Below, piece by piece: positions 1-64,000 of a stretch of 64,000 nucleotides of DNA (positions are counted from its first letter, which is position 1; each line of letters opens with the position of its first letter). This stretch comes from Candidatus Rifleibacteriota bacterium (lineage in GTDB: Bacteria > Muiribacteriota > Ozemobacteria > Ozemobacterales > Ozemobacteraceae), in contig JAFPZP010000099.1 in the NCBI GenBank assembly GCA_017417215.1, forward strand, positions 1 to 64,000, written 5' to 3'. The translations under genes and the position numbers were made by a program. The notes under the pieces were generated by a model, which saw only the letters and a list, made by a program, of their open reading frames with translations, had not been told where the DNA came from and ran no database searches.

Positions 1-554
1 CGGTGTCTTAAGGTGCCGTTATTCAATCTTGGAACGCCACAAAACATGCAACCATATTTACAGCCACGACTTATTTCTATTGGAGGTAAATATTCTGTAA
101 TATCAGAAAAACCAGGATAAAGATCTAAGTTAACATGGGCTTTTGGAGCATAATGAATACCAGGTGTAGTATTACCTGAGAGCCAGTTTTCTAGAAATTC
201 TGGAAATACTTCTTCCCCTTCGCCTACTGAGACATAGTCAAAGCCTAATTCATGGCAGGCTTTAGGTGCTGAAGTGGGTTGAGCGCCTCCACATATAGAA
301 GTTATATTCGGATATTTCCCTTTTAAATACTTAATTTCTTTGCCAACATCCAACATGTGCGGAAGCATAAAAGAATAAACAATCAGGCTTTGGGGGCTGC
401 TTAATTCTTCTTCCGGTTCTGGGTCACTACTAACCCATTTTATAAGATTGTATTTATCAAGAAGTTCAGCTTTGCAAGCACCTAAAATGGCACCGAGACT
501 AACTCGATTATATTTTTGTATTCTTATAATCAGATTTGGTTTGTCAGTTTGCAT
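1..554 (-). CDS. B12-binding / radical SAM domain protein (partial, C-terminus outside window)
   Basis: Read on the minus strand from an ATG at 554, the frame stays open to the window edge, giving 184 codons. Residues about 1-135 resemble a cobalamin-binding Rossmann domain, with a hydrophobic strand, the segment SICGGAQPTSAP and then a GEGEEVF segment typical of B12-dependent radical SAM proteins. Near the edge is ISRGCKYGCMFC, the CxxxCxxC cluster motif that binds the 4Fe-4S centre and S-adenosylmethionine. The order fits the MJ_1487-like B12/radical SAM family, though the subfamily is a guess. Its start codon lies one base after the stop of the DUF2971 gene, so the two are probably co-translated. 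The substrate cannot be predicted. Confidence 0.85.
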   Translation of the reverse strand, partial: MQTDKPNLIIRIQKYNRVSLGAILGACKAELLDKYNLIKWVSSDPEPEEELSSPQSLIVYSFMLPHMLDVGKEIKYLKGKYPNITSICGGAQPTSAPKACHELGFDYVSVGEGEEVFPEFLENWLSGNTTPGIHYAPKAHVNLDLYPGFSDITEYLPPIEISRGCKYGCMFCGVPRLNNGTLRH

Positions 555-555
555 T

Positions 556-1410
556 TTATTTCCAGTTTCTGAAAGGAATTCTAGAACTTATTATTTCTAC
601 GCTTGGAAGCTTATTCTGTTTCAAAAACATAGAAAGAGAATTCATAGCCAAATCTAGATGAGGTGAAGGTCCAACAACTATTTTCTTTATACAGTCCTTA
701 GATTCATTATCGCATAGTTTAAAGTTAAGATATGGAATAAGCGAAAAAACACCTTCACGGAATGCCATGTTTTTTTCACCGCCAGTAGCAGTAGAAACCA
801 AACGCCATTCCTGTTCTTCTATAAAGCTTTCGTCTTTAATGATTGGCGCAAGCTTACAAATACTTGTATTTATTTCTTCAATCATTTTTCCATGATCAAG
901 CATTTGTTCGCTGAATTTTTCTATCCAACAGTCTATCAGGTATTTTACCAGTTCTAGTTGAAGAGTAGGGTTATAAACACAGGGCCAAACTACGAAGTTT
1001 TGTTGTTTGGCAATAACAGAGAGTTTCTTTAAGTCGAATCCTATTGCATAGCCTTTGCCTTGTGCTGCATAACCTCTCCACTGGCTAAGCAGGTCACCGG
1101 ATTCGCAGAATGATACAGTACAGATATGGGTTTGGTCTACATTTGAAAGACTGTGTCGGATTTCATTGAGAAGACTGCGATGCTGGGAATTTTTTGCTTC
1201 TGACACCATTCGTCTCAATTCTCTTTCAAGAAGTTTAAATGTAAGGAAGACTTCATTTCTGTCATTGAGAAAATGAGCCTGTGTAGCCCACATTGTTCGT
1301 GTCGGAATTATACCTAATATGCCTTTTTGTGTGGTGTAATGGTATATGGTTTCTGGTGGTTTTAAAGGAAATACTGTTTTGTATAGGTATTTTTCAAATT
1401 TGTCTAGCAT
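556..1410 (-). CDS. DUF2971 domain protein
   Basis: This 284-residue soluble protein has the DUF2971 pattern: YHYTT near residue 24, a MWATQAHFLNDRNE segment near 40-53, LLSQWRGYAAQGKGYAIGFD in the middle and EQEWRLV in the second half. The biochemical role of the family is not established. Members often sit in defence or accessory islands. There is no signal peptide or membrane segment. The stop codon is one base from the start of the radical SAM gene downstream, which suggests one transcript. A clear Shine-Dalgarno is not visible before the ATG. The neighbouring tRNA gene lies in divergent orientation. Confidence 0.8.
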   Translation of the reverse strand: MLDKFEKYLYKTVFPLKPPETIYHYTTQKGILGIIPTRTMWATQAHFLNDRNEVFLTFKLLERELRRMVSEAKNSQHRSLLNEIRHSLSNVDQTHICTVSFCESGDLLSQWRGYAAQGKGYAIGFDLKKLSVIAKQQNFVVWPCVYNPTLQLELVKYLIDCWIEKFSEQMLDHGKMIEEINTSICKLAPIIKDESFIEEQEWRLVSTATGGEKNMAFREGVFSLIPYLNFKLCDNESKDCIKKIVVGPSPHLDLAMNSLSMFLKQNKLPSVEIISSRIPFRNWK

Positions 1411-1538
1411 TGTTAGAACCGTAGTAAAAACTAATTAATTTACTAAACTAATATAACATAATTAAATAATAAAAAAGATAATATTAAACAAATTTATTAA
1501 ATCTCAAATTTTAAGTTTTAGTCAGTGATAAAAAAAAG

Positions 1539-1567
1539 TTGACAGTTAAAATTCTCTGTGATATTAT
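1539..1567 (+). promoter_or_regulatory. Sigma-70-type promoter of tRNA-Leu
   Basis: TTGACA at 1539-1544 and TATTAT at 1562-1567 are separated by exactly 17 bases, about 30 bases before the mature tRNA 5' end at 1599. The -35 box is perfect and the -10 box differs from consensus by one base. Confidence 0.8.
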
Positions 1568-1598
1568 CGACACATACTCAAGGAGCGAAAGTTCCTTC

Positions 1599-1680
1599 GC
1601 CGGGATGGTGGAACTGGTAGACACGCACGTTTGAGGGGCGTGTGGCTTGCGCCATACGGGTTCAAGTCCCGTTCCCGGCA
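1599..1680 (+). tRNA. tRNA-Leu (anticodon GAG)
   Basis: A type II tRNA with long variable arm. The acceptor stem GCCGGGA (1599-1605) pairs fully with TCCCGGC (1673-1679), and the discriminator A is at 1680. The anticodon stem CACGT/GCGTG encloses loop TTGAGGG, giving anticodon GAG at 1633-1635. The T arm carries GGTTCAAGTCC. The 3' CCA is not encoded, so it must be added after transcription. Confidence 0.95.
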
Positions 1681-1685
1681 CTTAG

Positions 1686-1772
1686 AAAACCTCTGATAAT
1701 CAGAGTCTTGGAAAACCGCGAAACTTATCGTCAAGTTAAGCGTCAAGATTCTAAAGTTATCGGAGGTTTTTT
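1686..1772 (+). terminator. Long hairpin terminator downstream of tRNA-Leu
   Basis: AAAACCTCTGATAA (1686-1699) pairs with TTATCGGAGGTTTT (1757-1770) with one G-T wobble, and a T-run follows. A second inner stem is formed by 1702-1711 and 1743-1752. The result is a long, nested hairpin rather than a short intrinsic terminator. Confidence 0.6.
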
Positions 1773-1896
1773 ATTTGGTTAGTATTTTTAAACAAGTTTC
1801 TTCATAACTTCATTTCTTGCAAATTTTCTGAAAGTAAGATTAAATTAAAGAATGAATTGGTCACAAATTGTGTCTACTATCTATAAGGATTAATTA

Positions 1897-2448
1897 ATGA
1901 AAGACAAGGAAATCATATTAGTAGATAGCATAGAAAATAATATTTACAATTTCAGAGGTAAGAATGTGATGCTTGACTCTGATTTGGCTAGACTTTACGG
2001 GGTTGAGACAAAACGCCTGAATGAACAAGTGAAACGTAATATAAAACGTTTTCCTGAAAACTTTATGTTCGAATTAACCAAGGAAGAAGAAAAGGAAATC
2101 TTGAAGTCGCAAAATGCGACCTCAAGTTATGGTGGCAGAAGATCTAGGATAAAAGCATTCACAGAACATGGAGCTTTAATGCTGGCAAACGTTTTAAAAA
2201 CAGATAGAGCTATTGAAGTCAGTATACTAGTTATAGAAGCATTTGTAAAAATACGTCAAATGGCTTTAACAAATGAGGATTTAGCAAGAAGACTTACTGA
2301 TTTGGAAAAGGTTTCTAAAAGTTTAGGTAAAGAAACGAAGGAACTTAGAAACAGCATAGACACAATAATGCAAACAATAAATGGAATGATGATACAGCAT
2401 CCACCCAAAAAACAACAAATTGGCTTCAAGACAGATAATAAAAACTAA
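1897..2448 (+). CDS. ORF6N domain DNA-binding protein
   Basis: A 183-residue protein with an N-terminal ORF6N domain (about residues 15-100): GKNVMLDSDLARLYGVETKRLNEQVKRN without its usual neighbours, then KRFPENFMFELT and the EHGALMLANVL segment. This family is common in phages and phage-derived loci and is thought to bind DNA. The C-terminal third is a predicted coiled coil (LTDLEKVSKSLGKETKELRNS, near 135-155) that may mediate oligomerisation. An AAGGA motif lies 9 bases before the ATG. The palindrome CACAAATTGTG at 1862-1872, just upstream, could be an operator, but this is inference. No other phage genes are adjacent, so it looks like a stand-alone remnant or regulator. Confidence 0.85.
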   Translation: MKDKEIILVDSIENNIYNFRGKNVMLDSDLARLYGVETKRLNEQVKRNIKRFPENFMFELTKEEEKEILKSQNATSSYGGRRSRIKAFTEHGALMLANVLKTDRAIEVSILVIEAFVKIRQMALTNEDLARRLTDLEKVSKSLGKETKELRNSIDTIMQTINGMMIQHPPKKQQIGFKTDNKN

Positions 2449-2467
2449 AGTTTTTTAAGCAATAACA

Positions 2468-2500
2468 AAAAAGCACCTGGTTCTGAACCAGGTGCTTTTT
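2468..2500. terminator. Bidirectional intrinsic terminator
   Basis: The stem AAAAAGCACCTGGTTC (2468-2483) and GAACCAGGTGCTTTTT (2485-2500) is perfect. T-runs are present in both directions. It lies between the convergent ORF6N gene and the SH3/amidase-like gene and can serve both. Confidence 0.9.
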
Positions 2501-2517
2501 AATTTTTAATGTTATTT

Positions 2518-3588
2518 TTAAGGTAAAGCCCAGCCCAAATACTGTTTGGAGCCAATCATTTGGGAGAGGGTCATTGTTGTAATACCATTATGACCTGTCC
2601 AACCGGAAGTTATAACCATTGGTTCACCGTTAGCAGCGACTTCACCAGTTGCCATAAATACATGACCATATTTGCTTTTGGCTGTTGGAGCAGTAAACAT
2701 AATTGCGCCAGCAGGCGGATTTTTGTCTGTATGAATCATTCCGTCTCTTTTAAAATTCTTATATGCTCCATAAGCATCACGAGCAGACATCTGTGGTATT
2801 TTTCTTCCCCAGGCAGAGGCTACAAAAGCACAACACCAATGATTCCAACAGGTTTCATCCTGTGAAATTTTGTTGTTATTTCGGTTAAACCCTTTTTTTG
2901 TTCCACCAGCCATCTGGTCTTTTGCCCAGGTTATTGCCCCAGCTGCAGTTCCATCGCCTTGTTTCTGACCAATAACGGATTCTTTAAAAGGAAGATTAGA
3001 AGTGTTAGTGGTTGAAAGTGTGGGATTATAACTAGAGCTCATTAAAGGAGCAGAAGTATTTGTGCTTGAACTAGTGGTAGATTTTGAAACTGTGCTGTTG
3101 CTTGAAGTAGTGCTGCTATTTGTGGTTCGAGCTATATAACCACCGCTTTTACAATTACCAGGATAGTCTGGTTCTATTCGGCTAGCTGGTTTTGCGTCTG
3201 TAGATACATAATTTTTATGCAGATAGCCTATTTTTCCATTAATATTTACTTTATAAAATTCACCTTCTTCACCTATTATGGTGCACTTTGTGTTATTGGT
3301 GTAAGAACCGAGAACAGGACCCCAGGGATATTCCCTTAATCTTAAGGATGTATTTACTTTTATAGTTCCTTCTATTGAGATTTCTTTTTCTGTTGGGGAT
3401 TCGGCTTTATTATTTGTTTTTTCTGGGCGTTTATTATCTTCTTCTATTACTTGGCCATTGGGTCTAACATAAACGCAGGTTCCATCATTAGAAAGTCTGA
3501 TATCCATAGGGGAATCTGCCTGTAATAAACTACAGCCTATTGCTAATATAATAATGGAGCTTATTATAAATCTTATTTTTCTAATCAT
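2518..3588 (-). CDS. SH3-domain cell-wall hydrolase-like lipoprotein
   Basis: 356 residues. The N-terminus is a signal peptide ending in a lipobox-like LAIGC (near residue 19). Residues about 70-130 form a bacterial SH3 domain (LRLREYPWGPVLGSY, then GYLHKNYV). A Ser/Thr/Asn-rich linker covers about 145-205. The C-terminal 150 residues look like a CHAP/NlpC-type amidase: candidate catalytic Cys in CWNHWCCAFVASAWGR and candidate catalytic His in YGHVFMATG. The likely role is cutting or remodelling peptidoglycan in the periplasm, inferred from domain type. Which of the two adjacent Cys is the nucleophile is unclear. No convincing Shine-Dalgarno precedes the ATG. It is monocistronic and ends at the shared terminator at 2468-2500. 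Confidence 0.75.
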   Translation of the reverse strand: MIRKIRFIISSIIILAIGCSLLQADSPMDIRLSNDGTCVYVRPNGQVIEEDNKRPEKTNNKAESPTEKEISIEGTIKVNTSLRLREYPWGPVLGSYTNNTKCTIIGEEGEFYKVNINGKIGYLHKNYVSTDAKPASRIEPDYPGNCKSGGYIARTTNSSTTSSNSTVSKSTTSSSTNTSAPLMSSSYNPTLSTTNTSNLPFKESVIGQKQGDGTAAGAITWAKDQMAGGTKKGFNRNNNKISQDETCWNHWCCAFVASAWGRKIPQMSARDAYGAYKNFKRDGMIHTDKNPPAGAIMFTAPTAKSKYGHVFMATGEVAANGEPMVITSGWTGHNGITTMTLSQMIGSKQYLGWALP

Positions 3589-3676
3589 TGCCCATATATA
3601 CCTTATGATAAATTATTTATATAATTGTACACATAAAAATCTATACAGGCAAGAGGATAAAAAAGTATATTGTAAA

Positions 3677-5095
3677 CTACAGATTATCTATGAATATAGC
3701 TAGAACAACCAGCGGAGCTACCCATTTAATAATGAATATCCAGGCAGACATGAATGGAAAGTTTAAGGTTCCCTGATTAGTAATTTCTTTTAAACAAGAA
3801 TTAAATACATAACCATTTGTTACTACATCTGGATTACCTTTTTGATTTCTAACAATAATAGTTTCATATCTCAGTCCACCATCCCATATCCAGCCGACAC
3901 AGATAGCTAACATTATTCCACCAAATGGCATAAGAATATTTGAAGCTATAAAGTCCATAGAATCAAAAATACTTTTGCCTGGGAAAATGTTTATATGGCT
4001 TAAAAGACCAAAACTCAAAGAACAGGGGATTCCTAAGAGGAATATTATTATAGAAACCAAAGTAGTTGCACCAAATCTCTTCATGTGCCCTTTGTCTGTA
4101 ATATATGAAACCAGACCTTCTAGCATGGATATAGAAGAGGTTAAAGCAGCAAACAACATTAAAGTAAAGAATATTATTGAAATAAAGAACCCCATCGGCA
4201 TTTTTGCAAAAACAGCTGGCAAAGTAATAAAGATTAGTGCAGGTCCTGCGGTAGGTTCAAATTTAAAAGCAAAAACGGCTGGCATTATTGCTATTGTTGC
4301 TAGTAAAGCTACTAAGGTGTCTATTATCGGAATAGAAATAGAGGACTTGAACAGATTATCTTTTTTACTTAAATAGCTGCCATAGGTGAGCATGGCGCCC
4401 ATTCCTAAGGATAACGAGAAGAATACCTGACCTACTGCAACTAAAATTGTCTTGCCGTTAACTTTTGAAAAATCTGGGTGGAATATGAATTTTACTCCTT
4501 CCCAGCTCCCATCTAACGAGAGTGTTCTAAAAGTTACTATAAGAAGGATAATCAGCAAAGCTGGCATCATTATTTTTGAATATTTTTCGATACCTTTTTC
4601 AACTCCTAAGGCAACGATAAGGTAGTTCATCACAGAGAAAATGAATAAGGTTATGATAGGGTAGGTAGGATTAGAAGTATAATTTGCAAAAATCTGGGCA
4701 TAGTCTGGATTTTCACCGAAGCTGACAAAGCTATGATATAAATAGTATATAATCCATCCACCTACGACAGGATAAAAGGATAACAATATAAAACCGGTAA
4801 CCAAGCCCATTGCTCCAACCCATTTCAATTTTGGTGAAATCAAACCGTATGAGCCAACAGGATTTAATTGTCCGAATCTTCCAATGGTAATCTCAGCAAT
4901 AACAAGAGGAACTCCTATAAAAACCAGTAAGAGCGCATATATGACAATAAAGGCACTTCCACCATTTTGTCCTACCAAATATGGGAATTTCCAAAGGTTG
5001 CCTAGACCTACTGCTGAGCCAGCAGCAGCCATAATAAAACCAAATGTGGATGACCAATGTGCTCTGTTAGAAGATTGACTGTTATCGTTATCCAT
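3677..5095 (-). CDS. Sodium-dependent neurotransmitter symporter family (NSS/SNF) transporter
   Basis: 472 residues with about 11-12 membrane segments. The family signature GSAVGLGNLWKFPY lies in the first membrane helix, followed by VGQNGGSAF. The sixth helix region has VGQVFFSLSLGMGAM. Members use the sodium gradient to import amino acids, and the substrate here is probably an amino acid but is not readable from sequence. I place the start at the ATG at 5093-5095, because a GAGG motif lies 7-10 bases before it and the family signature begins about 25 residues later. The longer frame to 5173 has no ribosome binding site. Probably transcribed alone. Confidence 0.9.
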   Translation of the reverse strand: MDNDNSQSSNRAHWSSTFGFIMAAAGSAVGLGNLWKFPYLVGQNGGSAFIVIYALLLVFIGVPLVIAEITIGRFGQLNPVGSYGLISPKLKWVGAMGLVTGFILLSFYPVVGGWIIYYLYHSFVSFGENPDYAQIFANYTSNPTYPIITLFIFSVMNYLIVALGVEKGIEKYSKIMMPALLIILLIVTFRTLSLDGSWEGVKFIFHPDFSKVNGKTILVAVGQVFFSLSLGMGAMLTYGSYLSKKDNLFKSSISIPIIDTLVALLATIAIMPAVFAFKFEPTAGPALIFITLPAVFAKMPMGFFISIIFFTLMLFAALTSSISMLEGLVSYITDKGHMKRFGATTLVSIIIFLLGIPCSLSFGLLSHINIFPGKSIFDSMDFIASNILMPFGGIMLAICVGWIWDGGLRYETIIVRNQKGNPDVVTNGYVFNSCLKEITNQGTLNFPFMSAWIFIIKWVAPLVVLAIFIDNL

Positions 5096-5204
5096 CGCTT
5101 GCCTCGATTTGTATTGTGAATAAAAAAGTGTATTTAGATGAGTGACAAAAATTCTACCCGAAAAATGTAACAAAAGCGAGCAATTTTTTATTTTAGGTTA
5201 AAAA

Positions 5205-6491
5205 TTATATTTTTAGTCTACCTATCCAAAGCTTTCTTCCGCATTGAAGCCATTCAATGTTATCTAAACCATTGATTTTTTCTGAAGTAATTAACCTGTC
5301 TTGGGGTCTCATTTGTTCGACCCATTCTTCATAATAATCAGGAAGAGGTATTTTTTTGTCTTTTATCATTTTTTGAATATTTAAAATATTTTCTTTTTCT
5401 TTTTTGAATAAAGAGAAGTTGTTGAGATAAATATAAGAGATTTTTGAATCAGGATTCTGGTAATATTGGGAAATAGCAAAATTGAGATTGTCGTTGTAGA
5501 TGATTCCATCTGCTTCTGGAGCCCAACTTTGCAATTCTTTGCAGGAAAAATCTACTGGTGTTGTTTCTATGGCTGTTTTGCTATATCTTCCAAGACCATC
5601 GTGGGTGGCCAAAATAGTAAAGATAGAAAGAATGTATAAACCCATGCAGAATTTTACTCTAAATTGTTTGAAACATGAGGCATTTTGAATTATTTCTGAA
5701 ATCTGCTGCGAAAACCATATTAAGAGTAATGTGTCTCTGAACAAAGCTAAATCAATGTAACCGAAATTAATAATCAACTGGAGAAAAAGAGCAGAAAATA
5801 AAATTGGATTATTAAAATTATTAATTATTTTGCAACCCTTTTTGTAAGCCTTTATCCAGAGTATTATAAATGCAAAGAATAACCAGCAATTTTCTACTAT
5901 TATGGGAACGAAGTCTGGTAATTGCAGAGAACAAATATGGCTATAGCTTAGATTCATTTCGTTGATAGAATATACTTCTGGCGGAATAATGATACGAAGT
6001 ATGAAGATGTAAAAGATAATTCCTAAGGAACTTGATTTGGGGTTTTCTTTAATGTCTTCTATAAAAATGGTGATTACTGACAACAAAAGTAGGCAAAGCA
6101 ATATCTGAGGCGAACAATTTAAAATACGTAATATAAAATTACCGTTTGCCAGCATTAAAATAGACATTGAGGCAAACCAGGCTGTTATATTGAGACTAGA
6201 ACAAAGACCAATTATATTAAATAATATGAAAATACTTGTAACTATATAGATAAGGTTTTTTTCTTTCGCTTTATCATAAATAGTTGTATTGGTTTTTATG
6301 CTTTCTTTTATTGTTTCATCACTTAATGGGATGTCACCGTTTTGTGTTAATGCAGAGCTAATGAGCATTGCATAATTAGGAGACCAGCCATAAGAAAGAA
6401 TCTTTAATGGAACAAAGACGAGAATAATAGAAACAATAAGAAGAGAAAAGCCTTTAAAAATACAATTTGTAAAAGAACTTAATATATTCAA
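5205..6491 (-). CDS. Polytopic membrane protein, paralogue of the gene at 8636-10102
   Basis: 428 residues with roughly ten hydrophobic helices and a soluble C-terminal tail. It aligns by eye with the 488-residue protein at 8636-10102: both have I-L-S-x-G near the start of the first loop, a (D)GIIYND(N/D)(L/M)N segment in the tail, a D-R-(L/I) segment, and a C-terminal W-(L/I)-x-x-G-(R/K)-x-L-(W/Y)-I-G. The architecture resembles GT-C glycosyltransferases that use lipid-linked sugars. The paralogue has an acidic TDD in the first loop, and this protein has SPN there, so it may be catalytically changed. It is the last gene of a four-gene envelope cluster, 21 bases after the flavoprotein gene. 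Function is inferred only. Confidence 0.6.
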   Translation of the reverse strand: MNILSSFTNCIFKGFSLLIVSIILVFVPLKILSYGWSPNYAMLISSALTQNGDIPLSDETIKESIKTNTTIYDKAKEKNLIYIVTSIFILFNIIGLCSSLNITAWFASMSILMLANGNFILRILNCSPQILLCLLLLSVITIFIEDIKENPKSSSLGIIFYIFILRIIIPPEVYSINEMNLSYSHICSLQLPDFVPIIVENCWLFFAFIILWIKAYKKGCKIINNFNNPILFSALFLQLIINFGYIDLALFRDTLLLIWFSQQISEIIQNASCFKQFRVKFCMGLYILSIFTILATHDGLGRYSKTAIETTPVDFSCKELQSWAPEADGIIYNDNLNFAISQYYQNPDSKISYIYLNNFSLFKKEKENILNIQKMIKDKKIPLPDYYEEWVEQMRPQDRLITSEKINGLDNIEWLQCGRKLWIGRLKI

Positions 6492-6512
6492 AAGCTTTTC
6501 TCCTCTGTTTAT

Positions 6513-8093
6513 TTATTGTTCCTGCTTTTGGGTGGTTTCATGGTATTCTTTTTCAGTGTTGACTTTCCAGATGATTGATTTATCTGTTTTACCGCAAATA
6601 GCTCTTACAGCTTCTATAGAAGTCATCATTGAATGGTCCATGTTGTTGTATCTGTGTTGTCCGTTTCTACCAATGCAGTAAAGATTGCTGAACTTTTCTA
6701 AATAATCCTGAACTTCGTTGAATCTGTCATAAGTTCCAAAGTAAGCAGGATAGGCTTTCTTCATTTTTATTCTTACAGAATCTTTTACATCTGCTTTGTC
6801 TATTATGCCTATCTTGTCGAGTTCATCTATGGCGAATTTGATAAACTCATCTTCTGCCATATTCCACATCTTATCGCCTTCGGTGCAGAAATATTCTAAT
6901 CCTATCCAGACAGAATGTTCCGGGTCTTTGAGCATATAAGGAGACCAGTTGTTGAATATTTGAAGTCTTCCTAGCTTAACTTCACGTTCTTGAATATATA
7001 TCCAGCAGTCAGGAACAATGTTACCGAGAGTTTTAATATTGGTAGTGTTTTTAATTTTTAATTTGTCTACCAATAAGCCTACTGTTATAAAATCTCTGTA
7101 TGGAAGGCCTTCTGCAATTTCTTTTACATTGTCAGGAGTTTCTGAGGGTAAAGATCTGACCAAATCTTTAATTGGCATAGAGGATAAGAAGTAATCGCCA
7201 GTTATTATTTTTTCTTCACCGTTTTGTATGAACCCTACAGCTTTTATTTTGTTAACGCCATTTTCGTTTATTGTTTCAATTTTGCTAACTTCGGCATTAA
7301 GGTATATTTCTCCACCTAGTTTTCTTACTTCTTCAGCCATTGTTTCCCAATATTGCCCTGGTCCAAACTTAGGGTATATATAAGATTCAATTAAAGAAGT
7401 TTCAACTTTTTGTTGTTTTATAAAAGGTTTTGTCAGAGCAGTGAGAAATACTTTGAGTATGGATAAACCTTTTACTCTTTGAGCTCCCCATGAAGCGTCT
7501 ATTTTTGAAGGATGAACTCCCCATAGTTTTTCTGTATAATCTTCAAAGAACATTTTATATAAAGGTTCTCCGAAACGGTTAATATAGAAATCTTCTAATG
7601 AGTTTTCCTTTCGTTTATGAATCATGCTTTTGATATAGCCAAAGCCAGCATGAATAGTTCTTGATAACCCCATATTAGTAAAAGTCTGGAGCTTAATAGA
7701 AATAGGATAATCAAAGAATTTCTTTAAATAAAATATTCTTGAAACTCTATTGCGGCGAAGCATGACTATATCTTCTTTTTCTGGGTCAGGACCATTTGGA
7801 GCCAAATCTTTTGTCTTGCCAAGTTTAATGTCATCTATGGAGTTAGCACCCTGTATAGGCATTATTTCATTCCATATTTTTTCTACTTCAGGAATTTTTG
7901 TAAAAAATCTATGTCCGCCTATATCTATTCTGTTATCTTTAAATCTGGCTGTTCTTGAAATGCCGCCTATCTGGTCGGTGGCTTCCAGAATTATCGGTTT
8001 AATACCGGTTTCTTTGAGTAGTTGATAGCCGGCAGTAAGACCAGCAGGACCTGCCCCAATAATAATTGCTTTTCCGTTTAAATTTTTGTCCAT
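6513..8093 (-). CDS. FAD-dependent oxidoreductase, UDP-galactopyranose mutase-like
   Basis: 526 residues. The N-terminus carries a dinucleotide-binding motif, [18 protein letters not shown], then an acidic strand end ([14 protein letters not shown]) and [11 protein letters not shown]. The C-terminus has [19 protein letters not shown] followed by a helix, as in UDP-galactopyranose mutase and protoporphyrinogen-oxidase-like flavoproteins. No signal peptide is seen. Position between GtrA (5 bases upstream) and a GT-C-like protein suggests a role in making or modifying a nucleotide- or lipid-linked sugar for the envelope. Whether it is a true mutase cannot be decided here, and 526 residues is longer than classical mutases (about 370-400). 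Confidence 0.75.
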
Positions 8094-8098
8094 TTCTT

Positions 8099-8578
8099 TT
8101 ACCTGAATATAATAATTTTTCTAGCTGCATAATTCCAAAATAAAACTATAGCAGTAACAATACATTTGACAATAAGATAACCATATTTGACAAAGTCATA
8201 ATGAATGAAGTTTCCAATCCAAGTTAAACAAGTGTCTAACTGATTCTTTAATAAACTGCATCCTATATACATTCCTAGCTCTGTAAGACTTAAACCAATT
8301 AAACCTATTATAACAAAAATAAAGAAAGATTTGGAATCTCTTCCTTTCCCTAGATCTTTTGGTTGAATAAAGACAAACTTTAAAGATAGAACGTAATTAA
8401 CTGTTAGACCTATCAAAAAGCTTAGTGCTGTCGATAGGTATATGCCATAGGCCACATTTTTGAAAACAAATTCTTTGAAAAGAAACAAAGAACCAAAGTC
8501 TGCAATAAAAGCAATTCCTCCGACTACTACATAACGGAGAAATTCTAAAATTGTTATTTTTAGTTTTTCTTTTTCCAT
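8099..8578 (-). CDS. GtrA family membrane protein
   Basis: 159 residues with four membrane helices. The N-terminal [20 protein letters not shown] matches the GtrA family, and the last helix ends in [11 protein letters not shown], also typical. GtrA proteins are thought to help flip polyprenyl-phosphate-linked sugars across the inner membrane. The usual partner, a family 2 polyprenyl-phosphate glycosyltransferase, is not in this cluster. The gene lies 57 bases after the GT-C-like gene and 5 bases before the flavoprotein gene. Confidence 0.88.
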
Positions 8579-8635
8579 TTTTTTACAAGTTTCAAGCTAA
8601 GGAGTCTTGCTTGACAAAGAGATTAGAAACATTTG

Positions 8636-10102
8636 TCATTCTGTAGGCTTGTTTCTGATTTCTTTTTTCTCCTTTCCAATATAAAGGTGTTTCCCAGCTC
8701 TTATCCAGTCTAACTCAGGGTAGTTTTTGCTTAAATCTATTGAAACAAAGATTCTATCTTTTTCAGTCAATTTATCTATCCAGATTTTGTATGATTTATA
8801 GTTGTAATAAGAATATATAATTTCTCTGTAAACCATTCTGTTTTCGTCTGTCATAATTACTGGTTCAAAGCCTAATACATATTTGTATTTCCCTTCTGGG
8901 TCATTATAATATTGGTAATAAAAATGATTCATATCATCGTTATATATTATACCACCATCAAGAGGTTTATATTCGGCAAACTCTGGTTTTGAAAAGTCGA
9001 CAGAGTATTCTGCTCGCTTTTTCTGATTATTCCAGGCTGAATTTGTCATAAATAGAATCGATGATAAAACGGCTAAGATAAACATCGTATTTCTCATAAA
9101 TGGCTTTTTTATTGATTTCATATCTTCAATAAGTTCTGAAAGTTTATGAGATAACCAGAACATTAAAGCTACTGTGCCCCAGTCAACCCAGAATCTTATT
9201 ACTTTTAGCGATAATAGCCAGCATAATAGAATGCATATGAATAATCTATCTTTGCTTAAATCGTTAAGCTTCATCTTTTTTGAATAGATTGAAAGCATAG
9301 TTATAAAAAATGTGGGAACAAGCCACAATATATTAATATTCCCTTCAGCAAATTCTGTAACAAGTTGCCAATTATATATTTTTTCCGAGAATATGTTTAA
9401 AGTCGCTGTGTAATGAAAATATAGAAATTGATTGAACTCACCGGTGAGGAAAGCTCCTAATATCGTTGAAAGTAAGATAATAAAACTCAACTCTAGTGAT
9501 TGTTTTATTTCCCCTGATAAGAGCAGAGCCATTGGAAGAATCAGGAACGTATACCAGGTCCCATGTAGCCATACTGCTATTGTTAAAAGAATGATAGAGC
9601 CTAAATACTTTAAACTGTAATCTTCTTTATCAGAATCTAAAAACCAGATTTTCAACAAAATAAGGGTTATTATATTCGAAATAATAAAAGGACGGCCGCT
9701 GAGCGTTCTTAAGATAATACTTCTATCAAACAAGAACATTATTGTCAGTAATATTATCCAGGCAGCTTTATTCGGAGATAATATAGTGCCAGTAATGTTG
9801 AACAGACAAAAAAGCCCTATTACACTAAGGTAAATCAACCCTTCTTTACTGATTTTCAAATACCTATGAATAAAGCGTAACAAAGAGTGCCAGCCAGCAT
9901 TATGGTCTGAAGAAAGGCTTGGTTTAATAACTAGCACATCTGACCATGTTTGATTAGTTGTGGAAAAGGCAATATGTCTATTTGCATCGTCTGTAGGCAT
10001 ATAACCTACAGAAAGGATTCTGTAAGGAATAAATATAAAAGTAGCGAATAATATTAAAATCGCTAATAGTTTTTCTAAATTTTGTTCTTTGTTTAAATTC
10101 AT
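8636..10102 (-). CDS. GT-C-like polytopic membrane glycosyltransferase candidate
   Basis: 488 residues with about ten membrane helices and a soluble C-terminal tail. After the first helix comes YMPTDDANRHIAF, an acidic pair in the first extracytoplasmic loop as in GT-C enzymes of the PMT/ArnT type, where it acts in catalysis or metal binding. A conserved tail follows (IIYNDDMN, DWIRAGKHLYIGK) that is shared with the paralogue at 5205-6491. It is the first gene of the minus-strand cluster with gtrA-like, flavoprotein and paralogue genes. The likely role is transfer of a sugar from a lipid carrier to an envelope glycan, inferred from architecture and context. It starts in a 69-base region divergent from the HEAT gene. 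Confidence 0.6.
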   Translation of the reverse strand: MNLNKEQNLEKLLAILILFATFIFIPYRILSVGYMPTDDANRHIAFSTTNQTWSDVLVIKPSLSSDHNAGWHSLLRFIHRYLKISKEGLIYLSVIGLFCLFNITGTILSPNKAAWIILLTIMFLFDRSIILRTLSGRPFIISNIITLILLKIWFLDSDKEDYSLKYLGSIILLTIAVWLHGTWYTFLILPMALLLSGEIKQSLELSFIILLSTILGAFLTGEFNQFLYFHYTATLNIFSEKIYNWQLVTEFAEGNINILWLVPTFFITMLSIYSKKMKLNDLSKDRLFICILLCWLLSLKVIRFWVDWGTVALMFWLSHKLSELIEDMKSIKKPFMRNTMFILAVLSSILFMTNSAWNNQKKRAEYSVDFSKPEFAEYKPLDGGIIYNDDMNHFYYQYYNDPEGKYKYVLGFEPVIMTDENRMVYREIIYSYYNYKSYKIWIDKLTEKDRIFVSIDLSKNYPELDWIRAGKHLYIGKEKKEIRNKPTE

Positions 10103-10171
10103 ATATAAAATAGAATAACATAATGAGTAAAATTAATTGTAAATTTTTGCTCTTTCTAATAAAATATTTTT

Positions 10172-12634
10172 GTGGCTATATCAAAAGAACAACAAAATAT
10201 ATTAGATAATCTTAGGTTGCCAATAAAATCCTTCCGTATTTTTGCATTGGAAGAGGTTATTAAGAGTGGCGGCAGTCCTGAGATATTAGCTGTTTTAGAA
10301 GAAATAAGCGCAACTGAAGATGATCCAGAATGTTCAATGCTTATTTCTCATGCTATTTCAGCAGTTAATAGCAGGTTAGGCGGGACTAACAAAGTAGAAA
10401 CTGTTAGCCTTGATAATGTTTCAGACTTTTTGACAAACTGGAAAGAAGCAGATGAAAATTTGCGAATGCATATTTTATCTAATTTGCCAGTCAGACTACC
10501 TAAAGATGTAAGAACCTTAGGTCCGGAATTGGCTGAAGGGGTTACACCGCTTGTTGCAGCCAGAGTTATAAGAACATTTGGGCGAAATTGGCCAGAAGAT
10601 AAATTTAATCTTATTACCAATAATCTCCATTCTGACAGCCTTGTTTTAAAATTAGCTTCTTTAAGAACAATGGTTCATCTTAAGCCTGATTTGCTTTTAG
10701 ATGAGTTGCCAGAATTATTGGCTTCTCCAGACCCTGAAATAAAAGCTCTAGCAATTAGAGGTCTTGTTAAAATTGATAAAGAAGAAGCTTTGAATCACTT
10801 GCAGGCTCTTCTTTTGTCACCGACAAAAACAGAACGCTTGGCCGGTATACAGAATTGTCCATTTTTGCCTTTTGATATGGTTAAGCCTTTGTTGCTCAAG
10901 TATTTCGCTGCAGAAACCAACTCTGAGCTTTTGATAAAGGCTGGTTGGATAATAGAAATGAATCCGGATGTTGAAGTCCCGTTCAGACTATTTGAAATAG
11001 CAGAACGTTCTCCAGCTAAAAAGGCAGAATTAGTTAAAAAAGTACTGAATGAATCAGTTAATCTTTTAAATAAGTCTGGAATACTAGGAAATCAGTTCTC
11101 TGAATATACTAGAAAGCTCCAGAATTGGGTTAACAAAAGAAATGCTTTACGTTTGGTCAGACAAGTTGTTGCTAGACTCGATGGTGAAACTGTTGTTCCC
11201 GAAATCGAACAGAAAGTTATGGTTGCTGTCAAACAACCATTGTTTAAAGAAGCATTTTTAGAAGCACTGAATTGGCCGATTTCTGATATTGTTAAATCTC
11301 GAATTAAGAAATATCTTGGTATAACTGATGTTGTCAGTGAAGAAGCAGGTAAAACAAAGACAGAAGAAGTTGCACCAGAACAGAAGACTACTTCAGAAAG
11401 CGCTACACCAGCTTTATCTAATTTAGAAATGCTGGCAAATATAACTCCTGAAGATGCAAAAGAAAAACTGAACAATATTATTTCTTTCATTACCAAAAAG
11501 GAATCTGATTTAAAGATTGCAGCTTTTCAGTGTTTAACAAGATGCAGGTTAAGCGGTGCAGAAGATGTTGCTGTTAGCATGATTAAGAATCCTGATATTT
11601 CACTAGCTACAGCAGCAGTAGAATATCTGAGTATTGTTAACCCCGATTGCGTATTCCCATACTTAGGCTATTGTCTGAATGTTTCAGATATTGGAATGAA
11701 ATCTGTAGCTCTTGGTATATTGAAGAACTATGATTATAATCAGGCAGTTTCTTCTTTGCGAGCTATGCTTTATTCGCCCGACAACAAACAGCAGAGTATG
11801 GCTATGGAATGTATCGGTCAGTTTGATTTCGCCTTAATCAGAGATATGCTCACTGAGTTTCTTTGCTTTGATTATCATGAGCACTTGATTGAAGCAGGTC
11901 TCTGCCATTTTGCTGCTAACCCCTCTGCTGATAACGTATATTCATTATATAAGATTGAACAGGCTCATCCTGGTCAAATTGCTGAACAGGCCAAAAAATT
12001 AAGAGAAGCTTGTCCAGAACCTACTGAAGAAATGGCTACTTCTTTGGATCAAACCCAAACAAAGAAGGAAGAATCCAAAGAAAAAGAAATAAAAGCAGCA
12101 AAAGAAGCTGAACTTAAAGAAAGACTGAGAATAGAAAAAGAAAAGAAGGCAAGCAAAAGACCTGCTTATGCTTATCGTTCTCCTGTTGAAATTCCTGAAA
12201 GAACTTCAAAACAACAGCTTATTGCTATTTGGCAAGGCTTATGTGATTTTGTTCAATCTAAGGCTTTGCCTATAACTATAGTGATATTTTTAATTGTTGC
12301 TCCAACTGTTTATTATGTATTCTTCTATTCTGGAGCTTCAGGCGAAACAACTAAAAAGGGTAGTGTAGTTGTTTGTGACCCAGTAATAGCAGAAGGGCTG
12401 GTTGCAGAAGTTGATGACGGTGTTGTTACTGTTAAAGCAACCAATGGTATAACTTACATATTAGTTCCTTTAAAAGATGGTTGGAAAATCCCAGAAAAAG
12501 GAAAACTTATAAGAGGTTTGTTCGTTCCTTACAGAATGTCTTCAAATGGTGACGTCGCAGCTCATTTAGGTGATGCTGGTTATATGTACATTGATAAGTA
12601 TTCTGAGGAATTTAGTGGGGATAAGGCGAAATGA
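10172..12634 (+). CDS. HEAT-repeat protein with C-terminal membrane anchor
   Basis: 820 residues, starting at GTG. Residues about 1-620 are alpha-helical repeats of HEAT type (for example LASLRTMVHLKPDLL, ALAIRGLVKIDKEEAL). Residues about 625-675 are a K/E-rich stretch, and one membrane helix follows at about 697-719 (ITIVIFLIVAPTVYYVFF). A domain of about 95 residues comes after the helix. If the repeats face the cytoplasm, this is a large binding platform tethered to the inner membrane. The stop codon overlaps the start of the ECF sigma gene (ATGA, 12631-12634), so the two products are made together. A role in controlling that sigma factor is possible, but it is an inference with no family precedent that I know of. 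Confidence 0.75.
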   Translation: MAISKEQQNILDNLRLPIKSFRIFALEEVIKSGGSPEILAVLEEISATEDDPECSMLISHAISAVNSRLGGTNKVETVSLDNVSDFLTNWKEADENLRMHILSNLPVRLPKDVRTLGPELAEGVTPLVAARVIRTFGRNWPEDKFNLITNNLHSDSLVLKLASLRTMVHLKPDLLLDELPELLASPDPEIKALAIRGLVKIDKEEALNHLQALLLSPTKTERLAGIQNCPFLPFDMVKPLLLKYFAAETNSELLIKAGWIIEMNPDVEVPFRLFEIAERSPAKKAELVKKVLNESVNLLNKSGILGNQFSEYTRKLQNWVNKRNALRLVRQVVARLDGETVVPEIEQKVMVAVKQPLFKEAFLEALNWPISDIVKSRIKKYLGITDVVSEEAGKTKTEEVAPEQKTTSESATPALSNLEMLANITPEDAKEKLNNIISFITKKESDLKIAAFQCLTRCRLSGAEDVAVSMIKNPDISLATAAVEYLSIVNPDCVFPYLGYCLNVSDIGMKSVALGILKNYDYNQAVSSLRAMLYSPDNKQQSMAMECIGQFDFALIRDMLTEFLCFDYHEHLIEAGLCHFAANPSADNVYSLYKIEQAHPGQIAEQAKKLREACPEPTEEMATSLDQTQTKKEESKEKEIKAAKEAELKERLRIEKEKKASKRPAYAYRSPVEIPERTSKQQLIAIWQGLCDFVQSKALPITIVIFLIVAPTVYYVFFYSGASGETTKKGSVVVCDPVIAEGLVAEVDDGVVTVKATNGITYILVPLKDGWKIPEKGKLIRGLFVPYRMSSNGDVAAHLGDAGYMYIDKYSEEFSGDKAK

Positions 12635-13167
12635 GCTCTGAAAAAGCCTTAGAACAAGAGAATAATCTAGCATTAATTCAATTGGTAAAAAAAGGTGATA
12701 CTGAAGCTTTAGATAAGTTGTTAAATATTTATATTCCTCAGTTAAATTCTTTTTTTCATTATATTCATGTGCCAGAAGATATAATTGAAGACTTAATTCA
12801 AGAAACTTTCGAAAGAATGATAAAAAAAATAGATTCTTTTGATGAAAGTAAAAGGTTTTCAACCTGGCTAATGACGATGGGAAGAAATATCTATGTTGAT
12901 CAATATAGAAGAAAAGTAAAAGGCGAAGAAATTATTGCTGAGGAAAGCAGAGATAATATCGGGAGTGACCCTGAAACAGAAGTAATTGGCAAAATTAGTG
13001 TGGAAGAGTTATTAAAATCTTTATCTGATAAAGAGAAGTTTTTAATAGAAATGAGAATTTTTAAACAAATGCCCTTTGCCGATATTTCAGAAGTAACTGG
13101 AGAATCCGAAACCTCTTTACGTTCTAGATTTTTTAGAACTCTCAACCGTTTAAGAAGTGTTTTTTAG
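12631..13167 (+). CDS. ECF-type RNA polymerase sigma factor
   Basis: 178 residues, the usual ECF length. Region 2 covers about residues 15-90: EDIIEDLIQETFERM, then FDESKRFSTWLMTMGRNIYVDQYRRK, which should bind the -10 element and core polymerase. Region 4 covers about 125-178 with LSDKEKFLIEMRIF and the helix-turn-helix FADISEVTGESETSLRSRFFRTLNRL, which should read the -35 element. Its start overlaps the HEAT gene stop. The promoter-like elements before the two lipoprotein genes 1.4 and 3.2 kb away are plausible targets. A zf-HC2 protein, a common type of ECF anti-sigma factor, lies at 14568-15155 on the other strand. Confidence 0.92.
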   Translation: MSSEKALEQENNLALIQLVKKGDTEALDKLLNIYIPQLNSFFHYIHVPEDIIEDLIQETFERMIKKIDSFDESKRFSTWLMTMGRNIYVDQYRRKVKGEEIIAEESRDNIGSDPETEVIGKISVEELLKSLSDKEKFLIEMRIFKQMPFADISEVTGESETSLRSRFFRTLNRLRSVF

Positions 13168-13194
13168 TTACAATAAATTACCTGTTTTTTTAGT

Positions 13195-13442
13195 AAAAAA
13201 AACCAACAAACATAAATCTTTTGGAAACAGTGAAATCTCTCTGTAAGTTCTAGCCGTTAGACGTAACTTTATACTGTATTCGCACCAGTTTTATCCCTTC
13301 GATCCTCTCTCTCTGCATTTAGGCTTTACCCGATTATTCTTTATTTATGTTTTTTAAAAGGGATGTGACCTGCTTTTAAGTAAAAGTATAGATACTTCGG
13401 AGTTTTCTTGAGTGTCTCTTAGGAAGATTCTGTTTGTTGGTT
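13195..13442 (-). ncRNA. Structured RNA candidate, family not identified
   Basis: No coding frame covers this interval. Its ends are complementary: 13201-13212 (AACCAACAAACA) pairs perfectly with 13431-13442, and 13215-13220 pairs with 13424-13429. Read on the minus strand, the last arm is followed by a run of eight T, as in an intrinsic terminator. On that strand the interior holds hairpins: AAGTAT/ATACTT at 13389-13402 region, AAGTT-TCTA/TAGA-AACTT at about 13246-13270, and a longer stem ATCCCTT/AAGGGAT. Size and end pairing would allow 6S RNA, but I found no signature of 6S, SRP, RNase P or tmRNA. It begins 20 bases after the lipoprotein gene stop, so it may instead be a 3' UTR structure. 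Confidence 0.5.
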
Positions 13443-13461
13443 AAAAAAGATAAGGTTTGTT

Positions 13462-14478
13462 TTATTCTATTTTTATAAAAGCTTCATCTAATTTATTTAA
13501 GCCGTTTGAAATATCGTTTATAGTATTGTCTACTTGTGTTTTAACCATACCGTAGGATCTTCCGCAAAATACAACAGCAGTTTTTATAGATTCGAGTTTA
13601 GTTTTTAATTGTTGATATTTTTCTTGGGAATCTTTTGATGTTGGATTTCTTTTAATATCATATAGTTCATTTTTATATCTTTTAAGATTAGTCATTAACT
13701 TTGCTCTTGAATTGTTCTCTGGTCGGTCATTGCTAATATAGTGGCTGTCTAACAAATAGTGAAGATTGTCTAAGGCATCAGATAAATCTCTGCAACCATC
13801 TTTTATATTTGATGAAACATTCTCTTTTTCTTTTGTAGTTAGAAGTCGTGTATCGACCGTTGGGGCATTTGCTGCTTCCTTGTTTTCTTTATTGTCATTA
13901 TTTGAAAGAGAGTTATTGATCTGTGATGCCAAGTCTTCTAATCTATTTCCAACTTTGACTATATTAGTGGAGTTTGTTTTCGTTTTATTCTCAGAGTCAT
14001 ATGAATCTGCGTTAGTTGTTAGTTTGCTTTGAGTATCACTGTCTTTTTTAGAACTGGCAGAAGTCTGAGTTATTTGTACTGATTCATTCAGTGGATTCCC
14101 TGCGGAGTCTTTGGCTGAAGCTTTAAGTTTTTCTCCGGTATCTTCAAGTTTTTGTCCGAAACTAGAAGCCTTATTCAGAGCTGTATCAACTTTGTTTAAA
14201 CCTGCATCTATTTTCGTTGCGATTTTGTCTGTTTTTCCAGTAAATTCACCTATAGCTTCTCCTACGGATTTCACTGCGGGTTTTACTGTTTTAACGACAT
14301 TTTTTACAACTTCTACTCCTGATTTAATTACTTTACCAATACCACTAACAATAGAGCCTAAAGTATTGGTTAAACCAGAAATTATTTTCCCTAGATCTAA
14401 GCTACAGCCTGTTAGGGTGATTGAAATCACTAAAAAAATAGTAAGTAATAAAGAACCTCTCATAAGTTTTTTGAGCAT
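13462..14478 (-). CDS. Lipoprotein, paralogue of 15165-16304
   Basis: 338 residues. Signal peptide with lipobox LTGC around residues 22-25. The mature N-terminus (CSLDLGKIISGLTNTLGSI, then a V/K-rich stretch) is a glycine-spaced amphipathic segment shared with the paralogue at 15165-16304. A Ser/Thr/Asn-rich middle follows, and then a helical C-terminal half with the shared NPTSKDSQEKY. Function unknown; it is presumably anchored in the outer membrane. GGAG precedes the ATG. A TGCAAC-N17-CGTA promoter-like element at 14535-14561 suggests ECF control. The stop is 20 bases from the structured RNA candidate. Confidence 0.8.
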   Translation of the reverse strand: MLKKLMRGSLLLTIFLVISITLTGCSLDLGKIISGLTNTLGSIVSGIGKVIKSGVEVVKNVVKTVKPAVKSVGEAIGEFTGKTDKIATKIDAGLNKVDTALNKASSFGQKLEDTGEKLKASAKDSAGNPLNESVQITQTSASSKKDSDTQSKLTTNADSYDSENKTKTNSTNIVKVGNRLEDLASQINNSLSNNDNKENKEAANAPTVDTRLLTTKEKENVSSNIKDGCRDLSDALDNLHYLLDSHYISNDRPENNSRAKLMTNLKRYKNELYDIKRNPTSKDSQEKYQQLKTKLESIKTAVVFCGRSYGMVKTQVDNTINDISNGLNKLDEAFIKIE

Positions 14479-14534
14479 AAAAATCTCCTCTCATATTGAA
14501 CTCTCATATTTTTTTATTTTTTATTTATATATAT

Positions 14535-14561
14535 TACGAACAAATAATAAGTTTTGTTGCA
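14535..14561 (-). promoter_or_regulatory. Putative ECF-sigma promoter of lipoprotein gene 13462-14478
   Basis: On the minus strand TGCAAC (14556-14561) is followed 17 bases later by CGTA (14535-14538), with AAAAC directly after the -35 motif. The same elements with the same spacing precede the paralogue at 15165-16304. The layout resembles the TGAAAC-N16/17-CGTA promoters of SigW-type ECF factors. It lies about 57 bases before the start codon. Confidence 0.55.
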
Positions 14562-14567
14562 GAAAAA

Positions 14568-15155
14568 TTATAAATCGCTATCTTTTTTTGAAGAAGGAAT
14601 AGTCTGGGTTGGGTAATTTATTGGTTCGTTGCTTCGCATATCCTCATAAGATACATTGTTTGATAATTTATTTTTTAAATTAGAAGCTTTTTCTTTTGAT
14701 AAATCAGATTCTAAATCAACTGTTTCAGATGCATTTGTAGATAATGAATTTGAATTATTTGTTGATCTGGTTTCTGTAAGATTTGGTTTTGGGGTTGAGG
14801 AAAGGGAGTTATTGCCAAGAGCAAGAACACCTAATGCTAACGACCCGGCAAGACCAACGCCTACAATAATAGATGCTGCAGTGAGACTTGATTTTGCTGC
14901 TCCAGAGGAAGCGGCAGCTACTTGTCTTGCCTGCATTGCTTCTTTTAAGTTTGCTGCAATTTTTGATTTTAGAGCTAAGCTGGCAGCAGGAATAACAGAT
15001 TGCGTAGAAGCCTTTAAAGCTTTGATTGATTCAAGGCTTCTACGACATTCAATGCAAGTTTCAAGGTGAGCAGAGGCTTCTAATGACAATTTTTCGTAAT
15101 TGCCATTAGCTGCTATTGCTTCATCTAATATTTTTTTGCATTTATCTGTTAACAT
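14568..15155 (-). CDS. Zinc-finger (zf-HC2-like) anti-sigma-type membrane protein
   Basis: 195 residues. The N-terminus has a Cys at residue 6 and HLETCIECRRSL near 31-42, giving the H-x3-C-x2-C pattern of zinc-binding anti-sigma domains. One membrane helix lies at about 93-113 (ASIIVGVGLAGSLALGVLAL). The remaining 80 residues are Ser/Asn-rich and probably outside the cytoplasm. Such proteins commonly bind ECF sigma factors and release them on envelope stress. It sits between two paralogous lipoprotein genes, 9 bases after the upstream one. The nearest ECF gene (12631-13167) is on the opposite strand, so a functional link is inference. Confidence 0.72.
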   Translation of the reverse strand: MLTDKCKKILDEAIAANGNYEKLSLEASAHLETCIECRRSLESIKALKASTQSVIPAASLALKSKIAANLKEAMQARQVAAASSGAAKSSLTAASIIVGVGLAGSLALGVLALGNNSLSSTPKPNLTETRSTNNSNSLSTNASETVDLESDLSKEKASNLKNKLSNNVSYEDMRSNEPINYPTQTIPSSKKDSDL

Positions 15156-15164
15156 TTTATTCTT

Positions 15165-16304
15165 TTATTTACTCTTATTTATTTTATCTATGCATTCGTC
15201 TATTGAGTTAATGGTTTCCTTTGCTGTTTTTGTAAAATCGTCAAAAATATTTTTGACATTTTGAACATCAGCAGAAAACTTTTGCATATTTTTATTTAAC
15301 TCATCCATCTTTTTAGAAACTTCTGCATATTTGGCTTGAGATTCCTTTGAAGTTGGATTTGCCTTAATTTCGTTAAACTTTTTCTTTATATTTTCTATTT
15401 CTTTGAGTGCATCTTCTTTTATTTTTGTGTCGTTAGCATTATTTGTTGTTGGAGTCATATTAAGGATCTTTTCAAATGTTCCAAGGGCACCACTCATATT
15501 GTCAACCGTGTTTGAAATTGTTTTTTCAGCTTGTTTAACTTCTTCTTTAGATAGAAGCTTAAAGTTATTTGATGTGGTTGTTTGAGCCGAATTATTATCC
15601 TTTTTAGTTAATTGTTGAGCCATATTCAAAACTGGATTGCTATTAGAGCTAGAAGAAGTTGTAGTCTTGGATGAAGATTTAGAACTACTTGATGTTGATT
15701 TTGAACTGGTAGATTTAGAAGAAGATGATGTTTTGTTTGATGAAGAATTTGAAGAACTAGACTTCTGAGATGAAGATACAGAAGATGCTTTGTTTGAAGA
15801 TTTAGTAGCACTGGTTCCAGAAGTATTAGAATCACTTTTTGAACTGGCTGTAGTTTGAGTAGTTGCAGTTCCTGAAGCTACTTTGTTTCCTGCAGAGTCT
15901 TTACCTGCTTTTATCAGACTATCGCCTATGTTTTCTAGTTGTGTTCCAAAACTAGCTATACTAGAAAGAGGGCTGGTATTATTGGATATTTTAGCAGTAC
16001 CGCTAGCGGTTTTGTTGTTATTACTAGAAGTTTTACTCGTTCCACTCGCCGTACCCGACGAATTACCCGACGTTCCCATAGCATTGCTTATCTCATTCGC
16101 TACCGAAGTAACAGCGTTAACAACTCCTTGAACTACGCCAACGACAGCTTTTATTACAGTACCAACGCCTTTTATTATAGAGCCGAGTATGTTTGTAAGG
16201 CCAGAGAAAATTTTGCTCAAATCAAGACTACAACCTGTGAGAGTTATAGAAATGATAAGCATGAGACTTAGGAAAAATGAGCCTCGTAAGATTTTTTTGA
16301 ACAT
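15165..16304 (-). CDS. Lipoprotein, paralogue of 13462-14478
   Basis: 379 residues. Signal peptide with lipobox LTGC near residues 22-25, then CSLDLSKIFSGLTNILGSI, almost the same as in the paralogue. Residues about 75-235 are extreme low complexity (Ser, Thr, Asn, Lys), probably a flexible stalk. The C-terminal 130 residues are helical and coiled-coil-like, with the shared NPTSKESQAKY. A GGAGG motif precedes the start. Nine bases separate its stop from the zf-HC2 gene, so the two are likely co-transcribed. It has a TGCAAC-N17-CGTA element upstream (16335-16361). Function is unknown; a surface or envelope structural role is plausible. Confidence 0.8.
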   Translation of the reverse strand: MFKKILRGSFFLSLMLIISITLTGCSLDLSKIFSGLTNILGSIIKGVGTVIKAVVGVVQGVVNAVTSVANEISNAMGTSGNSSGTASGTSKTSSNNNKTASGTAKISNNTSPLSSIASFGTQLENIGDSLIKAGKDSAGNKVASGTATTQTTASSKSDSNTSGTSATKSSNKASSVSSSQKSSSSNSSSNKTSSSSKSTSSKSTSSSSKSSSKTTTSSSSNSNPVLNMAQQLTKKDNNSAQTTTSNNFKLLSKEEVKQAEKTISNTVDNMSGALGTFEKILNMTPTTNNANDTKIKEDALKEIENIKKKFNEIKANPTSKESQAKYAEVSKKMDELNKNMQKFSADVQNVKNIFDDFTKTAKETINSIDECIDKINKSK

Positions 16305-16334
16305 AAATAACCTCCTGTTATTTTCTAAAACAAA

Positions 16335-16361
16335 TACGAAGTTATTTTATGTTTTGTTGCA
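16335..16361 (-). promoter_or_regulatory. Putative ECF-sigma promoter of lipoprotein gene 15165-16304
   Basis: On the minus strand TGCAAC (16356-16361) and CGTA (16335-16338) are 17 bases apart, exactly as before the paralogous lipoprotein gene. The two sites also share a T-rich run before, and AAAAC after, the -35 motif. It starts about 31 bases before the lipoprotein start codon. Confidence 0.55.
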
Positions 16362-16376
16362 AAAAAATTAAAAAAA

Positions 16377-17144
16377 TTAATATTCTTCATCAGAATTAAT
16401 TTTTAATTCTGTATGCCAATTCTGATTCAACCTTTTATCGTTCCAAATAGCGTTAAAAAATTCAGGATAAACAATATCATAAAAATCAGCAAGTATAACA
16501 TCTTTCTGATTTTGTCTAAGTTTTTCGCCAATTTGTTTGTTGTCATAATCTTGGGGGTGAAGCACGTCAACCAACTGAAGAGTTATCTGGTAGTAAAACT
16601 GCATTTTACTGCTATCAACTTCTGTGGTAATGCCAATGTCTTTAATTTCAAAAAAGTTAATGTTATTTGATAGTATTTTAGAAGTGGTTTTTGAATTGAA
16701 AGTTTCTTCTCTTATAAGAGTATAAGGTGCTGATTCCCCTTCTATCTTATAGGTTATTTTTGAGGGAATACGATTGTTTTCAGCGTTTTCATCTGTAGGA
16801 TTCTCAAAAATATCACTGTAACTTTGGTGAATAGGAAAAGAGTAAAACTGGTATATGTAATTTGGAGCATCGCCACTTTTGGTAAGAATATTACTGAAAG
16901 AATAGATTCCTGCGTCTGGAACTTTAAAACAAGCCATTTTTAAATCGGCATATATTTGCTGCAAAATATTTCTTGCTTTCAGGGTGGTTTCTATTCTAAG
17001 CATTCCTTTTAATGATGTGTTTGTTCCAGAACGTAGCATCATGAATACTGGTCCTAAAATGAGCATGAGACAGATGGCAGCAATCATTAATTCAACAAGT
17101 GTAAAAGCACAACGGTTTATTCTTTTCTTATTTAGTCTTACCAT
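16377..17144 (-). CDS. Prepilin-type N-terminal cleavage protein (PulJ/PilW-like)
   Basis: About 255 residues. The N-terminus has basic residues then CAFTLVELMIAAICLMLILG, a class III (prepilin peptidase) signal with Glu at mature position 5. The rest is a soluble minor-pseudopilin-like domain. I place the start at the ATG at 17142-17144, since it overlaps the stop of the upstream pseudopilin gene (ATGGTAA) and leaves a short leader; longer versions to 17156 or 17198 are possible. It is the last gene of a three-gene pseudopilin operon. Likely a tip component of a type IV pilus or type II secretion pseudopilus. Confidence 0.8.
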   Translation of the reverse strand: MVRLNKKRINRCAFTLVELMIAAICLMLILGPVFMMLRSGTNTSLKGMLRIETTLKARNILQQIYADLKMACFKVPDAGIYSFSNILTKSGDAPNYIYQFYSFPIHQSYSDIFENPTDENAENNRIPSKITYKIEGESAPYTLIREETFNSKTTSKILSNNINFFEIKDIGITTEVDSSKMQFYYQITLQLVDVLHPQDYDNKQIGEKLRQNQKDVILADFYDIVYPEFFNAIWNDKRLNQNWHTELKINSDEEY

Positions 17145-17605
17145 TTGGGTTTCCATACTATATTTGATTCTAATATGATTGACTCTTTGCGAAACCATAC
17201 TTCAGCCTTACTCATATTTCTGGGAGCAACAGTAACTTTTATATTTATATATTTGCCGCTACTGTTAGGGGTAAGGTCTATTCTTCGTTGGAAAGATTCC
17301 GCATCAGCAGGATACTGTAAGGCAAGTTTGGGATCAAATGTTATATTCGTAAATTCTCCTATTTTATAAGGAGCAGGACATAATTTATGGTTTTTAGAGA
17401 TAGCTAAAACTGTTTCATAGCCTAAGCCTCTGAAAACTTCAATGGGTTCTCGTGCTAAAGAGAAGCATAAAGTTTCGAAATAGGCATCCATAGAACTCCT
17501 ATTAGAGGTTTGATTGAGCATAAAAATAGAAAGAATGACAACCATCATCAATGCCATAGCAATGATGATTTCCATTAATGTGAAAGCTTTTCGTTTATTA
17601 ATCAT
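17138..17605 (-). CDS. Prepilin-type N-terminal cleavage protein (PilV/GspI-like)
   Basis: 155 residues. The leader MINKRK is followed by AFTLMEIIIAMALMMVVIL, the typical prepilin peptidase site and hydrophobic helix with Glu at mature position 5. The rest is a small soluble domain. Its start overlaps the stop of the 721-residue gene by four bases and its end overlaps the next pseudopilin gene, so the three are translated in series. Probably a minor (pseudo)pilin. Confidence 0.82.
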   Translation of the reverse strand: MINKRKAFTLMEIIIAMALMMVVILSIFMLNQTSNRSSMDAYFETLCFSLAREPIEVFRGLGYETVLAISKNHKLCPAPYKIGEFTNITFDPKLALQYPADAESFQRRIDLTPNSSGKYINIKVTVAPRNMSKAEVWFRKESIILESNIVWKPKW

Positions 17606-19767
17606 TCGTTTTCAATAACTCTTTCGAAAGTAACCCAATTTGCTATATTTACCTGATAAACATCTCTTGTCGGAGCTAATGCTTCATCATATGTAATTTT
17701 ATGTGAGTCTGTTTCCTTCCATTGTTTTATATTCAGATAATCAACTGCTAATGAACCCTTTAAATCTAATTTATCATTAACTACGATTCTGCCGTCAGAC
17801 CCCATATTTAATCCTGAACCATCAGGACCTTTCATAGAAATAAGAGCTGCTTCTATGGTTTTCGAAGTATTTATTATTACATTGCCATTTCTGGCAAATA
17901 ATACTACTACGCTGTCTTTATTAGCTTTTTTTATAGCCCCTTTTATATTTATGTTCCTTGCGATTAAAACACCGCTGCCTTCAACTGTTATGTCGCCATT
18001 TTCTCCAAGTACAACGTCACTAGAACAATGAATAATTCCTCTTAGTTTGAGCTTATTCTTTTCTAATATGCCTAATTCTTGCAGTTCTTCAAGTTTATTA
18101 ACGTCGTTCACATATCTTTTATTAAAAAGATTAAAGTGAGCGAAAGGATACTGTGCTTCATATGGTCTGCTGTTCCCTATATATTCTCTGTTATGAAAAT
18201 CATCCTGGCTTATGATAGGTGGCTCATCTTTTAATTGGTAAGAGTATTCGTTATTGATAAAAGTAAAGGCTCTTGAAGCTATTGACGGGGTTTGATTGTC
18301 ATCATGAGTCTTTATAAAATTATAAAGTTCCTCATAATTTATTTTGGGTTTTATGTTGGTTTTATATTCATTTGAATTAAATATTGCACTATAATTATAA
18401 TTGTAACAAATTACTGGTGTTTTAAGAGTATCTTTTACTGTTTGAGGACTTTCTTTTATAACGTATAAATCTTTGGATTCAATTATATCATCTAGAGGCC
18501 AAGGCATATCTTTTTTCACTGTTACATTAATAACACATTTTGATAAATCTACTAAGAAATATCCATAGTTAAAGAATTGTTTTCTGATATCGGAATCTAA
18601 AATTTCGTCTAATCTTTCTTTGGGGTTTATTTTTATGCCATCAAAATAGTTGTAGTTATTGTTCGTAACAAATAAATGTTGTTTTTCTACGGCATTTTTT
18701 GAAGAAGTATTTCTTTCGTTCTTTAAAGTATCAGTGTTAATATGTTCATCTGTTATTGGAAGTTTTTGATGTTTAAATAATGCTTTGTGACCTGTTATAG
18801 AATTAACAGATGTTACAGTACAATCATCTCCTAAATATAATCCTGTATATGATGCTATTATTCCTGCTCTAAATGATGGTAAAAACTTATCAACATCTTG
18901 ATCTTCTGCTTCTAATAAATCTATAACTTTATTGCCATTAGGAATAAAGTCTTTGGTTTTATCAGACAAATTTAAAAAAGTATAATGGTCGTGGTCTGTT
19001 CCGAAGTGAACTTTGCCAAGAGTGGAACCACTGCCGGCATTTATTTCTAATTGTACTTTTTTGTCTGGATTCAAACTGAAACCTAAATCAGAACTATTTC
19101 CTAGAAACTCATTTTGTCCTTGTCTGATAAACAAAGCGTAGTCAAGAACTCTGTTGCCGGCATAGTTTTCATCTCTTTCCTTTTTACTGAGTAAAGAGAC
19201 AACCTTGTAATCATGGTGTCTAACTATAGTACAAGCCCCTGGAAAATTCTTTTTGTATTTTTCTTTGGCTTTGGCTGTTGTAACTATTTCTATTGTTCCT
19301 ATACCTTCATTTTTATAAAAAACATTTCCCTGATAGTTACAATTTCTAAAGTCTACAATTCTTGCTTCAGCAGTAATATCCATGCGGTCGCCCATGATGT
19401 TTTCAGCCATTTTTACGGTTGCAGGGATATCTATTTTTATGCAGTTTGAACTTGTTCTTTTGAAATCAGGTGCATATATAGAAGTTCTGTCTATTATTTT
19501 TCTTAGAATAGAGCTTCCGTCTAAATCATCGTAACTTTTACTATTAGGATTGTCTGTTTTGTCATAAAGGTATTTAAATGCTTCTTCTTGAGCCGCAGCA
19601 GCTATTTGTCTTGCCATTTCTGAGGTTTGAAAACGATGTACTGCGCTTTGAGCGTTTCTACTGCTTACATGAAACTGAACAACTAAAATACCAAGAATAA
19701 TTAGTGTAAAAAGGACAAAGAAAACAGCTATACCTTTTTTGCTATTTGTCTGCCTTTTTAATCTCAT
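17602..19767 (-). CDS. Large PilX/GspK-like membrane-anchored protein
   Basis: 721 residues. A basic N-terminus (MRLKRQTNSKKG) precedes one membrane helix (IAVFFVLFTLIILGILVVQF), then SSRNAQSAVHRFQTSEMARQIAAAAQEEAF, similar in style to PilX/GspK-like minor pilins, although a classical cleavage site with Glu5 is absent. Residues about 600-690 include VVLGENGDITVEGSGVLIA and similar turns that look like a beta-helix. It starts the operon that continues into two pseudopilin genes with four-base overlaps. A scaffold or tip adhesin role in a pilus or pseudopilus is likely, but the large middle domain is unrecognised. Confidence 0.65.
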   Translation of the reverse strand: MRLKRQTNSKKGIAVFFVLFTLIILGILVVQFHVSSRNAQSAVHRFQTSEMARQIAAAAQEEAFKYLYDKTDNPNSKSYDDLDGSSILRKIIDRTSIYAPDFKRTSSNCIKIDIPATVKMAENIMGDRMDITAEARIVDFRNCNYQGNVFYKNEGIGTIEIVTTAKAKEKYKKNFPGACTIVRHHDYKVVSLLSKKERDENYAGNRVLDYALFIRQGQNEFLGNSSDLGFSLNPDKKVQLEINAGSGSTLGKVHFGTDHDHYTFLNLSDKTKDFIPNGNKVIDLLEAEDQDVDKFLPSFRAGIIASYTGLYLGDDCTVTSVNSITGHKALFKHQKLPITDEHINTDTLKNERNTSSKNAVEKQHLFVTNNNYNYFDGIKINPKERLDEILDSDIRKQFFNYGYFLVDLSKCVINVTVKKDMPWPLDDIIESKDLYVIKESPQTVKDTLKTPVICYNYNYSAIFNSNEYKTNIKPKINYEELYNFIKTHDDNQTPSIASRAFTFINNEYSYQLKDEPPIISQDDFHNREYIGNSRPYEAQYPFAHFNLFNKRYVNDVNKLEELQELGILEKNKLKLRGIIHCSSDVVLGENGDITVEGSGVLIARNINIKGAIKKANKDSVVVLFARNGNVIINTSKTIEAALISMKGPDGSGLNMGSDGRIVVNDKLDLKGSLAVDYLNIKQWKETDSHKITYDEALAPTRDVYQVNIANWVTFERVIENE

Positions 19768-19791
19768 TTCTTAAAACCTTTTCAAATAAAA

Positions 19792-20271
19792 TTATAATGG
19801 TTGCCAGTTTTCTATTCTTTCTTTTAAGAACTTTATGTGAGTTTTCGAGATTTTTTGTTCTAATTCTATCCTAGAACGTTTGGCATCTTCGTCTCCATGT
19901 TTTTCTGCCAAACTATACCAGAAATATGCTTCTTCTAAATCTTGTTCAACACCCTCACCATTTTCGTAGAGTGTTGCTAAACTAAATTGAGCATTGGGGT
20001 GGTTTCTTTCGGCGGCTTTGGTATACCATCTGGCGGCCTGAACAAAGTCTTGTTTGACATGCATTCCACAATAGTACATGAAAGCTATGTTAACCATCGC
20101 CTCTGCATCGCCTTTTTCGGCTTTAGGCAGGAATATTTCTGCTGCTTCTTTATAATCACCTCTAAGATAAGCCTTAGAAGCTTCTTTAAGGTTTAACTCC
20201 TTTTTACAACAACCAGTTGCAAAAACCAGCAGTACTGAGAACAAAATTATAAAAGCTGTAGTCTTTTTCAT
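19792..20271 (-). CDS. Sel1-repeat lipoprotein
   Basis: 159 residues. Signal peptide with lipobox ATGC near residues 18-21. Then come three Sel1-type helical repeats: AYLRGDYKEAAEIFLPKAEKG, AMVNIAFMYYCGMHVKQDF and AQFSLATLYENGEGVEQDL, each with the usual A-x-x-x-L/W spacing. Sel1 repeats mediate protein-protein contacts. It lies 24 bases upstream of the 721-residue pilus-type gene and may be the first gene of that operon. Function beyond binding is not readable. Confidence 0.85.
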   Translation of the reverse strand: MKKTTAFIILFSVLLVFATGCCKKELNLKEASKAYLRGDYKEAAEIFLPKAEKGDAEAMVNIAFMYYCGMHVKQDFVQAARWYTKAAERNHPNAQFSLATLYENGEGVEQDLEEAYFWYSLAEKHGDEDAKRSRIELEQKISKTHIKFLKERIENWQPL

Positions 20272-20579
20272 TCTGATTATTTCCTAAAGAGTTGTTATTA
20301 AAATCCTATATGTTTTTTAGCTATTTGTCAAAATTTACTCTATATTTCTTATTTATCAAGAAAAAGTATTTAGAAGAAATAAAAAAAAATAAAAAAAATA
20401 TAAACTAGTGAAATTTGATAGAAAAATTAAGCAAAATAAAGAAAAATTATAAAAATTGCCAATAACTTTCTAAAATTAAAGTATTAAATGAAATTAATCC
20501 CACCGAAAGATATATTAAGAGGACTAAGACGAATCGGATAACCCCCCTCTTGGCCTGAAAAATTAAGGAGCAAACCTAA
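20272..20579 (+). other. AT-rich intergenic leader region
   Basis: No gene is seen. The first part is nearly pure A/T. A possible promoter is TTGCCA (20456-20461), 17 bases, AAGTAT (20479-20484). Downstream, AAGAGG (20517-20522) can pair with CCTCTT (20546-20551) around a GC-richer loop, just before a GGAG ribosome binding site for the small ORF at 20580. This could be a structured 5' UTR, but I cannot match it to a known riboswitch. Confidence 0.35.
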
Positions 20580-20708
20580 ATGAAAAATATAAATACAAAA
20601 AAAAGAAATAATGTTCTATACGATGGTATTGTTTGGTTCGTCTCTAAACCTCTGTTTACTACAGTGTTCTTTCCTGAACGCTTAGTAGAAATAAAGATAA
20701 ATAGATAA
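20580..20708 (+). CDS. Small ORF (42 residues), unknown
   Basis: ATG at 20580 follows GGAG by 9 bases and the frame ends with TAA at 20706-20708. The peptide begins MKNINTKKRNNVLYDG and continues with IVWFVSKPLFTTVFFPERL, so it has a basic start, a hydrophobic middle and a charged end. A TAAGGAGG motif follows at once for the next gene at 20724, and no terminator separates them, so it could be a leader peptide or a small partner protein. I do not recognise the family. Confidence 0.45.
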   Translation: MKNINTKKRNNVLYDGIVWFVSKPLFTTVFFPERLVEIKINR

Positions 20709-20723
20709 AATAAGGAGGCAGAT

Positions 20724-22037
20724 ATGTCCTGTATCGATGAATTAACAAATAAGGTGCTAACTTCTGTTGTTGGAGCAAATACATCAAATACTGTTTCAAA
20801 CGCTGAGTCATCAGAAAATGCTGGCAATGAATTCGAATCAGTAATGATACAAGCTCTTAAAAACTGCAACGGGAAGCGCCCAGAACATGTCTGCTGCTGC
20901 GGAAATCATTCTGTTGAAGAAAATGATGAAGTAAGTGAAGAAATTCCTGCAGTATCAGAAGAAGATGCTAATAGCCTGGCTGTTGCAGTTGAAGAAGCAG
21001 AAAAGGCAGACAAATCTGAAGCAACAGAAGAAGAAAAACTAACTGCTGGTTCCTGCTTCACAATGTTCATTAGAATCAGCGCTCGCATTAGTACTGAAGT
21101 TGGTCATGCTATGAGCGGAAAATTCAGAGATACTACTTTAGCTTTCGCAGATGCACTTAAGGCAGACAAATCCCACAATGAAAATTTGTTGAATGTTTAC
21201 ATGAAGAAAACAGAAGATATGATTTCTTCACAGACTGAAGAACTGAAGAATTATCTTAGCTCTTACTTAGATAATATGTTTTCTGCAGTTAAAACTTCTT
21301 TAAGCGGCTTAAATTCTACTCTTCTATCTTCTTCTAATTTATTAGGAAATTCGTTCTCTGATTGTTCAAACTTATTGAGTAACTCAAGCTTGTTAAGTTC
21401 TTCTAGCCTTTTGGGTAGTTCTGGCAATTCACTGGCTTCATCATTACTTTCAAGCTTAACATCATCTTTAAATAACTATTCAAATTCTTCTAGTCTTGCT
21501 GGTTATTCTGCAATTGATGCTGCAAACACTCAATTAACAGCTTTGCTTAGCGGGACTTCAAATTATTCTTATGGAATAGGAACCAGCCTTAATACTAATA
21601 GATATGCTGGCAGAAATCTGTCTATTATAAAGAGTTCAGAAGTTGAAACCTCTGGAACTGGTGGATTGAAAATGGTTGACACCAAGGGTAACAATACTAC
21701 TGCTGTAGCTTCTACTGGAATTGAAATAGGTGATTCTTCTTCTAAGACTCTATCTACTGCAAGCTCTTCATCAAGTAATTCTGGAGCTTCTTCAAGCTCT
21801 TCTAAAGATTCAAGTGTAGTTGTTGCTGTAAATGAACCAGAATCTGCCAATGATTCAGATGTTGAAGTTAAATTAGTCAGCAATAGTAGTGATGACAGCT
21901 ATGTTGAAGCTTTTAAACGCAAAAACCATATTATGGATTTGTTCAAAAATATGATTCTTAGTTCTTTGAATGGTCAGGAAGATAATGACAACGGAATTAA
22001 GCATATTGATGCTAAGATTAGCGTCTCAATCGTGTAA
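20724..22037 (+). CDS. Ser-rich protein of unknown function
   Basis: 437 residues with no signal peptide or membrane helix seen. Residues 1-50 are polar. A cysteine-rich spot, HVCCCGNH, is near 55-62 and could bind metal. Residues about 65-105 are strongly acidic, and about 110-185 look helical (TEDMISSQTEELKNYLSSYL). A long Ser/Leu/Asn low-complexity region spans about 190-260 (repeating S-S-L-L and S-S-N-L-L), with another Ser-rich stretch near 340-360. A TAAGGAGG ribosome binding site precedes the ATG. A strong terminator follows. Good initiation signals and stable codon use argue for a real gene. No family recognised. Confidence 0.7.
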   Translation: MSCIDELTNKVLTSVVGANTSNTVSNAESSENAGNEFESVMIQALKNCNGKRPEHVCCCGNHSVEENDEVSEEIPAVSEEDANSLAVAVEEAEKADKSEATEEEKLTAGSCFTMFIRISARISTEVGHAMSGKFRDTTLAFADALKADKSHNENLLNVYMKKTEDMISSQTEELKNYLSSYLDNMFSAVKTSLSGLNSTLLSSSNLLGNSFSDCSNLLSNSSLLSSSSLLGSSGNSLASSLLSSLTSSLNNYSNSSSLAGYSAIDAANTQLTALLSGTSNYSYGIGTSLNTNRYAGRNLSIIKSSEVETSGTGGLKMVDTKGNNTTAVASTGIEIGDSSSKTLSTASSSSSNSGASSSSSKDSSVVVAVNEPESANDSDVEVKLVSNSSDDSYVEAFKRKNHIMDLFKNMILSSLNGQEDNDNGIKHIDAKISVSIV

Positions 22038-22146
22038 TTTCAGTAACTGGGATTTATAAATAAACAATAAAAACAACAAAAACCAACTACAATAAAAACG
22101 AATTTAAACCTTGAAAGGGAATTTGGGATATATATTTACTAGGGCT

Positions 22147-22175
22147 AGAGCCGCATATTGCGGCTCTCTTTTTTT
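22147..22175 (+). terminator. Intrinsic terminator
   Basis: AGAGCCGCA (22147-22155) and TGCGGCTCT (22159-22167) form a 9-bp stem with a three-base loop, followed by C and seven T. It ends the transcript of the Ser-rich protein gene. Confidence 0.92.
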
Positions 22176-23025
22176 ATCTGATTACTGTAAATAAAGCCTG
22201 TTTCGTATTGTAGCAAAGAGTTAGATCATTGTTGTCATAAGGTTGTAAAACAGTTTTTAAATAGTCTTTAAATCTTTCCCTTGTTGTTTCGCTAACTTCT
22301 TTTATGCCACTTTTTTTAAATAAAACATTGCAGGCTTCATCAACGTCTTTGAATATCCATCTGAATGGGCGCTGTATTATTTCGAGAGATGGGAGCATAC
22401 CATGGTCTATCATAGCATAGTAAATCATAGCTATACGTAGGCGTTCCATTGGTATGTCGTATTCACCTAGAATCCTTCTCATTTCATCGTCTAAATGTGA
22501 ATCTGCATGTGGAATTAGAATGATTAACCTTTTTAGAGTTGCTTTATAGAGCTTTTCTAAAGTTTCACCTAGTCTTGCCTTGTGCTCAGAATCAGTAGAA
22601 ATAACCCCTAGACCACTCATGCATAAAACAGTATCGAATTGAACCTGGAAATTAGATTCTAACCATCTGCTTTGGACACATTCTATTTCAGGAGCATTTT
22701 CTTTTTCTGCCTGGAGTTTTAATTCTTTTAGCATTTCAGAAGAAAAATCGGTAGCGACTACTTTGCAGCCTCTTAAAGATAGTGGAATTGCAAAGGTGCC
22801 AGGACCGCAGGCTACATCAAGAACGGTTTCGCCTTTTTCCCATTTAAACTTGTTTAAGAATTCTTCCGATTCTGCTCGGCCTTTAGGTGAATGAGCAGAT
22901 TTTGAGAGGTTTTTGGCAGCAGAATCCCAATATTCAGGTGTTTCTTTTGAAGAATTGTCACCAAAATTAAGTGCCAATCTATGTTTATAAAAATCTCTTA
23001 GTTCTTCAAAGTCTTTTGATCTCAT
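22174..23025 (-). CDS. Class I SAM-dependent methyltransferase
   Basis: 283 residues. The S-adenosylmethionine-binding motif I is GETVLDVACGPGTFAIPLS near residues 68-86, followed by motif II with an acidic end (VVATDFSSEML). The C-terminal 130 residues are a family-specific helical domain. The start GxG pattern and length fit small-molecule methyltransferases. Substrate unknown. It is preceded by about 90 bases without a gene, so it is likely a separate transcript from the radical SAM gene upstream. Confidence 0.88.
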   Translation of the reverse strand: MRSKDFEELRDFYKHRLALNFGDNSSKETPEYWDSAAKNLSKSAHSPKGRAESEEFLNKFKWEKGETVLDVACGPGTFAIPLSLRGCKVVATDFSSEMLKELKLQAEKENAPEIECVQSRWLESNFQVQFDTVLCMSGLGVISTDSEHKARLGETLEKLYKATLKRLIILIPHADSHLDDEMRRILGEYDIPMERLRIAMIYYAMIDHGMLPSLEIIQRPFRWIFKDVDEACNVLFKKSGIKEVSETTRERFKDYLKTVLQPYDNNDLTLCYNTKQALFTVIR

Positions 23026-23118
23026 AGATTTTTGTGGATTTCTCTCTAGTTAATTAATTCTTTAACTAAAAATTATCAAATAATATAGTCAAAAGCAATT
23101 TTTTTAATATTAATGATA

Positions 23119-23778
23119 TTATGATTCAAATGGTCTTACTCTAAGTTTTACGCCTAATTCATCGCAGATTTTCTGGCAAAGCTTTATTTTTTCTTCAGAC
23201 ATTACTTTTTCAACAACAGTAAAAACTACATTAGGAACATATTTTTTTGCTTTGGCTGCAAAATCTTTTATTGCTTCATAGGATTGAATTCCAAATTTAG
23301 AGCGAGTTAAAGCTAAGTATTCTTCTGCATTTGGTGCGTTTAATGAAATAGAAACGGTATTAAATCTATCTTTTAGTTCTGGTGTAATATCTTTATTATG
23401 AATTAGATTTGCAAGACCGTTAGTGTTAACTCTTGTTTTTAAGTTTGGATAAGTCTTTCTTAAATAATCTATAAGTTCGCAAATATCGTATAAGCGTTCT
23501 AATGGTTCGCCAAACCCACAAAAAACCAGTTCGTTAATAAGATTCAAATCATATTTTGAAAACAGATCTTTTACTGTTTGAACACTAGGTTCGCCTTCTT
23601 TTAGCCACAAAGTATTGCTTTCAAACATTTTCTTGGTCTGTCTTAAACAGAAAGTGCAACTACAAGGGCATTTGTTGGTCATATTGACATAAACGTTTTT
23701 CCCTCTAATATCTTCGCATTTTGCTAAGTCTTGATAGCCTTCTTCCCCTTCTTTACCTGTAACATAATATAAAATCAT
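23119..23778 (-). CDS. Radical SAM protein, TatD-associated type
   Basis: 219 residues. The cluster motif CPCSCTFC (CxxxCxxC) is near residues 37-44 within VNMTNKCPCSCTFCLRQTK. A GFGEPLERLYDICELI segment follows near 87-102, corresponding to the SAM-binding glycine motif. Short length and sequence resemble the small radical SAM proteins often found beside TatD, although no tatD is in this window. GGAGG lies 8 bases before the ATG. It starts three bases after the stop of the pyridoxamine kinase gene, so the two form an operon. Substrate unknown. Confidence 0.85.
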   Translation of the reverse strand: MILYYVTGKEGEEGYQDLAKCEDIRGKNVYVNMTNKCPCSCTFCLRQTKKMFESNTLWLKEGEPSVQTVKDLFSKYDLNLINELVFCGFGEPLERLYDICELIDYLRKTYPNLKTRVNTNGLANLIHNKDITPELKDRFNTVSISLNAPNAEEYLALTRSKFGIQSYEAIKDFAAKAKKYVPNVVFTVVEKVMSEEKIKLCQKICDELGVKLRVRPFES

Positions 23779-23781
23779 TTT

Positions 23782-24615
23782 TTAATCCTCCACTAGGTCT
23801 TTTAAGAACATTTCAAAACATAAGCCCCAATAGTTTGGAACTTTGTTATCTTCACAATATTGAATACATTTAGAAACAAAATTTGTGGCTTTTTTTGCGG
23901 ATTCATACAAAGTATGACCGTTCATATACATTCCAGCGATAATAGAACTTACTACGTCGCCTGTTCCACTTCTATCATCACCTATTTTGTCAGACATTAT
24001 AATTTGGTAGTCTTCACCAGTATTATAAATGAAATTTAAAATCTGCTTTTTATTAAAGGGAATTCCTGTTACTACAATATGCTTTGGTCCCTTTTGAGCA
24101 AGCTTTTCGCACATTAAGTCAAGCTTTTCCAAACTGATTTTGCCATCTTGGGGGTATTCAATATCTAATAGAGTGCAGAGCTCTGTAAGGTTAGGGGTCA
24201 AAACTTCTGCAAATTGAACTAAGTGTTTCATCTTGTTACACATTTCAGGAGTATAGGTTTTATATAATTTCCCGTAATCGCCCATTACCGGGTCTACTAA
24301 GATGAAAGTATCTTTTGTTCGGAAACTTTTGATGAAGTCTATTACAATATCTACCTGTTTTTCTGAGCCTAAAAAACCAGTTGCTATAGCATCAAAAGAA
24401 AGGTTGAGATCTTTGTAAGTCTGAATATAATCATTCATTTTTGATGTGTAATCATCAAAAAAGTATACTGGAAATTGAGTGTGGGTGGAAAGGATTGCTG
24501 TAGGTATCGGAACAGCCTGTATTTTCATGGCAGATACAATTGGTGCCATAACAGCAACAGAGCATCTTCCAAAACCAGTAATATCGTTTATTAGTGCTAT
24601 TTTTTTCTGTTTCAT
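23782..24615 (-). CDS. pdxY: Pyridoxamine/pyridoxal kinase (PfkB-like)
   Basis: 277 residues, the usual length. It begins ALINDITGFGRCSVAVMAPI and has AVPTAILSTHT-like sequence (VPIPTAILSTHTQFP) near residues 36-50, which is typical of pyridoxal kinases. The ATP/Mg motif is DPVMGDYGKLY near 108-118, and the catalytic loop GDDRSGTGDVVSS near 213-225 contains the general base Asp. The enzyme phosphorylates vitamin B6 vitamers at the 5' position. It is first in an operon with the small radical SAM gene. A TTGTAT-N18-TATAAT promoter lies 70 bases upstream. Confidence 0.88.
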   Translation of the reverse strand: MKQKKIALINDITGFGRCSVAVMAPIVSAMKIQAVPIPTAILSTHTQFPVYFFDDYTSKMNDYIQTYKDLNLSFDAIATGFLGSEKQVDIVIDFIKSFRTKDTFILVDPVMGDYGKLYKTYTPEMCNKMKHLVQFAEVLTPNLTELCTLLDIEYPQDGKISLEKLDLMCEKLAQKGPKHIVVTGIPFNKKQILNFIYNTGEDYQIIMSDKIGDDRSGTGDVVSSIIAGMYMNGHTLYESAKKATNFVSKCIQYCEDNKVPNYWGLCFEMFLKDLVED

Positions 24616-24684
24616 AATATAATGATTCCCTCCATACTACATAGCAATTAGGAAATATTCCTTCTGATATATGGATTGAATCCT

Positions 24685-24714
24685 ATTATAATACTTAATT
24701 CTGAATTGATACAA
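24685..24714 (-). promoter_or_regulatory. Sigma-70-type promoter of the pyridoxamine kinase operon
   Basis: On the minus strand TTGTAT (24709-24714) and a perfect TATAAT (24685-24690) are 18 bases apart, about 70 bases before the start codon. Confidence 0.6.
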
Positions 24715-24822
24715 TATTTAGCAAATGTAAATAAAAGTAGAAAAAAATTTAATTTCTAGTTGCTCATTATTAGGTTGATAGGGTAAATTTATAAACAACA
24801 TAAGAATAAGGAATGAAATAAA

Positions 24823-26055
24823 ATGTCAAAAATTACTAGAGAATTTATCGAAAGAATCCCCAAAACCGACCTTCATTTACACTTAGACGGCTCTCTCCGT
24901 CTTTCTACCTTGATTGAATTAGCAAAACAGGAAAAAATTGAGCTTCCTTCCTACACTGAAGAAGGTCTTAAAGAATTAGTTTTTAAAGAAAAATACAAAG
25001 ATTTGCCAGATTACTTGCAGGGTTTTGGCTTAACTTGCTCTGTTTTAAAGAATGCTGAAAATCTGGAACGTGTAGCTTACGAATTAGCTATGGATAACAT
25101 TGCTGAAAATGTTATTTATATTGAAGCCAGATTTGCTCCACAGCAGCATTTTGTAAACGGCAAATTCAGCGTTCAAGATTCTGTTAGAGCTGTTAATAAA
25201 GGTTTGAAACGCGCTCAGGACGAACGCAACAATTCAGAAGCAGTAAAGAGCGGAAAAGAACTCCCGTTTCATTATGGTATAATTAACTGTGCTATGCGTT
25301 TCTGCAACAGATTTTTCTCTGATTATTATGCAAATCTGTTTGACTCTTTGGAAGCAACTCCAGCTAGACGTGTAGTAGGTATTGCTTCTCAGGAATTAGC
25401 TCGCATTACTGTTAAATTAGCTCATGAAGAAGGTTTGCCTGTTGTTGGTTTTGACCTTGCTGGTGCTGAAGCTGGTTGGCCTGCAATAGACCATAAAAAG
25501 GCCTATGATATTGCACATTACAATTTCATAAAGAAAACTGTTCATGCCGGTGAAGCTTTTGGTGCAGAATCAATTTTCCAGGCTATTACTGAATGCCATG
25601 CAGACAGAATTGGTCACGGCACTCATCTTTTTAATGTAGATAAAATCACTGACGAAAGAATTCTTAACGGAGAACACGGTGACCCAGAATCTTATATTAA
25701 ACGCTTGGTCGATTATATTGCCTGCCGCAGAATCACTCTTGAAGTTTGTCCGACAAGCAATTTGCAGACTTTGCCTGAAATAAAGAGCATTGCCGAACAT
25801 CCTCTTAAGAAGATGCTTGAAAACAAACTCTCTGTTTCTATTTGTACAGACAACAGATTGGTTTCAAGAACAACTCCAACTGACGAACTCCAGCGTGTTG
25901 TTGAAAACATAGATATTGATAATAAGACATTTAAGAATATTATTACTGCAGGTTTCAAGGGCTCTTTCTATCCTGGAACTTACTTAGAAAAGCGCGCTTT
26001 AGTTAGACAGGTAATGAATAGATATGAAGCTATAGAAAAAGAATTTTTCGGCTGA
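24823..26055 (+). CDS. add: Adenosine deaminase
   Basis: 410 residues, longer than the usual 330-350. N-terminal TDLHLHLDGSLRLSTL supplies the HxH zinc ligands. VHAGEAFG near residues 242-249 holds a third zinc His and the catalytic Glu. HADRIGHGT near 262-270 holds the catalytic His, and CTDNRLVSRTTPTDEL near 345-360 holds the metal Asp, in the TDNR form seen in several bacterial enzymes. The reaction is adenosine to inosine plus ammonia in purine salvage; deoxyadenosine is also a likely substrate. A GGAATG region precedes the start. The extra residues are mainly an insertion around 130-185 (residues with DERNNSEAVKSGKE). It is monocistronic. Confidence 0.9.
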   Translation: MSKITREFIERIPKTDLHLHLDGSLRLSTLIELAKQEKIELPSYTEEGLKELVFKEKYKDLPDYLQGFGLTCSVLKNAENLERVAYELAMDNIAENVIYIEARFAPQQHFVNGKFSVQDSVRAVNKGLKRAQDERNNSEAVKSGKELPFHYGIINCAMRFCNRFFSDYYANLFDSLEATPARRVVGIASQELARITVKLAHEEGLPVVGFDLAGAEAGWPAIDHKKAYDIAHYNFIKKTVHAGEAFGAESIFQAITECHADRIGHGTHLFNVDKITDERILNGEHGDPESYIKRLVDYIACRRITLEVCPTSNLQTLPEIKSIAEHPLKKMLENKLSVSICTDNRLVSRTTPTDELQRVVENIDIDNKTFKNIITAGFKGSFYPGTYLEKRALVRQVMNRYEAIEKEFFG

Positions 26056-26079
26056 GTTCTAACTCTTTAAATAGTTAAA

Positions 26080-26115
26080 AAAACTCGCACAGTATTATGA
26101 GACTGTGCGAGTTTT
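26080..26115. terminator. Bidirectional intrinsic terminator
   Basis: AAAACTCGCACAGT (26080-26093) and ACTGTGCGAGTTTT (26102-26115) form a 14-bp stem between the convergent adenosine deaminase and cyclase genes, with T-runs on both strands. Confidence 0.92.
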
Positions 26116-26132
26116 CTTTATTTAAAATAAAG

Positions 26133-28241
26133 TTATTTCTGAGTCAATCGATATACGCCATCCCATTTTTCGGGAGGATTGTCTTTTAGCTTTTGACAGC
26201 GATTTATAAACATTTGTGCGGTTTTATCTTCTGGGTAATCTTTAAGAATACTTTTATATTTTTCTTCTGCTTCTTCCCATTGTGAAGATAGGTAATGAAC
26301 TAGAGCCATTTCTGAAGCTTCAGAGAGTTTCAGAAGAGCTCTTGAATGAACCTGATTTTTTGTTCCTAATAGCTCATAGACTGTAACACTTTGCTGTCTG
26401 CCTTTAACCGCAACTATATCTAATACTCTGAAAATTAGGTCGGAACCTGCTTCTTTTTGTGTGCTTTCGCTTAATATTATTCTAGAACCATAGACCTTAT
26501 TCAGGCTTTCTAATCTGTTTGCCAGATTAACAGAATCTCCAATGGCTGTGTAGTTGAAACGTTCTGTAGAACCAAAATTGCCGATGAAAGAAATACCAGT
26601 ATTGATTCCAACTCTTGTATTAAATGCTTTTCTACCTTGTGATATCCATTTTTGATTTAATTCTTTAATAGATTTTTGGATTTCTAAGGAAGCAAGACAG
26701 GCTTCTTTTGCTTGGTTTTCATCAGGATGAGGAGCTCCCCAGAATGCCATTACTGAGTCTCCAATGTATTTGTCGATTGTACCGTTATGGTTGTGTATTA
26801 TTTTTGCTATAGAGTCAAAGTATTCGGCAAGTTGGTTAACCAGGTCGCGTGGATTACCTTCTTCTGATATTGAAGAAAAACCATCAATATCAGTGAAAAG
26901 AATTGTAATTTTACTAGCTTGAGCTTCTAGTTTTGCTTCATTTTTATCTTTTACCAGTTCTTTTACAATTTCTGATGGAACATATTTTTTAAACGAACTC
27001 AAAGCTTTTTTCATTGAATTCATTGTATTACTCATATCTTGAATTTCGGTGATCGGGGATTGAAGGTCTATTTCTCCATCGAAATCAAGATTTTGTATTC
27101 TGTCAGCTTCTTCTATTGCTCTATGTATAGGGTCTGTCAGCTCTTTGGCTAGAGTAGCTGTTAAAAAACCAGCTATGATTAACAGCCAGAAAGAAAATAG
27201 AAGCGTAGTTTCATGTATTCTAGCTATTGGTCCTATAAAATCATCTTCAGGAACAATTATTCCAAGGGTCCATTTCCCTGAGTATTTGTCTGAAAGGGGT
27301 CTGAATAATGATAAATAGCGTTCGCCTTTATGGGTAAAATTAAATTTGTATTTTTGGCTATCTTGATAATATTTAATTGCTTCATTTTCTGGTCCATTTT
27401 TTAACGCCTGTTCTGCCGGAGATCTAGGGTGAGCCCCTTTTGTTGGATTTCTTGGATTCCCTTTTTTAAATGAAGCTTTTGCAGGGTGAGCAAATATTTC
27501 GCCTTTGTCATTGCAAAGGAAAGCGGTTCCTGTTTCGCCAATTTTTAGACTCTTAAGAAAAGTATTGATTTCATTTAGCTTGAAATCTATTCCTACAGCC
27601 CCTTTAAAATCCTGATTTGAATCAAATATTGGTTGAGCACAGGTTACACCAGGTTCTCTTGCTGTAAAAAGGAAATATTCGCTGGTCCATACCGGTTTCC
27701 CTTCTGCTTTTGTAACTTCATACCAAGGTCTTTCTCTGGGGTCATAATTAATGTCAGAAGTTGTTTTATCGCTGATCAATTTATGGTCCAGGTCTTTTTT
27801 TATAAGTCGAATTCCTGGTAAGGGAGTAGTTCTATAGACTATTTTTGTGACAAAAGTATCATCGTCGTCTCTATATGTCATAAAATAGTCACCATTTTCA
27901 TCCCCAAAATAAATGCTTTGGAACTGTGGATAGGTTTCTAGAGCTTCTGTGAAAAATGATTCATTGAAATCTACTGTAGAAGAAGAGATAACATTTTCCT
28001 CTATAAGTCGTTTTATGACTATGCCGTTTTTATTAGCGGGTTCTAAGTGGCTATTGATTTGTCTGGTTATCGTTTCTGAAATTTGATATAACAACTCGTC
28101 AGATGATTGGAGCATTATTTCAAGATTGCTTTGGTAACCATAAAAAACTATTCCAGCGATAATTAGTGAAAAAAGCGCTAGAAATGAAAGAAATACTACG
28201 ACTTGAAGACCGTAGGTTCTAAATTTTGATTCTATACCCAC
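26133..28241 (-). CDS. Membrane receptor-type class III adenylate/guanylate cyclase
   Basis: 702 residues. A membrane helix at about 12-35 is followed by a periplasmic dCache-type sensor (about 40-330; RPWYEVTKAEGKPVWTSEY is typical). A second helix lies at about 338-360, then a HAMP-like region with TDPIHRAIEEADRI. The class III cyclase domain spans about 430-610: ILFTDIDGFSSISE and YIGDSVMAFWG give the two metal-binding Asp, and AIGDSVNLANRLESLN gives the Asn and Arg that stabilise the transition state. The last 75 residues look like a TPR helix pair. It should make cAMP or cGMP on ligand binding; which nucleotide cannot be decided here. Monocistronic. Confidence 0.9.
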   Translation of the reverse strand: MGIESKFRTYGLQVVVFLSFLALFSLIIAGIVFYGYQSNLEIMLQSSDELLYQISETITRQINSHLEPANKNGIVIKRLIEENVISSSTVDFNESFFTEALETYPQFQSIYFGDENGDYFMTYRDDDDTFVTKIVYRTTPLPGIRLIKKDLDHKLISDKTTSDINYDPRERPWYEVTKAEGKPVWTSEYFLFTAREPGVTCAQPIFDSNQDFKGAVGIDFKLNEINTFLKSLKIGETGTAFLCNDKGEIFAHPAKASFKKGNPRNPTKGAHPRSPAEQALKNGPENEAIKYYQDSQKYKFNFTHKGERYLSLFRPLSDKYSGKWTLGIIVPEDDFIGPIARIHETTLLFSFWLLIIAGFLTATLAKELTDPIHRAIEEADRIQNLDFDGEIDLQSPITEIQDMSNTMNSMKKALSSFKKYVPSEIVKELVKDKNEAKLEAQASKITILFTDIDGFSSISEEGNPRDLVNQLAEYFDSIAKIIHNHNGTIDKYIGDSVMAFWGAPHPDENQAKEACLASLEIQKSIKELNQKWISQGRKAFNTRVGINTGISFIGNFGSTERFNYTAIGDSVNLANRLESLNKVYGSRIILSESTQKEAGSDLIFRVLDIVAVKGRQQSVTVYELLGTKNQVHSRALLKLSEASEMALVHYLSSQWEEAEEKYKSILKDYPEDKTAQMFINRCQKLKDNPPEKWDGVYRLTQK

Positions 28242-28305
28242 TTATAATAATCCTAAATTATTTTAGCATTTTTGTACTATTAGAGCAACTTATGGTTAAC
28301 TAAAA

Positions 28306-28347
28306 GGGAATGACCTGCAAAAGCCTAAGCTAATGCAGGTCATTCCC
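28306..28347 (-). terminator. Intrinsic terminator of the small ORF at 28359-28514
   Basis: GGGAATGACCTGCA (28306-28319) pairs perfectly with TGCAGGTCATTCCC (28334-28347). On the minus strand the hairpin is followed by TTTTAG. It starts 11 bases after the stop codon of the small ORF. Confidence 0.75.
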
Positions 28348-28358
28348 CAAACAAATTC

Positions 28359-28514
28359 CTATTTATGCGGTTGTTCTGAGTCAACCGAAACAGATAACTG
28401 CATATCAGGGGAAGAATAAAGATATCCTGAGACTTTCTTGTAGCTATATCCATAGCTTAATAGAAAACCAACTAAAGTAACTACAAGAGTCAGGATAATT
28501 GCTATTGTACGCAT
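28359..28514 (-). CDS. Small single-pass membrane protein (51 residues), unknown
   Basis: ATG at 28512-28514 follows GGGAG by about 6 bases, and the frame ends with TAG at 28359-28361. The peptide starts MRTIAIILTLVVTLVGFLL, a single membrane helix or uncleaved signal, then YGYSYKKVSGYLY, and has a polar tail ending EQPHK. It has its own terminator hairpin (28306-28347) and an AT-rich upstream region with a TATTAT-like -10. This suggests a stand-alone transcript between the cyclase gene and DUF445. No family recognised. Confidence 0.65.
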   Translation of the reverse strand: MRTIAIILTLVVTLVGFLLSYGYSYKKVSGYLYSSPDMQLSVSVDSEQPHK

Positions 28515-28660
28515 AAGCAACTCCCTGTAACAGTCTGAGAATGAAATCGGCGGTACTTGTTTAATTTTTAACTATAATATGTTAAATTTTATTTATAGTT
28601 TTTTTTAGATTAACTTTGTTAGTTCTTGATGGAGCATATTCGTAAACGGAGTCTGTTTGA

Positions 28661-29329
28661 ATGTGGGAAACTCTGCTAAGCTTATTTGTTTCTATGCTTA
28701 TAGGCGGGTTTATTGGCTGGATAACAAACCTTTTGGCTGTTAAAGCCTTATTTCATCCACACAAAAATTATAGAATTCTAGGTTTTGACTATCAGGGGCT
28801 TTTGCCAAAACGAAGAGGCGAGTTGGCTAACAATCTCGGGAATATGGTAGAAGGCGAACTAATCAATATTCCTGAACTTATTAAAAAAGTAAAACCCGAA
28901 GATGTTAATCCTTTTATAGATAAGATGGTTGACGATCATAGAGGCAATATTCAACAGGCTATATTTGACTATATTAACAATTATCTTAAAAGTATAAAGG
29001 TTCCTCTGATAAATATTGATGTTAGTAAATATGTAAGCACAAATACCTTAGTTACCAAAACAACAGATAAAGTAGTTGAGCTATTGAGGGAAAAGGCTAA
29101 ACAGGCTGTGCCAACTGTTCTTACAAAGGCTGGTAATGAAGTTATTAAACATATTTCTGTTCACGATATAGTTAAAGAAAAAGTTGATAAAATGGACTTA
29201 GATAAATTGGAACAAATGGTTAATCGTATTGCTGAAAGAGAAATGAAAATGATAGAATACCTGGGTGGGGTATTAGGTGTACTTGTTGGGGCTATACAAT
29301 GGTTGATTCAGCATTTTATAATTAGTTGA
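28661..29329 (+). CDS. DUF445 family membrane protein
   Basis: 222 residues. The start LFVSMLIGGFIGWITNLLAVKALFHP is the N-terminal DUF445 signature, followed by FDYQGLLPKRRGELANNLG. A final hydrophobic helix (VLGVLVGAIQWLIQHF) anchors the C-terminus. The family, which includes the B. subtilis YheB type, has no assigned activity. A GGAG motif lies 9-10 bases before the ATG. The stop codon lies 14 bases before the first ankyrin gene, so it probably shares a transcript with the ankyrin cluster. Confidence 0.9.
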   Translation: MWETLLSLFVSMLIGGFIGWITNLLAVKALFHPHKNYRILGFDYQGLLPKRRGELANNLGNMVEGELINIPELIKKVKPEDVNPFIDKMVDDHRGNIQQAIFDYINNYLKSIKVPLINIDVSKYVSTNTLVTKTTDKVVELLREKAKQAVPTVLTKAGNEVIKHISVHDIVKEKVDKMDLDKLEQMVNRIAEREMKMIEYLGGVLGVLVGAIQWLIQHFIIS

Positions 29330-29343
29330 AACTGGTAGTGGTT

Positions 29344-30903
29344 ATGGATAACAAAGATTATATTAACAATTCTAGAGATTATTATAAGAAAGATTATTCC
29401 AATAATAGTTCAAAAGATTGGAAATTTAAGATTCTTTCTGGTTTTATAGCTTTAATAATAATTCTTTCTATTATAATTATAGAAGATGAGTTTTCTGGTA
29501 GAAACAGAATAAAAGGTTTTTTCACTCTTATGCAAAGTAAGATTGAAACATTCATTAAGGGCGAAAAAAGCGTAAAAGATCATAAGACTGACCAAAAAGA
29601 AACCAAAATAGCTGTAGATTCAGATAATGAAGATAAATCTGCTAGTGAAAAGAATGTACTTAATGATGAAGATAGAGAAAAATATGCCCATCTTTACAGC
29701 TTATCAGAAGAAGAACTGATTGAAATACTTATAGATGATGAACATCAGAACAAGATTCTTACAAAAATTGCTTTAGACAAAGACTATGGAAAGCTTTTGA
29801 ACGAACTTTTAAAAAATAATTCATCTCTTTTGAAGGCTGAATCAAATAGTGATAATCCTTTGATATATGCGGCAGAGAAAAATAGTAGGAAATGTGTTGA
29901 TGTTTTGATTAACCATGGAGCTGATCTTAAGGTTGAACTTGATGATGGTGGAACTTTGCTTCATATAGCAGCTCAGAATAGTAATATTCCATTGGCTAAA
30001 CAAGTATTGGTAGCAGGAATACCTGTTGATAAAAAGACAAAATTTGGTAAAACCCCATTATATTATGCTATTAAAAAGAATGATTTTGAAATGGCTTATT
30101 TTCTTACTAATTGTGGGGCTGAATACAGAGATTATCAACTAAAATCTACTACTAGAGACAAAAGAATGCTCAAGTTTCTTGAAAAAGGAGCTAAGTATCT
30201 TGATGTAAATACAGAACCTTCCCCAGAAGAAAAAGAATGGCGAGAAGCTTATGAATATATCAAAGACGGTAAACTTTCTGATTTGTATAATCTGGTAAAA
30301 AGCGGGAAAGATTTGCTCAAGATGAGCTATAAAGGGGAACCAGCTCCCTGTATTGCTGCTAAATATGGGCAATATGAAGTATTAAGATATTTACTTCATG
30401 AATTTGATTGTAAAAATCTTGTAGATTATAAAATGGGTCGTAATGCTTTACATTATGCTGTTCAACAATCTAACGAAAAAATCATCGATATGCTTATAGA
30501 AAATGGTTTTGATGTTAATTCCACCGATTTATATAATAATACTCCATTGCATTATGCTGTAAATAATCCATATCCATATAATATTCAGATTTTATTGCAT
30601 CACGGAGCAGACCCTGATTTATATAATCTGAAAAGACAGACTCCTTTGCATTATGCAGCAATGAAGGGGAATGATTTTGCCGTAATTCTGTTTATAAAGG
30701 AAGGAGCAAAAATTAATTTTCAAGATTATCTTGGTAATACTTTGCTTCATTATGTTGCCTTAGGCTCTTCTGATAAAAAGGTTTTAGATGTTTTATATGA
30801 AAAAGAAGACGAGATGAATTTAAATATTAAAAACAATAATGGAGAAACACCCCGCACCGTGAGATGGGATTGTTACAAATATTACGAAGAACATTATAAA
30901 TAA
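29344..30903 (+). CDS. Membrane-anchored ankyrin-repeat protein 1
   Basis: 519 residues. I choose the ATG at 29344 because the N-terminus then matches its two paralogues: a short Asn/Asp/Tyr-rich tail (MDNKDYINNSRDYYKKDY), one membrane helix at about 30-48 (ILSGFIALIIILSIIII), then a charged linker. A TTG at 29326 overlapping the DUF445 stop is an alternative. Ankyrin repeats lie at about residues 170-275 (GGTLLHIAAQNSNIPLAKQVL) and 325-505 (NTPLHYAVNN, QTPLHYAAMKGNDFAVILF). Ankyrin repeats bind other proteins. First of three tandem paralogues. Confidence 0.88.
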   Translation: MDNKDYINNSRDYYKKDYSNNSSKDWKFKILSGFIALIIILSIIIIEDEFSGRNRIKGFFTLMQSKIETFIKGEKSVKDHKTDQKETKIAVDSDNEDKSASEKNVLNDEDREKYAHLYSLSEEELIEILIDDEHQNKILTKIALDKDYGKLLNELLKNNSSLLKAESNSDNPLIYAAEKNSRKCVDVLINHGADLKVELDDGGTLLHIAAQNSNIPLAKQVLVAGIPVDKKTKFGKTPLYYAIKKNDFEMAYFLTNCGAEYRDYQLKSTTRDKRMLKFLEKGAKYLDVNTEPSPEEKEWREAYEYIKDGKLSDLYNLVKSGKDLLKMSYKGEPAPCIAAKYGQYEVLRYLLHEFDCKNLVDYKMGRNALHYAVQQSNEKIIDMLIENGFDVNSTDLYNNTPLHYAVNNPYPYNIQILLHHGADPDLYNLKRQTPLHYAAMKGNDFAVILFIKEGAKINFQDYLGNTLLHYVALGSSDKKVLDVLYEKEDEMNLNIKNNNGETPRTVRWDCYKYYEEHYK

Positions 30904-31028
30904 AGAAAAAAGTTGGTAATAGTCAGGATTATTTTTTATACTATAATTAGAAGAGTAAGAAATTTGTTATTATTTTTGTTGTTTAGAAGAACAATGTTTC
31001 GGCTTAATTATGCTTATAGGTGGTTTTT

Positions 31029-33071
31029 ATGAGTAACAAAGATTACTATGTCAGAAACAAAGATTATAATTCAGATGACTACCATTCTAATGGAAGTAAT
31101 GGTTATAATGATAAATCTTCTGGTGTTTTGTTTTTTGTGTTATTTTTATTTGCCGATTTTTTAATAGTTTGTAGTTTAATGGATTGGTTTCCACAAAAAA
31201 AATTGCGTCCTGAAACCCCAAAGAAAGAGGTTATAAGGATTTATCCTCAGAATGAAGAACATCTTTCTCTTGTAAAAAGAAACGATCCGTTCTCTTCTAA
31301 TAAGAAAAAAACACCTATAGCTATTCAAAAAGAAGAAGAACGTAAAAAATTTATAGAAGAACATAGAAGAATAATACTTGGAGAAAGGTCTGAGTCTAAA
31401 GACAAAGATATAAATCCTTCTGTTTCTAGTTCCTTAAATTCAAATCAGACAACTCAAGTAAAAAATTTTTTGCCGAATCGAAAACCTGATTCAATTAGTA
31501 AAAAACAAGTTGAACCAATAAAAGATGAGACAAATAAAATTGCTCTTAAGGTAGTCAATAAGCCTGAACGCAAGAAAGCATCATGGGAAATTTTTAGAGA
31601 TGAGAACAAAGAAGATTTTGATGAGATAAATAAATTTGAAAAAGAATTTATGAATAAATCGTTTAGTCACTATATGGATAGTATGGATGAAAAGCAACTT
31701 TTGGATGAATATGAAATAGTTGAAAAATTTTATAATAAATATGATTCTCTTACAAAAAGTGAGTATTTTAGCATTATTTCTAGAAGATCATCTATTTGGA
31801 GTTCTTTCGCAAGGACTGCAATGAATAAGGATTATCCTTCACTTTTTCAAAAAGTTATTGATAGTGGTTTTAAACCGAATAATTGGACATTTAATGATTA
31901 TCCGGTTGTTTTGTATGTGGCAAACCAAGGAAGTGTGCACTGTTTTGATGTTCTTTTAAAAAATAATATTGATTTGACAAAAGTAATAAAAAGACAAAGA
32001 AGATTTGATGAAGACTTTCCTACTAGCAAATTAAATAAAGGCGATAGAAGGGGACCTCATTTTTCCCATGAAAGACCAGAAGAACCTAAAATAGAAGAAG
32101 GTAAAAACCTACTTCATATTGCTGCTCAAATAGGGAATATTCATTTCGCAGAAGTAGCTTTAAAAGCAGGTCTTGCTGTTAACAAAAGAACAAAAAACGG
32201 CAAAACTGCTATGTATTATGCTGTAAAAAATGGCCGTTATGAAATGGTTAAATTTCTTCTAGATAACGGAGCCGAACTTACAGAAGAATTAAAAGACTTA
32301 ACTAATGATACAAAAATATTAGACTTGTTTAAGAATTATGAAACAGCAGAAAAAGCCGAAAAAGTTGTTAGTTCCCCAGAAGATAACTATGTCGATGCTG
32401 AAGAAGTTTTTAATTTTATAAAAAAAGGTGAACTTATAAACTTATTTAACTTAAGCAAAACAGGTATAGACCTATCTAAGATATATTATGATAACGAACC
32501 TCTTCCTTGTATTGCAGTTCGTTTCGGTAAATATGAAATATTAAAGTATCTGATTCATGAATTTGACTGTAAGCCCTTAGTTAATAAGGTAACTGGGCTA
32601 AATGCTTTACATTATGCTGTGATATATGGTTATGGATTGAAAATACCTATATTATTGATAAGCAACGGTTTCTCTCCAGATGTTCAGGATTCTATAGGTA
32701 ACACAGCTTTGCACTATGCTGTTGAAAAGTCATCTAAGGATATTGTGGATTATTTATTAAAGAGTAAAGCTAACCCCAATATATTGAACAATAAAAAACA
32801 AAGTGCTCTTCATTTGGCTGTGCTTAATGACAATGCTGATCTGGCAGGTTTACTTTTAGATAGCTCTGCTGATATTAATTGTCAGGATAGTTTAGGGAAT
32901 ACTCCTCTTCATTATGTTGCTTATTGTTCATCTCAAAACAAGGCAATGTTTGAACAGTTCTATAAATACAAAGATAAATTAGATTTTTCTATTAAAAACA
33001 ATGATGGAAAGACACCACGCAGTGTTTGGGAAGAAGATTGTTTTGATAAATATGAGAAGAATCAACTTTAA
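31029..33071 (+). CDS. Membrane-anchored ankyrin-repeat protein 2
   Basis: 680 residues from the ATG at 31029, which has AGGTGG about 8 bases upstream. The tail MSNKDYYVRNKDYNSDDY is followed by one membrane helix at about 33-52 (VLFFVLFLFADFLIVCSL). A long polar K/E-rich linker of more than 100 residues comes next. Ankyrin repeats lie at about 355-430 (KNLLHIAAQIGNIHFAEVAL) and 490-665 (NTALHYAVEKSSKDIVDYLL, QSALHLAVLNDNADLAGLLL). The C-terminus ends as in paralogue 1 with N-N-(D/N)-G-(K/E)-T-P-R. It starts about 125 bases after paralogue 1; a TATAAT at 30942-30947 could be a separate -10 box. Confidence 0.88.
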   Translation: MSNKDYYVRNKDYNSDDYHSNGSNGYNDKSSGVLFFVLFLFADFLIVCSLMDWFPQKKLRPETPKKEVIRIYPQNEEHLSLVKRNDPFSSNKKKTPIAIQKEEERKKFIEEHRRIILGERSESKDKDINPSVSSSLNSNQTTQVKNFLPNRKPDSISKKQVEPIKDETNKIALKVVNKPERKKASWEIFRDENKEDFDEINKFEKEFMNKSFSHYMDSMDEKQLLDEYEIVEKFYNKYDSLTKSEYFSIISRRSSIWSSFARTAMNKDYPSLFQKVIDSGFKPNNWTFNDYPVVLYVANQGSVHCFDVLLKNNIDLTKVIKRQRRFDEDFPTSKLNKGDRRGPHFSHERPEEPKIEEGKNLLHIAAQIGNIHFAEVALKAGLAVNKRTKNGKTAMYYAVKNGRYEMVKFLLDNGAELTEELKDLTNDTKILDLFKNYETAEKAEKVVSSPEDNYVDAEEVFNFIKKGELINLFNLSKTGIDLSKIYYDNEPLPCIAVRFGKYEILKYLIHEFDCKPLVNKVTGLNALHYAVIYGYGLKIPILLISNGFSPDVQDSIGNTALHYAVEKSSKDIVDYLLKSKANPNILNNKKQSALHLAVLNDNADLAGLLLDSSADINCQDSLGNTPLHYVAYCSSQNKAMFEQFYKYKDKLDFSIKNNDGKTPRSVWEEDCFDKYEKNQL

Positions 33072-33092
33072 GTAATGAAAAGAAGATAGAAT

Positions 33093-34208
33093 ATGGAAGA
33101 TAATGATTATAAATATGACAATAAAGAATATGAGAACAATAATAAAAATGACTATAATTCGATAAATGGAAAAAAAGATAAATTATGGGTAGTTTTTGTC
33201 TGTGTTTTCATTTTGTTTTTTGTTATTTTTGGCGCGAGATTAGTTATTCTGGGTGTGACGAATACTAAGAAGAAACCTTATACTGTTGCAAAAACCAGTA
33301 CTCGTTCTAATGCTTCTAATAATGATTCAGTTATTCCTCCTCCAGATTATAACCCCTATGAAAATAAAAAAGAAAAACCTCGTGTAAAATTTCATGTTCG
33401 TGAGAAAAAAACAGAACCTAAACCAGAACCTAAGCCCGATAATAGTATTAGTAACAAGCCTGTTCAGAATAAAAAGAATAATGATATGCCTTTTGCTCCT
33501 AATTTGAGAACAGAAACATCTGCAGAAATTAATACTAAAACAGAAGATTCTAAACCTGTCGTAAATCACGTAGCTATAGGGAAATATCTTCAAATGACTG
33601 AACAACAGATGTTAGAAGAGATTGAGATAGATTTTAGAAATGATGTAAAATATAATATGGCTGGGTTAGTTCCTGTTCCTGTTCCAATACCTACTGAAAT
33701 AGCAAGAGTTCATATAGCTCAAGTTGCTATATTAAAAGATTGTAGTCTGGTATTGGATAAGTTATGTAAAAAAGATTTTCATCCTTTAAAAGAACCTGAA
33801 GCTTTTCATGAAGGAAACTCTAGAGTAATACTGGCTTTGGTTATACTGGCTGCAGATTTGGACCACAGAAAATCTATAGATGTGCTTATTAAGAATGGAG
33901 CAGATTTAAAAATTGAAGCTCCAAAACCCAAAACCAATAATAGTAAGGCAATAGAAGAAGGGAAAACGTTGCTTCATTGTGCTGCTCAGCATGGTAATAC
34001 TGATTTAATGAAGAAAGTTATAGATGCAGGGGTTCCAATAGATAAAAAAACTGTGACTGGTAAGACCCCTCTTTATTTTGCTGTCAAGAACAATCAGTAT
34101 GAATCTGCTTATATTCTTATAAATAAGGGTGCTGTTAGAGAAGAAAGTTTAAAATCAGAAACAAAAGATGAAAAGATGCTCAAACTCTTAGAAACCGGAA
34201 AATATTGA
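33093..34208 (+). CDS. Membrane-anchored ankyrin-repeat protein 3, shortened
   Basis: 371 residues. The tail MEDNDYKYDNKEYENNNKND and one membrane helix (VVFVCVFILFFVIFGARLVIL, about 32-52) match the paralogues. A proline-rich linker follows, with EPKPEPKPDN near 112-121. Only the first ankyrin block is present (KTLLHCAAQHGNTDLMKKVI, TPLYFAVKNNQYESAYIL). The protein stops at MLKLLETGKY, exactly where paralogue 1 continues with MLKFLEKGAKYLDVNTE. It therefore lacks the whole second ankyrin block. It begins 21 bases after paralogue 2, and an intergenic palindromic repeat begins 35 bases after its stop. Confidence 0.85.
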   Translation: MEDNDYKYDNKEYENNNKNDYNSINGKKDKLWVVFVCVFILFFVIFGARLVILGVTNTKKKPYTVAKTSTRSNASNNDSVIPPPDYNPYENKKEKPRVKFHVREKKTEPKPEPKPDNSISNKPVQNKKNNDMPFAPNLRTETSAEINTKTEDSKPVVNHVAIGKYLQMTEQQMLEEIEIDFRNDVKYNMAGLVPVPVPIPTEIARVHIAQVAILKDCSLVLDKLCKKDFHPLKEPEAFHEGNSRVILALVILAADLDHRKSIDVLIKNGADLKIEAPKPKTNNSKAIEEGKTLLHCAAQHGNTDLMKKVIDAGVPIDKKTVTGKTPLYFAVKNNQYESAYILINKGAVREESLKSETKDEKMLKLLETGKY

Positions 34209-34243
34209 AAGAGCATAGAGAGAAGACCCTCATCTCTTTTGTA

Positions 34244-34320
34244 GTCTACCCATTGTCATAAACGTATAGCTTTCAGGGCTAAAGCCCATACGCTATACTT
34301 TTTATGACAAATGTGTAGAC
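34244..34320. repeat. 77-bp palindromic repeat, copy A
   Basis: The whole 77 bases are an imperfect inverted repeat: GTCTAC at one end and GTAGAC at the other, TTGTCATAAA opposite TTTATGACAA, GTATAGC opposite GCTATAC, and GGGCT-AA-AGCCC at the centre. A near-identical copy in reverse orientation lies at 36778-36853, on the other side of hutU. Confidence 0.9.
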
Positions 34321-34436
34321 TTCTCTAATTTCTCATCTCTAAAAGACCCCCTTTATTAAAGGGGGATGTCATGCCTTAGCATGACTGGGGGATTTTTGAG
34401 AAGTTTGCTTAACAGAAGGAAGAATAGTCCGAAGAC
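34321..34436. repeat. Mosaic intergenic repeat module, copy A
   Basis: A CCCCCTTTATTAAAGGGGG hairpin is followed by GTCATGCCTTAGCATGAC and GGGGGATTTTTGAGAAGTTTG, then a spacer ending in TCCGAAGACTT. The flanks and the end motif recur, reversed, at 36600-36777, and in part at 41341-41550. No protein is likely here. Confidence 0.75.
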
Positions 34437-34478
34437 TTATAGTGAAACAAAAACAATATCCAACTACAATAACTACAA

Positions 34479-34507
34479 AAAAAGCTTGGCATATAGCCAA
34501 GCTTTTT
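34479..34507 (-). terminator. Intrinsic terminator of hutU
   Basis: AAAAAGCTTGGC (34479-34490) and GCCAAGCTTTTT (34496-34507) form a perfect 12-bp stem. It is followed on the minus strand by a T-run, directly after the hutU stop codon. Confidence 0.92.
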
Positions 34508-34509
34508 CG

Positions 34510-36534
34510 TTACTTCTTAAACAACTCTGCTACAGCAGCCTTGATTTTATCTTCCTTTGGAATAAATGGTAAAGTTACGTGGTTGCCGTTTTTAGCTTTG
34601 TTGAACTGAGCTGTAACTTCAATTGCGTGTTCGTTTCTTGCCCAGGCACGTCTGGAAACACCGCACATGGTATCCCAAATCATTGAGCTTCTGATAACGT
34701 TGTCAATTCTTTCGCTGCCGTCAAGAACAAGACCGAAGCCACCATTGATTGATTTGCCGATTCCAACGCCACCGCCGTTGTGCAGAGAAATAAGGCTCAT
34801 TCCGCGGGCAGCATTACCTGCATAACAATGTGTTGCCATATCAGCCATAATGTTGCTTCCGTCTTTTATGTTAGCGGTTTCTCTGTATGGAGAGTCAGTT
34901 CCGCCTGTATCATGGTGGTCTCTACCAATCATAACCGGACCTATTTCGCCTTTTCTTACTAATTCGTTGAATTTCAAAGCGATATTTGCTCTGCCTTCTG
35001 CATCCTGATAAAGAATTCTGGCTTGAGTTCCAACTACAAGAGAGTTCTTTTCTGCATCGCGAATCCAGACGTAGTTGTCATGGTCTTGGGAACGACGGTT
35101 CGGGTCTATGCATGACATAGCCGCTTTGTCTGTTTTTACCAGATCTTCGTGCTTACCGCTTAAGCAGACCCATCTGAATGGGCCATAACCATAGTCGAAG
35201 AGTAGGGGACCCATAATATCTTCTACATAAGAAGGCCATATGAAGCCGTCTCTTGGATTTTCTCCGTTAGCACAGATTTCTTTAATACCTGCGTCAAAAA
35301 TGGCTCTCATAAATGAATTGCCGTAATCGAAGAAGTATGTGCCTCTTTCTGTCAGAGTTTTGATTGCTTTGAAATGAGCTTTAAGGCTTTCGTCTACTAG
35401 TTTTCTGAACTTAGCAGGGTCTTTATGAAGCATTTCTGTGCGTTCTTCAAATGTCAGCCCCTTGGGACAGTAACCACCGTCATAAACAGCATGACAAGAA
35501 GTCTGGTCAGAAAGCAATTCAACTTTTTTGTTGTTATTTACAGCATATTCAAGCAAATCTACTATATTGCCGTGGAAAGCAATAGAAGTAGTCTTTTTAG
35601 ATTCTATATGTTCGTCAGCAAGTTTGAAGGCTTCTTCAGGAGTTTCAGCAATCAAAGAAACCCAACCTTGTTTGTGTCTGGTTTCGATTCTAGACATATC
35701 AACTTCAGCAATAATGCCTACGCCATTAGCTATTTCAACTGCTTTTGGCTGAGCTCCGCTCATTCCACCCAAACCAGAAGAAACAAACAAGTGCCCGCTC
35801 AGGCCGTCTTCATCTTTAATACCAAGTTTCATTCTTCCAGCATTTAAAATAGTGTTGAATGTGCCGTGAACAATGCCTTGTGGACCAATATACATCCAGC
35901 CACCAGCAGTCATCTGACCGTAGTTAGATACGCCCAACTGCATAGCGCGATGCCATTCTTCCTGGTTGTCGAACATTCCGACCATCAGACCGTTGCTCAT
36001 AATAACTCTAGGAGCATTAGGACTGGATTTGAAAAGCCCTAGAGGGTGACCGGACATCATAACTAAAGTTCTATATTCATCAAGGTTTTCTAGGTATTTC
36101 TTTATTAGCCTGTATTGCATCCAGTTCTGGCAGACTTGACCTGTTTCGCCGTATGTAACCAGTTCATAGGGGTAAAGAGCAACTTCAAAGTCGAGATTGT
36201 TGTCAATCATGACCTGAAAAGCTTTGCCTTCAATACAATTGCTTTTGTATTCGTTTATTGGCTTGCCGTAGATTCTTCCTTCTGGTCTGAATCTGTAGCC
36301 ATAAATTCTGCCGCGAGTCTTCAATTCTTCTAAAAATTCAGGAATCAAAGCTTCATGAAGTTCTTCAGGAATGTATCTGAGAGCGTTTTTAAGAGCTATT
36401 TCTGTTTCGTGCTGGTTGAGCGTAAAACCTCTATCTGGTGCTCTTCTTATACCTTCAACAAATTTTGGGTATTCAGGCAATACGTTATCTAACTTAATCG
36501 TCATCGCTGAAGCAATAGTCTTATTGTCTAACAT
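34510..36534 (-). CDS. hutU: Urocanate hydratase
   Basis: 674 residues, the longer form of urocanase compared with about 555 residues in enteric bacteria. Recognisable blocks include MSGHPLGLFKSSPNAPRVI, YGQMTAGGWMYIGPQGIVHG, HLFVSSGLGGMSGAQPKA, ETRHKQGWVSLIAETPEEA and MIGRDHHDTGGTDSPYRET. A family-typical glycine-rich region binds the catalytic NAD+. It converts urocanate to imidazolone propionate in histidine breakdown. No other hut genes are in the window. GGGAGG precedes the ATG. It is flanked on both sides by the same palindromic repeat in inverted orientation, and nearby genes are unrelated. Confidence 0.96.
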   Translation of the reverse strand: MLDNKTIASAMTIKLDNVLPEYPKFVEGIRRAPDRGFTLNQHETEIALKNALRYIPEELHEALIPEFLEELKTRGRIYGYRFRPEGRIYGKPINEYKSNCIEGKAFQVMIDNNLDFEVALYPYELVTYGETGQVCQNWMQYRLIKKYLENLDEYRTLVMMSGHPLGLFKSSPNAPRVIMSNGLMVGMFDNQEEWHRAMQLGVSNYGQMTAGGWMYIGPQGIVHGTFNTILNAGRMKLGIKDEDGLSGHLFVSSGLGGMSGAQPKAVEIANGVGIIAEVDMSRIETRHKQGWVSLIAETPEEAFKLADEHIESKKTTSIAFHGNIVDLLEYAVNNNKKVELLSDQTSCHAVYDGGYCPKGLTFEERTEMLHKDPAKFRKLVDESLKAHFKAIKTLTERGTYFFDYGNSFMRAIFDAGIKEICANGENPRDGFIWPSYVEDIMGPLLFDYGYGPFRWVCLSGKHEDLVKTDKAAMSCIDPNRRSQDHDNYVWIRDAEKNSLVVGTQARILYQDAEGRANIALKFNELVRKGEIGPVMIGRDHHDTGGTDSPYRETANIKDGSNIMADMATHCYAGNAARGMSLISLHNGGGVGIGKSINGGFGLVLDGSERIDNVIRSSMIWDTMCGVSRRAWARNEHAIEVTAQFNKAKNGNHVTLPFIPKEDKIKAAVAELFKK

Positions 36535-36599
36535 CGAAAACCTCCCTTAATCAACTCTAAACAATTTAGTATATTTTTATTTTTTATTCAAGAACAGCA

Positions 36600-36777
36600 A
36601 ATTTTGAAAACTGAGAAATGAGAATTGAGAAATGAGAATTGAGAAATGAGACATGAGACAGTCTTCGGACTTAACTTTTTACTGCTTGGCAAAGTTCTCA
36701 AAAATCCCCTAGGCTGCTAATGCAGCCGTTCCCCTTTGATAAAAGGGGATTTTTTAGAGATAACAGAGATAAGAGAA
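36600..36777. repeat. Mosaic intergenic repeat module, copy B (inverted to copy A)
   Basis: From the left: degenerate direct repeats of GAGAAATGAGAATT (about 36611-36657), then AGTCTTCGGACTTAA, TTCTCAAAAATCCCC, the hairpin AGGCTGCTAATGCAGCCG and CCCCTTTGATAAAAGGGG. Reversed, this matches copy A at both ends, with a different central hairpin. Between the hutU start and 36600 only AT-rich sequence is seen. Confidence 0.7.
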
Positions 36778-36853
36778 ATCTACCCTTTGTCATAAAACGT
36801 ATAGCGTATGGGCTTTAGCCCTGAAAGCTATACGTTTATGACAATGGGTAGAC
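36778..36853. repeat. 76-bp palindromic repeat, copy B
   Basis: Reverse-complementing this interval gives nearly the sequence at 34244-34320, with only a few mismatches. It has the same nested inverted-repeat structure with GGGCT-TT-AGCCC at the centre. Degenerate ATCTTC-type repeats follow to about 36900. Confidence 0.9.
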
Positions 36854-36903
36854 TACAAATTTCCATCTTCCATCTTCTAACTTCTATCTTTATATCTTTT
36901 AGC

Positions 36904-36932
36904 TTGACTATAGGTGAAATGGTTGTTAGAAT
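36904..36932 (+). promoter_or_regulatory. Sigma-70-type promoter of metK
   Basis: TTGACT (36904-36909) and TAGAAT (36927-36932) are 17 bases apart, about 28 bases before the metK start. The short leader leaves no room for a SAM riboswitch. Confidence 0.75.
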
Positions 36933-36960
36933 ACGGGCACTTAAGGTTGGAGGCTGTAAA

Positions 36961-38136
36961 ATGAAAAAATATTTTTTTACCTCTGAATCAGTAACTGAAG
37001 GCCATCCAGATAAGGTAGCCGATCAGATTTCTGATGCAGTTCTCGATGCAATTCTCGCAAAGGATCCAATGGGTCGTGTAGCTTGCGAAACTGCTGTAAC
37101 AACCGGTTTAGCTATGGTTATGGGCGAAATCACTACAAAGTGCTATGTTGACGTTCAGTCTATTGCTCGTAAAGTCATTACTGATATCGGTTATACCAAT
37201 GCTGATTACGGTATTGACGGAAAAAGCTGCGGCGTTATCGTAAGCTTAGACGAACAATCACCAGATATCGCACAGGGTGTTAATCACGCTCAAGATGGTT
37301 CTGACAAGGATGAAAATCTTAATGTTGGTGCTGGCGACCAGGGTATGATGGTAGGCTTTGCCTGCAATGAAACTCCTGATTATATGCCTGCTCCTCTTTA
37401 TTATGCTCACAAAATGTGTCAGAAATTGGCCGAAGTCCGCAAACAGAATGTTGTTAACTATTTGAGACCGGACGGCAAAGGCCAAGTTACTGTTGAATAT
37501 CATGACGGCAAGGTTGCCAGAATTGATGCAGTTGTCCTTTCTACTCAGCATAATCCAGATGTTACACACGAAACTATCGAAAAAGACATGATAGAAAAGG
37601 TTATCAAACAGGTTATTCCTGCTGAACTTATCGATGATAAGACTAAGTTCTTTGTTAACCCAACAGGTCGTTTCGTAGTTGGTGGACCACAGGGTGACTC
37701 TGGTCTGACAGGCCGCAAGATTATCGTTGATACTTACGGTGGAATGGCAGCTCATGGCGGTGGAGCTTTTTCTGGTAAAGACCCGACAAAGGTTGACCGC
37801 TCTGGTGCTTATATGGGCAGATACATTGCAAAGAATCTTGTTGCCGCTGGCGTTGCAGACAAAGTTGAACTTCAGATAGCTTATGCTATTGGTGTTGCAA
37901 AACCAATGTCTGTTCATGTAGATACTCACGGAACTGGCAAGATTGACGAATCTAAGATTGAAGAAATCATCAATAAAGTATTTGACCTTAGACCAGGTGC
38001 CATTATCAAGAATCTTGATTTGAGAAGACCAATTTATCGTCAGACTGCTTCATATGGTCATTTCGGCCGTGGCGAACTCAATCTTCCATGGGAAAGACTA
38101 GATAAGGTTGAAGAAATCAAGAAACTAGCTTTCTAA
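36961..38136 (+). CDS. metK: S-adenosylmethionine synthetase
   Basis: 391 residues from the ATG at 36961, which has GGAGG about 8 bases upstream. The longer frame to 36808 would begin inside the palindromic repeat and is not used. Motifs: [21 protein letters not shown] at the N-terminus (split here by one residue from the usual), [12 protein letters not shown] near 120-131, and [16 protein letters not shown] near 265-280, all family signatures for ATP and methionine binding. It makes S-adenosylmethionine from methionine and ATP, the cofactor for the methyltransferases and radical SAM enzymes in the window. Single gene with its own promoter and terminator. Confidence 0.98.
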
Positions 38137-38151
38137 GGATAAGGCTTAAAT

Positions 38152-38182
38152 AAAAAAACGCTTGTATTACAAGCGTTTTTTT
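38152..38182 (+). terminator. Intrinsic terminator of metK
   Basis: AAAAAAACGCTTG (38152-38164) and CAAGCGTTTTTTT (38170-38182) form a 13-bp stem with a T-run, 15 bases after the metK stop. Confidence 0.92.
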
Positions 38183-38203
38183 GTTTATGTTGTTATTAGC
38201 AAT

Positions 38204-38998
38204 ATGAAATATAAAATATACTTCATAACTATATTATTCCTTTTAACAAGCTTGTCTGCCGTTATGGCGGCTGAAGGCAACCGTTTGTTGCCTGTTTTGG
38301 TATATCACCATATACAAGACCCAGTAAAATCTGATGTTTCATGTACTCCCTCAATGTTTGAGGCCCAAATGATAGCTCTTAAAGAAGCTGGGTTTACTCC
38401 ACTAACAATTCCTCAGACTCGTTCATTCTTGGCAGGAACTCTTTCCCAAAGTATAAAAAAGCCTGTTCTTATTACTTTTGATGATGGGTATGAAAGTCTT
38501 TACAATTATGCTTTACCTGTTTCTATTAAGCATAGAATTCCTATGACTGTTTTTATTATAACTTCGAGAATAGGTCAAAAACCTCAGTTTTCCAAATACC
38601 TTAATGAGTCTCAGATTAAAGAGATGAATGCTAGCGGTTTCTGGTATTTTGGCTCACATTCTCATAATTTGCATACTGAAAGTATTAGAATTTATAATGC
38701 TTTTGGTGGAGGGAAAGTAAATCCGGTATTAGAGGAACTTAGAGATGATTTGGTCGCTTCTTCCAAATGCCTTGAAGGAATTTTGGGCATTCCTACAGAA
38801 ATAATTGCCTGGCCATATGGGAAATTTAATAGCGAATATACTGCTATTGCAAGGTTAGTTGGATATAAAATGCATTTTACAAGTCATTATGGCTATAATG
38901 AACCTTGTTCGAATCCATATTCTATAAAGCGTATTCCTGTTTCTGCCAGAGATACTGCAGCTTCAGTAGTAAAAAAATGTAAGGGCAGACAGCGCTAA
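38204..38998 (+). CDS. Secreted polysaccharide deacetylase (CE4/NodB fold)
   Basis: 264 residues from the ATG at 38204. That start gives a good signal peptide (ITILFLLTSLSAVMA), whereas the longer frame would start inside the metK terminator. Catalytic motifs: ITFDDGYESLY near residues 92-102 with the base Asp and metal Asp, GSHSHNLHTE near 148-157 with the two metal His, and AWPYGKFN near 207. Such enzymes remove acetyl groups from peptidoglycan, chitin or other surface glycans. No Shine-Dalgarno is obvious. It lies only 22 bases after the metK terminator, so its promoter must overlap that region, or it depends on read-through. Confidence 0.88.
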   Translation: MKYKIYFITILFLLTSLSAVMAAEGNRLLPVLVYHHIQDPVKSDVSCTPSMFEAQMIALKEAGFTPLTIPQTRSFLAGTLSQSIKKPVLITFDDGYESLYNYALPVSIKHRIPMTVFIITSRIGQKPQFSKYLNESQIKEMNASGFWYFGSHSHNLHTESIRIYNAFGGGKVNPVLEELRDDLVASSKCLEGILGIPTEIIAWPYGKFNSEYTAIARLVGYKMHFTSHYGYNEPCSNPYSIKRIPVSARDTAASVVKKCKGRQR

Positions 38999-39070
38999 AT
39001 TAAATTTAAACTATATTTTTATTATAGTGAATTATTAATTCTAAGTTGTAAGACTATTAATTACTTATAA

Positions 39071-39102
39071 AAAAAGCATCAATTATAAAATTGATGCTTT
39101 TT
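39071..39102. terminator. Bidirectional intrinsic terminator
   Basis: AAAAAGCATCAATT (39071-39084) and AATTGATGCTTTTT (39089-39102) form a perfect 14-bp stem between the convergent deacetylase and HAMP protein genes. Confidence 0.92.
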
Positions 39103-39147
39103 ATAATCTTAGGAAGTCTCTATTATTATAATACTTAAGAAGTTTCT

Positions 39148-39870
39148 TTATTCTTTCTTTTCAGAATCTTCTTTCTTTTCAGAATCTTCTTTCTTTTCAG
39201 AATCTTCTTTCTTTTCAAGATCTTCTTTGTTTTCGAGATCTTCTTTGTCTTCTAAATCTTCTTCAGAATCATCTTCGTCTTCTATTCTATTATGACGTTC
39301 TTTTTCCAGGATAAAAGACTGTAAAGTTTCTTCAATTGAACTAAGTTTTACTAAGACATCATCTAGTTTTGTTGTATCTTTTGAATTTTTAACACTTTCA
39401 ATGCCTTCTTTAACTTCCATTGTTGATTCTTTTAAACTAACAATTTTGTTACGAAGTCCCATTGTCATTTCATTCATTGAATCTGCTAAGTCTTTGAGTT
39501 CGTCTCTTTGTCTTAGTTTAATGAAATTGGTGAGGTCGCCTTCCCCAATACCTCTAGCAACACGTTCCATTCTGTAAACTGGACCTGCTATTGTATGGGT
39601 TATTTTTATACATAAGAAAGCTACTATAAAAATACTAACTAGCTCTGAGATTAAAACACCAGGTAGTAATACTCTTGTTAATTGGTTTACTTCTATTGGA
39701 AGTTTGTATTCGTCGGTAAAAAGTCTATCTAACCCTTCATGAGAACATAGATAGGTTAACCCTCCGACTAGATTTGCAACAATAATGACAAGAAGTATCA
39801 TTATTGCTGTTAACCTGCTTTGGAAGCCAGGTTTAATAAAATATTTTTTGCGTTGCCTAATAACAGACAT
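39148..39870 (-). CDS. HAMP-domain membrane protein with repetitive acidic tail
   Basis: 240 residues. Two membrane helices at about 18-38 and 68-90 enclose a short periplasmic loop. A HAMP domain follows (AGPVYRMERVARGIGEGDLTNFIKL) with a helical stretch (DELKDLADSMNEMTMGLRNKI). There is no methyl-accepting or kinase domain. The last 45 residues are a repeat of about six residues, (K-K-E-D-S-E), coded by 18-bp tandem repeats that run into the stop codon. AGGAGG precedes the ATG. Perhaps a signalling scaffold; function unknown. Copy number of the tail may vary between strains. Confidence 0.8.
   Translation of the reverse strand: MSVIRQRKKYFIKPGFQSRLTAIMILLVIIVANLVGGLTYLCSHEGLDRLFTDEYKLPIEVNQLTRVLLPGVLISELVSIFIVAFLCIKITHTIAGPVYRMERVARGIGEGDLTNFIKLRQRDELKDLADSMNEMTMGLRNKIVSLKESTMEVKEGIESVKNSKDTTKLDDVLVKLSSIEETLQSFILEKERHNRIEDEDDSEEDLEDKEDLENKEDLEKKEDSEKKEDSEKKEDSEKKE
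39151..39258. repeat. 18-bp tandem repeat coding the C-terminal tail
   Basis: Three identical copies of TTCTTTCTTTTCAGAATC (39151-39204) are followed by three progressively diverged copies (39205-39258). The unit is 18 bases, so gain or loss keeps the frame. Identity is highest next to the stop codon. Confidence 0.95.
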
Positions 39871-39948
39871 AGGGAATCCTCCTAAGACTTTATACTAAAT
39901 TAACACAGCTTTTGTATACTTTCAATTATTTCTCTTCAAAATAAATAG

Positions 39949-40389
39949 CTAAATATTATTACTGTCTGTCGCTAGTTCATTTTCTTCGTAATAATAAATT
40001 TCATCGGCTTTTTCTATTTCTTCGGTTTCTGCAAGTAAATCCATCAGTTGGTTTTCAACTTGATTTTCATTCGGATTTGAGTCTTCTGCATCTTTCCATT
40101 CTATTTCTAATTTTGAATTTTCTGGAAGTGCATCATCGGTTAAAAAGCTGGAATAGTCGATCTGATTGTCTTTGGTAATAGTGTTTCTGCGAGAATCTAA
40201 TGGTTCGGCAACACCTTCAGGTGTTCCGACTAGAAGATCTATTTCTTTAACTGAAAGAATGTTTTGTTTTTTATCTGTATTATTGTCGGTTGAGTATAGT
40301 TCATCTGTAAAATCTTGATTGTGGGCAGAACATTGACTATAAATGAAAAATATTGTTATAGCTGCAATAATATATTTTAAATATTTCAT
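39949..40389 (-). CDS. Secreted acidic protein of unknown function
   Basis: 146 residues. The N-terminal 22 residues (YIIAAITIFFIYSQCSA region) are a signal peptide, possibly with Cys20 as a lipid attachment site. The mature part is very acidic and Asn/Asp/Glu-rich, with no recognisable domain. It lies 78 bases upstream of the HAMP protein gene on the same strand and may be co-transcribed. Function unknown. Confidence 0.65.
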   Translation of the reverse strand: MKYLKYIIAAITIFFIYSQCSAHNQDFTDELYSTDNNTDKKQNILSVKEIDLLVGTPEGVAEPLDSRRNTITKDNQIDYSSFLTDDALPENSKLEIEWKDAEDSNPNENQVENQLMDLLAETEEIEKADEIYYYEENELATDSNNI

Positions 40390-40558
40390 CTTTTATTCAA
40401 TGTCTCCTGTTTTTTAAAGCTTTTTATTTATATTAAGTTAATTATTCGGGTGTTTTACTTTTTTTGACCTAAATAACTATATAAGGTATCGGCATTTTTT
40501 CTTTACAGAATGATTAGCTTTTGGTAAAAATCATAATAGAATATGAATTTAGGGGCTA

Positions 40559-41239
40559 ATGATGAATAAATATTTATTTCGATACGGCTTTGTTAAGGGA
40601 AAAGAAATCCGTTATAACATTCTTACAACTGGTAGTTTTAAACTTTCAGGTCCGGCAGGTGAATCTTCTACTCCCATAGATATTGAGATGATTATAAGTC
40701 AGCATATAGAAGATTGTGATGAAAATAAGGCTATAATAAAGGTTTGTATCGAAAAAGTTAATGCCAATTGCGATATTCCCCAAGAAAATATGCCAGAAGT
40801 TGGCAAAAGCTATATCATGGAAACTGATTCATTAGGCAACTGTAATTGGGTTGACGGCAAAGCAGGCTGGCAGGGCGCAGAACATTCTTTGATGAGATTC
40901 CCAGAAGAAGAAATAGAAATTGGTGATACCTGGGTTCAAAAAGTTGAAGAAGCTGCAGGCTCCGCTCCTCCATTTTATAACAGATACAGATTAAATGGCC
41001 GTGATAGACGAAATCCTGATTTAATCATTTTTTCTTCTGAAATATATTCCGGTCATCCGGATAAGCCTCAAAGCCAAAATCTTGGAAAGAGTAATTTTAC
41101 TTTTAATCTCGCAGACAAATGGCTTCAGGATTCAGAAGTTAGAATCAAGCATGAATATATGTTCCCTGTTCCTCAAAGACCAGATATTCTTCTCAAAGGT
41201 AAAACTGTTCTGAACGTTGATATGGAAAGAATACTCTAA
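40559..41239 (+). CDS. Hypothetical protein, beta-rich
   Basis: 226 residues (225 if the second of two adjacent ATGs is used). No signal peptide. Alternating polar and hydrophobic residues suggest a mostly beta structure (IRYNILTTGSFKLSG, then IEIGDTWVQKVEE, and a C-terminal LKGKTVLNVDMERIL). The layout is reminiscent of DUF6263-like proteins, which lack a known function, but this is uncertain. An AGGGG motif precedes the ATG. Single gene, followed by two strong hairpins. Confidence 0.65.
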   Translation: MMNKYLFRYGFVKGKEIRYNILTTGSFKLSGPAGESSTPIDIEMIISQHIEDCDENKAIIKVCIEKVNANCDIPQENMPEVGKSYIMETDSLGNCNWVDGKAGWQGAEHSLMRFPEEEIEIGDTWVQKVEEAAGSAPPFYNRYRLNGRDRRNPDLIIFSSEIYSGHPDKPQSQNLGKSNFTFNLADKWLQDSEVRIKHEYMFPVPQRPDILLKGKTVLNVDMERIL

Positions 41240-41245
41240 ACACAT

Positions 41246-41286
41246 AGCCAAGCGAAGCTTGGCTGCAAAAAGGCTTTGCCTTTTGG
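41246..41286 (+). terminator. Double hairpin downstream of 40559-41239
   Basis: AGCCAAGC-GAA-GCTTGGCT (41246-41264) is a perfect 8-bp hairpin. It is followed by AAAAGGC-TTT-GCCTTTT (41268-41284), whose 3' arm holds a T-run. Together they probably end the upstream transcript and may belong to the intergenic repeat family. Confidence 0.6.
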
Positions 41287-41340
41287 CTTGGGCTTAGGGA
41301 AAAGGGAATTGGGAATTAGGAGTGAGGAATTAAAATTCTC

Positions 41341-41550
41341 TTTTTTAAAAGGGAACGGCTACGAAGTAGCCAAGGGGATTTTCGCGGGGTTGAATAAGCA
41401 GTACGAAGCCAAGTCCGAAAACTGTTGTTTAAAATCCCCCAGTCTCCGATTGCTACGCAATCAGCCCCTTCAGTCTCGCTTTGCTCGCCAGCTTCCCCAC
41501 TATTGTGGGGCAGCATCAGCATGATATCCCCCTTTACAAAAGGGGGCTTT
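41341..41550. repeat. Mosaic intergenic repeat module, copy C
   Basis: TTAAAAGGGAACGGCTACGAAGTAGCC, a GGGGATTTTC block and AAGTCCGAAAACT correspond to the reverse of copy B. Then follows AATCCCCCAGTC, a series of small hairpins (GATTGC-TAC-GCAATC, CCCCAC-TATT-GTGGGG and others) and CCCCCTTTACAAAAGGGGG, the reverse of copy A with extra hairpins in the centre. It is flanked by degenerate ATCTT-type repeats to about 41610. No gene is seen between 41240 and 41674. Confidence 0.7.
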
Positions 41551-41622
41551 AATGAATTGCCAATCAATCTTATATCTTAAATCTTATATCTTCTATCTTA
41601 ATATCTAGTTTCAAAAAAATAC

Positions 41623-41651
41623 TTGACTTTTGAGATGAATTCCCTTAAAAT
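41623..41651 (+). promoter_or_regulatory. Sigma-70-type promoter of tRNA-Leu(CAG)
   Basis: TTGACT (41623-41628) and TAAAAT (41646-41651) are 17 bases apart, 23 bases before the tRNA. Layout is as for the other tRNA-Leu gene. Confidence 0.75.
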
Positions 41652-41674
41652 ATTTTGCACTTGAGATGTCGTCT

Positions 41675-41759
41675 GCCCAGATGGTGAAATTGGCAAACAC
41701 GCAAGATTCAGGTTCTTGTGTCCGTATAGGACTTGCGGGTTCAAGTCCCGCTCCGGGCA
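41675..41759 (+). tRNA. tRNA-Leu (anticodon CAG)
   Basis: Type II tRNA with a long variable arm. The anticodon stem CAAGA/TCTTG encloses TTCAGGT, giving CAG at 41709-41711. The T arm has GCGGGTTCAAGTCCCGC. The acceptor GCCCAGA (41675-41681) faces TCCGGGC (41752-41758) with one A-C mismatch at the fifth pair. Discriminator A at 41759 is followed by CCG, so only part of the CCA end is encoded. Confidence 0.92.
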
Positions 41760-41832
41760 CCGTTTCATTCGTAAATTAACTTTGTTTGCGATGAATAGTC
41801 CTTTTAACAGCAAGCAGAGATTACATATATTC

Positions 41833-41862
41833 AAAACCCCGTATAAATCCATACGGGGTTTT
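41833..41862 (+). terminator. Intrinsic terminator downstream of tRNA-Leu(CAG)
   Basis: AAAACCCCGTAT (41833-41844) and ATACGGGGTTTT (41851-41862) form a perfect 12-bp stem with a six-base loop. Confidence 0.92.
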
Positions 41863-42012
41863 CCATTTTAGGTTTTTAACAAGCTTTATTCGGCTTTTCC
41901 CTTCTTTATAAATAAAAATCTTTATTAGCAATAAAAACTTTGCTAGTAGTATAATGATATACGTATTTTATTGATTAAAGTCAGTTTTTTTATAAAACAG
42001 AGGTGGAACAGA

Positions 42013-44763
42013 ATGTCTTTATCAAGTTTCTTCAAAAAAACAGCTACGGCAGCTATGGCTTTTTTATGTTTATCTGGTAACCTGGAAGCCGCGGGCAATA
42101 AGCTTAAAATTCACTATTCAAGACCTGATAAAGTTTATAATAATATAGGTATCTGGTGTTGGGATCATGTTAAGAATCCTTCTAAAAACTGGCCAACAGG
42201 AGCTACAAAGCCTTTAGGAACAGATAAATTCGGCGTATATTTTGAAATTGCTCTTAATTCTAACCCTTCACAGATAAGCTTTTTGATTTTGGATATGAAA
42301 GAAGGGAAGAAGCTTGAAGATAATAAAACTGTTTATCTTACTGACAAAAGAGAAGTCTGGGTTGTTGCTAATGACCCGAATATTTATGAAACACCTGATT
42401 TGAAGATTAAGACCATATTAAAACAGGCAATAATAACCAGTAACAGCAATATAAAACTAATTTTCAATAAGACAGATGATATAGATTCTGAAAAACTGGT
42501 TAATAATCTTGTTATTGAGGGTAAAAACAAAAAGAAAATCGGTATATCATCAGCTATCACTCGAGATGATGTAACCCCAGAAGTCTTGGTTAAAGCAGAC
42601 TTAAATGATTTATTCCCTGTGTCTGTAGCTTATAACGGCAGAAAAGTAGATGCTTATTACGATTGGAGATATCTTGATAAACAATATGCTTATGATGGCG
42701 ATGATTTAGGTTGCAGAATAGAAGATAAAGATGCCGTATTTAAACTTTGGGCTCCATTAGCAACAGAAGTTGATTTTATTCTTTACGATAAAGATAATCA
42801 GAATAAACAGCTTATTAAAAAGCCTATGAAAAAAGGCGACAGGGGTATCTGGTCTTTCAGATTAACTTTGAAAGACTTAGAAGGAATCAATTATTTTGCA
42901 GATTCTCTAAGAGGCTTTTATTATCAGTATGAAGTAAAAAATCCTGGAAGAGAAGCTAAGAAGGTTCTTGATCCTTATGCTCGTTCTATGGCTCCGGTAA
43001 CTGTTGAATCAGATAGCTCAGATGGTGGTTCTACTAATGATTTGGTTGGTAAAGCAGCTATTGTTGATTTGCAAGCAATAGAACCCAAGGCTACTAAGGT
43101 AACTTTCCCAAATTATACAAAAGCAGAAGATGCCATTATTTACGAAGTTCACGTTAGAGACTTTACTTCTGACCCTAAGATTTCAAATTCACTTGATAAT
43201 AGATTTGGCTCTTTTAAAGCTTTTATTGAACGTTTGCCTTATATAAGAAGCTTAGGCATTACCCATGTTCAGCTTCTTCCTATAATGGCATGGTATTATG
43301 GCGATGAACTCAAGATGAGCATACCAGAATATACATATAAGGCAAAAAATTGTAACTATAACTGGGGTTATGACCCACAAAACTATTTTTCGCCAGATGG
43401 TGCTTATTCTGTGAATCCGAACGATGCTGAACTGAGAATCAGTGAACTTAGAGAATTAATAAACGCTATTCACGCAGAAGGAATGGGTGTTGTGCTCGAT
43501 GTAGTCTATACTCACATGGCTAATGCTAATTTCCTTAATGATATTGTTCCTAATTATTACTTCTTTAAGGATTCTAATGGAAATTTTGTTGGGGATTTCG
43601 GTAATAATCTTGCTACTACAAGAAAAATGGCTTCTAAGCTTATGATTGATTCTGTTCGTCATTGGTTTAGGGAATATGGAATAGACGGTATGCGTTGGGA
43701 TATGATGGGCGATGCTACTGCTGAATCTGTTCAAACTGCTTTTAATGAAGCAAAGAAAATCAATTCGGATGTTATTTTTATAGGAGAAGGGTGGAGAACT
43801 TTTAAGGGTGACCAGGAAGATCCTGCTTTAAAGGGAAAAGGTGCCGATCAGGGCTGGATGTGTAAAACAAGAGATGTTGGCTCTTTCAGTGATGAAATGA
43901 GAAATGAAATGAAGTCTGGTTTTATGAGTGAAGGCGAGCCAAGATTTATTAGTGGTGGAGCTAGAAAAATTGAATTGATCTTTAATAATATTCAAGGTTT
44001 CCCAACTAATTTCACAACAACCAGACCAGCCAATGTTGTTCAATATATTGAAGCTCATGATAATTTAACTGTATTTGATGTTGTGGCTAAGGCTACTAAA
44101 CTTGACCCTGAAAAACCTCAGAATTTTGAAGAATTACATAAGAGAATGCGTCTGGGTTTGGGTTTTGTTCTAACATCTCAAGGTGTGGCTTTTATTCATG
44201 CTGGTCAGGAATATGGCAGAACCAAACAATGGTTAGCCGATGGCGTTCCAGAACAAAAATACTTCGAATTCGTTGATAAAGATAATAAACCTTTTATCCA
44301 TCCTTATTTTATCCACGATTCTTATGATTCTTCAGACGCAATAAATAAATTTGACTGGACAAAAGCTACTGACAGCGAAAATTCTCCTGTAAGTTGCCAG
44401 ACAGTAGAATATGCAAAGGGTCTGATAGCTTTGAGAAAATCTACCGATGCTTTCAGGTTGGGTTCTAATGCATCTGCAAAACTAAATGTCAAATTGATTC
44501 CTGTTCCAGAAATAAAAGAAGAAGACTTGGCGATTGCTTATTCCTGCAGATCACCTCAACATGATGAAAATTATTATATATTTGCCAACTGCGATACTGT
44601 TAAGAGAAAATTCACTCTAACTAATCTGGATTTAACAAAAGGCATTGTTATTGTTGATGGAAAAACTGCAGGAACAACTAAAATAGCTAATCCTGTTGGT
44701 GTTTCTTTAACTTCTGAAAGTATAGAATTGGATCCATTAACTTTTGTTATTGTAAAAATGTAA
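42013..44763 (+). CDS. pulA: Secreted type I pullulanase (GH13)
   Basis: 916 residues from the ATG at 42013, with AGGTGG about 8 bases upstream. The signal peptide runs to about residue 27 (AMAFLCLSGNLEAAG). A pullulanase-associated starch-binding domain is at about 30-125 and a CBM48-like domain at about 215-330. The GH13 catalytic domain follows from about 365, with the pullulanase signature YNWGYDP. Catalytic residues: nucleophile Asp in GIDGMRWDMMGDA, acid Glu in FIGEGW, and the stabilising Asp in YIEAHDNLT. It cuts alpha-1,6 branches in pullulan, starch or glycogen outside the cytoplasmic membrane. A TATAAT at 41950-41955 is the likely -10 box. Confidence 0.94.
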   Translation: MSLSSFFKKTATAAMAFLCLSGNLEAAGNKLKIHYSRPDKVYNNIGIWCWDHVKNPSKNWPTGATKPLGTDKFGVYFEIALNSNPSQISFLILDMKEGKKLEDNKTVYLTDKREVWVVANDPNIYETPDLKIKTILKQAIITSNSNIKLIFNKTDDIDSEKLVNNLVIEGKNKKKIGISSAITRDDVTPEVLVKADLNDLFPVSVAYNGRKVDAYYDWRYLDKQYAYDGDDLGCRIEDKDAVFKLWAPLATEVDFILYDKDNQNKQLIKKPMKKGDRGIWSFRLTLKDLEGINYFADSLRGFYYQYEVKNPGREAKKVLDPYARSMAPVTVESDSSDGGSTNDLVGKAAIVDLQAIEPKATKVTFPNYTKAEDAIIYEVHVRDFTSDPKISNSLDNRFGSFKAFIERLPYIRSLGITHVQLLPIMAWYYGDELKMSIPEYTYKAKNCNYNWGYDPQNYFSPDGAYSVNPNDAELRISELRELINAIHAEGMGVVLDVVYTHMANANFLNDIVPNYYFFKDSNGNFVGDFGNNLATTRKMASKLMIDSVRHWFREYGIDGMRWDMMGDATAESVQTAFNEAKKINSDVIFIGEGWRTFKGDQEDPALKGKGADQGWMCKTRDVGSFSDEMRNEMKSGFMSEGEPRFISGGARKIELIFNNIQGFPTNFTTTRPANVVQYIEAHDNLTVFDVVAKATKLDPEKPQNFEELHKRMRLGLGFVLTSQGVAFIHAGQEYGRTKQWLADGVPEQKYFEFVDKDNKPFIHPYFIHDSYDSSDAINKFDWTKATDSENSPVSCQTVEYAKGLIALRKSTDAFRLGSNASAKLNVKLIPVPEIKEEDLAIAYSCRSPQHDENYYIFANCDTVKRKFTLTNLDLTKGIVIVDGKTAGTTKIANPVGVSLTSESIELDPLTFVIVKM

Positions 44764-44777
44764 AAGCCTTAATCATC

Positions 44778-44806
44778 TTGACAGATATTGTACCGATTCG
44801 TATAAT
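44778..44806 (+). promoter_or_regulatory. Perfect consensus sigma-70 promoter of the C11 protease gene
   Basis: TTGACA (44778-44783), exactly 17 bases, TATAAT (44801-44806). The gene starts 39 bases after the -10 box, preceded by an AGGAGG ribosome binding site. Confidence 0.9.
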
Positions 44807-44844
44807 TATTAAGATGTGCGATATGTCTACAGGAGGAAATAAGC

Positions 44845-47529
44845 GTGTTTAATAAGTTTATAAGAACCTCGCTTATAGCGATATTTACACTTGGTTTAAA
44901 TTTTGCAGCTAATACTGCAAATGCTGCAAATGCTTCTAATGCTGCTAATCCAGAAAAAGAATGGACTTTTATGCTATTTATGGCTGCCGATAATAATCTT
45001 GAAGCAGCAACCTCCTTAGATATTAATGAACTAGAAAAATATGGCTCAACAGATCAGGTTAATTTTGTCGCACAGATTGACCGCAATGGTAATTATGACC
45101 ATGATTCTGAATTAAAATGGAGAGGTGCTAAGCGCTTTTATATTATAAAAGATAAGAGCACTAAAAAGATGACATCACCATCTGTTAAAAATCTTGGCGA
45201 TGTTGATATGGCAGCACCTGAAACCCTGCTTGATTTTGTAGAATGGACAGTAAAAAATTATCCAGCAAAAAAATATGCTCTTATTCTTTGGAACCATGGA
45301 ACTGGCTGGAAAGAAATTAATCCTAGCATAATGGAAGGTGATGTCGGAGAAATAGGTCTCCCTTCGGGTGGAGTTCCTGGGGCTGCAATCAGCTATAATA
45401 TTTCTTATGACGATACATCTAAGACTTCTATGAATATTCCAACTTTGGGCAGAACTCTTGACAAAGTTGTTGATATCATTGGCGGTCCCTTAGAAATAAT
45501 GGGCTTTGATGCTTGTTTGATGCAGATGGCTGAAGTTTCTTACACAACCAGCAAATATGCCAAGTGTCAGTTGGGTTCTCCTGACTTAGAACCAGAACGA
45601 GGCTGGCCATATGATAAAATAGCTGCTGCTGTTACTTCAAAACCAGAAATAGGTGGAATCGAGTTAGCTAGAAAGATAACAGAAGTATATGCAAAATCAT
45701 ATGCTGGCGGAGCTGGTGCTCAGGGTAATACTGCTGTAGCAATATCTGTTATAGACCATTCTAAGACTAATGATTTTAGAGAAGACTTGGATAGCTTTTG
45801 TAAAACAGCTATTGCAAATATGAGTAACATCGACAAGATTGAATTTGCCAGAGACGAAGCTCTTAAATATTCTTATGGCGATTATGTAGATTTGGGTCAT
45901 TTTCTTGCTATACTTATACAGAAAACTCATGCTACGTCTAATCTTAAGAGTGCCGCTACTCGTTTGCTAAAGACAATTTGCGGTAACGGTGGAAAAGATG
46001 GCTACGTAAACAAACTTGCTGTTAACGGTGAAAAGTTTAAAGAAAGTCGTGGGCTTTCAATTTTCTTTCCAACAAGACAAGGTTTCAAGAATTTTAAGAC
46101 CAGATATAAAACCCATGATTTGGCAAAAGAAACCCAATGGTATAATTTTCTTGCCGAAGTTTCTAACCCAAATATTCCTTATTTGAAGTTAGAAGATGTA
46201 ATCTTTGAAGACAAGAATAAAGACGGTCGTATTGCTGCTGGTGAAGAAGTTGATGTAAAAGTATCAATTAAAAATCTTGGCAGAAAAACTATAGATAGCG
46301 TAACCATCGGTGGTTTTTCAAATAATAAGTATATCGACAACAACAAATACGAAGTTACTTTGAAGGCTTTACCTGCAGGTGGAAAAACAAAAGTTTTCAA
46401 GGCTTTCAAAATGCAGATTGCTGAAGGAACTCCAGTAAATACTGAAGTTAAAATGGGTTTTTCTCTTAAAGGTCAGGGAATACCTGTTTCACAGATTAAA
46501 ACATCTTTTGTAACTAAAGAACAGTTCTCAACTGAAGGTCACGTTCTTCTTGTTTATACTGACAGTCAGGGAACTTCAGCTCCTATTCTTGAACAAATGC
46601 TTAAGAATGCTAGTATAAAATTTGACGTATGGGATCGTTTCTTTGATGGTGATATTAGACCAGAAGTTTTGAAGAGATATTTGGACGGCTGGGTATTGAT
46701 AAGTTGTTCAGATTCTACTCCAGAACAGAGCTTGACTGATGAAGAAGTTGATTCTATTGACCAGTTCCTAAAATCTGGTGGCAGATGTGTTCTTAATGGG
46801 CAAGATATTGCATTCTGTTTGAGAGACAATGATTTCTTAAAAACTCGATGCAAAGCAAGATTTGTTCAGGACGACGTAAATGTTCATGTTGTTTCTGGCA
46901 TTAAAGTATGTAGCGGTCATAGCTTCCAGATATTTGGCGGTGATGGTGCCAACAATCAGAAGTGGCCAGATGAAATAGACCCATTGTCTGGTGCTGAAGC
47001 TATATTCAAGTATGAAGAAGGCGCTAGAGATAAAGCTGATGAAAGAGAAATGAATGGTCCAAGCCACAAGCCAGGTTCATTCTCTCGTGGTGTAACATCA
47101 TCTGGTGCTGCTGCTATAAGAGTAGTTGATGGCTACAGATTGATGCTATTTGGTTTTAATATTGAATCAGTCAATAGCAAATCTCAGAGAAGTGAAATAA
47201 TGAATTTCATTAAGACTTTCATGCAACCATCTGCTGACGATGAAATCAAGAATCTTGCAAAAGCTTCTTCTAGACGTGTAAACAGAACAAGAAGCGTTTC
47301 TTCTGAACGTGTAGTAGTTGAAAGAGCAGATTTGCTTTCTTGTGTAGAAGAAAGACTTGTTAAGCAAATTAAAGAAGAATTTAAGAACAATCCTTCATAT
47401 AAAACTAAGGTATTACAGTCAATCTCTAGTCTTAATGCCAATGAAAGAGAATCTATAAGTGCTTTAGAAAAAAAAGTTAAGAGTATCTTGGAATTTGATA
47501 AACAAAATGGTACAGTAGAAGGACGATAA
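44845..47529 (+). CDS. Secreted clostripain-family cysteine protease (peptidase C11)
   Basis: 894 residues, GTG start with AGGAGG upstream. Signal peptide to about residue 28. The C11 domain starts WTFMLFMAADNNLE and spans about 38-440. The catalytic His is His151 in LILWNHGTGW and the nucleophile is Cys224 in MGFDACLMQMAE, as in clostripain and gingipain-like caspase-fold proteases, which often cut after Arg or Lys. Residues about 450-560 look like a CARDB-type beta domain (GEEVDVKVSIKNLG). Residues about 565-790 resemble a flavodoxin/GATase-like fold, and the tail is helical. Transcribed from a consensus promoter, so probably abundant. Monocistronic. Confidence 0.9.
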   Translation: MFNKFIRTSLIAIFTLGLNFAANTANAANASNAANPEKEWTFMLFMAADNNLEAATSLDINELEKYGSTDQVNFVAQIDRNGNYDHDSELKWRGAKRFYIIKDKSTKKMTSPSVKNLGDVDMAAPETLLDFVEWTVKNYPAKKYALILWNHGTGWKEINPSIMEGDVGEIGLPSGGVPGAAISYNISYDDTSKTSMNIPTLGRTLDKVVDIIGGPLEIMGFDACLMQMAEVSYTTSKYAKCQLGSPDLEPERGWPYDKIAAAVTSKPEIGGIELARKITEVYAKSYAGGAGAQGNTAVAISVIDHSKTNDFREDLDSFCKTAIANMSNIDKIEFARDEALKYSYGDYVDLGHFLAILIQKTHATSNLKSAATRLLKTICGNGGKDGYVNKLAVNGEKFKESRGLSIFFPTRQGFKNFKTRYKTHDLAKETQWYNFLAEVSNPNIPYLKLEDVIFEDKNKDGRIAAGEEVDVKVSIKNLGRKTIDSVTIGGFSNNKYIDNNKYEVTLKALPAGGKTKVFKAFKMQIAEGTPVNTEVKMGFSLKGQGIPVSQIKTSFVTKEQFSTEGHVLLVYTDSQGTSAPILEQMLKNASIKFDVWDRFFDGDIRPEVLKRYLDGWVLISCSDSTPEQSLTDEEVDSIDQFLKSGGRCVLNGQDIAFCLRDNDFLKTRCKARFVQDDVNVHVVSGIKVCSGHSFQIFGGDGANNQKWPDEIDPLSGAEAIFKYEEGARDKADEREMNGPSHKPGSFSRGVTSSGAAAIRVVDGYRLMLFGFNIESVNSKSQRSEIMNFIKTFMQPSADDEIKNLAKASSRRVNRTRSVSSERVVVERADLLSCVEERLVKQIKEEFKNNPSYKTKVLQSISSLNANERESISALEKKVKSILEFDKQNGTVEGR

Positions 47530-47558
47530 TCCGTTCTTTATAATCTGAAATTATATAG

Positions 47559-47591
47559 AGGGATAATCCGAAAACGGGTTTTCCCTTTTTT
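47559..47591 (+). terminator. Intrinsic terminator of the C11 protease gene
   Basis: AGGGATAATCCG (47559-47570) pairs with CGGGTTTTCCCT (47575-47586), with wobble and an internal mismatch, and is followed by TTTTT. It sits only 25 bases before the ftsL start. Confidence 0.7.
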
Positions 47592-47616
47592 ATGTACAAA
47601 TTAACGAGGGTGTAAC

Positions 47617-48000
47617 TTGAATAGAAAAGTATCGGTAATGCTTCCGGCCGAAGCTGAAATCAGGGTAACTCCTAGAGAAGAAGTTACTCAAGAGGATATA
47701 GCAAGGCGAAGACATATCATAAGACTATATTTAACAGCTATATTGCTGTTAAGTGCGATGCTTACTGTCTATATATGGCAATCAACAAAAATGGTTGAAA
47801 TAAAACTTCGAATCAAAAACCTTAATAAGACTATTGAAAACTTAGAAAGCAGTAATGAGGATATAAAGGCCGAAACAACGAAACTTGAAGCTATTGACTT
47901 AATAGCTCAGAAAGCTAAAAAAGAACTTGGAATGGTAGAACCTGGTAAACCTTTGTATATCAAGCTTCCACCTAATTGGAAAAACATTTATGACAAATAA
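47617..48000 (+). CDS. ftsL: FtsL-like cell division protein
   Basis: 127 residues, TTG start with GAGGG upstream. The cytoplasmic N-terminus is followed by one membrane helix at about 38-57 (LYLTAILLLSAMLTVYIW). A coiled coil (KLRIKNLNKTIENLESS) then leads to AKKELGMVEPGKPLYIKLP, the KELGMV(E)P end typical of FtsL/DivIC proteins. In the divisome it forms a complex with FtsB-like partners and FtsI. It precedes rsmH here, whereas ftsL usually follows rsmH, and its end overlaps the rsmH start by 11 bases. The identity rests on size, topology and context. Confidence 0.8.
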   Translation: MNRKVSVMLPAEAEIRVTPREEVTQEDIARRRHIIRLYLTAILLLSAMLTVYIWQSTKMVEIKLRIKNLNKTIENLESSNEDIKAETTKLEAIDLIAQKAKKELGMVEPGKPLYIKLPPNWKNIYDK

Positions 48001-48934
48001 AATAAAACCAGAACATAAATCTGTTTTATTGGAACAAGTGGTTAATTATGCTATGCCACCAAAGGGAGAGATATTTGTAGACGGTACTTTTGGTTTAGGT
48101 GGGCATACAAGAGCTATTTTAGATAATTATAAAAATATAAAACTTGCTATTGGAATAGATAGAGATTCTGAAATATTGAATTACGCAAGAGATACTTTTG
48201 ATGAACCCAGGTTAAGCTTGTTTCAGGCAAAAGCATCTGAACTGCCTATGGTTCTTGAATATGCTGGTGTAAAAGGTGCCGATGGAATATTGCTTGATTT
48301 AGGCGTTTCTTCTTATCAGCTAGACAACCCTGATAGAGGTTTTTCTTTTTCTAAGTCAGGTCCGTTAGATATGCGTATGAATATGAATGAGGGTGAGACT
48401 GCTGCTGATTTAGTTAATAATCTTTCTAAAGAAGAGTTACAAAAAATAATTTTTGAATTTGGCGAAGAACGTTTCGGCAGAAAGATTGCGGAAGCAATAG
48501 TTAAATACAGAGAAACAAAGCTTTTTGAAACAACCGATGAATTGGCAAAAGTAGTCTGTGAGGTTGTTCCAAGTTTACCTAAAAATCAAAATCACATTCA
48601 TCCTGCAACTAGAACCTTCCAGGCTTTACGAATAGCTGTAAATCATGAATTAGATGAAATCAGCGATTTCTTAGAAATAGCTTTGGAATGTTTAAATCCT
48701 GGCGGCCATTTAAGTATAATTTCTTTTCATTCATTGGAAGATAGGCTTGTGAAAAACTTTATACAAAAGAATGCCAAGGGTTGTGTGTGTCCTCCACAGT
48801 TTCCTGTTTGTGTATGTGGAAAGAAACCAACAATAAAAGTCTTAACTAAAAAAGCTATTTTTGCTGAAGAAAGTGAAATTCAGCAAAATCCCAGAGCTCG
48901 CTCTGCAAGACTTAGATCAATTGCGAAACTTTAA
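47990..48934 (+). CDS. rsmH: 16S rRNA (cytosine(1402)-N(4))-methyltransferase
   Basis: 314 residues. The N-terminus HKSVLLEQVVNYAMPPKGE leads to the SAM motif FVDGTFGLGGHTRAIL. GILLDLGVSSYQLDNPDRGFSF is a family hallmark, as are RMNMNEGETAADLVN and HPATRTFQALRIAVNHELDE. LSIISFHSLEDRLVKNF completes the signature. It methylates C1402 of 16S rRNA in the decoding centre. The start overlaps the ftsL end, and ftsI follows after 11 bases. Confidence 0.98.
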   Translation: MTNKIKPEHKSVLLEQVVNYAMPPKGEIFVDGTFGLGGHTRAILDNYKNIKLAIGIDRDSEILNYARDTFDEPRLSLFQAKASELPMVLEYAGVKGADGILLDLGVSSYQLDNPDRGFSFSKSGPLDMRMNMNEGETAADLVNNLSKEELQKIIFEFGEERFGRKIAEAIVKYRETKLFETTDELAKVVCEVVPSLPKNQNHIHPATRTFQALRIAVNHELDEISDFLEIALECLNPGGHLSIISFHSLEDRLVKNFIQKNAKGCVCPPQFPVCVCGKKPTIKVLTKKAIFAEESEIQQNPRARSARLRSIAKL

Positions 48935-48945
48935 GGGTTAAAGAA

Positions 48946-50988
48946 ATGCGTAATAAGATTTTGAATCCAAGGATATATAGAGTAATCTGTTTACTTATAT
49001 TATCAATAATCATTATTGGCATTTTTATAATCAGACTTTGTTATTTGCAGATTTATCAGTATGAAAGATGGTCGGAAAGATCTAAGAGTAATCACGTAAG
49101 CAAGAGAGTTATTGATGTTAAACGCGGTGTAATAACAGACAGAAACGGAATGGAATTAGCTATTTCTGTTGAAACTTATCATGTTTATCTCTATACAAAA
49201 GAAGTAAAGAATTTAAGTGAAGTTGCTGGAACTCTTTCGACAATTCTTCCATTAACAAGAGAAGAAATAGTAAAAAAATGCCAGAATGGTAAGTATGTTT
49301 TATTGTGTAAAAACATAGAACTTAATCTTGCAAATAAGCTTAGACAATTGAATATTCCAGGCATCAACCTCGAAAGTCATTATCAGAGGTATTATCCGCA
49401 GAACACATTAGCAGCTAATCTAATAGGCTTCTGCGGGGGAGATCAGGTTGGTTTGGAAGGCTTGGAAAAGCTTTATGATAAAACCTTAAAAGGTTATCCT
49501 GGCTTAGCTATTCAGGAAGATATCAGTTTAAGCAGCAATAAAAGCGGAGATAATATAAAAAGCGTCACTCCTCCAATGGGTGGCAGCAATATTACTTTAA
49601 CTATTGATGCGTATATCCAGCATGTTTTGGAAAATGAATTACAGGTTATCGCCAAAAAGTATGATCCATTAGATACTACAGCTATTGTGGCTGACCCATA
49701 TACCGGTGAAATACTAGGTATGGCTTGTTATCCAACCTATGATTTAAATAACTTTTCAAAAAGTAATCCTTTTAATATTAAAAACAGACCTGCTACAGAT
49801 ATGTTTGAACCAGGTTCCTGTATAAAAATAATTGCGGCAGCTACTGCACTCGAAAATCATAAGGTTGATAATACTTCGCGTTTTTATTGCAAAGGATACG
49901 GAGAAATACAGAATCCTTATCGTAAAATGAAGTGTACTGGGCATCATGGACTTCTTGATATAAATGAAGCTGTTGCAAAATCTTGTAATGCTGCAATGAT
50001 GCAATTATCACAGCTTGTTGAACCTGATATGATTTATAGAATGTATAAGCGCTTTGGGCTAGGTGAGCCAACAGGGATAGAAGTAGTTTCAGAAAGTAAC
50101 GGTATTTTGAGACCTCCGTCTAGATGGTCTGCTTTCTCCCCTTCTTCCTTATGTATTGGTCAGGAATTAACAGTTACCAGCTTACAGGTCGTCCAGGCTT
50201 ACTGCGCTATAGCTAATGGCGGTAATCTAATCAGACCAAGGTTGATTAAGAGTATTACATCTGCTGATGGTGAATTTAAACAGAATTTTGAACCAGAAGT
50301 TATTAGAAAAGTAGTTTCTCCACAGTTGGCAAGAAAACTTCGCTCTATGCTTAGAGGAGTTGTAGACGAAGGCGGTGGTGGAAAAGCCGCATTGGAAGAT
50401 TATACTGCCGGAGGTAAAACCAGTACTGCTCAGAAACCTGATGGCAAAGGAGGTTATTCAAATACAAAGTTGGTAACTTCTTTTATAGGAATGGCACCTG
50501 CTATGGAACCAAGAGTAGTTATATTTGTTGCTCTTAATGAACCAAAGGGTGACACTAGAACAATGTTTGGTAGTAGATTGGCTGCACCTTCTTTTGCCGT
50601 TATTGCAGAAAAAGTGTTAAAACACATGAAAGTTCCACCTGATAAAAATATGAAAACTGCTCAGAATGGCGTGAATAGTTTGTTGGAATTAACTGCTGCT
50701 CATGGCGAAGGTATGGATAAATTAAATGATACTGCTGTTGTTGCTAATCAGCTTCCTGGAGCAAGTGATTCCAGTTCTTTAACAAATAATGCTCCTTCTG
50801 GAGTAAAAGTTGTTCCCGATTTGGTTGGGAAATCTATGAAAGATGCGATTAGAACTGTTAATAGCTTAGGCTTGAAAGCAATATATGATGGTGATGGAAT
50901 AGTTATTAAACAGTTACCACCCGCTGGAAAGCCTTTCCCTGTTTCTAAAATTCTTAGAATTAAGCTTTCATCGGCAATAAGAGAATAA
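48946..50988 (+). CDS. ftsI: Class B penicillin-binding protein (FtsI/SpoVD type) with PASTA domain
   Basis: 680 residues. One membrane helix at about 11-33 is followed by a dimerisation domain (RGVITDRNGMELAISVETY). The transpeptidase domain has Ser291 in EPGSCIKIIAAAT (SxxK), SCN at 346-348 and a third motif, Lys491-Thr-Ser in AGGKTSTAQKPDG, where most relatives have KTG. A single C-terminal PASTA domain (about 618-680, VVPDLVGKSMKDAIRTVNSL) may bind muropeptides. It cross-links septal peptidoglycan. Its gene lies between rsmH and murE in the division cluster. Confidence 0.93.
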   Translation: MRNKILNPRIYRVICLLILSIIIIGIFIIRLCYLQIYQYERWSERSKSNHVSKRVIDVKRGVITDRNGMELAISVETYHVYLYTKEVKNLSEVAGTLSTILPLTREEIVKKCQNGKYVLLCKNIELNLANKLRQLNIPGINLESHYQRYYPQNTLAANLIGFCGGDQVGLEGLEKLYDKTLKGYPGLAIQEDISLSSNKSGDNIKSVTPPMGGSNITLTIDAYIQHVLENELQVIAKKYDPLDTTAIVADPYTGEILGMACYPTYDLNNFSKSNPFNIKNRPATDMFEPGSCIKIIAAATALENHKVDNTSRFYCKGYGEIQNPYRKMKCTGHHGLLDINEAVAKSCNAAMMQLSQLVEPDMIYRMYKRFGLGEPTGIEVVSESNGILRPPSRWSAFSPSSLCIGQELTVTSLQVVQAYCAIANGGNLIRPRLIKSITSADGEFKQNFEPEVIRKVVSPQLARKLRSMLRGVVDEGGGGKAALEDYTAGGKTSTAQKPDGKGGYSNTKLVTSFIGMAPAMEPRVVIFVALNEPKGDTRTMFGSRLAAPSFAVIAEKVLKHMKVPPDKNMKTAQNGVNSLLELTAAHGEGMDKLNDTAVVANQLPGASDSSSLTNNAPSGVKVVPDLVGKSMKDAIRTVNSLGLKAIYDGDGIVIKQLPPAGKPFPVSKILRIKLSSAIRE

Positions 50989-51014
50989 ACCTAAATTTTT
51001 GGAGATGCACTAAA

Positions 51015-52487
51015 ATGAAAACCTTAAAAGAGATATTACCTTCAAATATTATAGAAACTGTTGGAAATATGGATACTGAAATTACTGGAGTTGCTTTTGA
51101 CTCTAGAAAAGTAAAAAAGGGTGATTTATTTGTAGCTCTTCCAGGCAATAATATTGATGGTAGTATATTCTTATTTGATGCAATTTCGCATGGAGCCGTT
51201 GCTGCTGTAATCGAAAGCAATAGAAAGAACGTAGAGGTTCCTGTAGTTAAAGTTACAAATACAAGAGCTTCATTGTCTGAAATCTCTGCAAAGTTTTATG
51301 ATAATCCTTCAGAAAAAATGAAACTGATAGGAATCACTGGAACTAAGGGTAAAACTACAATATCTTATATGGTTCAGAGCATTTTAAAGAAAGCTTTTGA
51401 AAAAGCATTCAGAATGGGAACCATAGAATATGATATGGGTTATGAAGTTAAACCCGCCAATAATACAACTCCTGAATCTCAGGTTATTCATTCATTGATG
51501 GCTGAGGCTCTAAAACATGGTGTAGATCATGGAATAATAGAAGTTAGTTCTCATGCTTTAAAAATGTGGAGAGTTGAAAACCTGCATTTTTCTGTTGCAG
51601 GCTTTACAAATCTGAGTTTGGAACACACTGAATTTCATCCTAATATGGAAGATTATTATAATGCCAAGAGACGTTTGTTTTTTGATTTACCAAATAGTGA
51701 CAAGAAGAATGTTATTGGTATAGACAATGAATATGGACAAAGACTGTATAAGGAATGTCAAAAAGCAGGCTTGAATGCTATGTCTGTTTCTATAAACAAT
51801 AATGAAGCGGATATATATGCTGTTAATGCTGAAATAAAAAGCACTGGCTGTAATTTTATTCTTCATTGCAATGGTGAAGAAAGGCAATGTTGCATACATA
51901 TGGGCGGAGAATACAATGTATTTAACGCTTTAATGGCTGCTGGGTTGACATATGCTCTAGGAGTTTCATTAGATGATATTTGCTCTGGCTTAGACTCTTT
52001 AAAGGCTGTTCCTGGTAGATTAGAAGCTATTGAAAATGATAAGGGCATAAATGTAGTTGTTGATTATGCTCATAGCCCGGATGCTTTGTATAATGTGCTT
52101 TCAGCATTAAGACCAGTTACAGAAAAGAAATTGATAACTGTTTTTGGCTGTGGTGGTAACCGTTCTCATGAAAAGAGACCAGTAATGGGCAGAACTGCTC
52201 TTGAAAACTCAGACGTAGTAATAGTAACTTCTGATAATCCTAGAAAAGAAGATCCTCAGGCTATTATAAATGATATAATGGCAGGAATTAATGCTGTTGG
52301 TATTCCGGCAGAAAAGAGTGTAATACAGCAACAAGACAGAAAAGAAGCTATTTTTGAAGCTTTGAAAATGGCAGAAGCAGGTGATACGGTTTTAATAGCT
52401 GGTAAAGGTCACGAAACCGGACAGTATTTCTCTGACAGAACAATTCCTTTTGATGATAGGGATGTTGCCAGATCTTTTTTTAAATAA
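51015..52487 (+). CDS. murE: UDP-N-acetylmuramoyl-tripeptide synthetase, meso-diaminopimelate type
   Basis: 490 residues. The Mur ligase order is clear: N-terminal substrate domain (TGVAFDSRKVKKGDLFVALPG), ATP loop GITGTKGKTTISYMV near 109-123, central HSPDALYNVLSAL-type segment, and C-terminal DNPRKEDPQAI near 409-419. DNPR is the motif that in known enzymes marks specificity for meso-diaminopimelate rather than lysine, so the wall is probably of the diaminopimelate type. ATP-dependent addition of the third stem residue. GGAG lies before the ATG. Part of the mur cluster. Confidence 0.97.
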   Translation: MKTLKEILPSNIIETVGNMDTEITGVAFDSRKVKKGDLFVALPGNNIDGSIFLFDAISHGAVAAVIESNRKNVEVPVVKVTNTRASLSEISAKFYDNPSEKMKLIGITGTKGKTTISYMVQSILKKAFEKAFRMGTIEYDMGYEVKPANNTTPESQVIHSLMAEALKHGVDHGIIEVSSHALKMWRVENLHFSVAGFTNLSLEHTEFHPNMEDYYNAKRRLFFDLPNSDKKNVIGIDNEYGQRLYKECQKAGLNAMSVSINNNEADIYAVNAEIKSTGCNFILHCNGEERQCCIHMGGEYNVFNALMAAGLTYALGVSLDDICSGLDSLKAVPGRLEAIENDKGINVVVDYAHSPDALYNVLSALRPVTEKKLITVFGCGGNRSHEKRPVMGRTALENSDVVIVTSDNPRKEDPQAIINDIMAGINAVGIPAEKSVIQQQDRKEAIFEALKMAEAGDTVLIAGKGHETGQYFSDRTIPFDDRDVARSFFK

Positions 52488-52512
52488 AATTTCGATAATA
52501 AAGGTTTAACTA

Positions 52513-53907
52513 ATGAATGATTTAAATTATACAGCAAAAAAAATTGCAGAAATCTGTGGTGGTGAATTAAAGAACGACAATGGCAAATCTATTAAAAAGG
52601 TTTGCATTGATAATCGAAAGATTGAAGAAGGAGATTTGTTTGTTGCTCTAATCGGGGAAAACCACGATGCTCATAAATTTGTTTCCTCTTCAATAGAAAA
52701 AGGCGCAGTAGCTGTCATAGTTTCATCTGATGACATCGGTGATACTGGAGACGCTTCGGTAATAAAAGTTCCAGATACCTTAGTTGCTTTGCAAAAGCTT
52801 GCCCACGCAAAGAGAGAAGAACTTGATTCTTTGTTTGTAGCTGTAACTGGTAGTAACGGCAAGACTACAACAAGATCTATGATTACCCATATTCTCTCTG
52901 GTTTTGCTAAATGCAGCACTACTACAGGAAATTTAAATAACCATATTGGTTTGCCTTTAACAATTCTGGGTATAGATTCCGACAGCAAATACTCTGTTCT
53001 TGAAATGGGAATGAATCACCCTGGCGAAATAAGAACTCTTTGCAGTATTGCTTCACCTGATGCAGCTGTAATTAGTAATGTTGGTCCTGCTCATATTGGT
53101 ATTCTAGGCAGTTTAGAAAATATTGCAAAAGCAAAATCTGAAATTCTTGAACAGCTGAAACCTGGTAGTAAAGCTGTTCTTCCTGGTGATAGCGAATATG
53201 TTGAACTTCTTAAAAAGGTCGCTGCAAATACTGATTACTCGACTTTTGGAGAAAAAGAAGGAAACGACTATAGAATCACTGAACTGGATATGAAGACTGA
53301 TTCAATCAGTTTTTCTTTTGTAACTCCAGTTGGAACAAAAAAAGTGGCTTTAAATCTTGCTGGTCATCATAATGCTTTTAATGCAGCTGCAGCTTTGGCT
53401 ATTTGTCATAAAATCGGATGCGACATTGATAAATCTATAGAACGATTAAAATCATTTGTTCCTGTAGGAGCAAGAATGGAAAGAATTAACAGAGATGGTG
53501 TGGAAGTTCTGCTGGATTGTTACAATGCTAACCCGGCATCTATGCAGGAAGCTTTAAGATACCTTTCTATTTGTTCTGGGAAAAAGATTGCTGTCTTAGG
53601 TGATATGAGGGAATTAGGAACCATGTCTGATGAGCTTCATCGTAAACTTGGTCAACAGGCAGCCGCTTCTGGATTAGATTTACTTGTCTGTGTCGGAGAA
53701 AGTGTAAAGAATACAGTTGATTCTGCAATAGATAATGGAATGAATCCAAATTCTGTAATATTAGTTAATTCTTGTGAAGATACAGCCGATTTATTAAAAG
53801 GACAGCTGAAAAAAGGTGTAACTGTACTCTTTAAAGCTAGCCGTGGTTTGCATTTTGAAAAAATAGTGCATGCTTTATGGCCTGATTTAAAGATGGACTT
53901 GCATTAA
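52513..53907 (+). CDS. murF: UDP-N-acetylmuramoyl-tripeptide--D-alanyl-D-alanine ligase
   Basis: 464 residues. The N-terminus has VCIDNRKIEEGDLFVALIGE. The ATP loop is VTGSNGKTTTRSMI near 111-124, and STTTGNLNNHIGLPLTIL follows, a MurF hallmark. Later blocks include LEMGMNHPGEI and LDCYNANPASMQEAL, again typical. It adds D-Ala-D-Ala to the UDP-MurNAc-tripeptide in the cytoplasm. It begins 25 bases after murE. Its stop is 18 bases before the hairpin that covers the mraY ribosome binding site. Confidence 0.97.
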   Translation: MNDLNYTAKKIAEICGGELKNDNGKSIKKVCIDNRKIEEGDLFVALIGENHDAHKFVSSSIEKGAVAVIVSSDDIGDTGDASVIKVPDTLVALQKLAHAKREELDSLFVAVTGSNGKTTTRSMITHILSGFAKCSTTTGNLNNHIGLPLTILGIDSDSKYSVLEMGMNHPGEIRTLCSIASPDAAVISNVGPAHIGILGSLENIAKAKSEILEQLKPGSKAVLPGDSEYVELLKKVAANTDYSTFGEKEGNDYRITELDMKTDSISFSFVTPVGTKKVALNLAGHHNAFNAAAALAICHKIGCDIDKSIERLKSFVPVGARMERINRDGVEVLLDCYNANPASMQEALRYLSICSGKKIAVLGDMRELGTMSDELHRKLGQQAAASGLDLLVCVGESVKNTVDSAIDNGMNPNSVILVNSCEDTADLLKGQLKKGVTVLFKASRGLHFEKIVHALWPDLKMDLH

Positions 53908-53925
53908 TTCATTAAGAACTAAGAA

Positions 53926-53967
53926 AAGCCTTCGTTACAGAGCACCTTGATACTGTAACGGAGGTTT
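53926..53967 (+). promoter_or_regulatory. Hairpin masking the mraY Shine-Dalgarno
   Basis: AAGCCTTCGTTACAG (53926-53940) can pair over 15 positions (two G-T wobbles) with CTGTAACGGAGGTTT (53953-53967), loop 12 bases. The second arm contains GGAGG (53960-53964), the Shine-Dalgarno for the TTG start at 53972. Downstream sequence is T-rich, so the same hairpin could act as a weak attenuator. Confidence 0.7.
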
Positions 53968-53971
53968 CGTT

Positions 53972-55054
53972 TTGTTTAGTTCAATGTTTGAGCCTTTATC
54001 GATTCGAATTATTTTTTCAATCGTTACTTCTTTCTTGTTGGCGATGATTATTGCCCCGAGAGTTATTGCTAATCTGAAATCGCGTCAAATAGGCCAGACA
54101 ATACGCGAAGAAGGCGTGAAGGAACACTTAAAAAAAGCAGGTGTTCCGACCATGGGTGGGATTATTATTTTAATTCCGCTACTAGTCACAACTATTCTAT
54201 GGGCTAAACTTAATCCTTATATCTGGTTTACTATTGCTGTTACCGTAGGTATGGGATTAATCGGCTTTTTTGACGATATCACAAAGGTTGTAAATGCTCG
54301 TTCATTAGGGCTTACTCCAAGACAGAAACTTTTCTTCCAGATATTAATCGGTGTTGGGGCAGCTTTGTTTATAAAGATGTATCCTGGATTAAGATTTGAA
54401 ATGCCTTCTCTTGGGCAAAGTATTCCGTCTTCAGCAGTTCAATTGCCTGTTTGTGGATACTTGGATCTTGGTTGGTTTTATATTCCATTAGCTCTTTTTG
54501 TAATAGTAGGTTGTACAAATGCAGTTAATCTGACAGATGGTCTTGATGGCTTGGCTGCAGGCACTGTAACTGTAGCTACAACTCCATTTTTGTTAATAAC
54601 TTATTTCTGTGGTCATGCAATTTTTGCAAAACACTTAGGTGTAGCTTTTATTCTAGGCTCTGGCGAATTAACCATTGTCTGTGCTTCAATGATAGGCGGA
54701 TGTCTAGGCTTTTTATGGCATAACTCTCATCCTGCCGCTGTATTCATGGGTGATACCGGTTCGTTGGCATTAGGTGGTGCCATAGGTGCCATTGCCTTAG
54801 CAAGTAAAACAGAATTTTATTTGGCTATTGCCGGTGGAGTTTTTGTTTGTGAAGCTTTATCAGTAATAATTCAAGTTAGTTATTTCAAGATTACTCATGG
54901 TAAGAGAATATTCCGAATGAGTCCTATCCATCATCATTTTGAACTCTGTGGATGGCCTGAAGAAAAAGTTGTTATCAGATTTTGGACTATTGGAATAATG
55001 CTGGCACTAGTTGCATTAACTATTTTCTGTGCTAAGCGTGTAGCTCTCGGGTAA
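53972..55054 (+). CDS. mraY: Phospho-N-acetylmuramoyl-pentapeptide-transferase
   Basis: 360 residues and about ten membrane helices. Family motifs: HLKKAGVPTMGGIIIL near 50-65, FFDDITKV (catalytic acidic pair), CTNAVNLTDGLDGLAAG near 185-201 and FRMSPIHHHFELCGW near 320-335. It transfers phospho-MurNAc-pentapeptide to undecaprenyl phosphate, making lipid I. I take the TTG at 53972 because GGAGG lies 7 bases upstream; the next ATG at 53984 would be too far from it. The GGAGG lies inside a strong hairpin, so translation may be regulated or coupled to murF. It is the last gene of the cluster; murD and ftsW do not follow. Confidence 0.95.
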   Translation: MFSSMFEPLSIRIIFSIVTSFLLAMIIAPRVIANLKSRQIGQTIREEGVKEHLKKAGVPTMGGIIILIPLLVTTILWAKLNPYIWFTIAVTVGMGLIGFFDDITKVVNARSLGLTPRQKLFFQILIGVGAALFIKMYPGLRFEMPSLGQSIPSSAVQLPVCGYLDLGWFYIPLALFVIVGCTNAVNLTDGLDGLAAGTVTVATTPFLLITYFCGHAIFAKHLGVAFILGSGELTIVCASMIGGCLGFLWHNSHPAAVFMGDTGSLALGGAIGAIALASKTEFYLAIAGGVFVCEALSVIIQVSYFKITHGKRIFRMSPIHHHFELCGWPEEKVVIRFWTIGIMLALVALTIFCAKRVALG

Positions 55055-55064
55055 TTGAAAAAAT

Positions 55065-55088
55065 TTCCCCGATTGGTTAATCGGGGAA
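55065..55088 (-). terminator. Intrinsic terminator between mraY and the 55124 lipoprotein gene
   Basis: TTCCCCGATT (55065-55074) and AATCGGGGAA (55079-55088) form a 10-bp stem with four-base loop. On the minus strand it is followed by a T-run, so it mainly serves the lipoprotein gene. It may also end the mraY transcript, where the T-run is missing. Confidence 0.8.
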
Positions 55089-55123
55089 GGAATTTGGGAT
55101 GTTATGTCAATTAGTTGATTTTC

Positions 55124-56635
55124 TTACTTGTAATAAACTGTTATCTGAATATCACTAAGCTTAATATCAACTATATCTAAATTTTCTGCTGCGAAGTAAT
55201 AAATATTACTTGGATTAGCTTTTAACTGTTCAGTAATATCTATTGTGTAATTGTAACCATCATCGCTTGTAGCTAGGAAATTACCAAGATTAATACCTCT
55301 ATTGCAAGTATTACCTGCCCACCAGCTACCTATCTGACCTTCTGCACTTACTTGCTGGTCAGTAGCAAGGAAAGCGTTAAATCTTGAAGAACCATTAACA
55401 TGTAATTTGGCATTAAATTTTATTTCAGCTTTTGTAAATGCCATGCTTACGAAGTCTATTCTGATTGGTGTTTCAAGACCAACTTCACCAAAAGTACCGT
55501 TAATATCGGCTAATGGATAGAATTCTGAGAACCAACCGGTTTCACCAACATTACTGTAGATTAATGCAGGATTCAATTTCATTTCAACAGTTGAAACCTG
55601 ACCAGCATTAATTTCTACATTGCAGTTTGTATCAATATAATCATTGTTAGATGCAACCAAATTGTAGGTGCCAGCAGGAACATTTGTGAAAGTAAATTTA
55701 CCATTCGCATCGGTAACAGTTGAATTATTTAAACCTTCTAATGAAATGGTTATATTGCTAAGAGGTGTTCCATCAACAAGGCTGGTTACAACACCAGTTA
55801 CATCACCGTCTGTAACTTGTGGTATCGGAATAGGAGTTAATTTGCAACCTAACTTAACTGTTGGAACAAGAGTATATTTGTTGGACATTGCTTTTTTTGC
55901 ACTATCCATAGCTGCTTTTGCAATGTCCATAAGACCTTTGTTTACTACATTTGGATGATCTTCGTAAGCTGCTTTAGCTGCTAAATAAACAATTCTTGCA
56001 GAAAAATACTGAAGTTCTAATGCTCTGCTATATTGTTTTTGAGCATTGATTATCAGCTTATGACTGAAAAGAATTGTTAAAGTGGTTTCGTAACCGTCTT
56101 TAAGTTCAAAATTACCAGTTAAGCGAAGTTTATCGAATGGGATGTGAACGCCATATTCTTCGCCGTTTTCCATAATAGAAGCAGAATCAACTTTGAATTC
56201 GATGTAGTTGTATTTGCCTTCTGGAAGTTCTTTCTGAGCAAGAAGAGCAGATAAGCTATTTCCGTTAAGTTGAACTTCTGCCTGTTCATTGAAAGTATAT
56301 TTCTGACCAGTAACACTTTTAACCATCATAGAATTGATGGTCATAGTAATGTCTTCGTTGTTTGAATCAGAAAGAAGTTCTAATCTGATACGAGCGGCAG
56401 CAGCATGAATACCTGCGCGGAATTTCTGAATAATACTGCAAGAATTTTTTGCAAAAGAGAATTTTCTTTTTACAACTGGGGAGCCAATATTTGCTCTAAT
56501 AAAATTAGAGTCTGCATTAGAGGAATTAACAATATTATTGCCGACAGGATTGGAAGAACCGCCTCCACCACCGCAGCCTACTAGCATTGAGGCAAAAATA
56601 GCCAAAAATACAGCTAGAAATAAATTCCGTTTCAT
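55124..56635 (-). CDS. DUF4382-like lipoprotein with carboxypeptidase-regulatory-like domain
   Basis: 503 residues. Signal peptide with lipobox LVGC and then a glycine/serine run (CGGGGGSS). Residues about 75-200 resemble DUF4382: RIRLELLSDSNNEDITMTIN and LPEGKYNYIEFKVDSA. Residues about 285-360 form a carboxypeptidase-regulatory-like (CarboxypepD_reg/CnaB-like) beta-sandwich: TGVVTSLVDGTPLSNITISL with TDANGKFTFTNVPAGTYNL. The last 130 residues are beta-rich and may bind ligand. A cell-envelope, probably surface-exposed, protein. GAGGAG precedes the ATG and a TTGCTT-N17-TATTTT promoter lies upstream. It is divergent from the giant Ig-like gene. Confidence 0.75.
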   Translation of the reverse strand: MKRNLFLAVFLAIFASMLVGCGGGGGSSNPVGNNIVNSSNADSNFIRANIGSPVVKRKFSFAKNSCSIIQKFRAGIHAAAARIRLELLSDSNNEDITMTINSMMVKSVTGQKYTFNEQAEVQLNGNSLSALLAQKELPEGKYNYIEFKVDSASIMENGEEYGVHIPFDKLRLTGNFELKDGYETTLTILFSHKLIINAQKQYSRALELQYFSARIVYLAAKAAYEDHPNVVNKGLMDIAKAAMDSAKKAMSNKYTLVPTVKLGCKLTPIPIPQVTDGDVTGVVTSLVDGTPLSNITISLEGLNNSTVTDANGKFTFTNVPAGTYNLVASNNDYIDTNCNVEINAGQVSTVEMKLNPALIYSNVGETGWFSEFYPLADINGTFGEVGLETPIRIDFVSMAFTKAEIKFNAKLHVNGSSRFNAFLATDQQVSAEGQIGSWWAGNTCNRGINLGNFLATSDDGYNYTIDITEQLKANPSNIYYFAAENLDIVDIKLSDIQITVYYK

Positions 56636-56660
56636 AATTGTGTACTCCTCATGTTAAAAG

Positions 56661-56689
56661 AAAATATTGACTCATAAGTATACAAGCAA
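56661..56689 (-). promoter_or_regulatory. Sigma-70-type promoter of the DUF4382-like lipoprotein gene
   Basis: On the minus strand TTGCTT (56684-56689) and TATTTT (56661-56666) are 17 bases apart, 26 bases before the start codon. Confidence 0.55.
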
Positions 56690-56731
56690 GAATTGTACCT
56701 TTTAAAAAATTGTGCTATTATTAATTAGATT

Positions 56732-59700
56732 ATGAATTATTGCAATTATTCTAAAAATATATATGGGAAAATTTCCCTACTTATTTTAATAGTGGGGATT
56801 TTTTGCCTTGTTCCTGTCTATGGAGCTGTAACTGAAACTGTAAGCTTGACTGCTACTAATAAAACAGCAGCTTCATTCAGTTTTGATATCTCTCCACTAA
56901 ATAGTAGAAAATATATTTATCCAACTAAGGTTTCTTTTGATACAACTGGTAAAGTTGCAACGACTACACCTGTTCCTGCTTATACCACAGATTTTCCTCC
57001 TTGGGATTCCGGTTATCCTGTAAATGATTGGGTTAGGGTAGTAAATAATCAAAGTAGTTCAAAATTCTATGAAAACTTTATCCAGATAAATCAGTTCCCA
57101 CATAATTTTGTTAATTCAAGTCTTAGAGATAAATTCCTGGTTTGCGGAATCAAATTGGGAACTTCCAAAATTGGTTACGGGATAAGTGATTCGCCTTCAG
57201 GTTTTGTTGATTGTTTTTCTTCAATTAGCAGTGAGGTTTCTAGTGAAAATTGCAGTAATAAAGCTTTTGCAACAATTATAAGCTCTAGTAGAGCGTATTG
57301 CTGCTGGACATATAAACCTAATGGTTTAAACTCTGTAATTATGCTGAATTCATATAATAATTCATGGTCAGATGTTACAACAATAAATAATTCTCAGATA
57401 TCAGAAGACTGGGGTGTTTCCGGGTGCTTAATGAAAGACGGAAATGATGAGTATATAGTTATTGCATATCCAACTTCTGCAAACAACGTAAGCATATTAT
57501 CTTTTAAAGATGGCAGTCCAAATTCCTATACAATTACTTCAGGAATAACTGTTTCGAACAGTATTAGCGGTGCTCAGATTACTATCAGTCAAAACCCTAG
57601 AACTGGCGATGTGTATCTTGGCTGGATAAGCGGATCTAATGCTTATTATAAAACAGGAACTTTCCAGCCTAATTCATCTACTAAGTTTAGTTTCAGTAAT
57701 AATAGTAGTGATGAACACCCTTTCTGTGAAGTGTCTTATAGTACTTCTGCTGCTTTTGCAAGTATTTATGCTGGTAGCTATAATAACTTTGAAACAAGTT
57801 TTACTGTTAGTGATGATAACGGAATTATAAACTACTGTATTTGTGGTGATCATACTATAACTCAGACTATTGCAGGGAATCAGTCTATTTCTAATCCTAA
57901 ATTTGCAACCGCATTTCAGTATTACGTAAGTGAAAGTGAAAAATACTATTCAGGCTGTATAAGCTGTTCAAGATTTCAAAAAATTGATTTTTATTCACGT
58001 CTTTTGGAATACCCCCAGGCTTGTTCCTGGCAGGCTTCCAATAAAAAGTTGCACTTGGAAGGTCCGCCAAGACTAAATACCTCAGTGGTAGCTCAGGTTG
58101 ATTTTGCTGAAATGGTTCCGGCGAACACTTTTGCAAGATGTGTTAACTCAGAATTCTTAGGTGGGGTCAGAGCTTTTAACAATAGCTTTAATGTTGTTGG
58201 CGATAAAGCTGTAATAGCTAGTTCCAGTCATTGTTACTTTGCTGTTGGTTTTGATAAGACAATGAATACAGCTTCTTATCCTGTTGAACTCTCTTCTTCA
58301 ATAAGGCTTTTGGAATCAGGAACGAATACACCTATTGCTTTGACTAATATTGCCAGCACTTCTGGCAAATTTGTTTTTAAACCAAATACAGATCTGAAGT
58401 TTAATACTAGTTACGTAATAACAATTGCTAGTGATGTTGTAGACTCTATTGGAACTCAGATTTATAAAAATGAAACCTTGAACTTTAAAACTCAGCTAAC
58501 TTCTACGTCCTTAGACCCAGACGGGGTAATTGCTCTGGAAGCCTTTTCCGATTCAAACTGCACAAATCAGATTGTTGATGGCAGTGATATAAAAGCTAAT
58601 AAGAAACTCTATTTGCGCTTACACGCTTATGATCCAGCCTTTAATACTATAGATACAACAACTGTTAATGTAAAAAGAAACGGCAGTCTGGTTACAACTT
58701 TGAACTTTGTTCAGAAAACAGCCAGTACAACATATTTTTATGGCGAGTATCAGATGGCAGCTCCATCTAATGCTGATTCAAACTGGGTTTTTGAAACAGT
58801 AAATACTTCTAAAAAACTGAATTTGAAAGTAACTTATCCTGTCTTGAGTCCGTCTTCTCCTGCTTCTGGCTCTATAGGGCTGGAACCTGCAAGTATAAGT
58901 AGAATTGAAGTTTCTTCTAGCGAAGATTTAGATTCAACTAGCGTAACAACTACAAATGTCAGCCTTTGGCAGCAGTCTACAAGAGTTAATGCAACGGTTT
59001 CTTATGATAATAATAATAAAAAGATACTTATAACCCCGTCAGCAGCTTTAAGTTCAGAAAAGAACTATCTGGTCAGAGTTAATAATATTTTAGATAAAGC
59101 GGGAAATATACAGCTTGTTCCATTAGCTTTCTATTTTTCTACTAGAGACAATACTGCACCAACTATAACTCAATGTTTACCTGCGAATGGTTCTACAAAT
59201 GTAACTATTGATACAAAGCCTCAAATTGTCTTTTCAGAAGAAATATTAGCTTCTACAATTACTAAGAATAATGTTGTAGTAACCTGTAATGGCGCGGCTA
59301 CAGATTATTCTCTTTCCAATTCAGGAAATAAAATAATAGTTGATGTTGGTCAAGGGCTTAAAACTCAGAGTAATTACAGAATAGAAATTAAAACAGGCAT
59401 AACGGATTTTTCAGGAAATCCTCTGGCTTCTGTTTATACTTATACTTTTACGACTCAGCCAGCTCATACTGCGCCTTCTGATGTATTAAGTCTTACTTTA
59501 TATCGTGAAGCAAACATGTTTAATACTTTTGGAAGCGAAGAAAAGGTCAACGCCAATACAAAAGTATATTTTAAGTTAAATGCAGTTGATGGAGCAACCC
59601 AGACTCTTGATATAGCTACCATCTCTCTTTCGTTGAACGGAGCGGCAGTCAGAAATATAATTCTTTATGAAACCGCCTCTAATTCAGGCGGCTTGTTTAC

Positions 59701-62700
59701 TGGTTCCTATGATTTGTCTGGCCTTAATCTATATGCTTTTCCGTCTACTGTTCCGGCTGTCGACATTAATACCATAAGCTTTGCTTCACCTCAAAAAGCT
59801 AGTGTAAAAGCAGATTTAAAAACGCTGTTCCCTCAATTGGCAAATTCTTCTGTAAATGCTGTTGCAGGTAATATTTCTGCTGTAAATGCTGTAAATGTCT
59901 ATGTTAACTCGCCTATAGTCTTAACTTTTTCAGGGGAATTAGATGAAACTTCTATAACAAATACCTCGTTAACCTTGGCTTCTGGTTCAACTTCTATTGC
60001 TTATACAAAAAGCCTTTCGGCTGATAAAAAAAGCATTACGATAACACCTTCAAGCAATCTTCCTTTTGCTTCAACCATAACATTAAAAGCTGTTTATAGT
60101 GCTTCTGGAATAAAAGACTTAACTGGAAATCCTATAAGAGGTCCTATTAACCTGTCTTTTAAAACTCAAGGAACAAACACAGCACCTACAGCTATAACAG
60201 AGCTGTCTTTATATTCTGACCCATCTATGTCGGCAGTCTACAAATATGCTGATAATCAGGATTTCTATAAGAATGGGATTATATATATTGAGGCAAGAGG
60301 TAGTGATGCTGCTCCAAATACTGTTGACAGAACAACTGTAACACTTACCGGTGGTGCTAATGTTACTTTGACAGAGTCAGGGGCTGCAACTGGTATTTAT
60401 AGAGGAAGTTATCAATGTTCTGGGCTTGCTGATGGCGCTTTTACTGTAACTTCTGATGTTACTCCGGCTATATCTAAAACATTGAATTTAACGACACCAA
60501 GTATTACAGGAGTTGTTCCGGCGAATAATGCAACTAGTGTTTCTAATGCACAGGTAATCAAACTGACTTTTTCAGAACCATTGGCGGTAGCATCAGTTAA
60601 TGCGAGCAATATCAAACTTGTTAAAAATGCAAACAGTGAGAATGTGGCTGCAACAATTTATTATACTGAAGGAAGCAATGAAGTAACTTTAAGACCTGAT
60701 GCAGTGCTTGGCTTTACCACCGTATATAAAATAATAGTTCAAAACATAACAGATGTTGCTGGTAATGCTGCTGCAAATTCTTCTTATCTCTTTACCACAC
60801 AAGATTCAGCTACTCAGCCTAATGTGGTTACTTCAATAAAAGCCTATTCTGATACTACTTATTCTTTGCTTCTTACTTCAGGAAGTTCTGTTGCTCCTGG
60901 TTCAACTATAGCTTTGAGTGTTGAAGCTACTGATGCTTCAACAACTACTCTTGACTACATAAATGTATGTTTAAAAGATTCTACAAACAACCAGAGCAGA
61001 GTTATCAGTCTTCCTGAAACTGGTGTGAATACTGGAATATTCAGAGGCACTGCTGAATTATATGAAGTAGAAAACTCAAATATTCAAATATATACTGTTG
61101 TTGATGAAAGCAAATTTGTTGATCTCAAAACAGCTTTTTATCCTGCTTTTACTAGTTTTTCGCCAGCCTCAGGTTCAACAGGTCTTTATCTTGATAATGA
61201 GATTGAAATTACGGCAAATAATGATATAGATGCTGGAACCTTAAGCAAATCTTCTGTAATACTTGAAAGTAGTAGTGGAACTGTTGACTATGATTTAATC
61301 AGACCTGCCACTAATAAAATTGCAGTCTCTATTACTAGAGCTGAACCAAATGATAATCTAACTCTTACTTTAACTTCCGCATTAAAAGACACATCAAGTC
61401 TTTCTTTCCCTTTAACAATTGTAACTTATAAACTTCGCGATAAAGGCGTTAATACTTTTAAAGTCTATAAAGACAATAGTTATACTAATGGAATAGCTAA
61501 TGGAAGTGACGTTGAAGCCAATCAGGAAATTTACTGTGAAATAAATGGTGTAGACCTGACTCAAAACGGACTTACAGATAATATGGAAATTACTTACAGC
61601 GATGGAGAGACTACAGATACTGCTGTTCTTACTGAAACTGCTGCTGGTAAGTATAGAGGCTCGATAATTGTTCCTAACTCTTACGGTAAAACATTGAAAA
61701 TTCAACCGACAGGTTTTCCGAATAAAGCCTTGAGTTTAAATATTTTAGAGCCTTTTGTTTTAAAAGAATATTATCCAGCTTCTGCCTCTATTGGTGTTCA
61801 TGCTGATGCTTGGCCGACCTGGACATTCAGTCGTGTAATCCCTGAATCTCAACTTACTTCAGATAAGTTTTCTCTATATTTGGTCTCTTCAAATACAAGA
61901 GTAGGTGGGAGCCTTTCTCTGAGCCCATCAGGGAAACAAGTTAGATTTAAACCAGATTCCGTTTTTGATACTTTGACTCAATATGAAATGCGCTTGTCTT
62001 CAGAAGTTAGTGATACTTATGGGAACAAGCTGGGCACTTCGTTAAAAACCAGATTTACAACACAGCCGCCTCCGTTGCCTCCAACTAATCTTTCAAGTTT
62101 TGCAAACTATTCTGATGAAAGCTACACTTCTACAGCCACAGCAATACTTTCTAATGATGATTTGTATTTGCAGATGACTGCTGAAGACCCTTCTTTTTCT
62201 ACTTACGAAGTAGCTTCTGTCAGATTGGATTCCGATGACGGCACCTATGACGGCATTGTTTTAACATTGATAGAAACTAATCCACCGTCAGGAATTTTCA
62301 GATTGAAATACCCGGTTTCTCTACTTGCTGGAACAAAAATAACTCTTACTCCTCAGGCAGACGACAGCTTTGCTATAGTATTAACCGTAAGAGCAAAACC
62401 TAAATTGGTTTCTTTGAATCCAGCTTCTGGTTCTGCAAATCTTTATCTTGATTCTAAGATAGAAATGAATTTCTCTTCTGAATTAGATAAAGAAGCATTA
62501 GAAGCAGGAGTTACCATTAAAAACAATAAAGGTGAAAAGATCAGTTATACTTGTGAATTTTTAAATAACGGCAAAAAAGCAGTTTTAATTCCAACTGATC
62601 TGCTTCAGGCTAATCAAAACTATTTTATATCTGCTAAAAATATTAAAAATCTAGAAGGTCAGTCTATTAATGACTTTACCTATAAACTTGCTACTAAAAA

Positions 62701-64000
62701 AGAAGCTTTGGCTGAGTTAGAACTCTATACTGGTCTTGCTCCCTGCGATGGGAAAAAGGTTTCAGAAACTCAAGAAATAGTTAGAGGTCTTTTAGGTATA
62801 GTTGCTTCAACTACAGACATGCTCAAATACTCTGAAGAAAGCCGAATCGTCAGATTGTCTGATGCCAGCCATTCTGTAGATATAAGCATAAATGAAACTG
62901 CATTGAATACTAACCTTTATGTGGCTTCAACAACTATTGACAGCAGTTTTAGCTCACCAATGACAGCGAAGTTGATTTTTGGTTCTGGGGCTGAATTAAG
63001 CTTTGATATAGCTAGTCCTACCTACTTGGTTTCTATAAGCCCTGAAGAGAATGAAGAAGTTGCAGAGAACACTCTTGTTAAAGCAGTTTATTCAAGAAAA
63101 GTATATGTGAAATCTGCAAAAACAGCTGTAAAGATTGGGTCAGAGGAGTCAGAAGTTGAATGTAAGCTTTTGAATGATGATAGTATTGACGATGTTGAAT
63201 TGGTCTGGCAGCCTGTAAAGAGCTTGGTAGACGGTAATAAACATATATTAAGTATATCTGGTTTGTTAGACTACTTAGGACAAAGTATAACCAATCATAA
63301 TCATGAATTCCTGACTGGCGGCAGTCATGGAATCAGCCTTTATAGCGATTATAACTTTAAGAACAAGATAACAGATACGGAAATTTCACTTCCAGAAGTG
63401 TATGTAGAAGTAATTGGCTTTAACACTTCTAGTCTCGATGAAAACAATATCTATCTGGAACTGATTCGTGGAACTGATGCTTCCAATACACAAAAATTAA
63501 AGCTAGAGCCTGTAGGCAACTCTAAAAAGGTTTATAGATGTGCTTTGAAACTGGCTGAAACCAAGTCTGATTTACCTGCTTACCCATTGGGACTTTATCC
63601 TGGCGAATGGGTAAAATTGAGCTCTCCCTTGCTTACGACTAGTGAAATAATATTCTATTACAGGTATTCTTCAGGTGAAGAACCTAGTACAATCAATTCT
63701 ATAAAGTTTTTCTCTGATAAAAATTATGCTAGAAGGGCAGTGGATGATATCCACAATCCAAGCCTTTATATTGAGGTTGATGCAGAAGATTTGAACTGGG
63801 TCACTCAGGATACCACAAAGGTCAGAGTAACTTCTGATGATGATAGAACTGGTTTTGTCGTTGAATTAATAGAAAATGGGACTCATTCTTCTGCTTTCAG
63901 AGGTTTGGTAAAAATTAGTGAAAAAGCTTCAGATGCTGCTAATAATATTTTAAAAGTTTCTTTTGGGAAAAGGATAACGGTAGTTTCTGAAACAGATAAA
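56732..64000 (+). CDS. Giant secreted protein with alternating Ig-like modules (partial, C-terminus outside window)
   Basis: From the ATG at 56732 I checked the frame at several points, including the last line, and found no stop: more than 2,400 codons to the window edge. A signal peptide is present at the start (ISLLILIVGIFCLVPVYGA). After about 500 residues without a recognised fold, SbsA/Big_5-type Ig-like domains appear, e.g. CLPANGSTNVTIDTKPQIVF then YRIEIKTGITDFSGNPLAS. They alternate with a second module that ends in a T-G-x-(F/Y)-R-G turn, e.g. ESGAATGIYRGSY and ETGVNTGIFRGTA. Probably a surface adhesin or extracellular fibre protein. No Shine-Dalgarno is evident, so the exact start is uncertain. 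Confidence 0.85.
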   Translation, partial: MNYCNYSKNIYGKISLLILIVGIFCLVPVYGAVTETVSLTATNKTAASFSFDISPLNSRKYIYPTKVSFDTTGKVATTTPVPAYTTDFPPWDSGYPVNDWVRVVNNQSSSKFYENFIQINQFPHNFVNSSLRDKFLVCGIKLGTSKIGYGISDSPSGFVDCFSSISSEVSSENCSNKAFATIISSSRAYCCWTYKPNGLNSVIMLNSYNNSWSDVTTINNSQISEDWGVSGCLMKDGNDEYIVIAYPTSANNVSILSFKDGSPNSYTITSGITVSNSISGAQITISQNPRTGDVYLGWISGSNAYYKTGTFQPNSSTKFSFSNNSSDEHPFCEVSYSTSAAFASIYAGSYNNFETSFTVSDDNGIINYCICGDHTITQTIAGNQSISNPKFATAFQYYVSESEKYYSGCISCSRFQKIDFYSRLLEYPQACSWQASNKKLHLEGPPRLNTSVVAQVDFAEMVPANTFARCVNSEFLGGVRAFNNSFNVVGDKAVIASSSHCYFAVGFDKTMNTASYPVELSSSIRLLESGTNTPIALTNIASTSGKFVFKPNTDLKFNTSYVITIASDVVDSIGTQIYKNETLNFKTQLTSTSLDPDGVIALEAFSDSNCTNQIVDGSDIKANKKLYLRLHAYDPAFNTIDTTTVNVKRNGSLVTTLNFVQKTASTTYFYGEYQMAAPSNADSNWVFETVNTSKKLNLKVTYPVLSPSSPASGSIGLEPASISRIEVSSSEDLDSTSVTTTNVSLWQQSTRVNATVSYDNNNKKILITPSAALSSEKNYLVRVNNILDKAGNIQLVPLAFYFSTRDNTAPTITQCLPANGSTNVTIDTKPQIVFSEEILASTITKNNVVVTCNGAATDYSLSNSGNKIIVDVGQGLKTQSNYRIEIKTGITDFSGNPLASVYTYTFTTQPAHTAPSDVLSLTLYREANMFNTFGSEEKVNANTKVYFKLNAVDGATQTLDIATISLSLNGAAVRNIILYETASNSGGLFTGSYDLSGLNLYAFPSTVPAVDINTISFASPQKASVKADLKTLFPQLANSSVNAVAGNISAVNAVNVYVNSPIVLTFSGELDETSITNTSLTLASGSTSIAYTKSLSADKKSITITPSSNLPFASTITLKAVYSASGIKDLTGNPIRGPINLSFKTQGTNTAPTAITELSLYSDPSMSAVYKYADNQDFYKNGIIYIEARGSDAAPNTVDRTTVTLTGGANVTLTESGAATGIYRGSYQCSGLADGAFTVTSDVTPAISKTLNLTTPSITGVVPANNATSVSNAQVIKLTFSEPLAVASVNASNIKLVKNANSENVAATIYYTEGSNEVTLRPDAVLGFTTVYKIIVQNITDVAGNAAANSSYLFTTQDSATQPNVVTSIKAYSDTTYSLLLTSGSSVAPGSTIALSVEATDASTTTLDYINVCLKDSTNNQSRVISLPETGVNTGIFRGTAELYEVENSNIQIYTVVDESKFVDLKTAFYPAFTSFSPASGSTGLYLDNEIEITANNDIDAGTLSKSSVILESSSGTVDYDLIRPATNKIAVSITRAEPNDNLTLTLTSALKDTSSLSFPLTIVTYKLRDKGVNTFKVYKDNSYTNGIANGSDVEANQEIYCEINGVDLTQNGLTDNMEITYSDGETTDTAVLTETAAGKYRGSIIVPNSYGKTLKIQPTGFPNKALSLNILEPFVLKEYYPASASIGVHADAWPTWTFSRVIPESQLTSDKFSLYLVSSNTRVGGSLSLSPSGKQVRFKPDSVFDTLTQYEMRLSSEVSDTYGNKLGTSLKTRFTTQPPPLPPTNLSSFANYSDESYTSTATAILSNDDLYLQMTAEDPSFSTYEVASVRLDSDDGTYDGIVLTLIETNPPSGIFRLKYPVSLLAGTKITLTPQADDSFAIVLTVRAKPKLVSLNPASGSANLYLDSKIEMNFSSELDKEALEAGVTIKNNKGEKISYTCEFLNNGKKAVLIPTDLLQANQNYFISAKNIKNLEGQSINDFTYKLATKKEALAELELYTGLAPCDGKKVSETQEIVRGLLGIVASTTDMLKYSEESRIVRLSDASHSVDISINETALNTNLYVASTTIDSSFSSPMTAKLIFGSGAELSFDIASPTYLVSISPEENEEVAENTLVKAVYSRKVYVKSAKTAVKIGSEESEVECKLLNDDSIDDVELVWQPVKSLVDGNKHILSISGLLDYLGQSITNHNHEFLTGGSHGISLYSDYNFKNKITDTEISLPEVYVEVIGFNTSSLDENNIYLELIRGTDASNTQKLKLEPVGNSKKVYRCALKLAETKSDLPAYPLGLYPGEWVKLSSPLLTTSEIIFYYRYSSGEEPSTINSIKFFSDKNYARRAVDDIHNPSLYIEVDAEDLNWVTQDTTKVRVTSDDDRTGFVVELIENGTHSSAFRGLVKISEKASDAANNILKVSFGKRITVVSETDK

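Follow-up and report, generated by a model that had tools for sequence, protein, structure and literature searches.

Two lipoprotein genes of a Candidatus Rifleibacteriota bacterium are each preceded by the same two-part element, and this locus raises the question of whether the pair are promoters and, if so, which sigma factor reads them. In the 64,000-nucleotide stretch of DNA analyzed here (the window), both copies lie on the minus strand. The copy that we term P1 runs from 16361 to 16335 and reads TGCAAC AAAACATAAAATAACTT CGTA, and the copy that we term P2 runs from 14561 to 14535 and reads TGCAAC AAAACTTATTATTTGTT CGTA; read directly, both sites have the TGCAAC-N17-CGTA form given in the original prediction. 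The −35-like box TGCAAC occupies 16356 to 16361 in P1 and 14556 to 14561 in P2, and the −10-like box CGTA, with TT directly before it in both cases, occupies 16335 to 16338 and 14535 to 14538, respectively. The distance from GCAAC to CGTA is 17 bases and is identical in the two copies, and the ATG codons of the two lipobox-bearing genes lie 83 (P2) and 57 (P1) nt from the start of the element. A TTGAAA-like stretch is found about 7 to 12 nt behind CGTA in P1 and in the aligned relatives; it is loosely conserved and falls close to where transcription is expected to begin.

In the order of minus-strand transcription, the locus comprises a Sel1-repeat lipoprotein gene (19792–20271), a PilX-like gene, two minor pilin genes, P1, lipoprotein 1, a gene for a 195-residue protein, P2, and lipoprotein 2. 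The PilX-like membrane protein (17602–19767), first of the minor-pilin cluster, has no family match in Pfam or NCBIfam and is named from its position, its N-terminal helix, and its conserved place in relatives. It is followed by a PilV-like minor pilin (17138–17605; N_methyl 5.3e-6, weak PilV match at 0.0023) and, as the third member, by a minor pilin or pseudopilin (16377–17198; N_methyl 2.1e-4, weak HpsC-like match at 4.8e-6, below the cut-off). Lipoprotein 1 (15165–16304, 379 residues), the first gene behind P1, has homologs in the genus and family, and lipoprotein 2 (13462–14478, 338 residues) lies behind P2. Both carry the lipobox ITLTGC, and they are paralogs (BLASTP 1e-28) with 45% identity across their first 160 residues. 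The gene between them (14568–15155, minus strand), overlooked in the original prediction, starts 9 nt behind lipoprotein 1 and is presumably part of the same transcript, from P1.

Two plus-strand genes face these minus-strand genes in convergent orientation: one for a HEAT-repeat membrane protein (10172–12634; HEAT_2 3.2e-14) and one for an extracytoplasmic function (ECF) sigma factor, the stop codon of the former overlapping the start of the latter (ATGA). The two are paired likewise in relatives; by hand count, about 28 ECF matches in the window and relatives have a HEAT gene within 3 kb upstream on the same strand, and in three genomes (G006, G014, and G019) the place of the HEAT gene is taken by a short transmembrane protein of 124 to 172 residues. 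The spacer between the ECF gene and lipoprotein 2 (13168–13461) contains near-perfect 15-nt inverted arms, AACCAACAAACATAA and TTCTGTTTGTTGGTT, 212 nt apart. A structured RNA in this spacer was considered and rejected (no Rfam family, a fold z of −1.7, a single copy), and the spacer sequence is absent from three relatives of the genus.

The ECF gene proposed earlier at 12631–13167 is confirmed by Pfam, with matches to Sigma70_r2 (3.7e-13) and Sigma70_r4_2 (1.2e-7) that both exceed their cut-offs, and by NCBIfam (sigma70-ECF 7.9e-24; TIGR02937 84.1 bits against a cut-off of 42.9). Its 178-residue product has regions 2 and 4 and no region 3, the make-up and approximate length (about 180 residues) of an ECF factor, and its recognition helix, LRSRFFR, is nearly invariant among 12 orthologs. 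Five Sigma70_r2 genes were found in the assembly of this genome (2.57 Mb, 69% complete). The neighbor of P1 and P2 is the one ECF-type gene among them, and the remaining four are longer, with an RpoD- and FliA-like make-up.

We regard the 195-residue protein, from its sequence features and genomic setting, as a predicted membrane-anchored anti-sigma factor. It combines the motif C6...H30xxxC34xxC37 with one transmembrane helix at about residues 95 to 114 by hydropathy, and C6, H30, C34, and C37 are invariant across 11 aligned sequences. Class I anti-sigma domains (ASDI, zinc type) are defined by the motif HxxxCxxC, which spans helices 2 and 3 (PMC7406223), and the protein carries this motif, with model helices at residues 4–15, 25–33, and 35–53. 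Each single HMM or structural match of the window's protein is weak: NCBIfam antisigma scores 6.7e-4, below its cut-off; Pfam zf-HC2 gives no match even at E 0.1; and the AF2 model, well modeled only in the short-helix bundle of residues 1–50 (pLDDT 81–87), has as its top PDB matches RslA chains at a TMt of 0.51 to 0.54, weak and with E>3. A profile of the family searched against the PDB finds the anti-sigma chains 4m0n/4m0h (E 5e-5) and, weakly, RsiW (E=0.16). A FecR domain (PF04773) is present in seven of the 11 aligned relatives and absent from the window's protein and from its own genus, which leaves this protein outside the FecR family. The assignment combines these individually weak matches with a conserved linkage to the ECF gene in relatives; that the two proteins bind each other we infer.

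Could an ECF factor other than the neighboring one read the elements? Such a protein would be one that is absent from the 69%-complete assembly, with the neighbor serving other targets. Relatives of other genera do have several ECF genes, and one of them has an ECF/anti-sigma/pilin locus with a similar element of its own. That locus (L170, G011:C23) begins with a pilin cluster and the genes of two secreted proteins, after which an ECF gene and the gene of a zinc-type anti-sigma factor follow in the same orientation; TTGCAAC-N15-TTCATA precedes the cluster, and there is a second, similar site farther along. Against this reading, the element, the anti-sigma gene, and the ECF gene are linked in most genomes, and three genomes of the same genus (G001, G002, and G003) each yield a single ECF match at E<=1e-10. 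We judge it very unlikely that a different ECF protein uses P1 and P2, and assignment to the adjacent factor remains the preferred reading.

By a first-order Markov estimate, 0.037 exact matches to TGCAAC-N17-CGTA would be expected in the window, where two are seen. With up to two mismatches allowed, 31 matches are seen against 31.7 expected, which is chance level, so that only the strict form is informative. The whole assembly was searched for exact and one-mismatch forms. The exact N16/17 pattern occurs six times, against five times for a backwards control, and the total is not enriched. The original prediction looked to such a scan for a wider regulon. P1 and P2 do precede genes; the other four exact matches are inside or antisense to ORFs, as are four one-mismatch sites, and no wider regulon is visible in this genome. 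Because only P1 and P2 stand before genes here, the regulon looks narrow and local. Pilin-like genes are common in these bacteria, with 59 N_methyl matches in this genome (G000) and about 85 apiece in the relatives G002 and G003, and the nearness of the element to pilin genes is for this reason suggestive and not decisive. At none of the other pilin loci of this genome does the exact element occupy a promoter position, which argues against its being a promoter of pilin genes in general.

We compared the stretch from the minor-pilin cluster to the next gene at 12 loci, those of this genome and of 11 Riflebacteria relatives in five genera, which were found by lipoprotein and ECF searches; some are Candidatus Riflebacteria from the rumen and elsewhere. 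At all 12 loci, TG(C/T)AAC-N17-CGTA follows the minor-pilin cluster and precedes the lipoprotein or anti-sigma gene, at the same place as P1. TGCAAC is exact in 11 of them (G001 has TGTAAC), and CGTA is present in all 12, with the preceding T in most. Between genera, the ten box letters are 99% identical and the spacer 32%, the former figure being partly a matter of construction, as the pattern itself served to choose the sites; what does not depend on this choice is that each locus has an element in the same place. The lipoprotein gene is missing in G006, G014, and G019, and in these genomes the element immediately precedes the anti-sigma gene, which ties it to the sigma/anti-sigma module and not to the lipoprotein family. 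No element was found near the distant lipoprotein homologs of one genus (g5: G007, G015, and G020); the lipoprotein gene behind the element at G013:C74 adjoins neither an ECF nor an anti-sigma gene; and G018 (84% complete) has two promoter-type matches, yet no close ECF ortholog was found in it.

All 24 family genomes together yield 24 matches to TGCAAC-N15-TTCGTA, against five for the reversed control. We scored promoter position automatically, as little ORF overlap together with a same-strand start 20 to 250 nt downstream. By this rule, 17 of the 24 matches are promoter-positioned, compared with 3.0% of random places (binomial p 4e-21, a value that overstates the independent evidence, as the matches are partly orthologous), and one further match, at L045, looks promoter-like by eye. 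The targets of the promoter-positioned matches fall into several unrelated groups, one being the lipoprotein locus itself. The others include a secreted-protein gene that follows a different pilin cluster (G006, G014, G018, and G021, and with one mismatch G011 and G019), the starts of PilX-like clusters (G013 and G018), a secreted protein at the head of a pilin cluster (G002), and further targets in G003 and G009. With one mismatch allowed, the excess over the control in the family genomes is small, which suggests that the regulon is small. In other families of the phylum, five exact matches in 16 genomes lie mostly in ORFs, with two possibly before genes, and give no clear signal.

These comparisons also bear on the main alternative named in the original prediction, that a lipoprotein gene and the DNA ahead of it were copied together, the shared letters being an undiverged remnant rather than a special promoter. 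The paralogy of the two lipoproteins fits such a history, as does the match between P1 and P2 at 32 of 40 bases, which extends beyond the boxes. In G002, moreover, the gap between the anti-sigma and ECF genes is about 13 nt, where the present genome has lipoprotein 2 and a 294-nt spacer. From this one closely comparable relative, which has no second lipoprotein gene at that junction, P2 probably arose when the lipoprotein gene and its promoter were duplicated in this lineage. As a full explanation, shared descent is refuted by boxes that are kept in five genera while the spacer is not, by the element that remains where the lipoprotein gene is absent, and by its presence before unrelated secreted-protein and pilin genes of relatives; we consider it very unlikely that descent is all there is to the similarity. 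Least probable of all is that an ordinary regulator binds the conserved pair or that the pair is a variant housekeeping sigma-70 promoter: TTGCAA does match TTGACA at four of six places and activators also have two-part sites, but the boxes of P1 and P2 show no dyad symmetry, CGTA is unlike TATAAT, a sigma-70 promoter scan of 10000–20400 has no match at either site, and the many other pilin genes of this genome lack the exact element.

We think it likely that P1 and P2 are promoters of the adjacent ECF factor and that P1 provides negative feedback through the anti-sigma factor. Footprinting, the enrichment in promoter positions across the family, the linkage to the anti-sigma gene, and the lack of any other ECF gene among those found all support both the ECF-promoter reading and the tie to the neighboring sigma gene that had been proposed. 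In their AAC-containing −35 box, spacer of 16 to 17 nt, CGT-type −10 box, and conservation before target genes, seen at the 12 loci and in the family-wide search, the elements have the features of ECF promoters. RNA polymerase carrying the ECF factor would use P1 and P2 with TGCAAC as the −35 box, a 17-nt spacer, and (TT)CGTA as the −10 box. P1 would transcribe lipoprotein 1 and then the gene of the membrane-anchored, zinc-type anti-sigma factor. A signal from the envelope, for which the condition of the minor-pilin machine encoded directly upstream is a plausible candidate, would release the ECF factor, which would then raise production of the lipoprotein and of more of its own inhibitor, closing a negative feedback loop. 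P2 would drive the second lipoprotein. The ECF gene, coupled to that of the HEAT-repeat protein and without an element, would be expressed from elsewhere. Self-activation of the HEAT and ECF genes was considered and rejected, as the 250 nt ahead of the HEAT gene contain no exact or one-mismatch copy of the element, either in the window or in eight relatives; the loop would for this reason be one of negative feedback via the anti-sigma gene and not of self-activation.

Among known systems, the closest appear to be SigW/RsiW of Bacillus subtilis, in promoter geometry and anti-sigma make-up, and FecI/FecR cell-surface signaling, in the FecR domain of the relatives' proteins. SigW promoters have the form TGNAAC-N16/17-CGTA, with TGAAAC as the −35 box. 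The likeness to SigW-type promoters drawn in the original prediction holds for this geometry, with TGCAAC here in place of TGAAAC, and does not extend to the protein, which scores 59.5 bits with PRK09641 and 51.2 bits with TIGR02948, against SigW-family cut-offs of 209 and 243.1. Both sigma factors have regions 2 and 4, and both anti-sigma proteins have an HxxxCxxC N-terminus and one transmembrane helix, RsiW also being the weak match of the PDB profile search. Unlike sigW and rsiW, however, the sigma and anti-sigma genes here converge instead of sharing an operon, the ECF gene has a HEAT gene coupled to it, and in most relatives the anti-sigma protein has a FecR domain at its end. That domain, present in proteins whose profile matches 4m0n/4m0h and weakly PupR, recalls FecI/FecR, whereas at this locus we noticed no TonB-dependent receptor gene, the N-terminus is a C/HxxxCxxC anti-sigma domain, and the window's genus lacks the FecR domain.

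On TGCAAC with ECF factors, the literature searched yielded only work on Streptomyces and Pseudomonas. At least one listed target of Streptomyces sigmaE has the site TGCAAC-N17-CGTC (PMC6767563), which places the geometry of P1 and P2 within that of known ECF promoters. The sigmaE of Streptomyces coelicolor likewise governs a cell-envelope ECF regulon, but with mixed −35 letters, a CGTC-type −10 box, a large regulon, and a host from a different phylum. In Nostoc punctiforme, a cascade of SigJ, SigF, and SigC acts on the genes of the type IV pilus and of the hps pseudopilins (PMC6495340), another case of alternative sigma factors at (pseudo)pilin genes, and the third minor pilin here is weakly HpsC-like; SigJ differs in that its reported promoter combines an extended −10 with a weak −35 region (PMC6495340), in contrast to the two boxes found here. 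What is unusual in the present locus is the convergence of sigma and anti-sigma genes, the coupling of ECF and HEAT genes, and the placement at the end of a minor-pilin cluster.

Riflebacteria are a little-studied phylum, for whose sigma factors we found no paper in the literature searched, and the elements described here offer a candidate, testable promoter for one of its ECF factors, here of the stress type. The case also illustrates that a motif seen in two copies in one window can be decided upon through the same locus in relatives. The analysis points to an ECF/anti-sigma switch linked to minor-pilin clusters, a link for which the literature searched held no close precedent. More tentatively, and with the recurrence of TGCAAC-N15-TTCGTA before other minor-pilin clusters and secreted proteins of relatives in mind, Riflebacteria might possess a class of small ECF modules whose sigma factor is translationally coupled to a HEAT-repeat membrane protein and held in check by a zinc- or FecR-type anti-sigma factor, itself expressed from a promoter that the sigma factor reads, with the whole reporting on minor-pilin machines. 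We hold this broader picture to be possible rather than probable; if it is true, the HEAT protein would add a third component, not described so far, to the signaling chain.
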